Below are positions 1 through 64,000 of a stretch of 64,000 nt of DNA, in pieces. The DNA is from Lentibacillus juripiscarius JCM 12147 (lineage in GTDB: Bacteria; Bacillota; Bacilli; Bacillales_D; Amphibacillaceae). The stretch covers positions 39,367-103,366 of the forward strand of contig BBCA01000004.1 of the NCBI GenBank assembly GCA_001311805.1, in the 5' to 3' direction. The notes under the pieces are model-generated. The model did not search any database. It had not been told where the DNA came from and worked only from the letters and a program-made list of their open reading frames with translations. Made by a program: the position numbers and the translations under genes. How positions within the stretch are numbered: position 1 is the first letter of the stretch; the number at the start of each line of letters is the position of its first letter.

Positions 1-1
1 C

Positions 2-601
2 ATGCCCGTTGCCGTTCATACTATCGGTGATCAAGCGCTGGAAAACGTGCTGGACGTCCTCGACCAGTTCCCCTCAGTTGCGTACCGGGATCGGCTCATT
101 CATGTTCAAGTGCTGCGGGAGGAACTTATTAAGCGGCTTGCTGCCCCGGACCGAATCGCTGATATTCAGCCGCGTTTGTGGCCAGTGATTTCCCATGGGT
201 ACAGGATAGGCTTGGCCAGACACGGGCCGGACGTTCCTACGCATGGAAAAACGCTCATGAATTCCGGTGTCATTTGTGCCGGCGGGTCAGATTGCCCGGT
301 AGAGCCTATCGATCCGCTGTTTGGCATTCATGCTGCCGTTACAAGAAAGGCACCCGGACAATCCCATGCAGGCTGGAATCCGGACGAACGGCTTTCTGTT
401 AACGAGGCTTTCCGCCTGTTCACGGAACTGGGAGCCTACCCAACCAATGAAGAAAAAATAAAAGGAACCATTTCACGAGGAAAACTGGCCGATATGACCG
501 TTTATTCACAAAACCCATTCACCCTCAAACTCCCGGATCAGCTCACCGAAACCGAAATTGACATGACCATCATCGGCGGCAGCATAAAACATCAGCGATA
601 A
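2..601 (+). CDS. amidohydrolase family 3 (YtcJ-like), C-terminal part
   Basis: C-terminal ~200 residues of a metal-dependent amidohydrolase; the start lies before the window. Visible motifs are HTIGDQALE (the family's HAIGD-type metal site), DRLIHVQ (usual RIEHAQ), SDCPVEPIDPL carrying the catalytic Asp, and GKLADMTVY in the closing beta strand. Residues about 59-83 read as nonsense, but the next frame over the same bases gives ASDFPWVQDR...RSYAWK, the family sequence. Adding one T near 176 and removing one A near 247 restores a continuous protein, so these are two compensating homopolymer indels. Substrate unknown; the family cleaves C-N bonds of amides or exocyclic amines. Confidence 0.85.
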   Translation: MPVAVHTIGDQALENVLDVLDQFPSVAYRDRLIHVQVLREELIKRLAAPDRIADIQPRLWPVISHGYRIGLARHGPDVPTHGKTLMNSGVICAGGSDCPVEPIDPLFGIHAAVTRKAPGQSHAGWNPDERLSVNEAFRLFTELGAYPTNEEKIKGTISRGKLADMTVYSQNPFTLKLPDQLTETEIDMTIIGGSIKHQR

Positions 602-620
602 GCCGGAAACGAGGCAGAAT

Positions 621-647
621 GAGACGCGGGGACAGGCTCCTTCTCCC
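621..647. repeat. REP-like hairpin, left half
   Basis: GACGCGGGGACAGGCTCC followed by a degraded TTCTCCC arm, 20 bp after the amidohydrolase stop. It is a member of the dispersed GGGGACAGG...TGTCCC family described in the findings. Confidence 0.7.
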
Positions 648-698
648 ACACAAGAAGGGATTTTTTATACATTGACATAAGTATCTGTTCCAGCAACA

Positions 699-731
699 AT
701 GTGGAGGCACCAAATAGCCTCCACTTTTTTT
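699..731 (+). terminator. Rho-independent terminator
   Basis: Perfect 8-bp stem GTGGAGGC/GCCTCCAC with an 8-nt loop, then seven T. It would end the transcript of the amidohydrolase. The rest of 602-1106 holds no gene I can support; a 65-codon reading frame at 742-939 has no recognisable similarity or ribosome site. Confidence 0.85.
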
Positions 732-1041
732 CTATGATGGAATGACGCTGACAGTCTTTCCCCTTCCGATAAACTGCATAGCAAGGATAGATATCTCAAA
801 ACTCAGCCAACATTTTTCCATCAGCAAAAGTAAGGCACCCCTTATGTCTTATCATCATTTGCTCTCCGGTGAATATTTTCTAAAAGTGCGTTTTATTAAA
901 TCACGTAAGTTACTTGCGTCCACCAGCATGAAACTGTAAACTCATCATAGAATTTCACGTTTGATTCACAGACAATCATATAGACTTACTGCTCGCACAG
1001 GTTTAATTTTTATCACGCCGGGAATCATCGGGCTATACAAC

Positions 1042-1073
1042 AACGGTTTGTCGTCCAGCGATAAGCCGTTTTA
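1042..1073 (+). promoter_or_regulatory. leader hairpin upstream of yitT-like gene
   Basis: AACGGTTTGTCG pairs with CGATAAGCCGTT (12 bp including two G-U pairs) around a 5-nt loop, ending 23 nt before the ribosome site of the next gene. There is only a short T run after it, so it may be an attenuator or simply the end of an earlier transcript. Confidence 0.35.
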
Positions 1074-1106
1074 ATGATGTACATTAAGAAAGACGAGGAG
1101 CTGAAA

Positions 1107-1946
1107 ATGATGACGAGACTATTGAAAGACATCCTTATGATTGTCGCGGGCACACTGTTATACGCCCTGGCACTCACCTTTTGGCCATTCCGAACAACCT
1201 GGCCGATGGCGGTTTACCGGGATTGTCCATTATTCTGCACTATGCATTTGGCTGGTCACCGGGCATCGTGAACTTTATTTTAGCATCGATTATTTTACTG
1301 ATTGGCTATCGTGTCCTGCCAAGGCGAACCATATTTTTGACGGCTATCACGGCTCCGCTTATTTCCTTTTTATTTACATTACGGAAGGCAGGGCTGAGTC
1401 ATTGGGCGATCCACTCGTGTCTGCTATTTTTGCTGGATTTTTCATTGGCATTGGTGCCGGGCTGATTTTCCGCACCGGCAGTTCCATGGGCGGAACGAGC
1501 GTCATCGCCAGAATGTTCAACCATAACCTCGGCTGGGATTTGACACGAACGAATTTTGTCCTTGACGCAGCCGTAGTGTCATCCGGACTGTTCATCATCG
1601 GTCCGCTCCATACGATGTATACGATTGTTTCCTTGTTTGTCGGAAAAAAGCGACCGACCTTATTATCGAAGGGCTAGACACACGAAAAGCAGTCAGTGTG
1701 ATCTCTGCCTATGCGCCAGAAATAACCGATGAAGTTGTATTGCAAATGAAAACAAGTGCAACCGTTTTTGAGGGATACGGCGGCTATTTAAAAGAAAACG
1801 CCGACATGGCCTATATTATCATTAACAAATATCAAATTATGAAACTCAAACGCATCATCAATTCCGTCGACGACAAAGCCTTCGTCGTCATCCACGACGT
1901 CCGCGACGTATTCGGCGGCAGCTTCTCCTGGCCAAAAAAATCCTGA
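1107..1946 (+). CDS. YitT family membrane protein (DUF161/DUF2179)
   Basis: Multi-pass membrane protein of about 280 residues. It opens with a helix (DILMIVAGTLLYALALT), then the family hallmark IPNNLADGGLPGLSI, further helices, GTGSSMGGTSV-type loop (seen as RTGSSMGGTSVIARM), and a soluble C-terminal DUF2179 domain (LIIEGLDTRKAV...FEGYGGYLKEN...VHDVRDVFGG). GAGGAG lies 6 nt before ATG 1107. The reading frame changes at ~1182 (one T missing), ~1375 and ~1650, all in homopolymers, so the gene appears as three pieces. Role in the cell is unknown for most members of this family. Confidence 0.88.
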
Positions 1947-2011
1947 TGATCACTTTGGAAGTACAAGTGGGAGAAAGTATAAAATTGACATTGATAAACT
2001 GCCGATTCGCT

Positions 2012-2104
2012 AAAGTTCACAATGGATTCGCCAAAGTTCACAGTAAAAATGATAAAGTTCACAAGCGAATCCGCTAAAGTTCACAAATAAATGATAAAGT
2101 TCAC
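2012..2104. repeat. 21-bp tandem array A (core GTGAACTTT)
   Basis: Five copies of AAAGTTCAC (GTGAACTTT on the other strand) start at 2012, 2033, 2054, 2076 and 2096, a spacing of 20-22 bp. Spacers fall into two kinds, AT-rich (ATCATTT...) and AGCGRATYC. The array lies between two convergent genes, yitT-like and the deacetylase. Confidence 0.9.
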
Positions 2105-2188
2105 AATTGTCGGCTGAAGTTTTTCCCATTGACGTTTGAATCCCAGTCCAACTTAAAAATTTTAGGTGGGCAGTCAACCTGCCCCACT

Positions 2189-3292
2189 TCACTCTAATGC
2201 CCAGTATTTAGATTGGACTTGTTTTGCACGCTGGATGGCATCCATTTGATTCTGGTATAGCGGGCCCTCGTGCAATCCTTGATCAAACGGGTCGTTCACG
2301 CCGCTCTGTTTTCCGCTCAACGCTTCTAAAATCTTTATCGTACAAAACGGAACATAAGCTGTGCTGTAACCACCCTCATGACAAGCGACAAGGCGCCCGC
2401 TGCAATGTTTTTCCGCCAATGCTTTCACTTTTTCTGTGAGCTGATAAAACCCCTCCGCCGTCATCATCATACGGCCAATCGGGTCGAAGCGGCTCGTGTC
2501 CTGCCCCGCCGAAATGAAAATTAGCTCAGGACCAAATTGATCGATAACCGGCACAATCAGTTCCTCAAACGTCTGATTATAGCCCTCGTTTCCAGTCCCG
2601 GCTGGCAGTTCAATATTCACGTTAAATCCTTCCCCCTCACCTTCACCGGTATACGTTATCTCCCCGCGATTCCTTGGGAAAATATTTCCTGGTGCACCGA
2701 AATGAACAGAACATCGGGGTCATCGCAAAAAGCACTTTCCGTTCCGTTGCCGTGATGAACGTCCCAATCGATAATAGCAATGCGCTTTAGGCCGTATTGG
2801 GCTTTTGCATGCTTGGCAGCGATCGCTACATTATTGAAAAGGCAAAATCCCATCCCCTCATGTTTTTCGGCGTGGTGCCCCGGCGGACGTGTCAGTGCAT
2901 AGGCGTTTTGCCTGGCCTTGCATGACAGAATCCACCGAGCTTATCGCGCATCCAGCAGATGTGAGCGCAATTTCATACGAATCAGGACCGACAATAGCAT
3001 GTTCTCCCGCATTTCCGCCGCCACGATCACTTAGGGATTTAACTCTGTCCATGTGTTCCCGGCCATGATTCATAGCAACCTCATCATTTGTAGCCGGACG
3101 CGGTTCCACTTGCTGCAATTGTTTCATAAATTTTGACCGATCAAGTAAATTTTTCACGCGCCGTTTTGATTCCGGACTTTCCGCGTGCACATCCTCCTGG
3201 ACCCAGCCTCCGGAATCAATATTCAGAGCACCATTCCCCGTCTGATGCCAAAAACAACTCTCATCCCAAATAAATGCCGTCTGCTTTTCCAA
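2189..3292 (-). CDS. class II histone deacetylase-like amidohydrolase
   Basis: Zinc-dependent deacetylase of the HDAC/acetoin-utilisation/acetylpolyamine amidohydrolase superfamily, about 365 residues. Motifs in order: WHQTGNGAL near the N-terminus, [16 protein letters not shown] (charge-relay histidines, restored by adding one A near 2910), [12 protein letters not shown] (zinc ligands), [16 protein letters not shown] (zinc Asp region) and HEGGYS near the C-terminus. A second missing A near 2693 splits the gene again ([12 protein letters not shown] after correction). Start is TTG at 3292 behind GGAGGGG. Physiological substrate is unknown: acetylated protein, polyamine or other acetyl amide are all possible. 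It stands alone, convergent with the yitT-like gene. Confidence 0.88.
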
Positions 3293-3359
3293 CTCCCAAC
3301 CCCTCCAAAATACATAATAATTGAATTCAACTTATCAAATATTCAAAATATAGTCAATT

Positions 3360-3388
3360 GAGACATGGCACAGGCCCACTGTCTTAAG
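3360..3388. repeat. degenerate REP-like hairpin
   Basis: GAGACATGGCACAGGCCC then ACTGTCTTAAG, a worn copy of the dispersed family. It sits in the 288-bp gap before the metal-binding lipoprotein remnant; nothing else is recognised there. Confidence 0.45.
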
Positions 3389-3580
3389 CTCACGGTGTAC
3401 AGAGAAACGTACGCGCCATACTACGAGAGTATTCAGTTTTCGTTTGTCCCCTTTGTTCCGGCCCAGCCCTTAAATCGACTACTAAAAATGGTGGGTATTT
3501 CATCACATGCAAGACACACGAACGGTTTACGGTAATGATGGCCTTTGCTTAACCAGTTTTAAATTAAACGTATACATAAA

Positions 3581-3958
3581 ATGCACCAAATGATTGCGCT
3601 CTTCCATAATCTTGTACCTCGTATACTGGTAACGAGTGAGCGGGCTTACCAATACCTGGCAGACCACTACGGCCTGAAAGAAGGCTTTGTCTTTGAGATT
3701 GATACGGAAGAAAACGGAACACTAAAGCAAATCAAAAACCTCATATCCTTTATTGAAGACAATGATGCTCCAGTGTTATTTGGCGAATCAAACGTTGATC
3801 CAAGACCAATGGAGACCGTTTCCGAGGAATCAGGCGTTCCAATTTATGACAAACCGATTTATTCCGATGAAATTGGCGAACAGGGCGAGGAAATAGATAC
3901 GTACGTGAATTATTTAAACTATAACCTGGAAGTGCTCTATGATGGCCTGACCCGGTAA
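3581..3958 (+). pseudogene. metal ABC transporter substrate-binding protein, 5'-truncated remnant
   Basis: About 120 residues matching only the C-terminal lobe of TroA/ZnuA/MntA-type zinc or manganese binding lipoproteins: LVTSERAYQYLADHYGLKEG, FEIDTEENGT, FGESNVDPRPMETVS (a family hallmark with the metal-ligand region), IYDKPIYSDEIGEQGEEIDTY. The signal peptide, lipobox and N-terminal lobe (roughly 180 residues) are absent, and no upstream frame supplies them. No ribosome site fits the first ATG, and no permease or ATPase gene lies next to it. This is a real truncation and not a homopolymer error. Confidence 0.8.
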
Positions 3959-3965
3959 AAACCAA

Positions 3966-4005
3966 ACGCCTCTTTGCATATTTGTATGCAGAGAGCGTTT
4001 TGCTA
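3966..4005 (+). terminator. probable terminator hairpin
   Basis: CAAACGCCTCTTTGCATA pairs imperfectly with TGTATGCAGAGAGCGTTTTG directly after the remnant's stop. The T run is short (TTTT inside the arm), so strength is uncertain. Confidence 0.5.
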
Positions 4006-4044
4006 GTTCAAGGTGTATGAGTGGACATCCTTTAAACACTTTCT

Positions 4045-4073
4045 TTGACATCCCTAGGTTCATTCTATTTAAT
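4045..4073 (+). promoter_or_regulatory. SigA-type promoter of the LLM monooxygenase gene
   Basis: TTGACA at 4045-4050, a 17-bp spacer, then TTTAAT at 4068-4073. The -35 is perfect and the spacing ideal; it lies 43 bp before ATG 4116. Confidence 0.65.
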
Positions 4074-4115
4074 GGAAGGTATCGTATTGAAAACAATTCC
4101 TGAGGAGGTAAGCCT

Positions 4116-5152
4116 ATGCCTACGGATACAAACGAGAACGACTTTAAACTTTCCGTTCTCGATTTGGCAACGATATACAATAATGAATCGGTAACGCAAA
4201 CATTACAGAATTCGACCGAACTTGCTCAATTGGCGGACAAACTCGGATACACCCGTTACTGGTTTGCCGAACATCATAATACGAAACACCAGATAAGTAC
4301 ATCACCTGACTTGCTTGCAGCCCATGCCGCAGCACTGACAGAAAATATCCGCATCGGTTCCGGCGGTGTTATGCTGCCGAATCACAGCCCACTTAAAGTA
4401 GTGGAAAACTTCTCTCTATTAGAAGGACTGCACCCGGGCCGGATCGACCTTGGAATGGGCCGTGCGCCGGGAACCGACGGGATGACTGCATTAGCATTGC
4501 GCCGCTCCCGTGAGGCAGTCAACAGTGATCAATCCGGTGAGTTGCTGAATGAGCTACTTGCCTATTTTACAGGTGACTTTCCAGATGACCACCCATTTGC
4601 AACCATCACCCCGACACCGGATCGCTCTCTAAGACCTGAGCTATTCATGCTCGGATCAAGTGACGGTGGAATGAAAATTGCATCCCAACTTGGACTCGGC
4701 TATGCATTTGCCGCGCAAATCAATCCGGATTGGGCGGTTCCTGTTTTGCAAACTACCGAAAACAGTTCCAACCGTCAGCATTCATGGCCGAGCCGTACAG
4801 CATCCTGTCCATAGTCGTCGTATGTTCCGAAACAGATGAAGAAGCGGCTTATTATGCAGGACCGGCCGAACTGCAATGGGTACGTTGGGGCACCGGCCAA
4901 TTCCATTTTGCCCCGCCGACACTGGAAGAGGCAGCAGCCCATAAGTATACGCAAGAAGAAGAGATGGTACGCCAGCAAAACAAAGGACGTTTTATCATCG
5001 GCAGTGCAGATACGGTAAAAGAACAGATTCTACAACTGAAAGAAGATACGCAAATCGATGAGCTGATGGTTTTGGATATGATTTCCGATAAAGAAGCAAG
5101 ACATAAATCCTTTTCATTACTTGCGGACGCCTTTCAATTGACCAATAACTAA
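4116..5152 (+). CDS. LLM class flavin-dependent oxidoreductase
   Basis: Bacterial-luciferase-like monooxygenase of about 346 residues, expected to use FMNH2 or F420H2 and oxygen on an unknown small substrate. Motifs: RYWFAEHHNT near the N-terminus, IGSGGVMLPNHSPLKVVE, LHPGRIDLGMGRAPG (flavin-binding region), and the C-terminal QGRFIIGSADTVKEQI type segment (seen as NKGRFIIGSADTVKEQI). AGGAGG ends 8 nt before ATG. One A is missing near 4750, after which the frame continues as NYRKQFQPSAF. It is followed 26 bp later by an MDR-type reductase in the same direction, so the two are probably co-transcribed. Confidence 0.9.
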
Positions 5153-5178
5153 CATCCAGCTTGAGGAGGAATCCAGCC

Positions 5179-6102
5179 ATGCAAACAATGAAAGCATTCG
5201 TACGAACTGATGCCACTAGCGGTAACGTAGAAATCGCTGACGTCCCGATACCTGCCGTTAATGATGACGAGGTTCTGGTACAAGTGGAGGCATTTGGCGT
5301 TGGTATTCATGACAGATATTTTATCCCAAGAAATGTAGACTTCCCCTTCCCAATCGGAATAGAAGGAGCAGGCAAAATTGTTCAATTGGGTAATCAGGTT
5401 ACTGACTTTGCAGTCGGCGACCGAGTGATTTTTACGACCAGCTTCCAGCCAAAAGGCGGTTCATGGGCGGAATATGCTGCTGCCAATCAGGCGACACTCA
5501 TTCCCATGCCTGATCATCTCACCTTCCAGCAAGGTGCAGCGGTTCATGTCGCCGGAAAAACAGCACTGGAAAGCATGCGTGCCCTCGACCTCAACAAAGG
5601 TGACAGTCTGTTTATCGCCGGCGCATCCGGAGCGGTTGGTACTTTTGTCATCCAGCTGGCAGCAGCCAAAGGCATTCATGTAGCCGGTTCAGCTTCAGCC
5701 AGAAATCATGACTACATGACATCCCTTGGCGCGGAAAAAACAGTCGACTACCATGACGCTGACTGGCAAAAGCAAGTCAACGAATGGGCAGATGGCGGCG
5801 TCACAGCAGCCTTAGCCATTCAACCAGGCACAGGAAAAGATAGTTTGCCCGTTGTCAAAGATGGTGGCAAGGTCATTACCGTGTCAGGTGATCAACTGGA
5901 GGGCGAACGGGGGGATTACCGTCCAGCAAATGAGCCACCACCAAGATACCCATAAAGACGTCATCCAGCTTGTACACGACATTGCTGACGAAAAATCAAG
6001 CTTGTTATCGAAAAAGAGTACCCGTTCGAGCAAGGCTTAGAGGCACTCAAGAAAACCGAAACAAGACATGCAAGAGGAAAATTAGTCGTTACAACGCCTT
6101 AG
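5179..6102 (+). CDS. NADP-dependent MDR oxidoreductase (quinone reductase type)
   Basis: Medium-chain dehydrogenase/reductase of about 307 residues, zinc-free quinone-reductase subgroup. It has the GroES-like start (VPIPAVNDDEVLVQVEAFG), IGIEGAGKIVQLG, VGDRVIF, and the nucleotide-binding loop IAGASGAVGTFVIQLA. ATG 5179 is chosen because GAGGAGGA lies 5 nt before it. An extra G near 5911 and a missing A near 5998 break the frame; corrected, the C-terminus reads LVIEKEYPFEQGLEAL then HARGKLVV, the usual family ending. It probably forms a unit with the LLM monooxygenase, possibly as partner or detoxification enzyme, but no shared substrate is evident. Confidence 0.9.
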
Positions 6103-6108
6103 CAGGCA

Positions 6109-6219
6109 GGGATATTGGGGACAGGCGCCTTGTCCCTCTCCCCTATTTTGCCGAGCAATAGATCCCGTATCATGCCTTTTTCAACATTTGGAACCAATGG
6201 ACCTGTCCCCGCGTCCCAA
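6109..6219. repeat. REP-like element, both halves
   Basis: Left half 6109-6136 (GGGACAGGCGCCTTGTCCC core) and inverted right half 6192-6219 (GGACCTGTCCCCGCGTCCC) enclose about 55 bp. It begins 7 bp after the MDR stop and abuts the broken end of the threonine aldolase remnant. Confidence 0.85.
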
Positions 6220-6247
6220 CAAAATGGGAACGGGTTACGACTGCGAT

Positions 6248-6388
6248 TTAATTTCCCTGGGTACCACTTGGAACGAACATCGCCTTTTCCTTTCCAAGCT
6301 TGTCGGCTGCCAGTTTCCCCAGCTCGATAACAGTTGGATCTTCTTCATACACATCGTCTCCAACCACCTCACTACGCAAATCAATCAT
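6248..6388 (-). pseudogene. L-threonine/allo-threonine aldolase remnant
   Basis: Begins correctly (ATG 6388 behind GGAGGG, MIDLRSE) and then jumps to [43 protein letters not shown] sequence (given here in part). Compared with the family, about 17 residues containing the usual DTVTKPT segment are missing internally, and everything after the PSGTQGN motif, including the PLP lysine, is gone. The 3' break falls next to a REP-like element, so an excision or recombination at the repeat is likely. Confidence 0.8.
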
Positions 6389-6608
6389 GCAATTTCCCTC
6401 CAAAGCTACTATTATATTTACTAGCAGTCTAGCGTAAAATACGAGGTCCGGAAAGGGAAATGGTTTTCTGACCGGCATGCTTGTACAAAGCATACGTCGA
6501 ATAGTATTATTTTAACGAAGACCAATTTTCCGGTTAAAATAATACCGAGACAAATGTTTAGCTTTAGCCGGCATTACGCCAACAATCGATATATTTGGAG
6601 GAAGAAAA

Positions 6609-6949
6609 ATGAGCGAAACTGTTTCATTACGTGCGTTAAAAGCTTTGGTGGAGAAGAAAATGAAGAAGAAGATTCTTGTAAAAGTGATCTGGAATGAGCA
6701 GGAAAAATTGACGCTGTTCATAACACCGAATAGGAAGATCCAATCGTTTATTTATGACGAAAAGAAGGCTATATTTTCTACGATCAGGAAGGAAAGCTCG
6801 TGACGCATGACATCCCGCTTATTGTGCCGGAAAATAATTTGGCTGACGGGAAAGTGCTGCTAAACGAGACCGGAAACCGCGGCTTATTACTGAACCAGCA
6901 GCCTTTATCCCATGAGGATAGATTATTTTTACAAGAATATTCGTTGTAG
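6609..6949 (+). CDS. conserved hypothetical small protein
   Basis: About 113 residues once a missing base near 6770 is allowed for: MSETVSLRALKALVEKK, then IWNEQEKLTLFITP, IYDEKK, YFYDQEGKLVTHDIPL and a C-terminal helix PLSHEDRLFLQEYSL. GGAGGA lies 6 nt before ATG. No signal peptide or membrane segment. I do not recognise the family; it is a soluble mixed alpha/beta protein. Confidence 0.6.
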
Positions 6950-6988
6950 TAACATGAACAAAGAGTATTAACTTAAGGAGGAATTAGC

Positions 6989-7665
6989 TTGCGTTCATTA
7001 ACAGTTATGGCCTTTCTATTGGTATTCGTTTTAACCGCGTGTACGGATGAATCGGCACCGGAAACAAATCCTGACAAGAAAGGCGATGCAACTATTGTCA
7101 AAGCGGATTTAACAAACTTTGAAAAACAATTAATGGACCTGTCCAATTACACGGCATTTGCCTATGACATTAATCTCCATAACCAGAAAGCAAAAGGACT
7201 ACAAGTAACGGTGGATCACTATGAAAATGGCGAAAAAGTCAACGAGGTCATCAATGTTGAATCTGGATTAAAAGGGGTAAAACCATCTGATCATCTGAGG
7301 GTCGTATTTTTGCGGCAAAAGATGAATCAGGGAAAAGAAAAATGGATTGGCTCCATTATAACGGATAATGGCTATGGCAGCTCTGAAAACATCATTGATT
7401 CGCCATCCGCCGATTATACGAGCGTCACTTCGGGCGGCATCGGTTCTAAACGTCATTTAACATAGGTAAGCGGCAGTACGCAGCAACCATTAAACATACA
7501 AACAAAACTAGTGTTTCACAACGGACCAATTTGAAAACAAAAGAAGACATCAAAAAAGCAACGAATTATGAACAGGTTTATTTGCTATCGGTAAAATTGA
7601 ATGAAAAAACACGGGACGATAAAAAAGTGGGAAATGATAATTCCGCCAAAAGGTGCAGTCACTAA
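6989..7665 (+). CDS. putative lipoprotein of unknown function
   Basis: TTG start behind AAGGAGGA. The N-terminus is a lipoprotein signal (MRSLTVMAFLLVFVLTAC) with lipobox LTAC at residues 15-18, so it should be anchored to the outer face of the membrane. The mature part starts TDESAPETNPDKK and contains IVKADLTNFEKQLMDL. The frame changes at least three times between ~7300 and ~7560, after which DIKKATNYEQVYLLSVKLNEK continues in another frame to a stop at 7665. The breaks are in T and A runs. Function unknown. Confidence 0.6.
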
Positions 7666-7674
7666 TAAACGTAC

Positions 7675-7702
7675 ACTCCCGCCAAAGTTCCTACATAGGA
7701 TA
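7675..7702 (+). promoter_or_regulatory. SigK-type promoter of the cupin gene
   Basis: AC at 7675-7676, 17 bp, then CATAGGATA at 7694-7702, an exact match to the late mother-cell consensus AC-17-CATANNNTA. It lies 31 bp before ATG 7734 and fits a gene for a spore-surface protein. Confidence 0.6.
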
Positions 7703-7733
7703 ATATCATCACCATTGAAAGGAATGGCAGAAA

Positions 7734-8300
7734 ATGTACAATTATTCTTATTCTTACATGTACCCCTATCCATATAGTGTGAATCAGCCAATGTATCCTG
7801 CTGATATGCAGTACGCACGTTGGGTTTACCCGGGGATGGCTAAGCATAGTAGCTATTACCAGCCTGTGTACGGAACATATGACGCAGCTTTTGCCGATTT
7901 TGGCGGACAGCCGTATACCGTGAATATTAACCAGGCTTCTAAACAAAACAACACATTCCGTACCGCGATCTGGACTGGTGAACATTTACAGGTGACATTG
8001 ATGAGCATTCCGATCGGGGGCGACGTCGGGTTAGAAATGCATACGGATGTGGATCAGTTCCTGCGTATTGAAGAGGGGCAGGGCTTTGTCCAGATGGGCG
8101 ATCGTAAAGACCACCTGTATTACCAGCAGTATGTCTGTGATGATTCTGCCATTATGGTTCCGGCACGAACATGGCATAATATCACCAACACGGGGCATAA
8201 GCCGCTCAAATTATATTCTATCTACGCCCCGCCCGAGCATCCATTTGGCACAGTTCACCCAACCCAGAATATCGCTTTTGCCGAAGAACATCATTCATAG
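7734..8300 (+). CDS. cupin-domain protein, probable spore-associated
   Basis: 188 residues, intact. The first ~45 residues are rich in Tyr and Pro (MYNYSYSYMYPYPYS), like many coat proteins. Then comes a cupin domain: FRTAIWTGEHLQVTLMSI, GLEMHTDVDQFLRIEEG (motif 1, with His and Glu ligands), MVPARTWHNITNTG (motif 2), LYSIYAPPEHPFGTVH. AAAGGAATGG precedes ATG. The SigK-like promoter and the following coat-like gene support a role in the spore; the small-molecule or metal ligand is unknown. Confidence 0.82.
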   Translation: MYNYSYSYMYPYPYSVNQPMYPADMQYARWVYPGMAKHSSYYQPVYGTYDAAFADFGGQPYTVNINQASKQNNTFRTAIWTGEHLQVTLMSIPIGGDVGLEMHTDVDQFLRIEEGQGFVQMGDRKDHLYYQQYVCDDSAIMVPARTWHNITNTGHKPLKLYSIYAPPEHPFGTVHPTQNIAFAEEHHS

Positions 8301-8345
8301 CAGGACGGTGTCCCCCTATATTTTGACATTCCCTAAGACGAGACC

Positions 8346-8371
8346 GTTTTCATATGGTTTTATATGAAAAC
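8346..8371. repeat. 10-bp inverted repeat before the coat-like gene
   Basis: GTTTTCATAT and ATATGAAAAC separated by 6 nt, perfect. It lies between the cupin gene and the next start. There is no T run, so it is as likely an operator as a terminator. Confidence 0.45.
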
Positions 8372-8403
8372 ATTTAGCAAACTTTAACCAAGAGGGTGTG
8401 TTT

Positions 8404-8774
8404 ATGTATTATGTAAATGGGCCAGGGCATTACTATCCGCATCATTATCCTCACATGCCATACTGGTCGGATCGTCCGCAATACCCTACTATTGATACAT
8501 CCCTTCTCCATCAATCAGCAAACGAAACAAAAAGCTTATGAATGATGCAAACATTATTATTGACAGGCTGGCAGAATCACAACAATTTAGCACGGAGGTC
8601 ATGAATGCTGCACAAATGTCCGATCACGAAAAAGTTAAAAGCTTAATGCATTCCACAGGTATTGCCTCTGACGTAGAAACCCAGTTCAATCCAGACGGTC
8701 TCCGTTTAATTTTTAAATCACAAATTGACGGCAAAGACTGCTGCAAACTAAGGATTGCATTACGCTGGCGATGA
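8404..8774 (+). CDS. inner spore coat-like protein
   Basis: Starts MYYVNGPGHYYPHHYPH, rich in Tyr, His and Pro, followed after one missing A near 8535 by MNDANIIIDRLAESQQFSTE, QMSDHEKVKSLMHSTGI, FNPDGLRLIF and CCKLRIALRW. The conserved second half resembles small Bacillus proteins annotated as inner spore coat proteins. It follows the cupin gene in the same direction. About 123 residues. Confidence 0.65.
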
Positions 8775-9072
8775 TGGGGCGCGGGATAGCGTCTGTACCA
8801 CGCATTTTTACAATAGCGGGATGTTAAACCTATCCCTATGCCCTGGGCTAAAAATTTACATTGTGTGATGATTAAATAACACTCTTATTGTCCAAGTTCA
8901 TTCAGGAGCTTATGCGGAAGAATTTCACCAGGATTATTTGGGAAAAATCCAAATTGCATGCTTGAAGATTTAGATGTTTTTGACGTGTACATGACCGTTA
9001 CGCTTATACAAAACAACCCATACATGATACCATAAGAACGAAAATCTAAATCACATTTGCTATGGAGGTCTC

Positions 9073-9519
9073 ATGCTTACATTTGAAGAAAAACTGACTA
9101 TTATTGAATCCTTTCCTGAATTAACGCGTAACGACATCTCCCTTGGTCGTGTCAACTTCCACTTTGAAGAAAGTGTCAAAGATAAAAAGGTAGTCGTGTA
9201 TCGCCTGCACCCAAACGGTAATGGTTTTGTCTATGCTGGAGAAATAGAGAATAGCGATTATGTAACTGATTCAAAAGGAATGGTCAACATACGTGACTTT
9301 ACCGAAAAAGAGCTTCGTGATGTTATACAACAATCGATTGCGTCTTTATCGGAATCCGAGACTGTTACCGAAACATGGATAAACAATGAGGCCAGACGCT
9401 TAAGTTAATAGAAACGTCTGCGTGTGGAATATTATGCAGGCGATGACTTAGATGCTACTCACGCAACATATCATGCAGCAGCTGATTACCTGTATCAAGA
9501 AGGTTTCCGGCTTTTATAA
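9073..9519 (+). CDS. conserved Bacillaceae hypothetical protein
   Basis: TGGAGGT precedes ATG 9073. The protein reads MLTFEEKLTIIESFPELTR, HPNGNGFVYAGEI, VNIRDFTEKELRDVI, and after frameshifts near 9390-9430 continues YYAGDDLDATHATYHAA and YLYQEGFRLL to a stop at 9519, about 148 residues. Soluble, no known domain recognised. The 298 bp before it (8775-9072) hold nothing I can support. Confidence 0.7.
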
Positions 9520-9553
9520 GTTACCGGGCTTTTTGAACAACCTTTATAAGAAA

Positions 9554-9590
9554 GAAACGTGCACCTCAACGATTCGAGGTGCACGTTTTA
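9554..9590 (+). terminator. Rho-independent terminator
   Basis: AAACGTGCACCTC pairs perfectly with GAGGTGCACGTTT around a 7-nt loop; T runs on both sides allow it to serve the convergent rocB-like gene as well. Confidence 0.9.
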
Positions 9591-9652
9591 TATAGATTCT
9601 GATTCACCAAGCAAGTCTGTTCGAATGATTATTTTCCTGCCTTTGTATGGAC

Positions 9653-9676
9653 GATCGACCTGTCCCCCTGTCCCTA
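9653..9676. repeat. REP-like right half
   Basis: CGACCTGTCCCCCTGTCCC ends within the stop codon region of the rocB-like gene on the minus strand. Confidence 0.6.
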
Positions 9677-11338
9677 TACCACACAGAATTCGTTTAACAG
9701 GTGTTTAGTGGTCTGCTTTACTAGTATTGGCAGTGTTTCAAAGGAATACGGTTTATACACGCGCTCCGTCCATTTATGCCCATCTTTTCCATATACGCCC
9801 ATGTTGATCGATGGCAGGTTAAATTCTTTGATCGTTGCAAAAGGAACATTATAAAGTTTTTCCCATTCCGGCAGATTTTCCAGCAATGGCGTGAGCTGCT
9901 CTTCTGTTTCATGGCTGGAAAGAAAACTTCCATCAGCCAGGTAAGGAAAGAATTTTTTTCACGGCAAATGTTTCGCCAGTTTCTTCACCGACAGCCTCTA
10001 TGACGGATTCAACTGATTTTTTGATATGCTGGTCTCTTGTGCTCTCCTCTTTTAAATAGTTATGTGGCAAAATGGCGGTGCAAAAACAAGATGACGCGGG
10101 CTTTTTGTTTGGATCCAGTTCCTGCAGTGCGCTGACAATCTCGAAGTTCAGCTCCCGCAATTCACTTGTCTCACTGTCCGCTAACACTTGATTAATGGCG
10201 GCACGTGTATCAATTACTTTATCCTCCAGGTATGCTACAAACTCACTGTACGTTGTTACCTCAATCTCCCATGATAAATCACGCGTCGGATAGCCTGTTT
10301 TTTCAATAAATGCATGAAACTGTTTCTGCAGGTATTGTTCGGCTTCGCTGCATACGTTTTGCGTTTCCGACAGCAGCTGGTCAAGAGCTTCTTCAGGTGT
10401 CGCTTCAAACAAAAATAATTGAAATAAAGCTGACTGCTCGACGCTGTTTGTACCGTATACTGCTGTTTCGTATCCCGCTGATACAGGCATGTCGGCGGAA
10501 GCACGTACTCACCGGGGATTGTTTCGGCCAGTTCATAATTGTTATGGATTCGTTCGGTAATTTTTGCCGCGATAAAGTTTGGATCAATCCCAGCAAGTGT
10601 ATCTCCGACATGTGCTTCTCTTCCATATATGAAGAAACTTGGCAGTATTTTACCCGCTGTGCCAGTGTACACATATTTGTTTACATCGCCATCGTATAGC
10701 GGAGTCGTAAAATCTGTATTAATAGCCACTATATACTCCAGCTGGTGCTTGTGCTGGATGCGCTTCAGTTCAGAAAGCGCGCCTGTAATCCCTTTATGCT
10801 CGCTTTCTTCATCACCATTGATAACCAGTAAAATATTTCCGCTCAATTCTTCGGGGTGTTCAGAAAAATAAAGCAGATTCGCAATGTGAACCGCTGCACC
10901 ACTTTTCATATCGAGTGCCCCGCGGCCGAATAGCCAATCCCCTGATTGTGCCTGCTGTTTAAGTTCCTCATCATATTCATAGGAGCGAAAGAATGCTTCC
11001 AATGCATCTGGTGAAAAAGCCTTATCTTTCAGTAACCCAAAATCCTCCACCCCAACGGTATCGATATGGGCCTGATAAATAACCGTTTCTTTCGTTTGAG
11101 CGGCTCCTTCCACAAAAGCAAACAGATTTTTTCTTCCAGACGAATCTCCTTTAACATCCTGGATCCATAAATGATTGGCATGCTGCTGAAAATACGGAAA
11201 AGTATCCAGCAGTCTTTTAATCTCCTCCACAATAGCTGCCTCACCATCCGTACTATTAATACTGTTGATTCCAACCAAGTGTCTCGTTATCTTTTCTACC
11301 TGCTCCTTGGTCGAAAGAGATCGTAGTTGATGATACAT
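9674..11338 (-). CDS. rocB: RocB-like M20 family peptidase, copy 1
   Basis: About 550 residues, the length of B. subtilis RocB (arginine utilisation), an M20/M25/M40 metallopeptidase relative. Metal-site motifs: YQAHIDTVGV (His, Asp), FGRGALDMKSGAA (Asp), INGDEESEHKGI (Glu-Glu), and later REAHVGDTLAGIDP. A missing T near 10415 and another shift near 9950 split it. Start ATG 11338. It lies 26 bp downstream of an alanine/glycine:cation symporter gene on the same strand, so import and peptidase are probably one transcript. The exact substrate of RocB proteins is not established. Confidence 0.88.
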
Positions 11339-11364
11339 AGCTGTTCCCTCCAGTAATTTTTAAA

Positions 11365-12810
11365 TTATGTTGTTTTGCCAGCCGTCTGTTTATGATTCTT
11401 CTTAAAGTAGTCGTCTGTAATCGACTTCACCTGTTTGCTGAGTAGAACGACAGCGATCATATTTGGCAGTGCAATCATCGCTAACAATAAATCCAGGAAT
11501 TGCCAAATGAACTGCAGGCCGCCAATCGCACCCAGCACAATGGCAGCTAAATAAACCCCGCGCATCACAATGGAAAACCTGTGCCCAAAGAGAAATTCCG
11601 CTTGTTTTTCTCCATAATAAATAATGATTAACACCGTTGTAATCACAAAGAAAAATAGAATAACAGATATCAGACTTCCAGCCAGCGAAGAACCAAACAG
11701 ACTTGCGAAAGCGTTTGGCACCATGTCCGCCGCGTTATCTGGTCCGACTTTTGTCCAGGCGCCGGTGGTAATAATAACCAGTGCTGTCATCGTACAGACA
11801 ACCATCGTATCGATAATACTTTTAGAAAAACTCGGCATTTGCCCAACAAATGCCCTAGTTTTTCTTATAAGGTCATCCATTATTTATACTCTGTGACGTT
11901 ACAAAGATTCCCCAGAACCCCTGCTTTGCTGGATGATTATTTTTTGCTGCGGAGTGTGCAATTGGCGCTGTTCCCATACCTGCCTCATTGGAATACAGCC
12001 CGCGCGCAAGCCCCCAGCGAATCGCAGCCGCTACCCCAGCTCCCAGGAATCCACCAGCAGCGGAAATCGGCTGGAATGCATATTCGAAAATCAGCCCGAA
12101 TGCCGAGGCACGTCTCCGATATTTACAGCCAAAACACTGATGACGCCAATCATATAAACAATCACCATAAACGGAATTAACTTTTCGGTTACGCGTCCAA
12201 TCAGCTTGATTCCACCAACGATTACCATCCCAACAAGCAGCATGACAACCAATCCTGTCCAAACCGGCGCTATACCAAATGACCCATTCACCGTTTCTGC
12301 CACCGAGTTTGCCTGCACCATTGTACTAGCTACTATCTCCAGCATTAAAGCGAAGGCAAAGAAATAAGCAACCTTCTTCCAGCCCAGTCCCTTTCGAATA
12401 TAGTACATGGGCCCGCCAACATATTCGCCTTTTCCATTTTTTCACGGTAATGAATGCCCAGTACAACTTCCGAATACTTCGTGGCCATTCCAATCAGTGC
12501 CACAACCCACATCCAGAATATAGCACCCGGACCACCCAAGGCAATGGCTACCGGAACCCCGACAATGTTTGCTGCTCCCATTGTAGATGCCAGTGCACTT
12601 GTCGTAGCCTGAAATGGTGATACCGACCCCGGCGCATTACTTTTGTAAATATTTTTCCAAAGGTTTGGTTAAGTATATGTGGAAGATGCTGAATTTGAAA
12701 AAACCAAGCCTGAATGTCAGGTAAATCCCTCCGCCCAACAATAATAAAATCATTGGCAATCCCCATATAACTTCCGTAATTTCAGCTATAACTTGCGTGA
12801 ATTTATCCAT
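11365..12810 (-). CDS. AGCS family sodium:alanine/glycine symporter, copy 1, with inserted hairpin
   Basis: Membrane transporter of the AlsT/DagA type, about 480 residues. Starts MDKFTQVIAEITEVIWGLP; key segments are TMGAANIVGVPVAIALGGPG, GGPMYYIRKGLG, SNEAGMGTAPIAHSAAK and IDTMVVCTMTALVI. Frameshifts near 12640, 12437 (missing A) and 12110 (missing C) look like read errors. In addition about 80 bp are inserted between the GIF and IDT codons (11815-11902), which the paralogue at 18324 lacks; that insertion adds a stop and would inactivate the protein. Divergent from the iclR gene. Confidence 0.85.
11815..11902. mobile_element. small hairpin insertion inside the symporter gene
   Basis: Extra DNA relative to the paralogue. 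It carries AGAAAAACTCGGCATTTG and CAAATGCCCTAGTTTTTCT, two arms of 18-19 nt with one small bulge and a 4-nt loop. No clear target duplication and no second copy in this window. Size and fold fit a MITE-like or REP-like insertion. Confidence 0.55.
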
Positions 12811-12878
12811 CATTACCCCCCTCTAACAAGGTCAACTAATTTAGAAATCGCCTTCAATATCGTGTAAAAATAAATAAT

Positions 12879-12891
12879 TCCACATTGCGGA
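12879..12891. promoter_or_regulatory. candidate IclR operator
   Basis: TCCACATTGCGGA is an interrupted palindrome (TCCnC-3-GnGGA) in the divergent region between the symporter and iclR, 69 bp before the symporter start and just before a TATAAT at 12902. The form fits the short palindromes bound by many IclR regulators; no binding data. Confidence 0.3.
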
Positions 12892-13054
12892 TGTTTATCC
12901 GTATAATGAAATCATTGATTACTAATTATTTTATGTCATCTCTAATTATCTGTCAATATAGAAAATAAGTAACGTTCAATCGCCTTTTGAATCTCATTCC
13001 TGTGCTGGTATGTTAAAATAAAGATTAATTATTTGATAGAAAAGGGGGCTTGTT

Positions 13055-13788
13055 ATGATTCAATCCATTGATCGTGCCATGAAAATCATTTATACACTGT
13101 CTTCTGCACCAAATGAACCATGGAATATTACGGACATAGCGGAGCACACAGAATTGCCGGTCAGTACTGTTTACCGGCTGATCGATACATTGGAAGCACA
13201 CGACCTGATAACACCAATCCCTGATACCAAACAATTTAAATTGGGCTTCACATGGATAGAACTTGGGATGAAATTGTTCGAGAACCTCAGTTCAAAAGAA
13301 GTTGCCCGGCCCAGCCTCGAAAAACTGGCAATGGATGTGGAAGAAACAGTCTATCTCAACATACCTGCCAAGCGGGACTCCATTATCATTGACCGGGTAG
13401 ACAGCCCAAGAAAAGTGAAGGTTATTGACTCGATTGGGGAACGGATTCCTTTTAATATTGGTGCTGCCAACAAAGCTATTCTGGCCAATATGGATAGGCA
13501 GAAAGTAATACCAGTATTGAAAGATTTATCTACTGGCGGAAAAGATGTGGAAGAATTAATCAAACAGCTAAACCAGACAAAAGTGGATGGCTATTCCACC
13601 AGCTACGGTGAGAAAACAAAAGGCACCATCGCAGTCGCAGCACCAGTTATTGGATTCCAAAACAAACTGCACGGAGCAATCAGCATAGAATTTCTTGAAT
13701 ACGAAACAACAGAAGAGGAAATCCAAACCATGGCCAAAAAGTAAAACAAACAGCCCATACGATTTCCCAACAACTCGGAGGTGCATAG
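13055..13788 (+). CDS. IclR family transcriptional regulator
   Basis: About 244 residues. N-terminal winged helix-turn-helix (IDRAMKIIYTLSSAPNEPWN, ELPVSTVYRLIDTLEAH) and C-terminal IclR effector domain (DRVDSPRKVKVIDSIG, NIGAANKAILA, GYSTSYGEKTKGTIAVAAPV). A missing A near 13739 hides the true end, VKQTAHTISQQLGG, stop at 13788. Start ATG behind AAAGGGGG. It sits between the symporter/rocB unit and iadA, so it probably controls one or both; the effector is unknown. Confidence 0.92.
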
Positions 13789-13870
13789 GGAGTGGGGACC
13801 CCGGGCTCCTTGTCCCAGTTTTGTGCGGCTAATGCAGGGTCCCAAGGCTTTCTGTCCCGGTTTTTGCGAC
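13787..13870. repeat. REP-like element
   Basis: GGACCCCGGGCTCCTTGTCC follows the iclR stop directly, with a second GGTCCCAAGGCTTTCTGTCC copy at about 13844. They fill the gap before iadA. Confidence 0.65.
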
Positions 13871-13924
13871 GGGGCATGGAGTTTGCCTAGCCGGGATGCG
13901 GGTCTTATGATTGGAGGTCAACAC

Positions 13925-15075
13925 ATGATTACGGTTATTTATAATGGAGAAATTTACGCTCCGGAGCCACTTGGAGTAACGTCCATTCTAGTTATCAATC
14001 AAACGATTGTTAAGATAGGGGATGCCAATGAGGAAGCTTTGAGGAATTTAGGAATTGAATATGAGGTGGTTGATGCAAACGGGTCGGTCGTCGTTCCGGG
14101 ATTCATAGATCCTCATGTGCATTTAATTGGTGGTGGCGGAGAAGGCGGATTTGCTACCCGAACACCAGAAATACAGCTCAGTAACATGATCAAATCAGGT
14201 ATAACGACAGTCGCGGGACTCCTGGGAACAGATGGCACCACCCGTCACATGACGTCCCTGCTGGCAAAAGCACGCGGACTTGAGGAAGAAGGAATGACGA
14301 CTTTTATCTATACCGGGAACTATGCCGTCCCGACTCCTACAATCACATCAAACGTGAAAGATGACGTCATTTTGATCGATAAAGTTATTGGTGCAGGAGA
14401 GATAGCTATATCCGATTCCCGTTCAGGCCAGCCTTCTCTGCATGAATTAGCCAAACTGGTCGCTGAAGCGCGAGTCGGGGGGTATGTTAAGCGGAAAAGC
14501 AGGTGTAACTCACTTTCACACTGGTCCAGGAAAAGAGTATTTATCGCTATTGCATCAACTGCTCGAAGACTACGAAATTCCGCCATCCCAGCTTTATGCG
14601 ACCCACATTACCAGAAGCCGGGCACTGCTCGATGATGCTATTGCTTTAGCAAACAAGGGATCGTACGTGGATATGACAGCAGACAGCGAAACAGGCGAAT
14701 CTATTCGGTATTACAAAGAGAATGGCGGCGACATGAGGAAGCTGACCCTATCCTCTGACGGGAATGGAAGTCTTCCTAAGTTTGATAAAAGCGGGGAGTT
14801 AATAGGCTTTGATGTAGCCAGCACCCAAACACTGTATCAGCAAATGACTTCTGCCGTAAACGATGATGGCATGGCTTTAGAGGAAGTCTTGCCGCTTGTG
14901 ACAACGAATACATCAGATGTATTGCGGCTTACAAAAAGGAGGAATCCAGGAATCCAACGATGCCGATATAATAATTTTAGAAAAAGATTCCCTTTCCATT
15001 CAGCATGTGTTTGCCAAAGGACATCACATGATGAAAAATAGAGAACTGCTTGTAAAAGGTACATTTGAAAGTTGA
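13925..15075 (+). CDS. iadA: beta-aspartyl (isoaspartyl) dipeptidase
   Basis: Amidohydrolase-fold dinuclear zinc peptidase that cleaves isoaspartyl dipeptides; about 383 residues as in the family. Motifs: PGFIDPHVHLIGGGGEGG (first two zinc histidines), GTDGTTRHM, VTHFHTGPGKEYL, ATHITRS, LTLSSDGNGSLPKFD (catalytic Asp). TTGGAGGT precedes ATG 13925. An extra G near 14480 and a missing A near 14937 break the frame; the corrected end reads DADIIILEKDSLSIQHVFAK to the stop at 15073. With RocB-like peptidases and amino-acid symporters around it, it fits a peptide/amino-acid salvage block. Confidence 0.92.
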
Positions 15076-15083
15076 ATATCTAA

Positions 15084-15170
15084 GCGGGACGCGGGGACAG
15101 GCTTTCTGCCCCGCCGCTCCAACTCATTTCTAAAATTGGCGGAACGATGGACCTGTCCCCCCTGTCCCAA
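15084..15170. repeat. REP-like element, both halves
   Basis: Left half 15084-15112 (GGGACGCGGGGACAGGC) 9 bp after the iadA stop; inverted right half 15146-15170 (GGACCTGTCCCCCCTGTCCC) ends 1 bp before the stop codon of the convergent dehydrogenase gene. Confidence 0.85.
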
Positions 15171-15171
15171 C

Positions 15172-16125
15172 TCAAACCACGGCACAGAGTGATTTGCCGC
15201 CGTTCAGCACGCGTATGACTTCCTGTGCAATGAGCATGGCTGTCCGTGATTGCGATTCATCGGTCAGCCCGGCGATGTGCGGAGATAGATGGATAGATTC
15301 AATCTGGGACAGCAATGAATCCCTCTGGACAGGCTCCGTTTCGAGCACATCAAGGTAGGCACCAGCAATCTTTCCGGATTGGACAGCTTCAGCCAGATCC
15401 TGTTCATGTATGATTCCGCCTCTTGCTGAATTAATTACATAGGCATGAGACTTCATCAATGAAAATTTCTCTTTGTTGATCATGTGCCTGGTCACTTTGG
15501 TCAGCGGAACATGGACAGAAACGAAATCCGCTTCCGCAAGCATCTCATCAAGGGTTTCCACCGGTCTAACTCCAGTTTCTGCCAGTATATGATCGAAAGG
15601 TGTGACGAACGGATCATAGCCGATTGTTTCCATTCCGAAAGCGTTGGCCCGCTTGGCAACGCGGTGAGCGATTTCCCCCATCCCGATAAGACCGAGTTTT
15701 TTCCCATTTAATTCATACCCTGTAAAAAACTTGCGATCCCAGTTACCCCGGCGAACATCGGCATCCGCCTCAGCCAAAGGACGATACGCATCAAGCATTG
15801 CCGCCATCACATATTCCGCGACAGATGTCGCATTCGCATGTATCGCGGGAATGACCGGCATATTTCTTTCTTTTGCCGCCTCCAGATCAATGTTATCCAG
15901 CCCAACACCAAGACGGCCAATCACCTTGGCGTTTTTCGCTGCATCGAGCAGTTCAGGATCGACTTTTGTTTCATTCCGGACAATAAGCGCATCATAATTC
16001 GGCGCCAATTCCAGCAGCTCTTTTCTTTTCCGCCCCAGCTCCATATCATAATCCACGGAATAACCATTGCGCTTAAGCTCTTCCATCCCATCATTCCACA
16101 TCAACTCCGTCACAAGCACCTTCAT
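15172..16125 (-). CDS. D-isomer 2-hydroxyacid dehydrogenase (SerA/ComC-like)
   Basis: 317 residues, intact. NAD-dependent dehydrogenase: substrate domain with GRLGVGLDNIDLEAAK, Rossmann motif LGLIGMGEIAHRVAKRANA, catalytic Arg in NSARGGIIHE, Glu in LETEPV and His in LSPHIAGLT. Closest in type to short phosphoglycerate dehydrogenase or sulfolactate dehydrogenase proteins without an ACT domain; the exact substrate cannot be told. GGGAGTG precedes ATG. It is downstream of rocB copy 2 on the same strand. Confidence 0.9.
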   Translation of the reverse strand: MKVLVTELMWNDGMEELKRNGYSVDYDMELGRKRKELLELAPNYDALIVRNETKVDPELLDAAKNAKVIGRLGVGLDNIDLEAAKERNMPVIPAIHANATSVAEYVMAAMLDAYRPLAEADADVRRGNWDRKFFTGYELNGKKLGLIGMGEIAHRVAKRANAFGMETIGYDPFVTPFDHILAETGVRPVETLDEMLAEADFVSVHVPLTKVTRHMINKEKFSLMKSHAYVINSARGGIIHEQDLAEAVQSGKIAGAYLDVLETEPVQRDSLLSQIESIHLSPHIAGLTDESQSRTAMLIAQEVIRVLNGGKSLCAVV

Positions 16126-16289
16126 TGGACTTCACTCCCTTTTTTATAATAGTTCGCTTACCTATGTACCTATTCCTGACATCCCCGTCACATAAACACT
16201 TCTTGCCATTAGGCGCCGCACCTAACTGATTATATGCAAATCATGGCACCGGAATGCTCATGCCAGCCGGGACGCGAGGAACTGTCTCG

Positions 16290-17934
16290 CTACAACAATA
16301 GCTGGATGACGCGTTTTGTCAGGTTGGGGACGATTTCGAAAGAATAGGTCATTTCGGTTCTTTCCAGTTTTTTATGTGCATCCAAGCCATAAGGACCGAT
16401 ATTAATGACAGGAACGTCCAATTCCCGAATACCTTCATAATTAACATAATGTTTTGTTTCCCAGCCAGGATTATTATCAGAAACGGCTTGAATGTCTTCC
16501 TCGCCATCACTTATTGCTACAAAACTCATATCGGAAATATGCGGGAAAAATTTCGTACGACAATCGGGTGTTCATACATAGGTGTCATCTCTTCAATCGC
16601 CTGATGCAACGCTCTCATTAATTCTTTTTCTCCCGGTTTTTCGCCTGTCATTTCAACCCTTGGTGAGTATAAAGAAGAATAAAATAGAATAATAGTCGGG
16701 CTTTTATCTTCCATCCACTTCCAGGCTTCTTCCACCACTTTGACGGCGAACATACGTGTATCTAATTGTTTATCCTGCAGAAGCGAGTCTTTGAACGCAG
16801 CCATATGCGATTGAAAGGATTCACCATTTTCCCTGATCAGCATATCTTCCATCTCTTTGTATATCAGCACTTTCGGTTTCCACGGGATACCCGGATATGT
16901 TTCACCACGAATGGTACAGTATTTCTCATATCTGTCCTCCAGTGTTGAAAGGGCATTTTCAAAAGCCAGATAAGCCTGTTTTTTCAATTTGTCCAAAACA
17001 GTTTTAGGGGACCAGGAGTAGATAAAAAGTTATAATATACGAACGTGGACAGAGCAGTCTGGACGGTATAACTCGGTTTTAAATCCGCTTGTTTCAGGGA
17101 AACCGGGGGAACGGTCATTTCACCATGGGCTTCATCAGAAAGTTCCGGATTATAACTTATTTGCCTTGTCAATTCACTAGCGATAAAGTTTGGGTCTAAC
17201 CCTTCAAAAGGGGAACCAACATGTGTTTCCGCCCCTGTAATAAAAAAGGTTGGCAGCAATTTTCCAACGGTTCCTTTATAAATATACCGATTTTCATCAT
17301 TTTTATTGTCCGGGGAAACAAAGTCTGCATTAATAGCCGCCGTATAGGAAAAGCCATGTTCTTTTTCCCAGCGTTTCAGGATTTCTAAAGCAGACAAAAT
17401 GCCGTGTGAACTGTCTTCCTCATCACATTCAGCAAGGAATACAATATTTCCATCCAATTCTTCAGGATGTTCAGCAAAGTATTTTAAAAGGTATAAATTG
17501 CTGGCAACACCGCTTTTCATATCAAGGACACCGCGGCCGAAAAGCCAATCGCCTGATTCCAAATGAGTCCTGGCCGAAGCAGTAAGTCGATCTTCCTTAA
17601 GACTTTCCATTAATTGATCAGGAAAAAATGCCTGATCTTGAAGAGAATTAAAATCACCAACCCCGACTGTATCCAAGTGACCCATCAGAATCACCGCCCG
17701 CTTACTTGTTCCCTTCGTCCCCTTAACAAAGGCCAAAACATTGTACCTTTCTAATTCATCAGCCGTTGTCTGAGCCAACACGACATTGGCAGGATTATTT
17801 TTAAAATAAGACCAGGAAGAAATCATCGAATAAAGCGATTCAGCAAGGGCTTTTTCCCCGTTCGTGTTCACGATACTTGCAGTTTGCATTAACTGCTTTG
17901 TGAAAGCCAGCATATCGTCCCGGCATGCCAACAT
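16290..17934 (-). CDS. RocB-like M20 family peptidase, copy 2
   Basis: Paralogue of the gene at 9674 (about 545 residues). Motifs LMGHLDTVGVGDFN, FGRGVLDMKSGVASN, AECDEEDSSHGIL and ETHVGSPFEGLDPNF match the metal centre of copy 1; the C-terminus LDVPVINIGPYGLDAHKKLE parallels copy 1. ATG 17934 is chosen because GGGGGTGG lies 5 nt upstream; a longer frame to 17979 has no ribosome site. Shifts near 17010 and 16535 are in homopolymers. The genes flanking it duplicate the arrangement around copy 1. Confidence 0.85.
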
Positions 17935-18002
17935 AAATGCCACCCCCATATTAAAAAATACTTGACAAAAATATAACAATAGTAAGAAAAATAATCAAGC
18001 AG

Positions 18003-18155
18003 CACGCGGTGACAGGTTCCTTGTCCGAGATACAGCACAAGCTTGTTGGAGAGGTTTTTGCCGATACTAAAGCCCAGGGCATCAGTTGCAAAATCCCTTC
18101 CTGGTTCATCGATTTCCAAAACTTGGTGGGACAGTAAACCTGTCCCCTGTCCCAG
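18003..18155. repeat. REP-like element, both halves
   Basis: Left half 18003-18028 (CGGTGACAGGTTCCTTGTCC) and inverted right half 18124-18155 (GGGACAGTAAACCTGTCCCC) around about 95 bp, in the divergent region between rocB copy 2 and symporter copy 2. Confidence 0.8.
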
Positions 18156-18323
18156 AGTTGACGCACATTATAATTTTGTTATATTTTAAAAAGTTAAAAA
18201 GTAATTTACAAGCCGCTTCTACAGACCTACATTCCTCTTCCAAAATAAAAGCTATCATCGAACATGCATAACCCAGCCCCAACAATTTATGGCAGCATCG
18301 CCTAATTAGAAAGGAGTATTTTT

Positions 18324-19831
18324 ATGGGGGAATTATTGGAATCAATTGCAGCATTTCTTTGGGGGCTTCCTCTCATCATTACCATTTTCGTCACCGGTAT
18401 TTATTTGACGATCAGAAGCAAATTGTTTCAGTTTGTCCATTTGCCGCATATTCTGAAACAAGCATTTACAAACATGTTCAAAAAGAAGGATACCGATGAT
18501 AACTCCAAAGGGATCATTTCGTCATTTGAGGCAGTGAGTACAGCGGTTGGCGGGTCGGTGGGAGTCGCAAACATTGGGGGTGTGTCCACTGCAATTGCTG
18601 TCGGCGGACCTGGCGCCGTGTTCTGGATGTGGGTATGTGCTCTGTTTGGCATGATTATTAAAACGGTTGAAGTAACGCTTTCTGTCCATTATCGGAATAC
18701 AGACGAAAACGGGGATCCTTATGGCGGGCCGACCTACTACATGGAAAAAGGGCTCGGAGAAGAAAAAAAATTTTACCTATTGGATGATACCTGCCATTCT
18801 TTTCGGGTTCGGGATTTTTATTACATTCTTTTTCACCCTGCAAAACTACACCATTTCGGAAGCGGTCAGCTCCACTTTTGATATCAGCATGATTCCCATC
18901 TCTATAACATTAATGCTGCTGACATATTATGTGATTTATGGCGGAATTAAACATGTTGGCAAAGTCGCATCTAACTTGTACCGTTTATGGTGCTTTTTTA
19001 CATTTTGGCTGGTATTTACATTATTGTAAGTAACTTCACACAAATTGATGATGTGCTTGCCGCCATCTTTCAGGGTGCATTTGGAGGAACAGCTGCGGCT
19101 GGCGGTTTTACCGGTGCGGCTGTGGCCCAGGCAATTCAAATGGGGATGGCCCGGTCTGTTTACAGTAACGAGGGTGGCTGGGGAACATCACCTATGGTTC
19201 ACTCAACAGCTAAAGTCAATCATCCGGTTAAACAAGGTGTTTGGGGTGCTTTTGAGGTTTTATCGACACTATCGTTGTCTGCTCCATCACGGCATTCGTT
19301 ATCATCATTACTGGACAATGGTCAACAGGCCTATCCGGTGCACAATTGACCCTTTCCGCTTTTGAAGTCGGAGTCGGCGAAATCGGTCGCATTATAATTA
19401 CGTTAGCCGTTTTTCCTGTTCGGTTTAACAACCCTTACAGGCTGGTATGTCTATTATGAAGTTCTGCTTCGTCACTTGTTCCGAAACAAAAGTGCAAAAC
19501 TGAAAAGTCGTTTCCTGACGCTCTATAACTGGATTTACCCCATCCCGGGCACACTCCTGGTTATCTACGCCGTCATTCAGGGTATGCCAGGTCAGACAGT
19601 CTGGTACTTCGCCGATGTTGCATCGGCCATCCCCACCTTTATCAACGTTGTCGTCATTCTGATTTTAAGCAAAAATTCTTTGCACTACTAAGCGATTACA
19701 AAGCAAGATATATGGGAATCGGTGAAATCGACCCAACTATAGACATATTCTATGAAGACAGGGATGCGGGGTTGGGCTCCTTGTCCCAAGCGCCGCAAGA
19801 CAAGGCACAAGAGGATGACAAAGCTAAGTGA
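18324..19831 (+). CDS. AGCS family sodium:alanine/glycine symporter, copy 2
   Basis: About 500 residues, 10-11 membrane helices. [20 protein letters not shown] start, [76 protein letters not shown] precedes ATG. Frameshifts near 18770, 18790, 18985, 19265, 19425 and 19675. The reading frame runs through a REP-like repeat at its 3' end, which supplies the codons for [13 protein letters not shown] before the final QEDDKAK. It differs from copy 1 in lacking the hairpin insertion. Confidence 0.85.
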
Positions 19832-19986
19832 TGCTGCCGTGCAGGTTGTACTTCCCGCTGCTTGGGCCAGCCGGAACCCGTACGCACCGTGAAATCTTGT
19901 TAAAGAAAGGCTTCAGCTTCCACATAAGCCCGCCCCCTGTCATTTGTAAAAACTGGTGGGACGAGGGACCTGCCCCCACGTCCCTC
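19760..19986. repeat. REP-like element overlapping the symporter C-terminus
   Basis: Left half 19760-19789 (GGGATGCGGGGTTGGGCTCC...) lies inside the reading frame of symporter copy 2; inverted right half 19955-19986 (GGGACCTGCCCCCACGTCCC) ends 10 bp before the stop of hmp. Confidence 0.75.
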
Positions 19987-19995
19987 ATGTCTCGG

Positions 19996-21222
19996 TTAGG
20001 CTTCTTGCAGGATGCTAACGGGGTTGAAGATTTCGTAATGGGTTTGTTCGTTTGGGATGCCCCAGTCGGTTAAGGCGCGGTCGACTGAGTTCATGAATGG
20101 GGCTGGTCCGCAGCAATAGAATTCGGCTTTGCTGTCATACTGTACAATGGACTGAAGCCACGCAAGGTCGACAAACCCTTCTTTATGGTAATTTTTCAGT
20201 GCCCGGTCCTCCGCGCTTGGGCTGTCATAGCAGACAAACGAGGAAATGTTTGAATGTTTCCGGGCAAGCTGTTCCACACGTTCTTTCATCGCGTGTGACG
20301 AACTGCTCTGTGTCGCATGAATAAACGTCACTGGCCGGTTAGGATTTGTTTCGGCAAGCGTCTCCAGCATCCCCATTACCGGTGTTATTCCAATTCCGCC
20401 ACTCAGCAGAACGAGCGGGGCATCGTTGTTTGTTAGGACAAAATCACCAGCTGGTGCGGAGAATTCCAGCACATCGCCTTCCTTGACTTGGTCATGCAAA
20501 TAATTGGAAACAATCCCATCCGGATGAAAGCCATCTCCTTTTTCCCGTTTCATACTTATTTTATAATAGTCTTTCCCGGATGGACCGGACAGGCTGTACT
20601 GACGCATATGTGTATATGGTTCTCCGGCAATGTCCGCTTTGATTGTCAAATACTGACCGGCCTTATAGTCTGCAATTGGGCCTCCGTCTTTCGGTTTCAG
20701 ACATAATGACACGACATCAGCGGTTTCCTGAATTTTTTCATCCACTATAAATTCGCGGAACCCGTGCCATCCACCGGCTTTTTGTGCTGTATCCTGGTAT
20801 TTTCGCTGTTCCAGTTCTATGAATAGATTGGCAATGTGATTATAGGCGGCTTTCCAGGCATCAATTACCTCATCCGTCGCGGAGGATCCCAGCACATCTT
20901 GGACCGCCTGGATGAGCACCTCCCCAACGACTGAATATTGCTCAGGCTTGATCCCAAGGGATACGTGCTTTTCCGCAATACGTTCGACCAGCTGCTCCAA
21001 ATTCTCCAATTGGTCAATGTTTTCACCTGCCGCATACACGGCATAAACCAATGCTTCCTGCTGCAGGCCTCTTTTTTGGTTGGTCTGGTTAAATACATTT
21101 CGCAGTTCCGGAACCTCGGTAAACAGCAATTCATAAAAACGTCTCCCAATCGCTGTGCTATGTTCCTTCAAAACTGGTGCACTAGCCTTTACAATGGATA
21201 GCTTTTCAGAATCAAGATGCAA
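19996..21222 (-). CDS. hmp: flavohemoprotein, nitric oxide dioxygenase
   Basis: 408 residues, intact. Globin domain about 1-140 (proximal His in EKHVSLGIKPEQY, distal region FNQTNQKRGLQQEAL), FAD domain about 150-255 (MRQYSLSGPSGKDYYKISMK), NAD domain to the end (LLSGGIGITPVMGML, EFYCCGPAPFM, YEIFNP). It oxidises NO to nitrate with O2 and NADH. Start is TTG at 21222 behind GGAGGG. A CRP/FNR-like palindrome lies about 100 bp upstream. No NsrR gene is nearby. Confidence 0.97.
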   Translation of the reverse strand: MHLDSEKLSIVKASAPVLKEHSTAIGRRFYELLFTEVPELRNVFNQTNQKRGLQQEALVYAVYAAGENIDQLENLEQLVERIAEKHVSLGIKPEQYSVVGEVLIQAVQDVLGSSATDEVIDAWKAAYNHIANLFIELEQRKYQDTAQKAGGWHGFREFIVDEKIQETADVVSLCLKPKDGGPIADYKAGQYLTIKADIAGEPYTHMRQYSLSGPSGKDYYKISMKREKGDGFHPDGIVSNYLHDQVKEGDVLEFSAPAGDFVLTNNDAPLVLLSGGIGITPVMGMLETLAETNPNRPVTFIHATQSSSSHAMKERVEQLARKHSNISSFVCYDSPSAEDRALKNYHKEGFVDLAWLQSIVQYDSKAEFYCCGPAPFMNSVDRALTDWGIPNEQTHYEIFNPVSILQEA

Positions 21223-21271
21223 TTACATTCCCTCCAGTATTGTTGTTTGTCACCAATTCCTAAGATGTTCG

Positions 21272-21283
21272 CAGGAATTAATT
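21272..21283. repeat. 12-bp palindrome in the hmp leader
   Basis: GGAATTAATTCC, perfect, 50 bp before the hmp start. It may be a repressor site, but its match to NsrR sites is not convincing. Confidence 0.3.
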
Positions 21284-21321
21284 CCATAAACAACATGTTA
21301 ATAGTATAAACACCTTTGCAC

Positions 21322-21337
21322 CGTGATCTGTATCACA
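21322..21337 (-). promoter_or_regulatory. CRP/FNR-like site upstream of hmp
   Basis: CGTGATCTGTATCACA matches TGTGA-N6-TCACA at 9 of 10 positions. On the minus strand a TATACT lies at 21303-21308, so the site is centred near -35 to -40 from the likely start, where FNR activates. hmp is induced under oxygen limitation in B. subtilis, which agrees. Confidence 0.45.
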
Positions 21338-21478
21338 CCAGCACGTGACAATTATGTGAAGGGACTTGTGGAGGGGGCGATTGCGGGGATAAGGGATACT
21401 TGCTGCTTGGGTTGAGCCTGGTCTCGCATGGTTAAAAGCCAGCCATGAATGCAACTGCATCCGGACGAGTAAAATCGG

Positions 21479-21543
21479 CGGACAGGTTCAGTGTCCCACA
21501 AAATTTTCCAATGGTGGGAGCGAAGAACCTGTCCCCATGTTCC
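21479..21543. repeat. REP-like element, both halves
   Basis: GGACAGGTTCAGTGTCCC and inverted GAACCTGTCCCCATGTTCC, close together between hmp and the response regulator. Confidence 0.75.
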
Positions 21544-21600
21544 GCTCTCGTTTTAAAGCTGCTTCCAGCTGACAGGAGAACGGGTCATTATTTTTAAACG

Positions 21601-22257
21601 CTATCTAAGTATACACCTTAAATACTGTACGGTTTCTTTCCGATTGCGGGTGTTTATTTTGTGGTAAATAGCGCTGATGTAGTTTTTAACCGTCCCTTCG
21701 CCGAGGTACAGCTTCCGGGCGATGGTTTTATTCGTATCACCATTGATCATTAGATGAGCGATGTCCAATTCCCGTTTCGTCAAACTCATCCCGCGATTCT
21801 CCAGGCGCTTTCCAAGAATTTGTTCTTTATCGAGGGTTAATTCCCTTATATGGGTGACAAGAATTCTCGCTGCCTTCCCCGAAAGTACATACTGCCCGCT
21901 GGCGGCATTTCGTATTGACCGGGTCAGGTTGTCCGGATCCAAATCTTTCAGCAAGAACCCGTCCGCCCCGACATTGATTCCGCGTATTATAAGTTCATCA
22001 TCAGCAAATGATGTCAGCATTACCACCTTGACCGATGGATAAAACTCTTTAATATGGACGGTCGTTTTAATCCCATCCATGCCAGGCATATGAATATCCA
22101 TCAGAACAACATCCGGTGACTCGTTTTCAAGCGTCTCTATGGCTGATTCACCGCTATCCGCCACTCCAACCACCTGGATGTCCCCTGTTTCCCTAATTAA
22201 AGCTTCTACCCCTTCACGAAATAACCGCTGATCATCTACAAGCATCACCTTTATCAA
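21601..22257 (-). CDS. NarL/FixJ-type response regulator (orphan)
   Basis: 218 residues, intact. Receiver domain 1-120 with MLVDDQRLFREG, phospho-Asp in VVLMDIHMPGMDG, Thr/Ser in VVMLTSFADD and Lys in FLLKDLDPDN; LuxR-type helix-turn-helix from about 155 (LTKRELDIAHLMINGDTNKTIA, LYLGEGTVKNYISAIY). No sensor kinase lies next to it, which is unusual for this class; the partner must be elsewhere or lost. ATG 22257 is preceded by AGGATGG. Confidence 0.92.
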   Translation of the reverse strand: MIKVMLVDDQRLFREGVEALIRETGDIQVVGVADSGESAIETLENESPDVVLMDIHMPGMDGIKTTVHIKEFYPSVKVVMLTSFADDELIIRGINVGADGFLLKDLDPDNLTRSIRNAASGQYVLSGKAARILVTHIRELTLDKEQILGKRLENRGMSLTKRELDIAHLMINGDTNKTIARKLYLGEGTVKNYISAIYHKINTRNRKETVQYLRCILR

Positions 22258-22337
22258 AAACCATCCTCCATCAGAACCTGAACGATTTATACACCCATCC
22301 TAACACAAACCCTGCACAAAAAGTGCACACCCGGCGT

Positions 22338-22366
22338 GGGATGTAGGGACAGGTCCATTTTCCCAG
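22338..22366. repeat. REP-like left half
   Basis: GGGATGTAGGGACAGGTCC then TTTTCCCAG, in the 565-bp gap upstream of the response regulator gene. Confidence 0.6.
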
Positions 22367-22595
22367 TCGTGCGTGATGCTTGTCCAGCCCTAAAACTTTT
22401 CAGCATTCCCTTCGAAAAAGACAGCATTGGCACGCGTTCCTCACTTTTGGGTAAAATTACCTATCTCCTCATTATAGCAGGTACATGAACAATATCGTAA
22501 CCGTTATAAAGTAATTAAAAACTCACAACAAATACCAAAAGTAATATATATGGGTTTTTTGACAAAAGCCGATACCGGGATGCAAGGCCTGCTGC

Positions 22596-22626
22596 TGGGA
22601 CATGGGGACAGGCACCTTGTCCCGGC
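22596..22626. repeat. REP-like hairpin
   Basis: GGACATGGGGACAGGCACCT followed by TGTCCCGG, a good copy of the family. The rest of 22258-22780 holds no gene I can support. Confidence 0.8.
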
Positions 22627-22777
22627 AACAGGGCACTCCCAAGGTAAACGCGTTGCATCGAATGGAGCCAGCCATTGTTTTGGCACGGGCTTCACTTAGT
22701 AGGATCCCCCTTCTAGTAGGGCCTCGCTTACTTTTTTCCTATTTCTATTGCGGATTCTATCAAATTATGTGGGACTA

Positions 22778-22786
22778 TGATATAAT
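22778..22786 (+). promoter_or_regulatory. extended -10 promoter of the LysM endopeptidase gene
   Basis: TGATATAAT at 22778-22786 (TGnTATAAT) with no clear -35, 36 bp before ATG 22823. Confidence 0.55.
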
Positions 22787-22822
22787 AGAATTACTTTATT
22801 TTTCTGAATGGGAGGGGAAGAT

Positions 22823-23911
22823 ATGGCGAATAGGAAGCTGATTATGTCGATGACCGCCAGTGCTGCGGTGGCGTCCGCGTTTGTCGCAGCGGATGATACT
22901 GAAGCACAAGCGTACAATGTAAAAAGCGGGGACTCGTTATGGTCAATCGCTCAGCAGTTTGATACAAGTGTTGCTGGCCTAAAATCGCTGAACGGGTTAT
23001 CCGGAAACATTATTTATCCGAATCAAACATTGCAAACATCCAAATCATCGGAAAATACAAGTACATCCAGCAAACAGACCACGGATTCAGCCAGCAGCCA
23101 AACGTCTACATACATCGTAAAGCGCGGCGACACCTTAAGCGGGATAGCCGCAAAACACAATATTGCCTTGACTGATCTGATGAAATGGAACAATCTTGAT
23201 TCAACGCTGATTTATCCGGGAAACGAATTTGTCGTGGTCAAACAAGACAGCTCCAGTAATGGAAACCAAAATACCGGCGGCACAACAGAAGATACCAGCC
23301 AGCCGAACACGAACCCGGCACCGGATAACGATGTAGCAGCGGCAAAAGTCTATACCGTTAAATCCGGTGACACGCTTTCAGCAATTGCGAGCAAGCACAA
23401 TGTTACCGTAAGCGATTTAAAAAATTGGAACGCCCTGAAATCTGATATAATTCTAATTGGTCAAAAACTGAACATTGGATCGGATGCACCTGCGGACGAG
23501 CCAGGATCAGCCAGCAACGGCAGCAGTACCTCGCCCTCCGATATCGATTATGATGTTGATAAATTAATCCGTGTGGCGAAAGATATGAAAGGCGTTGGCT
23601 ACGCGTGGGCAGGATCATCACCAAGCGGCTTTGACTGCAGCGGATTTATCCATTATGCTTACCGTCAGGCTGGAAAAGACCTTGCACGTCACTCCAGCGC
23701 AGGCTACTACAACCGCGCCTATTACGTAAACAAGCCTAAAGTTGGCGACCTCGTCTTCTTTGAAAATACGTATAAACAAGGAATTTCTCATATGGGGATC
23801 TACCTCGGCGGCAAGCGCTTCATTCATGCCGGCGCCGATGGAGTGGAAATCTCCAATTTGAACAATTCCTACTGGAGCAAACATTTCGACGGATACAAAC
23901 GATTCTATTAA
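22823..23911 (+). CDS. LysM / NlpC-P60 cell-wall DL-endopeptidase
   Basis: About 362 residues, intact. Signal-like N-terminus (MANRKLIMSMTASAAVASAF, ending near EAQA), then three LysM modules at about 30-72, 95-140 and 175-220 (each VKSGDSLWSI or VKRGDTLSGI type), linked by Ser/Thr/Gly-rich stretches, and a C-terminal NlpC/P60 domain with catalytic Cys in GFDCSGFIHYAYR, His in ISHMGIYLGG and the third polar His in HAGADGVE. Resembles LytE/CwlS, cutting D-Glu-mDAP bonds of peptidoglycan. ATG 22823 is chosen because GGGAGGGGA lies just upstream; the frame-extending ATG at 22808 would include that site. Confidence 0.94.
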   Translation: MANRKLIMSMTASAAVASAFVAADDTEAQAYNVKSGDSLWSIAQQFDTSVAGLKSLNGLSGNIIYPNQTLQTSKSSENTSTSSKQTTDSASSQTSTYIVKRGDTLSGIAAKHNIALTDLMKWNNLDSTLIYPGNEFVVVKQDSSSNGNQNTGGTTEDTSQPNTNPAPDNDVAAAKVYTVKSGDTLSAIASKHNVTVSDLKNWNALKSDIILIGQKLNIGSDAPADEPGSASNGSSTSPSDIDYDVDKLIRVAKDMKGVGYAWAGSSPSGFDCSGFIHYAYRQAGKDLARHSSAGYYNRAYYVNKPKVGDLVFFENTYKQGISHMGIYLGGKRFIHAGADGVEISNLNNSYWSKHFDGYKRFY

Positions 23912-23915
23912 TTCA

Positions 23916-23947
23916 AAAACCCCCGACACAATTGCAGGGGGTTTTTT
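23916..23947 (+). terminator. Rho-independent terminator
   Basis: AAAACCCCC and GGGGGTTTTTT around a 12-nt loop, directly after the endopeptidase stop. Confidence 0.88.
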
Positions 23948-23950
23948 GAT

Positions 23951-23979
23951 TGGGACACGGAGCCTGTTTCCGCGTCCCC
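23951..23979. repeat. REP-like right half
   Basis: GGAGCCTGTTTCCGCGTCCC, 10 bp before the stop of the cstA-like gene. Confidence 0.65.
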
Positions 23980-23988
23980 GGCCTCTTG

Positions 23989-25422
23989 CTAGGCAGCTTC
24001 AAGGTCCATTTCAATTTCGTTGGATTTATTCTGTTTAGCTTTCCGGAAGAACCAGATGGCAAAGACGATGGTTAAGATGATACCGCCAATATGTGACACA
24101 TCCAGTGAAAGGTTAAAACCAATTTGTGCGTTCAATATATAGACAAACACCATATCGGTAATAAACAATGCCGGAATAAGAGAAATCCAGTACCGCTTCC
24201 CTTTAACAAGCAGATACATGGTTGCAATCCAAAGCGCGAGTGATGCAGTCGTCTGGTTGGCCCAAGAGAAATAGCGCCACAGAATATCGAAATCAATTTG
24301 CGTTAGAATAAGAGAAATAACGAATAAGGGAACGGCAATGATTAAGCGATTCGTCACTTTCTTTTGATTGAATTTAATATAATCCGCTATAACAGAACGT
24401 GCTGCACGGAACGCTGTATCTCCAGACGTAATAGGAAGAACAATAACCCCAAGTACAGCAATTGTTCCGCCGACTGCACCAAGCAGAGTCGTAGCTGCCT
24501 CATTGACAACCGCTGAAGGTGTACCAGCATTAATCAGTTCGTTTAGCTGTTCCCCGTGGAAAAGGCTCATGGAAGCAGCAGCCCAGATCATAGCAATAAC
24601 AGCCTCTGCAATCATCATCCCGTAAAAATGTACCGCCCTTGGGACTCTTTTTGAACGGTACGAGAAATAATAGGTGTCTGCGTCGCATGGAAACCGGATA
24701 AAGCACCACAAGTTATCGTTAAAAATAACATGGGAAAGATTGCTAGTTTACCCGGATGCATATTTTCCAGTGTGAGCTCAGGAATTTCTGAACCATAACC
24801 AGAAGTAAACATGGTAATACCGACACCGAGTGTACCGATTAAAAGTGTTGCGCCAAGGATTGGATATATTCTCCCAATGATTTTATCAATAGGCAAAATA
24901 GTAGATAATAAGAAATAAAGAAAGATAATACCTATAATAATCCATAACGTTACCTGACCATCAAGTAAAACATGGAGCAAAGAGCCGGACGTGTCGCAAA
25001 AACTGTCCCTACCAAAAGAAGAAGCAACAGTGCAAAGGCATTAACCAAATGCTTGGAAAAATTCCCTAAAAACTTTCCGGCTAGTTCTGGTATATGTGCC
25101 CCTTTGTTTCGAATTGAAATCATACCAGTTAAATAGTCGTGAACGCCCCCTGCAAAAATGGACCCCAAAACAATCCAAAGAAATGCAACAGGCCCAAATA
25201 ATGCTCCCATAATCGGGCCAAATATGGGTCCTGTTCCGGCAATATTCAGTAATTGAATCATAGCGTTATTTGTTTTTCATAGGAACAAAATCCACACCGT
25301 CCTGATTAGCAATGGAAGGTGTTTTGCGTGAGTCATCTATTCCGAATGTCTTTTCAACAAATTTTCCGTAAATAAAATAGCCAAAAATTAATACAACAAT
25401 GGATATGAAAAAACGTTATCAT
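23989..25422 (-). CDS. CstA family carbon-starvation/peptide (pyruvate) transporter
   Basis: About 475 residues, at least 11 membrane helices. Segments: GYFIYGKFVEKTFGIDD and TPSIANQDGVDFVPMK near the N-terminus, LLNIAGTGPIFGPIMGALFG, FAGGVHDYLTGMISIRNKG, GALSGFHATQTPIISR, LPITSGDTAFRAARSVIADY, SWANQTTASLALWIA. Extra T near 25410, extra A near 25270, missing T near 24970 and 24645 split it; all correct to a continuous protein. Start ATG 25422. CstA proteins take up peptides or pyruvate; which applies here is unclear. Confidence 0.9.
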
Positions 25423-25507
25423 GTCTCTGTCCCCTTGTTTAATCATGATGTGCAACCGGTTACATAAAGATTATACCACTATTTAAACGACAAAAACAAC
25501 CATATTT

Positions 25508-25586
25508 TATAGGGACGCGGTGACGGCCCACCAAATTTTATAGGTACCCATCAGGCAAAAGGAACGCGGGCTACCCGCGTCCCTAC
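25508..25586. repeat. degenerate REP-like element
   Basis: GGGACGCGGTGACGGCCC at the left and GCGGGCTACCCGCGTCCC at the right; the right end overlaps the stop codon of the PTS IIB gene. Confidence 0.6.
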
Positions 25587-25864
25587 TCAAGTTGTCTACT
25601 GATCTGGTCATAAACGTCTTCTGTTCCGATTCCTGTCAAGAGTGACACGCCATCGATAACGGTTGCCTGAATGTGGTCTGGTACAATGGTTGTCGATATA
25701 ATAAAGTCATAGTCATTCCATTTATGGGTTGTATCATTAATTTTCCCCTGATGAAGTTCCACTTGGTTCATCAGGTCATTTTCCAGCAGCCAATTTTTTA
25801 CTTTTCCCGTGACGATGGTCGATGTCGCAACGCCCGTACCGCAAACGACCAGCACTTTTTTCAT
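25583..25864 (-). CDS. PTS system galactitol-type IIB component
   Basis: 93 residues, intact. Phospho-Cys in VVCGTGVATSTIVTGKV, then TISTTIVP-like loop (FIISTTIVPDHI) and a C-terminal helix DVYDQISRQLE: PTS_IIB_galactitol family. It passes phosphate from IIA to the incoming substrate. Its ATG overlaps the IIC stop (TAATG), so translation is coupled. Last gene of the riboswitch-led transcript described in the findings. Confidence 0.9.
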   Translation of the reverse strand: MKKVLVVCGTGVATSTIVTGKVKNWLLENDLMNQVELHQGKINDTTHKWNDYDFIISTTIVPDHIQATVIDGVSLLTGIGTEDVYDQISRQLE

Positions 25865-27181
25865 TATTTTCCCCCTCTGATTTTATTAACGTACACTAAT
25901 CCGCTGAAAGCTAGTACACCAATGATTCCAATGCCGTACCAGTTAATAGTTTTCCCAGTCCGGCAAATAATCCTGTCGTCCAAACGGCTCCGTCCACAAG
26001 TGCGGAAATGCTGGTATAATCCTCCATATCAAAGTCAGCAGCTGCTGCCATGTCTGTAAATAATGGTGTGATCCATGTTGCGATATACAATCCAACACCA
26101 ATGTAGATCGTTGCTGCTATGACCGTTCGCAGTATATTCCCTCGAAAGACAGGCACCATCAGGCATACGAGAAATGGAATTGTCGCCAAATCACCAAATG
26201 GCAACACGGTATTGCCAGGCAACATGACCGCCAAAACCAATGTCACGGGGACCATGACGAGTGAAGCCGATAAAACAGCCGGGTGCCCGACCGATAAGGC
26301 GCTGTCCATGCCAATGTATAAATCCCTGTTTGGAAACCGCTTTTTAATCAAGTCACTTCCAGCCTCAGAAATAGGATTCAATCCTTCCATTAGCAGCGCC
26401 ACCATTTTCGGCATTAATAGCAAAACCGCTCCTGTTTTGATGGCTAATTGCAGCGTATCCGTTACGTTATAACCTGCCAACACACCAATAATAAGACCAA
26501 GCAACGTCCCAATAACAGTTGAATCCCCCAAAATCCAAACCGCTTTTGAATCGTTTCCGGACTAGCCTCAATCCTGTTCATTCCTGGAATGCGATCAAAA
26601 ACAGCATCAAGCGGTTTTGCCAAAATAGGAAGGTGCAGAAGCCGCATGCGGAAAAGTAACCCGTTTAAACCCAAAGTATCCTTCAATATCTGATGCCAGC
26701 AAATCTGCTAACAAGAAAATAACGAGAACATGTACCACTATGGTAAACAGCCCTAAAGCAAAATCATTCGTCATCGCAAAAACGAGGGACCCGGTAAACG
26801 CACAATGCCAATAGTTCCAAATATCGACGTTTAACGTTTTCGTCAACCCGACTATGAGCAGTAAAAAATTGACCCCAAGCCCAACTGGAATAGCCAAACT
26901 TCCTAAGGCAGTCCCATAGGAAATAGCCGCAGCTGCCGGCCAGCCGACATCAATGGTATGCAGATCAAATCCAAAGTGGTCGACCATCGATTTTGCCGCC
27001 GGCCCCAAACTGGTGGTCAATAACTCGATAATCAGGTTCAATCCAACAAAACCAATCCCGACAGTCAGGCCCGAATAGAATGCATTTTGGGCTTTGTTCC
27101 CAATAGCAAAGCAAAGATGAAAATAATAATTGGGAGCATGACACTTGCCCCCAAATCGACAAACCACTGTAAAACTTCCAA
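25864..27181 (-). CDS. PTS system galactitol-type IIC component
   Basis: About 440 residues, membrane permease of the GatC family. TTG start at 27181 behind GAGGGGG, VLQWFVDLGASVMLPIIIF, then helices, SAADHFGFDLHTIDVGWPAAA-like segment (seen as VDHFGFDLHTIDVGW), AMTNDFALGLFTI, LMPKMVALLMEGLNPIS (family hallmark), GHPAVLSASLVMVPVTL, and at the end NWYGIGIIGVLAFSGLVYVN. Breaks near 27080, 26650, 26535 and 25945 are single-base. IIA ends 3 bp before its start and IIB overlaps its stop. No sugar-catabolic gene or PTS regulator lies near it. Confidence 0.87.
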
Positions 27182-27184
27182 AGA

Positions 27185-27641
27185 CTACCCCCTCTCAGCA
27201 TTTTCTTCAACCAACTCCACCAGCCCCTTGCTCGTTTGAACGTTTTTTAATTCCCGGACAAACGAACGGTTCTGCAGGCATCCGAGTATGGTTTGCAGCA
27301 GTGTCAGGTGGGCATCCGCATCCTGCAAAGCAAGCATAAAATAAAGGTAACCTGAATTTCACGGCTGCGATTGCCCATCTCCTGAAACACTACCGGATTC
27401 TTTAAAGAAGCAAATGCGAGTTGTGGCTTTAAAACATACGTTCCGTCTGTATGGGGGATGGCCACCCCATATGGAGTCACCGGCAATCCTGTCGGGAATT
27501 GCGCTTCACGCTGCAAAATAGCTGTGGTGTGCATGTCTGTCACAGCCCCTTTTCCGCCATTAGCCCTGACAGGTGCCGCAATGCTTGTTCTTTTGTTTCA
27601 ACATGAAGGTCTGTGGTCAAAAAATCAGCCGGATCCATCAT
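27185..27641 (-). CDS. PTS system IIA component (fructose/galactitol type)
   Basis: About 152 residues. Domain PTS_EIIA type 2: EALRHLSGLM-like start (KEQALRHLSGLMAEKG), FPTGLPVTPYGVAIPHTDG with the phospho-His in AIPHTD, AFASLKNPVVFQEMG, and after a correction near 27350 LTLLQTILGCLQNRSFVREL. A missing G near 27553 hides the N-terminal part. ATG 27641 follows the thiF stop by 14 nt, with GGGGAG in between, so it is very probably co-transcribed with the thi genes. Receives phosphate from HPr. Confidence 0.86.
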
Positions 27642-27655
27642 CGTTGCTCCCCAAT

Positions 27656-28670
27656 CTAACCAAGAAACCTGTGGTAAAGAGACCTCGCTTCCGCTGCATC
27701 ATTTGTCCCGTGCACAAGCACACGGCCGTCCTTAAATAGAACCAGTCGATTTTTATCCGTTTTAAACTGGAGTAAAAATGCATTCTGTTCTACTTTTCCA
27801 AGTTTGGCTAAGTTGGCAGCAGTTACTTCCAGATCTCTTGTTTCTTTTGATGGCGGGCGGATCTGTACTGTATCCCGCCCGCAGAGCACTTCCGTTTTCG
27901 TGTGATCGTGATAAGCCAAAATGGGTACATGGCTTCCGGTCCGCACGACGGACAAGCATCTTTTTTAGCTTTTCGACGTTAATGGATGAATGGTGATTCG
28001 CCCATACATCGAAAGAGATCAGCTCCTGCCGCAAGTGACTCCAGTTTTCAGTAAGGATTTTCAGCGCTTCAGCAGTCTGATGCCCGACCACCAGCTGAAC
28101 GACCGGACTGATGACCCCGCCCGTGTCACAGGTCAGCCCGCCAATGGGAATGTCACCCAAGAGACAATGCAGGCACGGGGATTTCCCCGGAATGACGGCA
28201 TAACTCACACCATAACTGGCGACAATCGACCCATAAATCCACGGAATGCCGTATTTTTGAGCCGCGTCATTGATTATCATGCGGATTTCAAAATTATCGG
28301 TAGCATCCATGATTAAATCAACGCCAGGGACAAACTGCTCCATTTCAGCCGGCGTGATATCAACAATATGCGCCTCGATTGTCACATCAATGTTAATCGC
28401 TTCCAATCGTTCTTTAGCGGAAATGACTTTCGGGATATGGTTTTTGGCATCTTCCTCCGTATACAATTGCTGCCGCTGCAAATTGCTCCACTCCACGTAA
28501 TCCCTGTCGACAATGGTCATTTTGCCGACACCGGAACGAACAAGCACTTCCGCATTTCCAGTGCCAAGTGCACCGGCACCAATCACCAGGACATGCTTGT
28601 TCCCGAGCAGGACCTGCCCCTCTTCCTGAATACCGGAAAATAAAATTTGCCTGGAATAGCGTTCCACCAT
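27656..28670 (-). CDS. thiF: ThiF, sulfur-carrier adenylyltransferase
   Basis: About 338 residues. E1-like fold: RYSRQILFSGIQEEGQ, ATP-binding VLVIGAGALGTGNAEVL, DRDYVEWSNLQRQ, LIMDATDNFEIRMIIND, and the CXXC zinc pair in PCLHCLLGD with a second pair expected in the damaged stretch near 27960 (ACPSCG appears in the other frame). Adenylates the ThiS C-terminus. One shift near 27960. Its ATG overlaps the thiG stop by one base (TAATG). The C-terminal extension after residue ~245 is as in Bacillus ThiF. Confidence 0.93.
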
Positions 28671-29434
28671 TAGACACTGATTCCTTCCATTGGACTGCTC
28701 GCTGTGGCGTATCGTTTTGTTGGAATGCGCCCTGCTTCATAGCCAAGCCGGCCAGATTCTGCCGCAAGTTTCATCGCCTCAGCCATTTTGACCGGGTTGG
28801 ATGCAGCAGAAACGGCCGTGTTCAGCAGCACCCCGTCCGCGCCAATTTCCATTGCGGTCACCACATCTTTCGGGGAGCCGATTCCAGCATCGACAATGAC
28901 AGGAACCGTTAATTGCTCGATGATTAAACTTAAATTAAGCGGATTTATAATTCCCTGCCCGGATCCGATTGGGGAGGCACCCGGCATCACAGCATGTGCA
29001 CCCAATTCCTCCAGCCTTTGCGCCAGCACTACATCATCGGACGTATACGGGAGCACCGTGTAGCCTTCTTTCACCAATTCCTCTGTCGCTTTTAATGTCT
29101 CCACCGGGTCAGGCAGCAATGTTTTATCACAGCCAATCACTTCTACTTTAATCATGTCACAAAGCCCGGAAGCATTAGCCAGCTTGGCGGTGCGCACCGC
29201 TTCTTGTGCTGTTTTGGCACCAGCCGTATTTGGCAGCAGACTGTATTTTTCTACATCAAGTTTTTCCAGAAAATTCGGCTGAGAAGGCTCAAAAATATTC
29301 ATCCGGCGCACCGAAAACGTCAAAACATCTGTTCCAGAGACATTTACCGCTTCTTTTTGTACATCAAAGTCAGGGTACTTCCCTGTCCCCAAAAATAACC
29401 GTGAGTTAAATTGCTTTTCACCAACTGTTAACAT
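28670..29434 (-). CDS. thiG: ThiG, thiazole synthase
   Basis: 254 residues, intact. TIM barrel that joins DXP, ThiS-thiocarboxylate and dehydroglycine into thiazole phosphate. Motifs: [52 protein letters not shown] (Schiff-base Lys region), [43 protein letters not shown]. The thiS stop TGA is followed directly by this ATG. Confidence 0.97.
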
Positions 29435-29638
29435 TCAACCGCCTCCTACAAATTGTACTAATTCAATCTTATCTCCATCGGCCACTTCCTGTTGTGTGTG
29501 GTAGTCCTTATCCAGAATGTCGCCGTTATGTTCCACAATCACAACAGATTGGTCGATATTAAAATACCGCTTCACATCTGAAATGGTTTTCACTTTTTCC
29601 GGCACTTGAGCGCTATTGCCGTTGACAATGAGTCGCAT
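29435..29638 (-). CDS. thiS: ThiS, sulfur carrier protein
   Basis: 67 residues, ubiquitin-like fold (MRLIVNGNSAQVPEKVKTI, VVIVEHNGDILDKDYH, ELVQFVGGG) with the C-terminal Gly-Gly that carries sulfur. AAGGAGGTG precedes ATG. Directly upstream of thiG. Confidence 0.95.
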   Translation of the reverse strand: MRLIVNGNSAQVPEKVKTISDVKRYFNIDQSVVIVEHNGDILDKDYHTQQEVADGDKIELVQFVGGG

Positions 29639-29747
29639 ACGTTCACCTCCTTAATAGATTGGCAGACAGTCACATGCTCCCCGAGCTGGCACACAAGTGG
29701 ATTGTACATCCAAGTCAAAACACCCTCGCCCGCCAGATGCAAGCCCA

Positions 29748-30377
29748 TCACCACACCGCTTTTTCGTCCCCTACAGCTGCTAATTGACGCCGGTAGCTCC
29801 TGACAGCTTCCAATGGGTTCCTCGCCAAAAGCACCCCAGATAGAACCGCAATACCACTGGCGCCGGCTGCCAGGACATCCCGTGTGTTTTCAGGCGTTAT
29901 ACCACCAATTGCAATAACCGGAACCGTTGTACTCTCGGCGACGTCCTGCAGATTTTTCAGTCCTCGAGGTGCCAACCCTGGCTTTGAACCGCTTTCAAAG
30001 ATGTGTCCATACACCAGATAATCCGCCCCATGATCCGCGGCGTTTATCGCTTCATCTGTAGAATGAACCGAACAGCCTATCCGCAAGTGATCATAATAGT
30101 TTTTGACTTTCGGCAGGCCAATGCTTTGATGGGTCAGCTGAACGCCCCGTACTCCTGTGACATGTGCCACCGCAATCCGATTGTTCACAATAATCTTCTC
30201 GCTCGGTACGCCTTGGGACAAAAGTCTATCGATGGCTTCCACCATTCTTTATCCGTCCACGTTTTTTCACGAAGATGGACAAAATCAATATACGGATGTA
30301 TCTGTTTAAGAATAGAGACCAACTCACCAGCGGACTGCTGCCCAGTCGAAATAATATGGAATTCCCGAATCGCGCAT
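29748..30377 (-). CDS. tenI: TenI, thiazole tautomerase
   Basis: About 205 residues, TIM-barrel relative of ThiE. Opening REFHIISTGQQSAGELV, HPYIDFVHLREKTWTD, then after a shift near 30240 VPSEKIIVNNRIAVAHV, GVQLTHQSIGLPKVK, IGCSVHSTDEAINAADHGADYLVYG, VIAIGGITPENTRDVLAAGASGIAVLSG. It converts the ThiG product to the carboxythiazole phosphate form. Start is uncertain: ATG 30377 is out of frame by one base and directly against the AAGGGGGG site, so an indel in this G run is likely. Frames running further upstream enter the riboswitch terminator and are not real. thiO, found between tenI and thiS in B. subtilis, is absent; only 110 bp lie there. Confidence 0.9.
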
Positions 30378-30437
30378 CCCCCCTTTTGGCTTTGGATTGG
30401 GTTTGGATCTGGCCCGGCTAATAGTTTTCTGACAATA

Positions 30438-30475
30438 CAAAAACCACTTTCCATAGACGTCGGAAAGTGGTTTTC
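30438..30475 (-). terminator. riboswitch expression-platform terminator
   Basis: AAAACCACTTTCC pairs with GGAAAGTGGTTTTT around a 9-nt loop, 13-bp stem with U run, 40 nt downstream of the TPP aptamer. The 5' arm can instead pair with GGGAAGTGG at the 3' edge of the aptamer (nine pairs, one G-U), giving an antiterminator. Confidence 0.88.
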
Positions 30476-30514
30476 ACGCTTATTCAACCATGAATGAAAC
30501 GCTGCTCAACTACT

Positions 30515-30612
30515 TGCCACTTCCCTACGCCGGCCTTAACCGTCTCAAGTTCAAAGGGTCTCAAAGTCCATCACTCGATCTCAGCCTTTTTAAAAGGCAC
30601 CCCTAGTGGAAT
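30515..30612 (-). ncRNA. TPP riboswitch (THI element)
   Basis: Contains all conserved blocks of the TPP aptamer: ACTAGGGGTGCC, GGCTGAGATC, GAGACCCTTTGAACTTGA and GCCGGCGTAGGGAAG. Binding of thiamin pyrophosphate should favour the terminator downstream and shut off tenI-thiS-thiG-thiF and whatever follows in the transcript. Confidence 0.95.
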
Positions 30613-30667
30613 CTAAGGTTATAAAATTTTGTAAAAACAACATAGCACGAAAATTCAAAACTGTCAA

Positions 30668-30695
30668 CGGGACGTGGAGGGGCCCCGCATCCCTT
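30668..30695. repeat. REP-like fragment
   Basis: GGGACGTGGAGGGGCCCCGC then ATCCC, touching the stop of the gltS-like gene. Confidence 0.5.
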
Positions 30696-32106
30696 AACTT
30701 TTCTTCTTACCGAAGTACAAGAGCCCCATCAGCAGGCCTAAGAGGCACATGACGGCTGAAATAATGAGAAATGGAATCGGGCCGAATTCAAAGATGAGCG
30801 GTACGGACAGCGATGTTACAAGTCCGCCGCCAAGCAGTGGCTCAAAGACTAATTGTTTATAGCCAAAGCTTTCAAACGCGGGCGAATCATTTTTCGGATC
30901 AACCACACGCATAAGCAATAGTCCTGTTGCTGTTACACCCATTGATTGCCCGAAGTCCCCCATGGCACGTTCGAACCAATAGGTCGGAATAATACGCGGT
31001 GCTAACACAAGCACACCGAATATATTCCAGGTAATTCCCAATGCAGCTAGCAACAGGAATGGAATAATGTGGTTACCGATGACATCAAGCGAAATCGTAC
31101 CAATTGCCGTCACGACTAATATATCCAGCGCAAATCCCTGGATACGGCTGATCATCGGCCGGTCCAATATATGGTTCTGGTCTAGTTTGCTGAAAATCAG
31201 CTGCACAATAATACCGCCTATCATGGCCAAGGAAACAATGGAATATACGTCATAAATTCCGAGCCTGTCATAGCGCCCCAAGTGACGCTTTCCAGCCAAA
31301 TCAAAAATTGCAGTATGAGATAGCCGACTAACACAGCAAGTCCAACAAGCGCAAAATGCAGTGACAGCGGTTCAATCGATTCTGTCCTGACCGTCATATT
31401 AGCGGCAGGTTCCCTGTTCTGAAATTCCATAATCCCTCGTTTTCGCAGATCAGAGAAACCTTCGACGTTTTTGATTACTTGTGTCTTATTTCTTCTGACA
31501 CCCCAATGATCAAAATAATGCCGGCAACGACACCGGATATTAAACCGACTGTCGCCAAGCCAATGGACAGATCATATGCTTCCTCAAAGCCAAGATCCTT
31601 GAACGTCTCGCCCATGCCTGCCGCTGTTCCGTGACCACCTTCGAAGGCAATTTCAATTAAGGCTCCGGTCATCGGCGGCAGTCCGAAAAGCGGCGATAAA
31701 ACAAGAACAGCCAGCAATATCCCTAACACATATTGGCCCCAGCCCATCGTCCAGCCAAATGAAAGCTGTGCACCGGCTAAGCGCCAAATCTTTTTGATGC
31801 CGGGGATGGTCGTACCGAGGAATAAGGATGCAAACACAACATTAATCATCAGTCCGGGCAGCGTTCCCCAAACTTCTGTCACTTGCGGAGGGATGAGCCC
31901 ATTATTTAACAATGAGTCACTACCGGCAAACATTCCTAAAATCTTCCCCAACACTTGAGGACCGACCAATAACGCCAAAAACCTCCAATAATAGAAGAAG
32001 GCAAAAATAGATTCTGCGTCCACTTCACCCTGACGCGAATCCATTTACCAAGCAGTAAAAACAAACCGAGATAAAGCAATGTAAAGCCAATCTGTTCTGC
32101 TGACAA
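30694..32106 (-). CDS. GltS-like sodium:glutamate symporter family protein
   Basis: About 470 residues, 10-12 membrane helices, ESS family. Segments: WTQNLFLPSSIIGGF, LVGPQVLGKILGM, TLPGLMINVVFASLFLG, AFEGGHGTAAGMGETFKDLGF (GGHGT hallmark), MIGGIIVQLIFSKL, ISRIQGFALDILVVTAIGTI, ERAMGDFGQSMGVTATGLLLMR, and PLLGGGLVTSLSVPLIFEFG. TTG 32106 behind AAAGGGG is preferred to ATG 32133, which has no ribosome site. Breaks near 31990, 31495 and 31250 are single-base. Solute is probably an acidic amino acid or related anion. Confidence 0.86.
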
Positions 32107-32225
32107 AATAAAAACCCCTTTATGATTGCTCATGGTGTTATCGTGTTACAGAGGGATAGGAAAACTAATCACAATTTTATATTATACCACGTTTCTACCA
32201 GATATGAAATCGTTTCACTAGATTT

Positions 32226-32416
32226 CTGGGACATGGGGACAGGCTTACGGTTCCACCAAATTTTGGAATCGAAACATAGGGGCGGGGTCATTTTCCCAGC
32301 GGCGCCATCACAGTCAGGACTGGCAGGTTGGGACAGATGCCGGATTGGCCGGGTCCCAGACGCCTCGATCAAGCCGGGACAAGGAGCCCGTCACTGAGCC
32401 CGTCCCCGCGTCCCGG
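32226..32416. repeat. cluster of REP-like elements
   Basis: Left half at about 32226 (GGGACATGGGGACAGGC), partial copies at about 32280 and 32330, and right half at 32377-32416 (GGGACAAGGAGCCCG, CCCGTCCCCGCGTCCCGG). They fill the gap between the ubiB-like stop and the gltS-like start. Confidence 0.7.
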
Positions 32417-32434
32417 TGCGCTGTCAGCTACCTG

Positions 32435-34104
32435 TTACATGCGGCCGGAGCGGATGATGGTAATGACCATGAGGATGAACATGAGTGTTGCGATGACGGC
32501 TCCGATTTCAATGATGGGCAGCTCCCAGATGACGGTGCTCTGGTCGGTGATGGCCGATCCGATAATTAAACCGGCCATCAGGATGCTGAATGCGAGCATA
32601 ATAATGCTGAACGACAGCCGGTTGCTGATTTTATCAAAACGGTGAAGAAATCGCTCTGCCTGCTTCACATTGATATCAAGCCCAACACGGCCCCGCTGCA
32701 AGGTCGACATGACCTCCTTCACATCACGCGGCAGGCCAGTAATAATTTCGAGATTTTCTGCAATTTCACTCATGGAATTGCGCAGTATCCGCCGTGGGCT
32801 GTACCGTCGCTTCAGCACCTTGCGCGCATAGGGCTCGGCCGCTCGCATAATGCTGAAGTCCGGGTCCATTCGGCTAATAACCCCTTCCAGCGTCAGAATT
32901 GTTTTGCTGAGAATCGCCATTTCAGACGGAATATCAATATAATGGTAGTATGCAACCTGAAAAAATTTCGATAATAATTTTTCCAAGACTCATATCCTTC
33001 AGCATAACGTTCGCATAACTGTCATGCAGCGCCTCCAAATCGCGCTGGAACGCATTGATATCGGTTTTTCGCCAATCAGATCCATTTTAGAAAAAATCTT
33101 GATCAGGGCCTCCGCATTGCCGTTATGCAGATGGACGATAATGGAGGCAAAATGGTACGTCATCTCATCACTGATCCGTCCAACTTCGCCAAAATCGAGA
33201 AACGTAATCGTGTTTTTAGGCAAAATATACACATTGCCAGCGTGCGGATCCGCATGAAAAACCTTTATCAAGAATCTGCGCGAACATCGCATCGGCCAGC
33301 CGCTTAGCAATCAGGTGCCGGTCATAGCCTTCCGCATCAAGCGTGTCAACATCGGAAACTTTAATCCCGTTCACTTTTTCCATCGTCAGCACTTTTTGGT
33401 CGTATAATCCCAATAGATCGTCGGCACACGTACGAACATCTGCTGCTGAAATTGCTTGGCGATCCGCTCGCCGCTGCGCCCTTCCATCAAGTAATCAAGC
33501 TCATTCCTTAATGAAATGGACAACTCATGAATGATGTCTTGCACCCGGTAGCGTTTCGCCCAGACCGTGCGTTCCTCCAGCATTTGCCCGATTTTTTCAA
33601 GTATCTCAAGATCCGTTTCCATCACAGGCTTTAAGCCGGGGCGCTGCACCTTGACCACCACTTCCTCCCCGGTAAAAAGCCTGGCCGTATGTACCTGCCC
33701 AATCGACGCCGTGGCAATCGGTTCCGGATCGACATGGTCAAACACATTGTCAAGCGAATCCTCAAGCTCTGACTCAATCGTGTTTTGAACATGATCGAAC
33801 GAAAATACTGACACATGATCCTGCAGCTGCTCCAATTCCGTAATAATCTCCCGCGGAAGCACATCATGCCGTGTACTGGCAATCTGGCCAAGCTTAATGA
33901 ACGACGGCCCAAGCTCCTGCAGCGTCAAGCGCAGCCGCCTTCCAATGCTCTGCAGATTGACATCAGCATCGCTAGGGACCTTCCCCCTCGACAAATCCCG
34001 GTCCGTAATCCCAACGCGAAACAAAAGTAACCAAACCCATACCGAATAAACGCATTCACAATCTCCTGATACCGCCGCGTATGCCTCAACCTCCGCTCAA
34101 ACAC
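32435..34104 (-). CDS. AarF/UbiB (ABC1) family atypical kinase
   Basis: About 555 residues. RYQEIVNAFIRYGFGYF start, then KLGQIASTR (KxGQ motif), ATASIGQVHTARL (Ala-rich loop in place of a glycine loop), VVVKVQRPG (ATP Lys), HADPHAGNVYIL (catalytic Asp region), FLDFGEVGRIS (metal Asp), and two C-terminal helices IIMLAFSILMAGLIIGS and VIATLMFILMVITII that place it at the membrane. UbiB proteins act as ATPases in quinone synthesis or membrane lipid handling. GTG 34104 lies 9 nt after GGAGGAG. Shifts near 34025, 33400, 33265 and 33000. A REP-like element begins right at the ribosome site. Confidence 0.88.
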
Positions 34105-34119
34105 CCAAATCAGCTCCTC

Positions 34120-34192
34120 CGGGACACGGGGACAGGCTCACTGTCTTAGCCCCCACACGTGCGGGGACGTGGGGACAGGCTCCTTGTCCCAG
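34120..34192. repeat. tandem REP-like hairpins
   Basis: Two left halves in a row, GGGACACGGGGACAGGCTC at 34120 and GGGGACGTGGGGACAGGCTC then CTTGTCCC at about 34163. They form the immediate upstream region of the ubiB-like gene. Confidence 0.8.
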
Positions 34193-34443
34193 TCATAAGT
34201 TCGTTACGAATAGTATACTATCTTAGCATAGTAAAAATTACGCTGCCACGCCACGAATTCCCTTTTAGAGGTAGATTCTAAACGGAAATGAATTGAGAAA
34301 GTGCCTGTCACCGCCCGAATTTTGTCGAATTTATTGAGTGGTATTGAATGGAATGAGTTCAAGTAAAGTCTGCTCGATCGATTTGGGTCGCGCGCCGCAC
34401 AGGTTCAGCGACTGCGCTCTCACAAATTAAAGCCACTCCCCCC

Positions 34444-35223
34444 TCATCTCAACAACCCAATTTTCTTTAATCCATGCCAAATTCCATCATCATTCACGTC
34501 TCTTGTAACTGCACTGGCTGAATCCTTCACAACATCGGGAGCATTGCCCATGGCGACGCTGTTTTCAATCGACTGAAGCATTTCGATATCGTTCAGCCCA
34601 TCGCCAAATGCATAGACAGCCTCGGGAGAAATCTGCAGATGCTCAAGCAAACGATCGATGCCCGCTGCTTTGGAGCCGCCGGCGGGAATGACATCAACAG
34701 AGTAATCGTGCCAGCGGATAAACTCCAGCTGCTCGAATCGGCGCACGTACTCCGCTTCACTTCCATCCTCACAAAACAATAGCGCCTGATATACATCGCC
34801 CGTCTTGTAAAACGCCGGGTCATATATCACTTCCTGCTCAATCTTCAGCGAATCAATCGCCGTCTGAATATATGGGTGATGCTCTGTATTCGAATACCAA
34901 TTATCATGGCTCAGATAAATCAACGGATGAGCCCCAGCCGCAGCATGGCTTTCCAGTTCACCCAGATCAGTTGCATACAGCGGATTTTTGTAAATAACCC
35001 GGTTATCATGCACCACATACTGGCCATTAATACTCACATACGTGTCCACATTCAGCTCGTCCAGCAGCGGCCCAAACGTAAACGGTGCCCGCCCTGTCGC
35101 AAACGTCACCATATGCCCTGCCAGCTGCAAATCCGCAATCGCCTGTTTCGTGGATACCGGTAGCTTTTTTTCATCATCAAGAAGCGTTCCGTCAATATCA
35201 AAGAAGATTAACTTTTGTGTCAT
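34444..35223 (-). CDS. Cof-type HAD-IIB phosphatase
   Basis: About 259 residues, intact. HAD motif I FFDIDGTLLDDE, motif II FATGRAPFTF, cap domain C2B in the middle, motif III KAAGIDRLL, motif IV AFGDGLNDIEML and the terminal MGNAPDVVKDSA. Sugar-phosphate, FMN or PLP phosphatase activity is typical; substrate not determined. ATG 35223 follows GCGAGG. Confidence 0.93.
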   Translation of the reverse strand: MTQKLIFFDIDGTLLDDEKKLPVSTKQAIADLQLAGHMVTFATGRAPFTFGPLLDELNVDTYVSINGQYVVHDNRVIYKNPLYATDLGELESHAAAGAHPLIYLSHDNWYSNTEHHPYIQTAIDSLKIEQEVIYDPAFYKTGDVYQALLFCEDGSEAEYVRRFEQLEFIRWHDYSVDVIPAGGSKAAGIDRLLEHLQISPEAVYAFGDGLNDIEMLQSIENSVAMGNAPDVVKDSASAVTRDVNDDGIWHGLKKIGLLR

Positions 35224-35278
35224 ATGCAACCTCGCTTTTAAAACTACTATTTTCCTACCATTCTATCACATTTCCCGG

Positions 35279-35347
35279 AACGCTGGGACAGGCAACTTGT
35301 TCCCGCATCCCGGCAGCGGAAAAACTGAACCTGTCCCCACGTCCCAA
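35279..35347. repeat. REP-like element, both halves
   Basis: GCTGGGACAGGCAACTTGTT and inverted GAACCTGTCCCCACGTCCC, about 20 bp apart. Confidence 0.8.
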
Positions 35348-35352
35348 CAACT

Positions 35353-35380
35353 ATGGCCACCACATAAAAGTGATGGCCAT
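35353..35380 (-). terminator. possible terminator of the ggt-chrA operon
   Basis: ATGGCCATCAC pairs with GTGGTGGCCAT (11 bp, one G-U) just after the chrA stop, but no U run follows. Confidence 0.5.
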
Positions 35381-35388
35381 TAAATAGC

Positions 35389-35918
35389 TTACAAAACAAA
35401 TCCACCATACACTAGAGTACCTAATATCACAAAAGCTGGATGGACTTTGAAACGTTCCATTAATAAATAACTGGCAACTATAAGAAACGCTGATTGCCAT
35501 ATCCCGATTCCTTCATATGATTCCGCAAAGAACCGCCATGCCATTAAACCGAGCAAAATGGCGATGACAGGCCGTACATATAAGGTCAATCTTTTCACTT
35601 TCGGGGAGTCCTTATATTTATATAAAATACCTAACAGGAAAATCATTAGTATCAGGGAAGGGGCTACGGTTGCAAACACACCTACGATCGCACCCGGAAT
35701 ACCGCCTACCTCATAACCAATATACCCCGACATTTTGTGGCGATCGGTCCGGGCAGCGAATTTCCAAGAGCCAGTACCTCACTGAACTCCTGTACCGTCA
35801 TCCATTCATAACGCTGGACAACTTCATTTTCAATCAGGGGAATGGAGGCAGGACCTCCCCCGTAACCTAGGATTCCGGGGATTAAAAAGGCAAGAAATAT
35901 GTTCCAGTACAGCATCAT
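35389..35918 (-). CDS. ChrA-type transporter, half-size, copy 2 of pair
   Basis: About 176 residues, 5-6 helices: IFLAFLIPGILGYGGGPASIPLIENEVV, LALGNSLPGPIATKMSGYIGY (corrected by one A near 35735), VRPVIAILLGLMAWRFF. Short ChrA (SCHR) proteins work in pairs, exporting chromate or, more likely in normal life, another anion. Its ATG overlaps the stop of the other half (ATGA). Confidence 0.88.
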
Positions 35919-36521
35919 GCTTGCTCACCTTCCCTTGAACGGCCAGGATCCCTTTTGAATAATGCCATGACTATCAACGCGGCTATGACAATTCCTGGAT
36001 GGATGCCCGCAAACTGTAATAGAATCAAAACAACTGCACTCATTATAATCGTTTGTTTCCATCCCATACCCTTACCTGCTTTTTCAAAAAACTGCCATGT
36101 CAATACGGCCAGCATCACACCGACGACCGGGATAACAGCGGCTGTCATTCCCTGCACCCAATCAAAATCTCTAATGGAAGACAGCGACATCAGCAGGACA
36201 ATCATTAAAATAATGGTCGGTAAGATCGTAGCAAATATAGCGTTAAACATGCCCAATAACCCGGATACACGGTGACCAATATAACCTGCCAATTTTGTCG
36301 CAATAGGCCCAGGGAGTGTATTGCCCAATGCCAGTATATCGCCAAACTCCTCATCACTAACCCATTTATATTTATCTACCACTTCTTTATGAATAAGTGG
36401 AATGGAACCGGGTCCTCCCCCATATCCCAGAATTCCCACTCGAAAAAAGCCAGAAAAAGATGGAATTGATGCCGCTTGTTATTCTGATTTTCTTCGAGCG
36501 AGTCTTTATCTTTTACCAACA
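35915..36521 (-). CDS. ChrA-type transporter, half-size, copy 1 of pair
   Basis: About 200 residues. After a variable polar N-terminus (DSLEENQNNKRHQFH) comes FRVGILGYGGGPGSIPLIHKEVV, ALGNTLPGPIATKLAGYIGH and further helices. A missing base near 36430 separates the N-terminus. The likely start is TTG or GTG overlapping the ggt stop codon, with GGAG inside ggt, so the two are coupled. Confidence 0.83.
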
Positions 36522-38126
36522 CGAAACCGCTCCATCCGTCCGTGACTCCGTACCACCGATAAGCACACCAGTTTCCGTATCCCGCCAAATGATCTGGCCC
36601 CTTCCGAAACTGTTCGGCTCCAGCTGAATCGTCACGTCATGCATTTTTTCCGCCAGTCTTTGAGCTATGTGATGTGGGAAGCGATTTTCCACTTCGACTT
36701 TTCTGTCCTTATGCCATTGCCATCTTGGTGCATCCAACGCTGCCTGTGGGGTCAGATCAAAATCAACCGTATTCATCACAACCTGAACATGACCCTGTGG
36801 CTGCATGAAACCTCCCATAACCCCAAACGGTCCAACAGGCTGCCCTCCCTGACTCATGAAACCCGGAATAATCGTGTGGTAGCTTCTTTTGCCACCTGCT
36901 AGTGCATTGACATGATCAGGATCCATGGAGAAATTATGACCACGGTTCTGCAGCGCAATGCCCGTTCCCGGAACAACCAGCCCCGAGCCAAATCCCATAT
37001 AATTACTCTGAATGAACGACACCATATTCCCTTCATTATCTGCTGTAGCAAGGTAAACCGTTCCACTCAAGGCAGGCTCTCCAGCATCCGGTATTTGGGC
37101 GGTCTCTTCGATTAGCTGTCTTCGATACTGAGCATATTCTTCACTTAGCAAAAACTCCGTAGAAAACCGCATGTGCTTTTCATCTGTAATATGAGCCTGA
37201 CCGTCGGCAAATGCTAGCTTCATAGCTTCAATTTGCTTATGGTAGGTATCCACCGATTCTTTTTCGTTGAATGTAAATCCTTTCAAAATATTAAGTGCCT
37301 GCAATGCCACAAGCCCCTGACCATTTGGAGGGATTTCCCAAACATCATATCCCCTGTAGTTCACAGATATCGGCTCCACCCATTCAGACCGGTGGGACGC
37401 TAAGTCATCAAGAGATAAGTATCCCCCATTTTGCTCGGAAAACGAACGAATTTCCTCTGCCAGTTCGCCGCGATAAAACGATTCCGCATTGGACTCGGCA
37501 ATCTTTTCTAATGTCCTGGCATGATTTTCAGATGACCAAATCTCGCCAGGCTCCGGTGCCCTGCCCTCGGGAGCAAATGTCTTAAACCATTCTGAAAACA
37601 TTTCATCGGTCAAGTTTTCCCGAAAAACATTGTAAGCCCTCTTCCAAAACTTACTTAATGTCGGGGAAACTGGAAACCCTTCCCTGGCATAATCAATCGC
37701 CGGCTGCAAAATAGAACGAAACGGAAGCCTGCCAAACTTCTCCGACAGTTCAGCCCAAGCATCCGGAACGCCCGGAACGGTTACAGGAATCCAGCCATAT
37801 TTGGGTATTTCCTGATGTCCTGATTCTTTTACACCATTGATCGAAATCGTTTCCGGAGAACGTCCGCTGCCATTCAGTCCATGCAACTTCCCCTTCGTCC
37901 AAACCAGCGCAAAAGCATCTCCTCCAATCCCGTTCGAAGTTGGCTCCACTACAGTCAGGCAGGCAGCTGTTGCAATGGCAGCGTCAATCGCATTGCCACC
38001 TTTTTTTAGAATATCAAGCCCAGCCTGGGAGGCGAGTGGCTGGGAAGTAGCGACCATCCCATTCTTCGCAAAAGCTGAGTTCTTCGTGGAAGAATACGGA
38101 TAGTTAAAATGATTGAGATTTTTCAT
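36513..38126 (-). CDS. gamma-glutamyltransferase (YwrD-like)
   Basis: About 537 residues, intact; an N-terminal nucleophile hydrolase. NGMVATSQPLASQAGLDIL, GGNAIDAAIATAACLTVVEP, GIGGDAFALVW, then the processing site before the catalytic Thr in LSGTVYLATADNEGNMVS, YMGFGSGLVVPGTGIALQNRG and VMGGFMQPQGHVQ. ATG 38126 follows AAGGAAG; longer frames lie inside oppF. No signal peptide, so it acts in the cytoplasm, which suits its place downstream of a peptide importer: gamma-glutamyl peptides such as glutathione would be split after uptake. Confidence 0.94.
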   Translation of the reverse strand: MKNLNHFNYPYSSTKNSAFAKNGMVATSQPLASQAGLDILKKGGNAIDAAIATAACLTVVEPTSNGIGGDAFALVWTKGKLHGLNGSGRSPETISINGVKESGHQEIPKYGWIPVTVPGVPDAWAELSEKFGRLPFRSILQPAIDYAREGFPVSPTLSKFWKRAYNVFRENLTDEMFSEWFKTFAPEGRAPEPGEIWSSENHARTLEKIAESNAESFYRGELAEEIRSFSEQNGGYLSLDDLASHRSEWVEPISVNYRGYDVWEIPPNGQGLVALQALNILKGFTFNEKESVDTYHKQIEAMKLAFADGQAHITDEKHMRFSTEFLLSEEYAQYRRQLIEETAQIPDAGEPALSGTVYLATADNEGNMVSFIQSNYMGFGSGLVVPGTGIALQNRGHNFSMDPDHVNALAGGKRSYHTIIPGFMSQGGQPVGPFGVMGGFMQPQGHVQVVMNTVDFDLTPQAALDAPRWQWHKDRKVEVENRFPHHIAQRLAEKMHDVTIQLEPNSFGRGQIIWRDTETGVLIGGTESRTDGAVSCW

Positions 38127-39113
38127 TCCAATCTTCCTTTCTGTTGAACTTCGTGACATGCCACAAAATGATTTTCCTCGACCTCTCTCCATTCCGGTAT
38201 AACCTCTGCACAGTGTGCTTGGGCTATCGGGCAGCGGGTATGAAATGGACACCCTTTTGGATAGTCAGACGCACTGGGCAAATCCCCTTGTAATTTAATC
38301 CGCTCTGACTTATGTTTTGGGTTGGTCCGAGGGATAGCAGACAACAAAGCCTTTGTATAAGGGTGCAGCGGATTGTTGTAAATTTGCTGTGAGTCCCCCA
38401 TTTCTACCTGTGCCCCGAGATACATCACAAGAACCCTGTCACTCATATGCCTGACCACACCCAAGTCATGAGAGATAAATAGATACGTTAAATTGTATTT
38501 TTCCTGCAGTTTTTTTAGAAGTTTCATAATTTGTGCCTGAACTGACACATCAAGGGCGGACACCGCTTCATCGCAAACAATCAGGGAAGGGTTAAGTGCC
38601 AGTGCACGTGCTATGCCCACCCGCTGTCTTTGTCCACCACTGAATTCATGAGGAAACCTGTCATAATGTTCCTCTTTCAACCCGACTTCCTTTAAGAGTT
38701 CTTTTACTTTCGATTGTCGTTCCGTTTTATCCATTTCGGAATGAATAATAAAAACCTCTTCCAGCGCATCACCTATTTTTGCCGCGGGTTTAGGGATGCA
38801 TACGGATCCTGGAATATCATCTGCAAGTTTCTTTTGTATTTTTTAGTTTCCGATCCGGCAAATCACCGATAGACTCTCCATTAAAGAAAATCGTACCTTC
38901 TGTTAATTTTTCCAAACCTATGACAAGTCTTCCCAGTGTGGACTTTCCGCACCCGGATTCTCCAACAATGCCTAGCGTTTCTCCCTCAGAAACGGTCAAA
39001 TCAACACCATTTACAGCCTTCACAAACGACTGTGGTCTCTGCAAAATACCACCTTTAATAGGAAAGTGCTTTTTATATTTTTAACTTCGAGTAATTGCGC
39101 CTGAGTTTCCATC
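38123..39113 (-). CDS. peptide ABC transporter ATP-binding protein (OppF/DppF)
   Basis: About 330 residues. METQAQLLEVKN start, Walker A GIVGESGCGKSTLGRLV, Q-loop in MIFQDPYASLN (restored by correction near 38815), signature EFSGGQRQRVGIARAL, Walker B LIVCDEAVSALD, H-loop LFISHDLGVV, and the oligopeptide C-terminal domain with SDYPKGCPFHTRCP. Begins 32 bp inside the oppD end behind AGGAGGTG. Its last bases overlap the ggt start (ATGA). Confidence 0.92.
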
Positions 39114-40083
39114 CTGTTTCACCTCCTGGAGCCAGCATTTACTGGAATGATCAGATGTAACTTCGAATAAAGGCGGTTCTTTTTGCTTGCATGTCTCCAT
39201 TGCGAACGGACAGCGAGGGTGAAACCTGCACCCAGTGATTTCTTCATCAAGCCCTGGCATGGAACCTTGAATGACTTCCAGTTCCTGTGTTTCATCATCT
39301 ACGTCCGGAACAGAATTAAGCAGACCCTTCGTATATGGGTGCTGCGGATTTTCAAATATGCTTTCAACATCCGCAATTTCCACGACCTCACCGGCATACA
39401 TAACCATAACCCGGTCAGCTATTTCCGCAACAACGCCCATATCATGCGTAACAAAAACCACACCCATACCGATTTCTTCTTTAAGTTCATTCATTAAATC
39501 CAATATCTGGGCCTGTATCGTGACATCCAAGGCTGTGGTCGGTTCATCTGCAACCAATAATGACGGTTCACACGCCAATGCAATGGATATCATCACCCGC
39601 TGTCTCATTCCCCCGCTCAGTTCATGCGGGTATTGGGCCATCTTTTCCTTAGGATTCGGAATGCCGACCTTATCCAATAGTTCGATACTTTTTTTATTGG
39701 CTTCTTTTTTAGACATTTTTTTTTTATGAATGATTAATGGTTCCCGTAACTGATAACCAATTGTCAGCACAGGATTCAATGCAGTCATTGGCTCCTGAAA
39801 AATCATCGAAAGCGTGTTGCCTCTTAATTTCTCCATTTCCTCTTCCGTTTTTCAGTAAGATTGTCACCGTCCAAAGAATAGAACCACTGGAAATTTCACC
39901 GTTTGGCGGAAGAAGCCCCATAATAGATAACGATGTAATACTTTTTCCACTTCCAGATTCTCCAACAATACATAACGTTTCCTCTTTATCCACGGAAAAT
40001 GATATATTTCGAACAGCCGGCAGTTTGCCGTCGGCTGTTCGAAATTTGGTTTCCAAGTTCTCTACTTGCAATAATTGCGACAT
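39081..40083 (-). CDS. peptide ABC transporter ATP-binding protein (OppD/DppD)
   Basis: About 334 residues. Walker A CIVGESGSGKSITSLSI, Q-loop MIFQEPMTALNPV, signature ELSGGMRQRVMIAIAL-type (seen as GGMRQRVMISIAL), Walker B LLVADEPTTALD, H-loop FVTHDMGVV, zinc/iron-cluster-like C-terminal Cys-rich part GCRFHPRCPFAMETCK. A frameshift near 39850 separates the Walker A piece. ATG 40083, 9 bp after the binding-protein stop. Confidence 0.92.
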
Positions 40084-40091
40084 ATCAACAC

Positions 40092-41637
40092 CTACTCCCT
40101 TGTTACCGGATATAGAGACCACATACCGGTTGGATCAACAACGAGCCCTTCAACCGATTTATCATAAGCTAACGTCACCATGCCATGCTGCATTACGACC
40201 CATGGTGCATCCTTCATAGCGAGTACATTTGCTTCATGCAGCTTCTCTTTTCTTGCTTCCTGATCCACAGAAGTTCGGGATTCCTCTACCAGCTTATCAA
40301 ATTCACTATTGCTGTAACGGGAATAGTTAGATGCCCCGATATTATCAGAATGAAGATTTGGATAGAGCAACTCACTTCCATCAGCAGTACTATTGGCCCA
40401 GCCAAGGAAAGTCATCTCGTAATCTCCCTGTCTGGCAGTGTCCAAAAAGCTCGCCCATTCCATCGTTTCTATCGATACATTTAACCCTATCTCCGTTAAT
40501 TGCGATTCAACAATTTCAGCCATTTTCATATAATTGTCCCGATTGGCTGAAAAAAGCGTTATTTCCTGACCATCGTACCCATTTTCCTGAATGATCTGTT
40601 TTGCTTTTTCCGGATCGTATTCATAAGCTGAAGATGTTGCTTCTTCATTGTATCCAAATACTTTCGGGCCGATGATACTTTCGTTGTGGACGCCAATGCC
40701 GTTAAGCTGGGACACATATGCTTCCTGATTTATCCCGTAAGCGACAGCCTTTCTAAACTCCAGTTCATTGAAAGGTTCCTTCTCCATATTGAACCCTAAA
40801 TAAGAAACCCTTGTACCTTCTGATTTTTGGACCTCCACATTACCAATTGACTCGACACGGCCTAAATGATCGGATGGTATCGCGTCAATGAATTGAACCT
40901 CACCTGTTTCGAGCATAGAAATAGCTGTAGACACTTCCGGCACTACTTTATAAGTAACGGTTTCAATCTCAGCAGGCTCTCTCCAATAATCTTCATTTTT
41001 CGTCAAGGTAATATGATCGCCTTCCACCCATTCTTCAAAAACGAATGGACCAGTTCCAACCGGTTCTTTGTTTATATCCCCTTCCTTATCCGCTGTCGGG
41101 CTTACAATCGCCGCATTGGTATGACTAAGTGCTGCTAACATAGGCCCATAAGGTTCTTTTGTTTTCAGTACAACTGTATATTCATCTTTAACTTCAATAG
41201 ATTCAACCGGGTCAAGCAATGATGCACGTGGAGCAGCTCTATCCGGATCTTTCATCTGGTCAAATGTATATTTTACTGCTTCTGCATTAAATGGTGTCCC
41301 GTCATGGAATGTAATACCTTCTTTCAATTTAATGACCCATGTATTTTCATCAGGTGTCTCGTATGATTCGGCCAGCAATGGTTCAGGCTCAAGTGTTTCC
41401 GGGTTTTGAGTAAACAATGTTTCATAAACCTGATAGGTAACATTGGACGATACGGAATCATTCGTATCAATTGGCGACAGACCCGCCGCATCCGACGTAG
41501 TGGCGTACGTTATCTCGGACGGTGCATCACTTCCCCCGTCACTCTTACCACTGCTTCCCTCACTGTTGCAGCCGGCCATCACAAGTATTCCTGTAATGAA
41601 AAGTAATACCAGTCCGACAAATTTTTATTCTCTTCAT
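40092..41637 (-). CDS. peptide ABC transporter substrate-binding lipoprotein (family 5)
   Basis: About 515 residues. Corrected for an extra A near 41620, it starts MKRIKFVGLVLLF and has lipobox LVMAGC, so it is a membrane-anchored binding protein. Family SBP_bac_5: PLLAESYETPDENTWVIKLKEG, FHDGTPFNAEAVKYTFD, EPVGTGPFVFEEWVEG, YLGFNMEKEPFNELEFRKAVAYGI. Ends YPVTRE. Resembles dipeptide/glutathione binding proteins (DppA/GsiB type) in layout; ligand not determined. Confidence 0.93.
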
Positions 41638-41657
41638 TTCATATTCCCCTCTCCATA

Positions 41658-42554
41658 TTACGTATTTAAATCCATATTAGGATCCAAGGCATCCCTTAAC
41701 CCATCACCGACTACATTAAAAGCAAAAACGGTCAGCATAATCGCTACTCCGGGAATGATTGCTAGATGTGGTGCTTCCCACATGAAATCCTGTCCCGCCG
41801 CTATCATGGCACCCCACTCTGGTGTTGGCGGCTGTGCTCCCAAACCAAGATAACTTAAAGCAGAAGTGGACAAAATTGCAGTCGCCATCCGCATGGTCCC
41901 ATATACGATTAGAGGAGCAGTACAGTTCGGGAGTATATGTTTAAATAGGATCCTCCAATCACTCGCCCCTACAGATTTCATAGCGAGTATATATTCTTGC
42001 TTTTTAATGGATAAAACACTTCCTCGAACAATTCTTGCACAGCCCGGAATAGACCAGATACTAATCGCGATAACGACATTTATAAGACTTGTCCCAAGCA
42101 TGGCAATAATCAGCATAGCTAATAAAATGCCAGGAAAAGCAAACAGTAAGTCCACAATTCGCATAATAATTCCGTCGAGTTGCCGATAATATCCGGCTAA
42201 TAGACCAAGTATAATACCACCAATTAAACCAATTCCTACTGAACATATGCCAACCAGCAACGATATACTTGCACCATTCACGATCCTTGACCACATATCA
42301 CGGCCGTAATTATCCGTGCCCAGAAAGTGACCTTCCGAACCTACTCCTAACTTCGTGCTTTGCAAATGTTGCTCATTAGGCCCGTAGCTGGAAAGGACTG
42401 GTGCAAATATTGCCGCAATTACAATTAAAAAAATAATAACCAAACCCACCGCTGCCAGTTTATTTTTGATGACACTTTTAACCGTTTTAATAAATCGGTT
42501 CTCACTGGACTTCTTTCTAGCCTTTTGTTTATCATCCGCAACTGTTGCAGACAT
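41658..42554 (-). CDS. peptide ABC transporter permease (DppC type)
   Basis: 298 residues, intact. N-terminal cytoplasmic tail, then helix LAAVGLVIIFLIVIAAIFA, GTDNYGRDMWSRIVNG (OppC hallmark), five more helices and the EAA loop VGASDWRILFKHILPN that docks to the ATPases. 20 bp after dppB. Confidence 0.95.
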   Translation of the reverse strand: MSATVADDKQKARKKSSENRFIKTVKSVIKNKLAAVGLVIIFLIVIAAIFAPVLSSYGPNEQHLQSTKLGVGSEGHFLGTDNYGRDMWSRIVNGASISLLVGICSVGIGLIGGIILGLLAGYYRQLDGIIMRIVDLLFAFPGILLAMLIIAMLGTSLINVVIAISIWSIPGCARIVRGSVLSIKKQEYILAMKSVGASDWRILFKHILPNCTAPLIVYGTMRMATAILSTSALSYLGLGAQPPTPEWGAMIAAGQDFMWEAPHLAIIPGVAIMLTVFAFNVVGDGLRDALDPNMDLNT

Positions 42555-42574
42555 GTAATCCCCCCCTTTTTCAC

Positions 42575-43513
42575 TTAATAACCAATCCGTGGATCAATTA
42601 GCGCGTAAATAATATCCACAATCAAGTTAACAACGACAAACACCGCCGCCACCAACAAGACTGTTCCTTGTACAATCGGAAAATCACGTGCTGCAATCGC
42701 ATCAATCATTAATCGGCCAACACCATTTATCGCAAACACCTGCTCCGTTATGATTGTGCCTCCAAGCAGCGTTCCAAAGTTAATCCCAATGACGGTCACA
42801 ACCGGAATCATGGCATTTTTCAGTGCATGAATCCAGATAAGAGGTCTTTTCCTGACGCCTTTTGCCTTAGCAGTACGAATATAATCTGATCGAACAACTT
42901 CAAGCATGGACGATCTTGTCATTCTGGCAATTAAAGCCGCTGAAGCTGTACCCAGTGTAATGGACGGCAAAATTAATTCCTTTAATCCCTCTAACGTATA
43001 AAAAGGAGCATTCAGCCCTCCTACAGGCAATAGTTGCAGATTTACTGCAAAAACCAGAATCAGCATAGCTCCCAGCCAGAAGTTAGGGATTGAGACACCA
43101 GCTAATGCAAACGTTGTGCTTGTCACATCAATCCAGGAATTTTGTTTTCTTGCGGAAATGATTCCTGCAATAACGCCAATGATTATCGCAACCAGTGTAC
43201 TGGATGCGGCTAACTTCACTGTAGTCGGGAATCTAGTAAGAATTGCCTCTGTCACTGCTTGTCCAGTTTGATAAGAGTAACCGAAATCACCTTGCAAAAT
43301 GCCACCAAGATAATCGAAATATTGCACTAATACCGGACGGTCAAGCCCTAATTCTTCCCGGATAGCCTCTAAATCGGAGGATGTAGCATTTGGCCCGCCG
43401 ATTATAGTAGCCGGATCCCCTGGAGCAAAATGCATGCTCATAAATACCAAAAACGAGATACCGAGCAAAAGCAAAAGTAATTGGAAGAAACGCCGGATTA
43501 TTAAACTAATCAT
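42575..43513 (-). CDS. peptide ABC transporter permease (DppB type)
   Basis: 312 residues, intact. IIRRFFQLLLLLLGISFLVF start, HFAPGDPATIIGG, LPVGGL periplasmic-type loop, EAA loop RTAKAKGVRKRPLIWIHALKN, and LVDIIYALIDPRIGY at the end. First gene of the dppBC-oppA-oppDF-ggt-chrA-chrA transcript. Confidence 0.95.
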   Translation of the reverse strand: MISLIIRRFFQLLLLLLGISFLVFMSMHFAPGDPATIIGGPNATSSDLEAIREELGLDRPVLVQYFDYLGGILQGDFGYSYQTGQAVTEAILTRFPTTVKLAASSTLVAIIIGVIAGIISARKQNSWIDVTSTTFALAGVSIPNFWLGAMLILVFAVNLQLLPVGGLNAPFYTLEGLKELILPSITLGTASAALIARMTRSSMLEVVRSDYIRTAKAKGVRKRPLIWIHALKNAMIPVVTVIGINFGTLLGGTIITEQVFAINGVGRLMIDAIAARDFPIVQGTVLLVAAVFVVVNLIVDIIYALIDPRIGY

Positions 43514-43566
43514 TTTCTCACCTCCGTATGGAAAATTTTCATATAATTCATTATAATTTAAAGATG

Positions 43567-43595
43567 ATTTTACTTGTGAATTGTGGCAATGTCAA
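43567..43595 (-). promoter_or_regulatory. SigA-type promoter of the dpp-ggt operon
   Basis: On the minus strand TTGACA (43590-43595), 17 bp, TAAAAT (43567-43572). The -10 is covered by one arm of the inverted repeat listed next. Confidence 0.7.
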
Positions 43596-43679
43596 TATAA
43601 ATTTAAACAATTGTAAAAAATATTTCTGAATTCGCTTACACATATAAAGGTTTTGGTAAAATTAGTTTCACAAGTAAAA
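43568..43679. promoter_or_regulatory. 13-bp inverted repeat over both divergent promoters
   Basis: TTTTACTTGTGAA at 43568-43580 and its exact reverse complement TTCACAAGTAAAA at 43667-43679. One covers the -10 of the dppB promoter; the other sits just upstream of the TGATATAAT -10 (43684-43692) of the lrp-like gene. This is the expected layout for a regulator controlling itself and its divergent target. Confidence 0.6.
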
Positions 43680-43730
43680 AGTATGATATAATATTTTAAA
43701 TATTAAGTAACCTAATTGTGGAGGAATAAT

Positions 43731-44173
43731 ATGGATATTGATGAAATAGATAAAAAATTGTTAGAAGAGCTAGTCGAGGATGGCAGGTTATCGTACGTTG
43801 AACTGTCCAAAAAGGTAGACATTTCACGTGTTGCTGTAAAGGAAAGGATAAAAATCTGAAAGAGAAGGGAGTCATTGAAAAGTTTACAGTAATTATTAAC
43901 TCAGAAAAGGCAGGAAAAACCGTGTCTGCATTTTTTGAGGTGGATGTTGAGCCATATCATTTTCAAGAGATTGCACAAAACCTGGCCGATCATCCAAATG
44001 TCGCCAGTATCTATCAGATGACTGGACCAAGCACCTTACATATGCACGTATTGGTCGACAACTTCTTAATGTTGGAAGACTTTATTAATGGTGAATTATA
44101 TTCAGTAAAGGGGATTACAAGAGTAGAGAGCAGTGTTATCCTAAAAACGCTTCAAAAGCAGGACAGGTTATAA
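43731..44173 (+). CDS. Lrp/AsnC family transcriptional regulator
   Basis: About 147 residues. Helix-turn-helix IDEIDKKLLEELVEDGRLSY and VDISRVAVKERI, then after a missing A near 43857 KNLKEKGVIEKFTVIIN and the RAM domain (VDVEPYHFQEIAQNLADHPNVASIYQMTGPSTLHMHV). GGAGGA precedes ATG. Divergent from the peptide transporter operon, which it probably controls in response to an amino acid. Confidence 0.92.
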
Positions 44174-44209
44174 ACTATAGTTTCGTAGTGTATATCTGTT
44201 AAGGTATGT

Positions 44210-44237
44210 GACGCGGGGACAGGCGCCTTGTTTCAGT
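44210..44237. repeat. REP-like hairpin
   Basis: GACGCGGGGACAGGCGCCTT with a weakened TGTTTC arm, 37 bp after the lrp-like stop. Confidence 0.65.
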
Positions 44238-44244
44238 CCTCTGG

Positions 44245-44425
44245 CCCGTAAAGTGAGACTTCATTCAGTGGGGGTTCCCTCCCCCACTGAGTATTAGTTG
44301 ACGAATCGGGAATTTACGACGCCCGGGACGTACTAGTGCAGGCGTTGCGACAGAACAAGGAAAGCTGCGACAGCAAAGCATCTTCGTGAGAAAAAATGCT
44401 TTCCTTTTTCGAGGACGTCGCGTTA
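44245..44425 (+). ncRNA. candidate structured RNA or mobile-element end
   Basis: Three consecutive foldable blocks: CAGTGGGGG/CCCCCACTG (perfect 9 bp, 6-nt loop) at about 44269-44292; ACGCC/GGCGT around 44318-44348; and GCGAC...GTCGC enclosing AAAGCAT/ATGCTTT with a following CCTTTTT, which looks like a terminator. No protein is convincingly encoded. I do not recognise a family; the first hairpin resembles right ends of some IS200/IS605-type elements, but that is unproven. Confidence 0.4.
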
Positions 44426-44500
44426 TTATCGGCCGGGCTGTTTATCCCCCACCTTCACGTATGGCTTGTCCAAGTTTAGAAGCGGATGTATTACAGCCCA

Positions 44501-45175
44501 TTAAACAAACAAAGGCCAATTATACTTTTCCGCAATCTCTTTCATCCCCTGATCCGGATTAACAACAATAGGATATGTTACAAACTGAAACAGCGGGATA
44601 TCGCTTTCACTATCGGCATAAGCCCAGACTTCAGTCGCCTCTTCGTCCGTCAGTTTCCCGGTCTGCTTCTCATATTTCATCCATTCCTGCACTTTTTTCA
44701 CCTTTTCATTCCCGTTAATAATCGGACCAACTTTTCCTGTGCACTTGCCTTTTGGTTGAACTGCAATTCCGTACTGATCACATGCACATCTAGCGCCAAT
44801 TCTTTGTAAAAGCTTTAAAAATGGGTGCAGTGCACCGGACAAAACAATAATTTTATTTCCTTGGCGTTCATGTTCGCGGATTTTATGTATCAAGTCATGA
44901 TGGGCATCCTGCTTGCCCAACGCCACCAACTTCTGGAAAAAATCATCTAACTCGCTGCTAGTTTTCCCTTTAAATGACTTGGCGAACGCTTTGAAAAATT
45001 CCAGCCGAAACGCATTCTTCCCTTTCAACATGCCTATGGCCGCTGCCTTTACGATGCCAGTGGCAACCACTGCCCACTGCTTCAGACCAAACTCCTTGTT
45101 CGCCGTCTGAAACATCAACTTAAACGAATTTCCCTGATAAAGGGTACCATCAAAATCAACCGTTACAACTCCCAT
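44501..45175 (-). CDS. HAD superfamily hydrolase (subfamily IB)
   Basis: About 224 residues, intact. VTVDFDGTLYQGNSF (motif I), IIVLSGALHPFLKLL (motif II), EKVKKVQEWM (motif III Lys), AYADSESDIPLFQF (motif IV). Subfamily IB includes phosphoserine phosphatase-like enzymes; substrate unknown. ATG 45175 is chosen for the GGAGGTG 6 nt upstream. Confidence 0.9.
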   Translation of the reverse strand: MGVVTVDFDGTLYQGNSFKLMFQTANKEFGLKQWAVVATGIVKAAAIGMLKGKNAFRLEFFKAFAKSFKGKTSSELDDFFQKLVALGKQDAHHDLIHKIREHERQGNKIIVLSGALHPFLKLLQRIGARCACDQYGIAVQPKGKCTGKVGPIINGNEKVKKVQEWMKYEKQTGKLTDEEATEVWAYADSESDIPLFQFVTYPIVVNPDQGMKEIAEKYNWPLFV

Positions 45176-45285
45176 TTGTTTCACCTCCGCATTCATTGTA
45201 AGCTAGACAGGAAGAGGTGCAAAGGCATACCCCTATCCTCTAATGGAAATTTTTACACGCGATAAAAGTGATTCAATCCCCGCCC

Positions 45286-45977
45286 TCAATTTCGAATGAC
45301 GTTCTTTATATGCAGCATCGTTTCACTGTCAAAATTGTTAGAGAAACTTTCATTTACCCGAACAGCTTTTCCAAAATGATATTGTTCAGCAGCCAGCTTG
45401 TGATGAATATCTGCAATTGTCGCGGCATCAAGTCCTCCTCCCGGCATGATGCGCGGCCCACCGATATCCTTCTCCATTTCCGCCAGCATTTGAAGATGTT
45501 TCATACCAGCCATACAATCTTTTTTCCGCCGGATGTGAGGATCCGCTTAATGTTCTTTTTATATTTTGCCAAAGTCTGGTAAGCATCTTTTAGCGATGGA
45601 ACCTCGTCAAAAGCCTTATGAAACGTGATATCCAGCTGCGGAAACCTAGTAATAATAGCTTCCAGAGCGGTTTCATTAATGGTACTATCACGATTTAACG
45701 CGCCAAAGACAATCCGTTCCCCGCCCATGTCGATTAACGCCTCGATATCTTTCCAAATAATATCCAAATCACCCTTGGAATAGCAAAAATGAAAACTGTG
45801 CGGACGTATCATGACCTGAACCGGAATAGTTACATGCTCTAGAACTTGTTGGATGGTACCGTAACTGGGGGTCAATCCCCCTTCCGCAATTGCGGATACA
45901 AGTTCCACCCGATCCGCGCCTAATTTCTCTGCCTGTTTTGCTTCTTCGCCATTTTGAACAATCACTTCCAGTGTCAT
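45286..45977 (-). CDS. cutC: CutC family protein
   Basis: About 230 residues, TIM barrel. MTLEVIVQNGEEAKQAEKLG, ADRVELVSAIAEGGLTPSYG, VQVMIRPHSFHFCYS, GALNRDSTI, DITFHKAFDEV, KRILTSGGKK, and after a shift near 45512 RIMPGGGLDAATIADI. All CutC motifs present. Named for copper homeostasis, but the biochemical role is unsettled. ATG 45977 behind GGAGATT. Confidence 0.92.
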
Positions 45978-46114
45978 ATGAATCTCCAATCTCTAGGTAA
46001 TTTATTTCGCTGCAGGTTAGCGTATAGAACTGTTCGTTTTGCCATAGCATTGTTTCTCCCCTTTTTCCGATGTATGCCTGCTTACACTATTCAATATAAC
46101 ATAATTGAAGGGAG

Positions 46115-46142
46115 CGGGACGCGGGGACAGGCTCCTTGTCCC
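46115..46142. repeat. REP-like hairpin, canonical copy
   Basis: GGGACGCGGGGACAGGCTCC then TTGTCCC, one of the cleanest copies in the window. Confidence 0.88.
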
Positions 46143-46255
46143 GGTCAGATGCGAAACCGGCAGGCTGAGCAGCCCGAACATCAAACCTCCTTCGCCATCA
46201 TTGAACACGGTCATGCAAACGTGCTACACTTAAGCTCCTATTACTTTCGCCCCTG

Positions 46256-47117
46256 ATGGGATGGTGTGTACATGAAAAATTATGGGTTGGTATCGCCGCC
46301 TTAATCACAGTCATTATTGGTGTATTAGGCAAAGTGTATCGTGACACATATATATTCAAACAAGAGAAAGTGGCATTTCATAGCGGCAAATTGCCAAAAA
46401 CGCTACTTTTACCATTATGCAGATCAGTGACCTGCATAATCGCGTGTTTGGTTCCGACAACAGCCGTCTGGTTCGCATGGTGACAGCTGCGAATGCCGAT
46501 ATCATCGTGCTGACAGGTGACCTTATTGACCGGAAAACGAAATCTTTTGAGCATGTCTTTTCCCTTGTCGAACAACTGACGGCCATTCATCCGCATGTTT
46601 ATTTTGTCACTGGTAATCACGAATGGGGCAATCCCGCCACCAGCATCTTTTTGCACGGCCTGCGCGAGCGGAATGTAACTATCATGGACAACCGGAACGT
46701 CCAATTCACAAAAATGGCATCAGCGTAAACCTGGTCGGTGTTGCCGACGCGTCCGCCGAATTCGAGAATCTCGATGAGGCATTCCGCCAGATGAACACCG
46801 ACCACTATACAGTTCTTCTGTCACACACGCCGAGCATCACCGAAATATATGAACAGATACCGGCCGATTTGATCCTGAGCGGGCATACACACGGAGGCCA
46901 GGTGCGCTTCCCGCTGATCGGTGCCCTCGTATCACCGGACCGGGGATTATTCCCGAAACTGGACAAAGGCACGTATCAGCTCGGCGCCGGCCTGTACCTT
47001 TATATCGATAGCGGCCTCGGCACAACCAGACTTCCCATCCGCTTCCTCAATCAAAGTCAACTAAGCCTAATAACAATTACCGGAACGCGCGAGCGAGTTT
47101 CCTCTCCCAGGGCCTGA
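46256..47117 (+). CDS. metallophosphoesterase (YkuE/YaeI type)
   Basis: About 287 residues. N-terminal helix LWVGIAALITVIIGVLG probably anchors it in the membrane. Calcineurin-like motifs: IMQISDLHNRVFG (D-x-H), IIVLTGDLIDR (GDxxD), FVTGNHEWG (GNHE), LLSHTP (H) and LILSGHTHGGQVRFP (GHxH). Shifts near 46405 and 46715. Members hydrolyse phosphoesters including UDP-diacylglucosamine or undecaprenyl-type lipids; substrate here unknown. Confidence 0.88.
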
Positions 47118-47118
47118 C

Positions 47119-47314
47119 AGGATGCGGGGACAGGCTCCTTGTCCCGGCTCATAAGGCCACCAGGAATGGGTTCCTCGCCCCAGTTTTTGAGCCCGCCGGT
47201 ACAACCCCCTTCCCATAGGTAGGTTCCTTATCCTATCCTGCTGTGCGTCAGGGCCGGCCGTCAGCTATACCGTCCAGCTTTGGCACCGGGACAGTGAACC
47301 TGTCCCCATGTCCG
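47119..47314. repeat. REP-like element, both halves
   Basis: Left half GATGCGGGGACAGGCTCCTT at 47119, immediately after the phosphoesterase stop; inverted right half GAACCTGTCCCCATGTCC ending at 47314. About 140 bp lie between, with a worn extra copy near 47165. Confidence 0.82.
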
Positions 47315-47427
47315 GACACATCCATGTCCAGCATTTGCCTTTTTTTCGTTTCTTCTGCATCATTCGCTCATTCTCTTTTCTGATGATTTACGTATTTTAA
47401 CGTAGATTACAGAAAGGAGAATAGAGT

Positions 47428-48702
47428 ATGTTAAATTTATCCATGATTGAGCTGATTCGTCGTAAGGGACGAAAGTTTGACAAGGAACTGAAGCGCCAGA
47501 TGGTACATTTTTATCGGCCATTTCGCTTTGTTCCCTGTTTTTTGCATCGTCCACTGGAAAGCATTAGAAAAAGAAGAAAGAAGCTGCCCGTTATCATCAA
47601 TTTCCACAATGATTCCTATGACTTTGGTTTAAACGATGTAAAGAAAGCCAAATGCCGCGGACTGAGAGAGTTTCCTTCCATATCCTCCTGTTCGGCTAAA
47701 CTATCTGTTAAAAATATGGAAAAGTTAGCTGACAAATGCAGCCACATCAACAAAATCTACCACGACAGAAAAGTTACGGCCCTGCTTGATACGGCCACTC
47801 CATCAATAAACGCTGATCAATTACACGAAAATGGACTAACTGGAAAAGACGCAACGATTGCAGTCGTTGACACCGGGGTGCACCCGCATGACGACTTAAA
47901 AGGACGGATTACTGGATTTAAAGATTTCGTTAACAACAAAAAGGACGCCTATGATGATAATGGACATGGTACCCATTGTGCTGGTGATGCGGCTGGTGAC
48001 GGTGCATCATCTGATGGAAAATATAAAGCACCAGCTCCCGATGCTAATGTAGTAGGTGTAAAAGTACTGAATAAAATGGGGGCCGGTTCGCTGTCGACAG
48101 TGATTGAAGGGGTTGAATGGTGTATCCAAAACAAAGCAGCACATGCGATTAACATTCTTTCCCTGTCCCTTGGCACAAACGCGACGGAATCAGCGGAGGA
48201 CGATCCGGTGGTTAAAGCTGTGGAAGCCGCATGGGACAATGGTCTCGTTGTTTGCGTGGCGGCTGGTAATTCAGGGCCTGAGGAACAAACAATTGGAAGC
48301 CCTGGTATTAGTCCAAAAATCATAACAGTTGGTGCTGCCGACGACCAAGATACCACTGACCGCTCTGACGATACTATTGCCGATTTTTCCAGCCGCGGAC
48401 CAACGATTGATGGCGTAACAAAACCCGATTTAGTGACCCCCGGCACCAATATCATTTCATTGCGCGCACCAGGTTCTTATATCGACCGTACCAATAAAAT
48501 GGCACGCGTCGGTGAGAATTACTTTTCATTATCCGGCACCTCCATGGCCACACCAATATGTGCCGGAGCAGCAGCACAACTGCTTCAAAATGACCAAAGC
48601 CTCACCCCCGACCAAGTGAAAGAACGCCTAAAGAATGCAAGTGAAGATTTAGGACAACCACCCAACGTGCAAGGAAGTGGCTACCTGGATACGACAAATT
48701 AG
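47428..48702 (+). CDS. aprX: intracellular subtilisin-like serine protease AprX
   Basis: 424 residues, intact. Peptidase S8 with catalytic Asp in AVVDTGVHPHDDL, His in DDNGHGTHCAGDAAGDG, oxyanion Asn in VAAGNSGPEEQ and Ser in LSGTSMATPICAG. An N-terminal region of about 130 residues (FDKELKRQMVHFYRPFRFVP) replaces a secretion signal, so the enzyme stays in the cytoplasm, as in B. subtilis AprX. AAAGGAG precedes ATG. Confidence 0.93.
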   Translation: MLNLSMIELIRRKGRKFDKELKRQMVHFYRPFRFVPCFLHRPLESIRKRRKKLPVIINFHNDSYDFGLNDVKKAKCRGLREFPSISSCSAKLSVKNMEKLADKCSHINKIYHDRKVTALLDTATPSINADQLHENGLTGKDATIAVVDTGVHPHDDLKGRITGFKDFVNNKKDAYDDNGHGTHCAGDAAGDGASSDGKYKAPAPDANVVGVKVLNKMGAGSLSTVIEGVEWCIQNKAAHAINILSLSLGTNATESAEDDPVVKAVEAAWDNGLVVCVAAGNSGPEEQTIGSPGISPKIITVGAADDQDTTDRSDDTIADFSSRGPTIDGVTKPDLVTPGTNIISLRAPGSYIDRTNKMARVGENYFSLSGTSMATPICAGAAAQLLQNDQSLTPDQVKERLKNASEDLGQPPNVQGSGYLDTTN

Positions 48703-48706
48703 TATA

Positions 48707-48774
48707 AAACTCGGGGCCCGGTCCCACGTCCCAGCCTCAGAACTGGGATGCGGGAACGGGTTCCTTGTCCTGGT
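48707..48774. repeat. REP-like element joined to array B
   Basis: Right-type half GGGCCCGGTCCCACGTCCC then left-type half GCGGGAACGGGTTCCTTGTC starting at 48750. The array begins exactly 35 bp after that GCGGGAAC, the same offset as at 52059. Confidence 0.78.
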
Positions 48775-48784
48775 TGTCTGTTAT

Positions 48785-48980
48785 CGCGCGAGTTTGGCCC
48801 GGGCTCGCGCGAGTTTTTCGGTTTTCGCGCGACTTTCCGCCCGGTTCGAGCGACTTTTGATTTTCGCGCGACTTTCGGCCTGGCTCGCGCGAGTTTTTCG
48901 GTTTCGCGCGAGTTTCCGCCCGGTTCGCGCGAGTTTTTCGGTTTTCGCGCGACTTTCCGCCCGGTTCACGCGAGTTGGGG
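48785..48980. repeat. 21-bp tandem array B (core CGCGCGAGTTT / CGCGCGACTTT)
   Basis: Ten units start at 48785, 48806, 48826, 48847, 48865, 48886, 48905, 48926, 48946 and 48967 (steps 18-21 bp). Two spacer kinds mostly alternate: CCGCCCGGTT-like and TTCGGTTTT. Not CRISPR: spacers are repeated, not unique. Confidence 0.92.
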
Positions 48981-49001
48981 TTGATTGGGCGCTCTTCCTA
49001 T

Positions 49002-49115
49002 GATGAGTGACCTTTTGTGCTTTTTAGATCATTGTTCCGGTACTCTTTGCCCCGATAAGTGACCTTTTAACGCTTCCCGTACATTCTTCAGGCACTCATC
49101 GCCCTGACGAGTGAC
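49002..49115. repeat. 52-bp direct repeats (core GAGTGACC)
   Basis: GATGAGTGACC at 49002, GATAAGTGACC at 49054, GACGAGTGACC at 49106, exactly 52 bp apart; the segments between them are also alike (CATTNTTC..., ACTC...GCCC). Lies directly after array B. The remainder of the 634-bp gap holds one REP half and a promoter. Confidence 0.75.
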
Positions 49116-49210
49116 CCTTCATCCCCAATCGAATACCACTCCTCCTCCATCCGGGCCGAATAATACATTACCTGCCACTTAATCGCCCCCACTTCACAAG
49201 CTCATTCAAA

Positions 49211-49239
49211 CTGGGACAATAAGCCTGTCCCCACGTCCC
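49211..49239. repeat. REP-like right half
   Basis: GGGACAATAAGCCTGTCCCC then ACGTCCC, 32 bp before the promoter of the AbgT-like gene. Confidence 0.75.
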
Positions 49240-49270
49240 AAAATTTTCTCTAGATTTTGTTTTTACCATC

Positions 49271-49279
49271 TGTTATAAT
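49271..49279 (+). promoter_or_regulatory. extended -10 promoter
   Basis: TGTTATAAT at 49271-49279 (TGnTATAAT), 58 bp before the TTG start of the AbgT-like gene; no clear -35. Confidence 0.5.
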
Positions 49280-49336
49280 TTAACACATTAAAGTGGTAAA
49301 TAGATAAACTGGAAAAGTGACAACGGAGGGGTTGAC

Positions 49337-50857
49337 TTGAAAAGCGGGGAGAAAAAAGGGTTTGTTAATCGATTCTTGAATACTATTGAGAAAGCCGGGA
49401 ATAGGCTTCCGGATCCGATTGTTCTGTTCATTATACTGATGGGGATTATTCTGGCGGGGTCTTTTATTGCGGGAAGCCTTGGCCTGAAAGCAAAAATCCG
49501 GCTACTGGTGAGGTCATTGAGGCGGTTAACCTTCTATCCGGCGAGGGGCTGGTCAAAATTCTGACCGAAAGTATCAGCAATTTCAGCTCGTTTCCGCCGC
49601 TTGGAATGGTCCTGGTTGTTATGATCGGCATAGGCATCGCGGAAAAATCTGGCTATTTTGAAACCGCGATGAAACGTGTGATTGAAGTAGCACCACAAAA
49701 GGTCATTCTGCCTGTCATTATTTTTGTCGGCATTATCGGCAATGTTGCCGGGGACGCGGGCCCTGTCATCCTTCCACCCATTGCCGCAATGGTCATGTGG
49801 AAACTTGGCTACCATCCTTTTTCCGGGCTGATCATGGCCTATGCAGCAACGGTTGGTGCATTTTCGGCAAATATTCTTTTAGGCATGGCCGATGCTTTGG
49901 CAGCAGGCTTCACGGAGTCCGGAGCCCAGCTTATTGATCCGGATTATACGGCCAACATCGCGATGAACTACTATTTTATTGCCGCATCAGCGATTTTACT
50001 CATGTTTATCATCTATTTTGTTACCAAAAAGGTGACGATCCCAAGACTGGGTACTTATCAGGGTGCGTGGATGGACAACGAGCCATTGGACGAGACGAAA
50101 GTAAAAGCATTGCGCTGGGCCAATATTTCAGCGCTCGTCACAGCAGGCTTTTTCCTGGTTTTAGTCATTCCGGAAAATGGTCTGCTGCGCAATCCGGAAA
50201 CCAATTCCATTTTGAATGAATCGCCTTTTATGGATTCGATTGTATTTATCATTACGATTCTATTTTTTGTCCCAGGTCTCGTCTACGGGCTGCGCGCAAA
50301 AACCATCAAGTCCAGCAAAGATTTCGGTGGCATGCTCTCGGATGCCATGAGCACGATGGGCAGCTATATTGTTCTTGTATTTTTTGCTGCACAGATGCTC
50401 GCCTATTTTGAATGGAGCAATCTCGGCCCCATTTTAGCGATTAAAGGTGCCAATTTTCTGCAGGCAATGGATGTATCCGGTATCCCTTTAATTATCGGTT
50501 TTATTTATTGGCCGGATTAATCAACCTGCTTATCGGAAGTGCATCCGCCAAATGGGCGATTCTTGCACCGGTTTTTGTCCCGATGTTCATGTTCATGGGC
50601 TATGACCCGGCATTTACCCAAATGCTGTACCGTATCGGGGATTCTTTTTCCAATCCGATTACGCCGGTGCTCCCATATTTGCCATTGCTGCTGGCATTCG
50701 CGAAAAATACGACGAAAATGTTAAACTAGGGACATTAATATCAAATCTATTACCCTATTCCATCGTCCTTTTTGTTGTTTGGACCTTATTTATCATTGTG
50801 TGGTTTGTACTCGGACTGCCGCTGGGACCAGGGGGACCAATTTACCTATCAAACTAA
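49337..50857 (+). CDS. AbgT family transporter
   Basis: About 508 residues, 11-13 helices. TTG start behind GGAGGGG. AGNRLPDPIVLFIILMG, then after a shift near 49495 EAVNLLSGEGLVKILTESI, GNVAGDAGPVILPPIAAMV, YAATVGAFSANILLG, AQMLAYFEWSNLGPILAI, and near the end IGSASAKWAILAPVFVPMFM and SNPITPVLPYLPLLLAFA. Further shifts near 50510 and 50700; stop at 50857. AbgT proteins import p-aminobenzoyl-glutamate or export antifolates; the M20 hydrolase 21 bp downstream argues for import of an N-acyl amino acid. Confidence 0.9.
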
Positions 50858-50878
50858 CATGTTAAAGGAGCGAAAGAA

Positions 50879-52042
50879 ATGACGATCCAAAACCAAATTG
50901 AAGCAGTTATGAACGACGTCTATCAATGGCGCCGCACGATGCACCAAAATCCGGAGCTTTCCTTCCAAGAGTACTGGACAAGCGATTATATTGCAGGCGA
51001 ACTGGCAAAAATGGACAGCATCGAAATCAGCAGGCCAACCGAGACAAGTGTGCTCGGCATTATTAAAGGAACGCAGCCCGGCAAAAAATCGGGCTCCGCG
51101 CTGATATTGACGCGCTGCCGATTACAGAAGAACGGGACGACATTCCGTTTAAGTCAAAAAATGACGGCATCATGCACGCATGTGGCCACGACGGGCACGC
51201 CGCCATTCTACTCGGCGCTGCAAAAGTACTTGCCGCCAATCAGGACGCCCTTGCCGGCGAAATATACCTTATTTTTCAGCATGCGGAGGAAAAACCTCCC
51301 GGTGGTGCCAGTGAACTCGTGGCAACCGGGCTGTTCGATGATCTCGACTTCATCTACGGTCAGCACCTGTTCACCCCTATTCCAACCGGAAAAATCGGCA
51401 TCAAAATGGTCCCATTATGGCCAACGCCGATGAGTTCGACTTGACCATTAAAGGTCGGGGCGGACATGCCTCTCAGCCCGAAAATTCGATTGATCCGGTC
51501 GTTGTCGGTACGCAAATCATCAATCAGCTGCAGACGATTGTTTCCAGAGTCACATCGCCATTGGATCCGGTCGTCATCTCAACGACAAAATTTCATGCCG
51601 GCACCATTAATAATATCATTCCGGACACTGCCACACTGGAGGAAGCGTCCGGACCGTGACCGATGAAACCCGGCAGCTTATCAAGGAAAAAATCGAACAA
51701 GCGGTCAAACGTGTCTGCGAATTTTATGAAGCGGATGCTGATATAGAATACACAACCGGGTATGCGGCCGTCCATAACGACGAAGCCTCAACCGACCAAG
51801 TACGGGACATTGCCACCGGTCTATTCGGCGACAGGGTATTCGAATATCCCCTGGCCATGGGCAGCGAGGACTTCGGAGCATTCTCCCAAGCCATCCCAAG
51901 CACCTACGCATTTATCGGTGCCAGAAATACTGAAAAACAAATGGACTACCCGCACCATCATCCAAAGTTCGCCATCGACGAAGACAGCTTCATCGACGGG
52001 GTTACCATGATGGTTAACGTCGCCTTTCAAATGAGCCAGTAA
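50879..52042 (+). CDS. M20 family N-acyl amino acid amidohydrolase
   Basis: About 390 residues. WRRTMHQNPELSFQEY start, metal motifs MHACGHDGHAAILLG, FQHAEEKPPGGA, then GRGGHASQPENSIDPVVVG (dimerisation loop), IIPDTATLE, and MGSEDFGAFSQAIPSTY, HHHPKFAIDED. Belongs with HipO/AbgB-type hydrolases. Breaks near 51105 (LRADIDALPITEE is split), 51405 and 51645. AAAGGAG precedes ATG. Probably splits the substrate brought in by the AbgT-like transporter. Confidence 0.9.
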
Positions 52043-52051
52043 TGTGCGTTC

Positions 52052-52081
52052 CGGGACCGCGGGAACAGGTTCCTTGTCCCG
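52052..52081. repeat. REP-like hairpin joined to array C
   Basis: GACCGCGGGAACAGGTTCCT then TGTCCCGG, 10 bp after the amidohydrolase stop. GCGGGAAC starts at 52059, 35 bp before the first array unit. Confidence 0.82.
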
Positions 52082-52093
52082 GTTGTGGATTGT

Positions 52094-52256
52094 CGCGCAG
52101 GTTCGGACTGGCTCGCGCGAGTTTTGGGCCGGTTCGCGTGACTTTAGGTTGCTCGCTCGATTTGACGATGCTTTCGCTCGATTTATCTCGGCCCTCGCTC
52201 GATTTGGCGCTCCTCTCGCTCAATTTGAGGATGCTCACCCGGCTCGTCCGATTTCA
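52094..52256. repeat. 21-bp tandem array C (core drifts CGCGCGAG to CGCTCGATTT)
   Basis: Units start at 52094, 52114, 52135, 52154, 52175, 52196, 52217 and 52245. The first three have CGCGCGAG/CGCGTGAC cores like array B; the next ones have CGCTCGATTT at exact 21-bp steps. Lies between convergent genes. Confidence 0.88.
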
Positions 52257-52283
52257 GTAGACATAGGCCAAAAAAAAAAGACG

Positions 52284-52316
52284 AAAAAGTGGACGCGATG
52301 AATCACGTCCACTTTT
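52284..52316. terminator. bidirectional terminator
   Basis: AAAAAGTGGACG and CGTCCACTTTTT, a perfect 12-bp stem with a 9-nt loop, between the convergent amidohydrolase and hyuB genes. Confidence 0.9.
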
Positions 52317-52398
52317 TTCTGGTAAATGGCTGTTCGATAAGCCATTGATCGTTCCTGATTTACGTTTCACACCCAGCCAACCTTTACAACCTGAAATT

Positions 52399-54367
52399 TT
52401 AACCCCAATAAGCAACAGAACGCTTGTGAAGCATATCACGAAATTGCTGCGTTGATTTTTCCAAAACGTCACCTGTAGTCAAATCAATAAGTACGCCATA
52501 TTGACGAATTAAATCCAGTTGGTTGATTTCCCCTTTTTTAAACAATTCACCTACATAGTGCATATCTTCCTGAAGCCATAGCTCTCTGTTGGTGCCAATA
52601 TACTGTCTCATCTCTTTTGTGGCAGCATCATCTATCGTATATTGATCCAGTTCCGCGCTCACCTCATTAATGACGACACCATAATCTTTTTAGCGCGTTC
52701 GATAGAAACATAGCGATCGATGACATCTTGTAAGACTCTCCCTGGTTCACGGTCCAGCGGGTCACCTAGTCCGCCTCCTCCAGCTGAAGGCCGGGTAAAT
52801 GAATCACCCTCTTTAATAGAAACGCCGGAGAAAAAGGCCCCCAAGAATTGCTCGTCATCTCCTTCTGGCTTCAGCCATGTTCCGTGCGGATAAGATGGCA
52901 ATCCTCCAAAAAGCCCCCATGGAACAGAACGGGATCGGTCACAACAAACGGAGATAACGCTATCATCAACATTCGTTAATGTGCCACCTTTTTCGATGCC
53001 GCAGCCACCTCGGTATTTTCCAGGTCCACCTGAATCTGTAATAATTTCATGCTTCGAAGTCACAACCGGTGTTAATCGTTCTTGACCTTCACACGGCTGG
53101 ACACTTAATCCGATACCAAATACCGGGGAAATGGCATTAGCTCCGTCTCGATCAATACGACCGCCATGTCCGCCTGCCATCCAGTCATACCACATAAAAA
53201 GCTATCCTCTTTGCTCCTCTTATCCTGTCCCCCTATTAATAAATATTCCAGATTAAAGGAGCAGGCAAGCGCTCGTTCAGGTACAACATACGACCATAAT
53301 TCAAAACATGCATTCATAATTTTTTCATAAGGTCCCGAACAGAAACCGGTTACAGCTACAGGCCACTTTGCATTGACCACTGTATCTTCTGGCAGATTAG
53401 CTTCAATGACACGATAGAAACCTGAATTTAATGGAATATCTGGGAAAAGTGTCTTCGTTCCAGCATATAACCCTGAAAAAGCTGCACCAAAGGAGGAATT
53501 CAAAAAACAGCCGATAGCAGCGTGTGTCCCATCAAGGTCATAATAAATCTGGTCTCCCTCAATTGTCATTTTAACATTTATTGGAATCAAGCCGTCTCCC
53601 AGTTCCGGGTCCATATCAATATAATCGACCGTTTCCCACGTACCATCAGGGAGATCTCGCAGTTTAACCCTTGCAAGCTGCTCGACATAATCCTGCACTT
53701 CATCAAAAGCAGTTAAAACTGTATCTACTCCATATTTTCCGACGAGTCTCAGAAGTTCCTGTTCCGATACTTTGGTTGCCTCAGCCTGTGCCCGCAAATC
53801 GCCAAGACGCTCCTCAGGCACACGCATATTAGAGACCAGCAAATTTGCAACATCGTCTAAATACTCGCCCTTATGCCAAATTCGCGTTGGCGGAATACGC
53901 ACGCCTTCTCCATAATGATCCTTAGAACTGACATCAAACGACCCGGGAACAGTACCTCCCATATCTGCCCAATGACCACACGACTGCATAATCGCAATCA
54001 TCTTTCCATTATAAAATACAGGACGCAAGACACGAACATCATTAAAATGCGTACCACCGCGATACGGATCATTGATCAAAAACACATCACCAGGGTGTAT
54101 ATCATCTTTGAAATCTTCAAGCACTGCTTTTGCGGTAAAATGCAATGTTCCAACGTGGACCGCAATATCTTGTGTCCCCTGCATAATTGTATTACCTTCT
54201 GCGTCACACAAAGCATTGCTAAAATCACGATTATAAATGACAAACGAATAACAAGTCCTTAAGATCTGTTCAGCCATTTGGTCAACCAAATTGGAAAAAC
54301 CATTCTTCAAAACTTCAAAAGTCACTGGATCGAGTTTACTCTCAAACGTTTTTTTCCAAAGAATCAC
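52399..54367 (-). CDS. hyuB: hydantoinase B/oxoprolinase family protein
   Basis: About 655 residues. KLDPVTFEVLKNGFSNLVDQMAEQ start, NALCDAEGNTIMQGTQDIAVHVG, GDVFLINDPYRGGTHFNDV (hallmark), then after a break near 53195 GGHGGRIDRDGANAISP, SGGPGKYRGGCGIEKGG, SAGGGGLGDPLDREP, and after a missing A near 52690 the tail GVVINEVSAELDQYTID. TTG just inside the frame, behind GAGGTG, is the likely start, with GTG 54367 as alternative. Works with HyuA as an ATP-dependent N-methylhydantoin or 5-oxoproline-type hydrolase, or as an acetophenone-type carboxylase; substrate not determined. Follows hyuA directly. Confidence 0.9.
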
Positions 54368-54368
54368 C

Positions 54369-56400
54369 TCATTTCATTAGAGAAATAATAATATTTTTAT
54401 ATTCGTCAATAGAAGCCTGGAATTCAGGAGGAATAACAACCGTTGAATCCAGCTGTTCAATGATCGCAGGACCATTAATCTTAGAATCAACTGGCATATC
54501 CACACGATTATAGATTGGCGTCTGTACAAAACCATCTGTTTCCTCAAAGTAGACGTCCCTATGTTCTTTTAAAGCATCTTCTAATGTTCCCTCTGCCTGT
54601 TCTTTAGGCAGTTGAGGCTTTGATACAGTTCCAACGGCTTCCACTCTTAAACCATAGACCTCCACACCTTTTTCAGGATCGGAAAACGCATAGGCCCGTT
54701 CATGCTCCTGGTGAAATTTTTCAACTGCTTTGTCCAAAGAATCCAGTGGCCGGCTGACAGCTACCTCCAATGATCGCCACTGGCCACTATAGCGCATTTC
54801 TAAATGGCGGATAAGCGTCATATTTTTAGGGGGTATTTTTCTTTTTCTAATAGTCCAATAGCTTCTTCTTCCATTTGCTTATATTTTTCTTCAAGTTCCT
54901 CTTCTTTTATATCCTCCAGGTTGGCAACGTAGGTCTGTGTAATATCATGGCGGACATCCACAAGTAAACAGCCGAGTGCTGCGGAAACTCCCGGATGCGT
55001 CGGAACAATCACATTTGGAATTTCTAATTCTTTGGCAAGATAAGCACTTTGCAGGGCACCAGCGCCTCCAAATGCCACTAACGCAAAATCTCTCGGGTCA
55101 TAACCTTTTTGAACGGATATCAAACGCAAAGCATCGGACATATTTGCATTCGCTACTTTCAATATGGCATTGGCCGCTTCATATTCATTAAAGTCAAATG
55201 TCTCGCAGATAGATTGAACAGCTTTCACAGCAGCTTTTCTGTCCAATGACATTTGCCCACCCAATAATTGATCATTTAACCGGCCTAATATAAGATTGGC
55301 ATCCGTGTTCGTTGGCTCCTCAGCGCCCAGGCCATAACAAGCTGGACCTGGCTGTGCTCCTGCACTCTCAGGACCACTGCGCAACGAGCCTCCTTCATCG
55401 ATATAAGCTAAGCTTCCTCCACCTGCACCAATTGTCCGCACCTCTACGCTAGGGAAACCAATCGGATAGCCATACTCAATATACCAATCTTTCGTTACCG
55501 GGAGATCACCTTCATACATGAGTGATATATCACAGCTTGTCCCGCCCATATCCAAACCGATTGCATTATTAAATCCGCATAGCTGGGCGATATGCTTACT
55601 GGCAATGGCCCCTGCTGCAATACCCGAACTGGCAACCCTTGCAGATAGACGCGGAACCATTTCCGAAGTCATCACACCGCCACCGGAATGAAGCACCAAA
55701 ATATCATCCTTGTAGCCTTTTTCGTCCATATGATTTTCTAATTCTCCCATATACTGGTTCATGATTGGGCCAAGAACCGCATTGATAATCGTGGTGCTCA
55801 TCCGCTCATGTTCAAATATTTCCGGTAAAACTTGACTGGAAGCACACACATACACATCATCTAGTTCTTCTTCTAAAAGAGCTTTTACTTTCCCCTCATT
55901 TTCGCCATTGACATAGGCATTCATAAAACAAATGGCGACCGATTGGATTCCTTTTTGTTTTAACGTTTGCGCTAACGCTTTAACATCTTCCCCCTGCACT
56001 TCCCGAAGGACATTCCCTTCATAATCGACCCGTTCATCAATTTCAAAACGGTTTCTTCTTTCAATGTAAGGCGGGGCAACATCCTTGTACGCGTCCCACA
56101 AATCCAATTTCGTTCCCCTGCGAATTTCCGTTACATCCCTGAATCCCTTCGTCGCTATCAAAGCTGTCTTGGGCAATTTTCTTTCAATTAAAGCGTTAGT
56201 TCCAACGGTTGTCCCATGTGATAACAGGCTGATCTCATCACCTGGTATACCAGCAGCCTCAATACCATTCACAACCCCTCTTTCGGGATTTTCAGGCATG
56301 GAAGGTGTCTTCGCTACATCAATTTCGTTCGTCTGTTCGTTAAAACAAATACATCGGTAAATGTGCCTCCAGCATCCACGGCTACACGATATCGGCCCAC
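54369..56400 (-). CDS. hyuA: hydantoinase A/oxoprolinase family protein
   Basis: About 677 residues. Corrected start VGRYRVAVDAGGTFTDVFV (GTG 56400 behind AAGGAG), ATPase phosphate loop AGGTFTD, LSHGTTVGTNALIERK, IGLDMGGTSCDISLM (second phosphate site), RTIGAGGGSLAYIDEGG, GPACYGLGAEEPTNTDANLILGRL, ALVAFGGAGALQSAYLAKEL. Breaks near 56345 and 54830. The ATP-binding partner of HyuB. Confidence 0.92.
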
Positions 56401-56599
56401 AATGATCCACTCCTTTTACATAATGTACTGCTTCAGCTAATCAACAATGATGTAAGAATAATAGGCACTTTATTAATCTCGAACTTAAAAGGGTTAAATG
56501 TGCTATAGTTCATTATATTAGCGAAATATTGGCGATATACATTTAAATTGAAGCGTTACCAAAGCATCTGTACACTCTCCTATCAAAAAGGACAATCCG

Positions 56600-57870
56600 T
56601 TATCCTGCAGAGATAATCTTTCCTCTTCTTCTCATTAAATTTATAAGTAAAGAGAGTGATAAACCAGTCAGCAGCCCAAGAAAGATATCAACTGTTAATG
56701 TTACAAGGAATGTAGTGAGAAATAGAACAGCCTCGGATGATAAATTTTTACAATAATGGAGAATCAGTTTGACATCTATAAGATTTGAAACAGCCATAAT
56801 GATAATAGCAGCGAGTGAGGCTTCAGGTAGATAATAAAACAATGGTGTGATAAAAATATAGCCAGCAGCATAAAGAGCGCTGTTACTAATAATGATAGAT
56901 TGCTTTTTGCGCCGGACTGATGGTTTACGGCTGTTCTGGAAATCGCCCCAGCCACTGGGAAAGCCCCAACGATGGAACTTGTCATATTCGCAAAGCCTAA
57001 GCTGTATAGCTCGTGGTTTGGATTGAGCTGCTCGTTTTCTTTACTCGCCAGCACCCTTGTAATCGCATAAGACTCAGCAAATGAAATGAATGCAATCATA
57101 AAGGCAACTGGAAATAACGATAAGAAAAATTTCAACCGATGGGATATGTAACGAAAAATCAGGCAGCTGACGTGGAATCTCCCCTACAATGTCCACACCA
57201 TTTCTATAAAACTGAAAATAGTTCACAACGACTATGGATGTCACAATCACAATAAGCGGACCCGGTGAAGCTAAGAATCTTTTTTTAATGACGATCAACA
57301 GAATTAGACTTCCTATACCTATTCCAATCGTGTATAGATTCGCATTAGTTGCATGATGCATAAGCTTTGATACATAATCAACAATATTGGTATAACCTGA
57401 TAGCGATATCCCCATCATCGATTTGATTTGATTTAACGCAATAATGATAGCAGCAGCTGATGTAAAGCCACTGATGACGGCTAGCGAGACAAAACTAAAA
57501 AATGTTCCGAATTTTATCAAACCCAAAACAGCTGTATTCCTGCAACCATTAAAGCTAACATCACCATTAATTCTAAAAAATGATGTGAGTTTGGCTGAGC
57601 GATAGCCGAAACACCTGAAAATGACATAAGTGATACAATCGATACCGGCCCAACGGATAAGTAACTAGACCCGCCAATAAATGCATAAATAATTGGTGGA
57701 AAAGCTGCAGCAAACAAACCAGCCGTAATCGGCACCCCCGCAATCATCGCGTAAGCCATACTTTGAGGTACCAATAACATCGCAACAGTCAACCCCGCCG
57801 TCATATCACCAGTGAAATGAAGACGGTTGTAATGGACAAGCCGCATCAACCCAGGCATTCGATTAAGCAT
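56600..57870 (-). CDS. SulP family anion permease without STAS domain
   Basis: About 425 residues, roughly 11 helices. DMTAGLTVAMLLVPQSMAYAMIAGVP, GLFAAAFPPIIYAFIGGSSYLSVGP (sulfate transporter signature), AVISGFTSAAAIIIALNQIK, SFAESYAITRVLASKENEQLNPNHEL, GFANMTSSIVGAFPVAGAISRTAVN. The protein ends at INLMRRRGKIISAG right after the last helix, so the usual C-terminal STAS domain is missing. Breaks near 57530, 57140 and 56850. Sulfate, bicarbonate or dicarboxylate are possible solutes. Confidence 0.87.
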
Positions 57871-58285
57871 AACGTTAGGGGCCTCCTAAACAATTTAACC
57901 TATACTTGTACTATATTTATTTATTTCATTAATAGCGGCAGTATGATTACTCATGTGTGTTATTGAATCCATTGATTGCTCACACCTATTTAAATTAACC
58001 AGTCAGCCAATCCAGCCGCCCCATTTCAATCCCATTTAAGAAAGCTGGTTTATCCCAAGGCTTAGTTGACTTATGCAACATAACAGCTAAAAATGGCCCA
58101 CCGTTGTCCGAATTAGAGACGTGGTGGGTTCTATGCCTTTAGTGCGTATTCAAAAAATGAGGAAAAATAAAAAGGATCAAGAATTTCGGGTTCACACTGA
58201 TATCATATCTCTACTCCAATTCTTCAATTGGCGCAATTGACTCTTATCGTTGATGTCATTAGAACGGTAAGTCCTCATCCAAATG
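57871..58285. other. intergenic, no gene recognised
   Basis: 415 bp between the permease start and the small gene at 58286. AT-rich; a weak CCCACC/GGTGGG hairpin lies at about 58099-58131. No coding sequence, repeat or RNA I can support. Confidence 0.6.
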
Positions 58286-58553
58286 TCATTCGTTTTTCGA
58301 ATTGCTTCTCTTTTGTGGTGATATTGTCTTCCTATTACTATTGATCACCTTACCAAACTTTTCTTCATATAAGTCACGTACCCAAACCTTTACGGGTGCT
58401 TTCCATTGCTGATTTGGCGCAGGAATATTTTTTATTAGGCTTTTCGGTTTCATACCAAGCTCCTTCGCCATTTGTATATCATCCTGATTCAAGCGACAGC
58501 GTTTTTTTAGCTTCAGCCCACGTATTATTATTGTTCTTACTCTTTTTTCCCAT
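58286..58553 (-). CDS. small conserved protein of unknown function
   Basis: About 88 residues after removing one A near 58505: MGKKSKNNNNTWAEAKKRCR, LNQDDIQMAKELGMKPKSLI, NIPAPNQQWKAPVKVWVRD, LYEEKFGKVI. Basic and soluble; similar short proteins occur widely in Firmicutes. ATG 58553 behind AAAGGG. Confidence 0.7.
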
Positions 58554-58684
58554 GTATTTCAACCCTTTCCAAATAAATCAAAATCCGTCTAGTTCTACCA
58601 ACTATCCTTCACCATTAATCTTATCCCACTCTGTTTTCTTGTACTTAACAAATTTGAGCATATCATTAATAAATCCGGATTGTA

Positions 58685-58915
58685 CTACCTATACAGCTGC
58701 TCCTCTGCCCATTCTTTTATAAACACATGGTCCGGATCCATCTCGTCGTGATAAACCTCCAAAAAGTCATAATAACTGGGAAGCGCGCCCACATCTTCCG
58801 GCGATGCTGTTCCGGCTCCATCAATGCGTGGGGTAGCCATATCATTCGTACTCCACCTTAGAAGATTGGAACGGAAAGCGTCCGCCTGAAGTGGAAACCA
58901 AACGCAATAACCCAA
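58685..58915 (-). pseudogene. plasmid pRiA4b ORF-3-like remnant
   Basis: C-terminal piece only: DGAGTASPEDVGALPSYYDFLEVYHDEMDPDH and KEWAEEQLYR type sequence (in part), a family often carried on plasmids and transposons. The preceding residues (FPLQADAFRSNLLRWS) do not fit the family, and no start or ribosome site is convincing. A truncated relic of mobile DNA. Confidence 0.65.
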
Positions 58916-59060
58916 TTGTTCGTATTTTAAAGGTAGATATTAAATAATTTCTGGCGACCCCATTGACCCGATCAGTTTGCTAAGTATCGGATACACCTTT
59001 CAAATTCTCGTTATCCTTATGCATATCATAGCCAAAAATCCAGCTTCAGACAAAGAAAAG

Positions 59061-59093
59061 AGACAAGGAGCCTGTCCCCGTGTCCACGTCCCC
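59061..59093. repeat. REP-like right half
   Basis: GACAAGGAGCCTGTCCCCGT followed by CCACGTCCC, 50 bp before the SNF2 gene. Confidence 0.78.
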
Positions 59094-59145
59094 AAATCCC
59101 GTCAATTTATGATAAAATAATAGTACTGAATTTTTTAAAAGGCTG

Positions 59146-61172
59146 GTGGGGCCATTGGAGCGGTATTTATTCAAACTGGACAGAGAATTGCTGGATTTGC
59201 AAGCAATGGAAATGGATGATGCGTTATGTACTTTCTTTCAGCAGATGAATATCGCTGAAGAGAAATTTGATATGGAAAATGACCGGGGACTCAGAAGGAA
59301 GTTTACCATTAATTGGGGTGAACGGTTACTTCAGGGAAGAGGTATTAAAGGTTTCTTTTCCAGCTATGATTCGGATTACTTATGGATCACCCTGACAGAC
59401 GATCAGAAAATAAAAGTCGCTGCACAAGAAGAATTGGTAACCAGTAGTGAATTACATAACCAGGAACATGCGAAGACTGTACTTCACGATTTAACAAATT
59501 TATCAAGCATGATGATGCGTGGTTCCAACTTTATCAGTCTGCGGAAAAATTCCAGTTGAATCCAAATGACAATGAGCTGCTTTGTCTGCCATATATACGT
59601 GAAATGGAGACGTTTGATTACCAGACTAGGACGGTTAAATCGGTGCTGAGCCACTTTAAAGGCCGTGTCATGCTCAGTGATGAAGTTGGTCTTGGAAAAA
59701 CTGTCGAAGCCGGGATGGCCATGCTGGAATATATCATGCGTGGACTAGCAAGACGGATCTTGATTCTTGTGCCACCATCCCTTGTGCAGCAATGGGAAAA
59801 TGAAATGAAACGAAAATTTAACCAAGACTTTGTACGGGCAGACGCTCCGGAATTTAAAAAAAGGGGAACGCTGCCTGGGGTCACTACCAAAAAGTAATTG
59901 CGTCGATTGATACCGCAAAACGGAAAAATCACCGAAGTACCATCAGTGAACAATATTATGATTTAGTCATTGTCGATGAAGCCCATCACCTAAAAAATAG
60001 ACGAACGCAAAAAGTGGCAGTTTGTTAATAGTATTAATAAGAAATACATCTTTCTTTTGACGGCCACCCCCGGTGCAAAATCATCTGGAGGAGTTATACA
60101 ATCTCATTACACTGCTGAAGCCAGGCCAGTTAAGCACGTACAGTTACTTCCGGAAAAATTTTGTGGAGGGTAAAGAAGGGATTGAGGCAAAAACGTGGAC
60201 AAGCTGAAAAGCCTGCTTGCCGACGTGATGGTGCGCAACAAACGAAATAATGTGGATGTAACGTTCACGAAACGAACGGCCTACACCAGAACGGTCACTA
60301 CTCCCCCCCGTGAAAAAGCGTTGTATGATCATTTGAGTACATTTATCCGCAACAACTACGAGCGACAGCATAGTGTGTTAAACCGTTTTCGATTAAAGAA
60401 TCTGCAGGAGCAAATTGGCAGCACCATTAACGCAGTCACTCCATCTTTGGAGGGTCTTATGGCCAATGATAAATTAGAAGCATTTGACAAAAAGGCACTG
60501 CAGCGGTTTCTGGATGAAGCACGCGCGATTGCCGGAGATGATACAGCAGGACACGAGAAGGCAAAAGAAGTGGCCTCTATTTTAAAGGAATTTGACGGAA
60601 AAATGATCGTCTTCACGAAGTTTTCCTCCACCCAGCGTTATTTGAGTGATTTCCTGCTGGAGAGTGGTTTTAAAGTGGCTGAATTCCATGGAGGTTTACG
60701 CCGTAAGGACAAGGAAGAACAGGTTACGTATTTCCGCGAAAAGGCTGATGTGCTAGTCAGTACCGAAGTTGGCGGAGAAGGACGAAACCTGCAATTTGCA
60801 ATGGGATGATTAACTTTGACTTGCCCTGGAATCCGATGGCGATTGAACAGCGCATTGGCCGTATTCATCGGATTGGACAGAAGCAGAATGTTTTTGTCTA
60901 TAATCTGGTGGCTGAAGATACAATCGAATATTACATTCTCGATTTGCTTGACCGCAAGATTAATATGTTTGAGCTGGTCGTCGGGGGAGGTCGATGCCAT
61001 TCTTGGTGATATGGAAGAAAAAGAAGACTTCTCTGAAATGATCATGAAAGCCTGGGTCGATGCGGAAAACAACAAGGATGTAGAAACAGAACTGGATGAA
61101 ATCGGTGAAACCATGTTGCAAAATAAGCAAAAATTAATTAAGCAGCGAAACTTGGATGATACGTTATTTTAA
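59146..61172 (+). CDS. SNF2-family DNA/RNA helicase-like ATPase (RapA/YqhH type)
   Basis: About 675 residues. N-terminal ~130 residues are family-specific; then DEVGLGKTVEAGMAML (Walker A), ILILVPPSLVQQWENE (Ia), VIVDEAHHLKNR (Walker B), FLLTATP (III), KMIVFTKFSSTQRYL (IV), VLVSTEVGGEGRNLQFA (V) and EQRIGRIHRIGQKQ (VI). GTG 59146 or TTG 59155 is the start. At least eight single-base breaks (about 59500, 59870, 60005, 60065, 60195, 60805, 60990). It remodels nucleic-acid-bound protein complexes; here it is followed 18 bp later by a coiled-coil protein. Confidence 0.88.
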
Positions 61173-61190
61173 GCGAGGTGAGCATACAGC

Positions 61191-62144
61191 ATGCAATTGC
61201 AGCAATTTGTAACCGAAACAGTCGAAAACTTAGGTGGGATGGTCATGCCGGTGGAATATGCATTGTGCCATGTGCTCATCCCAGAAACCTACGCATCCTA
61301 TTTTCAAAATAAAACAGAACACAAGCTTTCCTTTGATTTTGAAGTTGCCCAGGAAAATCCCGACTCCGAATTCGTCACCTTTGGAAGTTATGTACTGGAG
61401 CAATTGTTAGCCATTGTTCGTGACAAGGCAAAAACGACCATACGGTATGCTGCGATTGAACGGCTGGAACTCGGGAACCCGCAGAAAAAGATTAAAGCTT
61501 ATTTACAAGACGAACAAGGCAAAATAATAATTGAAGCTGAGCAACCAATTTTTGGCGTCTGGGCCGTTTTTCAATACCATACCGCGTTTATAGCAGATGA
61601 GAAAACAGAAAACACAGATCGAGTTTGGATCAACATGCTGACAAATGATGTTGATTCTGTTATGAAACAAAACAAAATCACATTATGTACCAGCAACAAC
61701 CGTCATACTCCTATCCAATCCCTTTTAAACTTGATATGGATAAAGCACTCCAGAAAGCAACATCATATGTTAAGGAAAAAAGTGAACAACAGAAAGATAA
61801 ACAAATCGATGATCGTCAGATTGCCAAGGATATCGAACGAATCAATCATTATTATGATGCACTTGTCACGGAAAATGATAAACGCGCAAACCGAAAAGGC
61901 CTGAGTGAAGCAAAACAACAGGAAATTCACGCTAAGACCGAAACAATCAAGCTTGAACGCGACAAACAGCTGGAAGAAATCTATAACAAAGCAAACGGGG
62001 GAACTGGAAATTAATCTCGAAAACGCTATTCTTTATTTTGTCCCATTATTGGAATATACGGTAAGTCGTCAATACAGAGGAAATCAGGAACAGACGACAC
62101 TCTATTATAATCCGATCACGAAGGATTTTTTCACAGGGACATAG
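61191..62144 (+). CDS. coiled-coil partner protein of the SNF2 ATPase, unknown function
   Basis: About 315 residues. Beta-rich N-terminal part (MQLQQFVTETVENLGG, YALCHVLIPETYASYF, KLSFDFEVAQENPDSEFVTFG, IFGVWAVFQYHTAFIAD), then a long charged helix ALQKATSYVKEKSEQQKDKQ to KLERDKQLEEIYNKA, and a C-terminal strand region ILYFVPLLEYTVSRQYRGNQ, YYNPITKDFF. Breaks near 61678 and 62008. GAGGTG precedes ATG. No known domain recognised; co-occurrence with the SNF2 gene suggests a two-protein system. Confidence 0.75.
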
Positions 62145-62178
62145 GGCAGGGACATTAGGGACAGGCTCTTTGCCCCTG
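62136..62178. repeat. REP-like hairpin
   Basis: GGACATTAGGGACAGGCTCT then TTGCCCC, overlapping the end of the coiled-coil gene. Confidence 0.75.
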
Positions 62179-62439
62179 TCGCCCCCTGAACAACAGCAGA
62201 CGGGATAGTTAGCGAAAGAGTGATTAGGGTAGCTTGTTTGTTCTTAGTAAGTATGTTGAATGTGCGCATAGTAAGTGGCTGCCCTCCATGGATGAAGCAT
62301 AGTTGGCTGAAATTGACTGCTGGGAAAGCGTCATACGGCGCTTCACTTTAAACCACCCTTCTGCAAAAAGCCAGCACATTCGCGACATACTTTCTACCAT
62401 ACACAGTTTTACGACAAAATAACTAGGGTCTATTCGACT

Positions 62440-62457
62440 TTATTTCCCGGGAAATAA
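62440..62457. repeat. 18-bp perfect palindrome
   Basis: TTATTTCCCGGGAAATAA in a 648-bp gap (62145-62792) that has no gene; 335 bp before the aldolase gene. Confidence 0.5.
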
Positions 62458-62616
62458 CATCATTACCTGTTATTCGTTTTTTAATGGGGCGTTTCACCGA
62501 CCCCTCATATTATAACGTGAAAAACTGATAGGAAAAGCCTTTCCCCGCACCCCATCAAATAACTATTGCACCTCTGGCAACACTCCACTTCCCACGCCAA
62601 TATATGGAAGGAACTG

Positions 62617-62648
62617 GTGGGACAGTAAACCGGGGATCCCCGCGTCCC
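62617..62648. repeat. REP-like fragment
   Basis: GGGACAGTAAACCGGGGATC then CCCGCGTCCC, a variant right half. Confidence 0.6.
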
Positions 62649-62721
62649 AAAACCTCAAAAAATGACTAATGACTGTATTAATGCTACAATGGATTCTGAA
62701 TGATGTTTCTGCATTTTTATG

Positions 62722-62727
62722 TATAAT
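62722..62727 (+). promoter_or_regulatory. -10 hexamer of the aldolase gene
   Basis: TATAAT at 62722-62727, 65 bp before ATG 62793; the -35 is not clear. Confidence 0.4.
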
Positions 62728-62792
62728 TCTTTCTTAGCTGATAAAGAATCAAAGCTGATGAGAAAGCCGATACTATTTGAAAAGGAGTGGAA

Positions 62793-63680
62793 ATGTTGAA
62801 TCAACATCAATTGGAAAGAATCAAGAATGGAAATGGTTTATTGCAGCGCTGGACCAGAGTGGGGGCAGCACGCCGAAAGCACTCGCTGGTTATGGCATTT
62901 CAGAAGATGAATATTCAACCAAGGACGAAATGTTCGATCTAGTGCACCAGATGCGCACGCGAATTATCACATCCCCTGCTTTTGATCCGAAGCACATTTT
63001 TGGGTGCTATTCTTTTCGAACAAACAATGGACCGCGAGATTGAAGGGAAATATACAGCCGATTATCTTGCTGAAGAAAAAGACGTGGTGCCTTTCCTTAA
63101 AGTAGATAAAGGTCTGGATGAAGAATCAAATGGCGTACAGCTGATGAAACCAATCCCGGATTTGGATGATTTACTTAAACGTGCAAATGATCGCCATATT
63201 TTCGGTACAAAGATGCGTTCCGTGATTAAGGAAGCTAATTCAGAAGGCATCAAAGCTGTCGTCGATCAGCAATTCGAGATCGGTAAGCAAATTATTTCTG
63301 CTGGTCTCGTTCCGATCATTGAACCAGAAGTGGATATCAACAGCCCGGAAAAAGAAAAATGTGAAGAAATGCTAAAAGCGGAAATCCGCGAGCATTTGGA
63401 TAAGCTGGATGAAAACGAACTCGTCATGCTGAAACTATCCATTCCAACCGTCGCAAACACGTATAAAGAATTAATCGAACATCCGAATGTTGTTCGTGTC
63501 GTTGCGCTTTCTGGCGGTTACTCCCGCGACGAAGCGAACGAACTGCTTAAGAAGAATGACAATCTTATCGCAAGCTTCTCCAGAGCGCTGACACAAGATC
63601 TGAACGTAAGCCAAACGGATGAAGAATTTAACACTTCTCTTCAAAAAGCAGTTGAATCCATTTACGAAGCGTCCGTTTAA
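62793..63680 (+). CDS. fda: class I fructose-bisphosphate aldolase
   Basis: About 296 residues, Schiff-base aldolase of the bacterial/staphylococcal FdaA type. [78 protein letters not shown] (active-site Lys region), [46 protein letters not shown] precedes ATG 62793. A missing T near 62838 and an extra G near 63003 break the frame. Cleaves fructose 1,6-bisphosphate in glycolysis and the reverse in gluconeogenesis. Confidence 0.94.
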
Positions 63681-63729
63681 TACCATCGCCAGAAAAAATG
63701 TCTGGTTATCTATGTAATACGTAAATAGC

Positions 63730-63766
63730 AATCCCACAGGTCGCAGCTAGCACCTGTGGGATTTTT
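63730..63766 (+). terminator. Rho-independent terminator
   Basis: AATCCCACAGGT and ACCTGTGGGATTTTT, 12-bp stem with 10-nt loop, 49 bp after the aldolase stop. Confidence 0.92.
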
Positions 63767-63860
63767 GGGTGCGGAGGCGGTTCCAGCGTCCCATGTATAC
63801 CCCTTTAAAATCGGGACAATGGACTGTCCGAGACCACTGAACATTGGCGGTCAACTTGAA

Positions 63861-63885
63861 GAGGATAGCAGGGGGTACTATCCTC
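63861..63885. repeat. 8-bp hairpin
   Basis: GAGGATAG and CTATCCTC around 9 nt, followed by AAAAAGCC; could be a weak terminator for a gene beyond the window on the minus strand. Confidence 0.4.
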
Positions 63886-63928
63886 TCAAAAAGCCAATTT
63901 TTTATTTGTTTTTGCCAAGTCACTGGAA

Positions 63929-63963
63929 AAAGTGGGGATAATTCGTTATCCCCACTTTTTTTT
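63929..63963. terminator. Rho-independent terminator
   Basis: AAAGTGGGGATAA and TTATCCCCACTTT, perfect 13-bp stem with a 4-nt loop and eight or more T; A run on the other side lets it work in both directions. Confidence 0.9.
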
Positions 63964-64000
63964 CGTGGGAAATCAGCCGAAAAAGTACCTTTTTCCTTTT

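Follow-up and report, generated by a model that had tools for sequence, protein, structure and literature searches.

A galactitol-type phosphotransferase system in a TPP-riboswitch thiazole operon is a candidate importer of 1-deoxy-D-xylulose in bacteria lacking DXP synthase

In Lentibacillus juripiscarius JCM 12147 and a set of its relatives, a phosphotransferase system (PTS) of galactitol type accompanies the genes for thiazole synthesis and appears to belong to the thiamin regulon. Sequence comparisons suggest that this system, here called thi-PTS, probably imports 1-deoxy-D-xylulose (DX) and supplies its phosphate, DXP, to ThiG under the control of a TPP riboswitch. DXP is required by ThiG and is normally supplied by the DXP synthase (Dxs) of the MEP pathway. 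For ThiG-encoding bacteria of the mevalonate type the source of DXP is not obvious, and the genomes described here offer a concrete, testable answer.

The window analysed is a stretch of 64,000 nucleotides of contig BBCA01000004.1. The features of the locus, in the direction of transcription, are as follows.

30639..30667, minus strand: promoter-like site upstream of the aptamer (consensus match 10/12, TG before the second hexamer), by itself no evidence of function
30505..30614, minus strand: TPP riboswitch aptamer (RF00059, 77.6 bits against a gathering score of 54.3)
30433..30475, minus strand: intrinsic terminator, the riboswitch expression platform (folded as a 15-pair hairpin with a T-run at its end)
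29748..30355, minus strand: tenI, thiazole tautomerase (NCBIfam NF005819 TenI, 206 bits on the longer piece, cut-off 251; tblastn with L126 TenI)
29435..29638, minus strand: thiS (TIGR01683, 55.8 bits, over cut-off)
28670..29434, minus strand: thiG (PF05690, 359 bits)
27656..28670, minus strand: thiF (PF00899 on the main piece, NF009123 on both pieces)
27185..27641, minus strand: PTS IIA of the EIIA_2 type, PTS_EIIA_2 (PF00359, 50.6 bits on the middle piece; tblastn with L126 IIA)
25864..27181, minus strand: PTS IIC, EIIC-GAT (PF03611 on both long pieces, 116.3 and 127.5 bits, gathering score 24.2)
25583..25864, minus strand: PTS IIB (PF02302, PTS_IIB, 39.1 bits; ORF intact)
25556..25583, minus strand: terminator-like hairpin 3' of IIB (10 pairs, GC-rich, followed by TTTT)

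Rfam, Pfam, NCBIfam and folding thus bear out the layout given by the sequence-only reading, in which a TPP aptamer and terminator are followed on one strand by tenI-thiS-thiG-thiF and a GatC-type IIA-IIC-IIB set; RF00059 is the sole Rfam match above gathering score in the whole window. The tight spacing claimed in that reading also agrees with the coordinates: 14 nt between the thiF stop (27656) and the IIA start (27641), 3 nt between the IIA stop (27185) and the IIC start (27181), and a TAATG overlap of IIC and IIB. A scan of the thiF-IIA gap, said to hold neither a terminator nor a visible promoter, returned no promoter-like and no terminator-like site; in the scan of 25400–30800 as a whole, 11 promoter-like (7.7 expected) and 14 terminator-like sites (5.6 expected) were counted, and single matches mean little against this background. 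Window IIC, IIA and IIB match only PTS families in Pfam and NCBIfam, not ThiW, ThiT, ThiXYZ or YkoEDC. The galactitol-specific IIC model TIGR00827 reaches 219.2 bits on one frameshifted piece and 172.9 on another, its cut-off of 542.2 being that of a whole protein, and the window IIC is 70% identical to L126 IIC across 404 residues (tblastn). Tagatose-type catabolic genes and a regulator are, as had been noted, absent beside the PTS, which is flanked by thi genes upstream and a cstA-like gene (identified by eye) downstream.

The neighbourhood recurs in relatives, so that the refuting outcome named in the sequence-only reading, its absence from all of them, did not occur. Twelve genomes carry a thi-PTS, the genome of the window itself not being counted among them; some salt-loving bacteria make up this set. 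In nine, IIC-IIB stands behind thiF, with IIA between in some, and a TPP riboswitch heads each operon; because nine relatives repeat this arrangement, the link appears to be more than chance. In the other three (G142, G143 and G144), IIC-IIB directly follows a TPP aptamer with its own terminator hairpin and lies away from the thi operon, where a second TPP aptamer is found. Constraining the two groups to a single clade is rejected (delta lnL 62, p-AU 1.9e-5), and thus at least two recruitments into the thiamin regulon are indicated. The suggestion that the PTS is part of that regulon gains support from this recurrence and from the private riboswitches; co-transcription of the thi genes and the PTS, with TPP control of both, is predicted. 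Several thi-PTS operons lack IIA, which would need to act in trans; a search of L141–L143 for IIA remnants in the interval from the TPP aptamer to IIC gave no convincing match. TPP aptamers were found in 2 of the 29 subfamily loci outside the 12 carriers (L148 and L150, 6–7 kb from IIC; L163–L172 left out of the count). For G145 and G146 the aptamer is upstream of the subfamily IIC by ~6–7 kb and shares its strand, the interval holding a PRD regulator among other genes.

Dxs scores over cut-off in none of the 12 carriers versus 18 of the 32 other genomes in the same comparison, and all 12 carriers encode ThiG; judged by these searches, the carriers seem to have lost the DXP-making enzyme. Across the 159-genome family, Dxs is found in 54 genomes (53 over cut-off) and ThiG in 81. 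The thi-PTS occurs in 12/39 genomes with ThiG and no Dxs versus 0/42 with both (p-value 5.5e-5, Fisher test, uncorrected for kinship), an association that rests on few evolutionary events. HMG-CoA synthase, marking the mevalonate pathway, is over cut-off in 12/12 carriers, in 21/21 of the other Dxs-less genomes compared and in 1/8 with Dxs. The remaining 27 of the 39 ThiG-positive, Dxs-less genomes have no thi-PTS, which counts against DX import. Five of them (G016, G145, G146, G147 and G149) carry a member of the subfamily elsewhere than in the thi operon; in the other 22 no member reaches E<=1e-120, and these 22 must have some other source of DXP. A search of TPP regulons for a substitute DX system, covering 20 regions from 6 of the 27 genomes (some, but not all, of the TPP sites of these six), found no ORF matching the PTS references; by eye, the same regions hold ThiW-, ThiT-, ThiXYZ-, ThiD-, ThiM-, ThiE- and TenA-like genes.

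We propose that at low TPP the riboswitch would permit read-through of tenI-(thiO)-thiS-thiG-thiF into IIA-IIC-IIB. The PTS would then take up DX and hand over DXP, both what is imported and where it is phosphorylated being predictions, and ThiG would combine DXP with ThiS-thiocarboxylate and dehydroglycine to give the thiazole. In this way the PTS could make up for the DXP supply absent in Dxs-less bacteria of the mevalonate pathway.

The subfamily is found elsewhere with sugar-type genes, and the presence of IIA differs among carriers, as might be expected if a polyol or sugar PTS had merely become trapped behind thiF and, transcribed along with it by read-through, played no part in making thiamin. 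We consider this unlikely. The PTS is kept after thiF in nine genomes, and in three others it independently follows a TPP riboswitch of its own; the reference PRD, E1–E3, epimerase and aldolase genes lie beside it in 0/12 carriers (other neighbours were not all identified); and the Dxs-less state is common to all carriers. In addition, G058, a genome with no ThiG match, has only IIB and an IIC with a disrupted N-terminus left, and no thi genes accompany them. A hitchhiking sugar PTS became disfavoured once TPP-PTS loci separate from the thi operon had been found and the single clade rejected.

The nearest IIC relatives outside the thiamin regulon point to a second neighbourhood. Eight of nine such loci (L130–L133 and L136–L139) have E1-alpha and E1-beta genes at least 75% identical to those of L131, plus E2 and E3, of an acetoin-dehydrogenase-like complex; the ninth is broken off at a contig end. 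An L-ribulose-5-phosphate 4-epimerase-like gene is present in four of the eight, a PRD regulator directly adjoins the PTS in five, and a TPP riboswitch was found in none, in the stretch read. DXP resembles acetoin in being an alpha-hydroxy methyl ketone, so a complex of this kind could split it into acetyl-CoA and glyceraldehyde 3-phosphate. These PTSs would then share the predicted product DXP with the thi-PTS and differ from it in their E1-E2-E3 cluster, their lack of a TPP riboswitch and their proposed catabolic role. Of the thiamin-pathway compounds considered, only DXP fits both neighbourhoods. The pairing has its limits: among 20 relatives of the wider class E1 is nearby in only 10, and close homologues of the E1 genes that adjoin related PTSs also occur elsewhere. 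In a context control of 12 regions with other GatC-type loci, E1 at 65% identity or more was found in one (L178); the contigs of G005 and G006 that carry GatC also have an E1-beta-like match, ~14 kb from the GatC gene. No alignment column separates both thiamin groups jointly from the acetoin-dehydrogenase group, a weak test. We know of no description of a PTS beside an acetoin-dehydrogenase-like complex. A wider scenario, about which we are slightly more doubtful than confident, is that the environment holds scavengeable DX, that Dxs-less mevalonate Bacillaceae keep making thiazole de novo through a TPP-controlled PTS recruited at least twice, and that sister PTSs feed a DXP cleavage of the acetoin-dehydrogenase type, reversing the C-C bond formed by DXP synthase.

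The sequence-only reading had the PTS phosphorylating a thiazole precursor, either hydroxyethylthiazole (HET) or DX. The DX half of that proposal is favoured by the Dxs results; the HET half has fared less well. Import of HET and its phosphorylation to HET-P, the ThiE substrate, would bypass ThiM, and it would suit an operon devoted to the thiazole branch and the primary hydroxyl of HET, which is open to PTS phosphorylation. Salvage of HET is, however, already covered, with ThiM-like proteins of 249–276 bits in 12/12 carriers (8 over the 256.4 cut-off) and ThiW in 11/12, although ThiM, ThiW and HMG-CoA synthase are common in non-carriers as well. HET is also aromatic, unlike the polyols and sugars that GatC-type systems are known to take up, and HET uptake leaves unexplained both the presence of ThiG in every carrier with Dxs in none and the acetoin-dehydrogenase-like complex adjoining the nearest PTS relatives. 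In view of the search results for ThiM, ThiW and Dxs, we regard HET as a rather improbable substrate. Hydroxymethylpyrimidine (HMP) and thiamin are both consistent with TPP control, and phosphorylation of their primary hydroxyl would give HMP-P and thiamin phosphate, each an intermediate of the pathway. Both are nevertheless highly improbable, as the PTS sits in a thiazole operon, ThiT-like and ThiXYZ-like genes occur at TPP-linked loci of six non-carrier relatives (by eye), and neither compound accounts for the Dxs or acetoin-dehydrogenase links.

DX import by the thi-PTS would set it apart from several known systems. The galactitol PTS (GatABC; PF03611, TIGR00827) has the same three-subunit make-up with an EIIC-GAT permease, and comparison of the Oceanobacillus rekensis IIC with the solved structure 9u82 of a galactitol IIC gives E 5e-113; in place of adjoining galactitol catabolic genes and a PRD regulator, neither of which was seen, the thi-PTS has a TPP riboswitch and thiazole gene partners. 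Its IIC subfamily is separate from three other GatC proteins used as outgroup. TPP-regulated transporters include ThiW, ThiT, ThiXYZ and YkoEDC, none of them, to our knowledge, a PTS. Like the thi-PTS they are under TPP riboswitches and are inferred importers of thiamin or a precursor, but import by a PTS would be coupled to phosphorylation of the substrate. Salvage through XylB, a cytosolic ATP kinase, likewise leads from DX to DXP, the thi-PTS differing in being a PTS. That conversion by the E. coli xylulokinase is described in an excerpt of PMC3424233. The words 'phosphotransferase' and 'galactitol' are absent from the main text of a riboswitch-regulon survey whose gene lists are in supplements (PMC3766115, seen in part), and among the matches listed from open-licence PMC papers (subscription journals and supplements lying outside) neither a DX-specific PTS nor one regulated by TPP is described in any title or abstract opening. 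If our reading is correct, a PTS would belong to a vitamin regulon, a DX transporter (given without a name for E. coli in an excerpt of PMC3781023) would be named, DX would join HMP and HET as a scavenged thiamin precursor, and the acetoin-dehydrogenase-linked operons would represent a route for DX catabolism.

The window operon has four of the five genes tenI-thiO-thiS-thiG-thiF, in order, and lacks thiO, which lies between tenI and thiS in 7/9 thiF-linked relatives. Operon-type ThiO is also missing from the carriers G035 and G066, and from G116, G119 and G157, which have no thi-PTS; ThiG of the window, G035 and G066 would need some other supply of dehydroglycine, a point against DX import. 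Frameshifts, on which the earlier reading was silent, split tenI, thiF, IIA and IIC; the flanking genes read by eye as cstA-like and ubiB-like are frameshifted too. The tenI break lies near 30245, with L126 TenI aligning in two frames (tblastn), the thiF break maps near 27960–27997, and L126 IIA aligns in three pieces (tblastn). IIC has several frameshifts, which by eye fall in or beside short homopolymers, and this suggests assembly error more than decay.

The TPP riboswitch at 30505-30614 (-) is the window's only match over the Rfam gathering score. A terminator hairpin lies 3' of it, followed by tenI, thiS, thiG, thiF and the IIA, IIC and IIB genes of a PTS whose IIC is a member of the EIIC-GAT family. 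Re-reading of the sequence bore out the spacings given in the sequence-only reading (14 nt between thiF and IIA, 3 nt between IIA and IIC, and an overlap of IIC with IIB), and a site scan, noisy as such scans are, agreed with its promoter- and terminator-free thiF-IIA gap in finding neither. Frameshifts split tenI, thiF, IIA and IIC, and by eye unrelated genes near the operon are likewise frameshifted. Many split ORFs are visible across 23989-36439 (by eye, e.g., cstA-like, symporter-like at 30694-32044, and ubiB-like), as expected for an assembly with indel errors. By eye, the IIC breaks coincide with or adjoin short homopolymers, so the frameshifts seem likelier to stem from errors in sequencing or assembly than from decay.

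The arrangement recurs. A contig scan with ThiG, retaining the best 80 of 543 relatives, found IIC and IIB directly 3' of thiF in three of these 80 (Oceanobacillus rekensis, O. damuensis and Lentibacillus sp. CBA3610), each operon headed by a TPP riboswitch. Within the 159-genome family of the O. rekensis genome, 29 genomes have the IIC at E<=1e-120, a count that a thi-PTS with a weaker IIC would escape. It lies behind thiF in nine of the 29 (G001, G002, G003, G062, G161, G055, G160, G035, G066), a TPP aptamer heading the operon in all nine. Recurrence behind thiF or TPP riboswitches, proposed earlier as support for the link, is thus seen in these nine genomes and in G142, G143 and G144, where IIC-IIB follows its own TPP riboswitch; together they are the 12 carriers. 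IIA stands between thiF and IIC in part of the thiF-linked genomes and is missing there in the rest; in O. damuensis it is divergent and upstream, and in G066 tenA (PF03070) lies 3' of IIB. A 613-aa ORF and group II intron RNA matches occur just 5' of one thi operon (L125:2112-4564). The G058 locus, L140, retains IIB and an N-terminally disrupted IIC but lacks thi genes, and G058 gave no ThiG match.

The carriers appear to share a gap in the supply of 1-deoxy-D-xylulose (DX) 5-phosphate, DXP, the ThiG substrate. None of the 12 has a match to DXP synthase (Dxs, TIGR00204) over cut-off, and Dxs is present in 54 of the 159 family genomes (53 over cut-off); ThiG is present in 81, including all 12 carriers. 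Among ThiG-positive genomes, the thi-PTS occurs in 12/39 that lack Dxs vs 0/42 that have it (Fisher p 5.5e-5, related genomes not being independent). The mevalonate-pathway marker HMG-CoA synthase scores above its cut-off in 12/12 carriers, in 21/21 other Dxs-less genomes searched, and in 1/8 with Dxs. Bacillaceae synthesize PLP independently of DXP (PdxST), so ThiG would be the only known DXP user in these cells. The window's genome would itself be Dxs-less, judging from its kin only.

Of the two thiazole precursors first suggested as cargo, DX thus appears favored by the missing Dxs, and hydroxyethylthiazole (HET) disfavored, its salvage being already covered by a ThiM-like gene (12/12 carriers; eight over cut-off, four at 249-256 bits) and by ThiW, a candidate HET transporter (11/12, all except G003). 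Non-carriers also commonly have both (ThiM-like 41/44, ThiW 29/35 genomes in all), so these genes show that HET salvage is covered and are not a mark of carriers.

Outside the thiamin regulon, the nearest IICs (L130-L134, L136-L139) are clustered with genes for E1-alpha, E1-beta, E2 and E3. Five of them (L131, L136-L139) have a directly adjoining PRD regulator, and an L-ribulose-5-phosphate 4-epimerase-like gene is present in L130-L133. Genes for E1 (>=65% identity) are found at 8/9 of these loci (the ninth, L134, ends at a contig end), 10/20 wider-class loci, 1/10 other family loci (L152; none at L140 or L144-L151), 0/12 thi-PTS loci and 1/12 other GatC regions. No TPP riboswitch occurs in the stretch read at the eight E1-linked loci. 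At 384.9 bits, E1-alpha falls short of the 393.85 cut-off of TIGR03182, a PDH E1-alpha model, and close homologues are mostly named thiamine-pyrophosphate-dependent dehydrogenase or pyruvate dehydrogenase, with acetoin oxidoreductase from one source; we read the complex as acetoin-dehydrogenase-like. The order in L136-L139 is E1-E2-E3, PRD, IIA, IIC, IIB. Since no aldolase or sugar dehydrogenase was recognised in these clusters, the complex may act on the PTS product itself; the neighbours scanned (four of L139, two of L136) are all unrelated. By analogy, a 1-deoxyketose phosphate would suit it, a methyl ketone beside a hydroxyl being the acetoin pattern, and DXP is the sole thiamin-pathway compound considered that would suit both the acetoin-dehydrogenase and ThiG contexts. 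The L130-L133 and L136-L139 clusters are a candidate 1-deoxyketose catabolic pathway. GatC-type transporters can take a pentose: one study has E. coli GatC variants moving xylose (PMC10989795). More distant relatives adjoin TIM-like, class II aldolase and UPF0047 genes, and these varied partners indicate that the subfamily's substrate is not uniform.

At 41 alignment columns, eight of which are mostly gaps in the other-GatC rows, residues common to thiF-linked, TPP-direct and acetoin-dehydrogenase-linked IICs recur in no more than one of the 12 other GatC. The aldolase-linked group has most of these residues; the columns therefore mark the subfamily rather than one substrate. At the thresholds used, no column separates both thiamin groups jointly from the acetoin-dehydrogenase group, a result that would fit an unchanged substrate but is proof of nothing.

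The IIC tree unites the thiF-linked IICs, the window and the L140 remnant in one clade (99/96). The three TPP-direct IICs fall outside, adjoining acetoin-dehydrogenase-linked L139 (94/91, not starred), and a single-clade constraint on the thiF-linked and TPP-direct IICs was rejected (delta lnL 62, p-AU 1.9e-5). This test presupposes a group named before the tree; the context labels preceded it except for L140, added afterwards. In G142, G143 and G144 the aptamer (69.7-73 bits) is directly 5' of IIC-IIB and followed by a hairpin with a T-run, and the thi operon has its own, distinct TPP aptamer. By this tree, the thi-PTS was recruited separately twice, both times in Dxs-less genomes. By eye, a permease gene and a cytosine-deaminase-like gene lie 5' of the TPP-PTS (L141:5527-8261, L142:5543-8280), and the first ORF starts at a PyrR binding site (RF00515).

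Counting against DX import are 27 ThiG-positive, Dxs-less genomes without a thi-PTS. Five encode a member of the subfamily away from the thi operon, and a search of 20 TPP-linked regions in six of the 27 found no replacement DX system. Two of the five, G145 and G146, have a TPP aptamer 6-7 kb 5' of this IIC and in the same orientation, and the intervening genes include a PRD regulator:

L148:2456-2552, + strand, TPP riboswitch 5' of a short-chain dehydrogenase gene, subfamily PTS 6-7 kb downstream
L150:18837-18933, - strand, TPP riboswitch 5' of 225-aa and 257-aa ORFs, subfamily PTS 6-7 kb downstream

Operon-type ThiO is missing from the window (29639-29747 holds none, ThiG being kept), from carriers G035 and G066, and from G116, G119 and G157. 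The best matches there are FAD enzymes ~25-30% identical (none at E<=1e-30 in G119, a fragmented assembly). ThiG without ThiO requires another dehydroglycine source, e.g., ThiH.

The component families are known; we know of no earlier instance of their combination or of the role inferred here. The main text of a riboswitch regulon survey mentions neither phosphotransferase nor galactitol (PMC3766115), a listing of E. coli DX import names no transporter (PMC3781023), and titles and abstract openings in the open PMC literature, among the matches listed, hold no DX PTS or TPP-regulated PTS. In Lentibacillus halodurans, a TPP riboswitch (L029:5373-5479, -) is directly 5' of a lipoate-protein-ligase-like gene (4412-5290, -; PF21948) and of a gene that looks by eye like lipoyl synthase, so lipoate genes may be under TPP control in this species.
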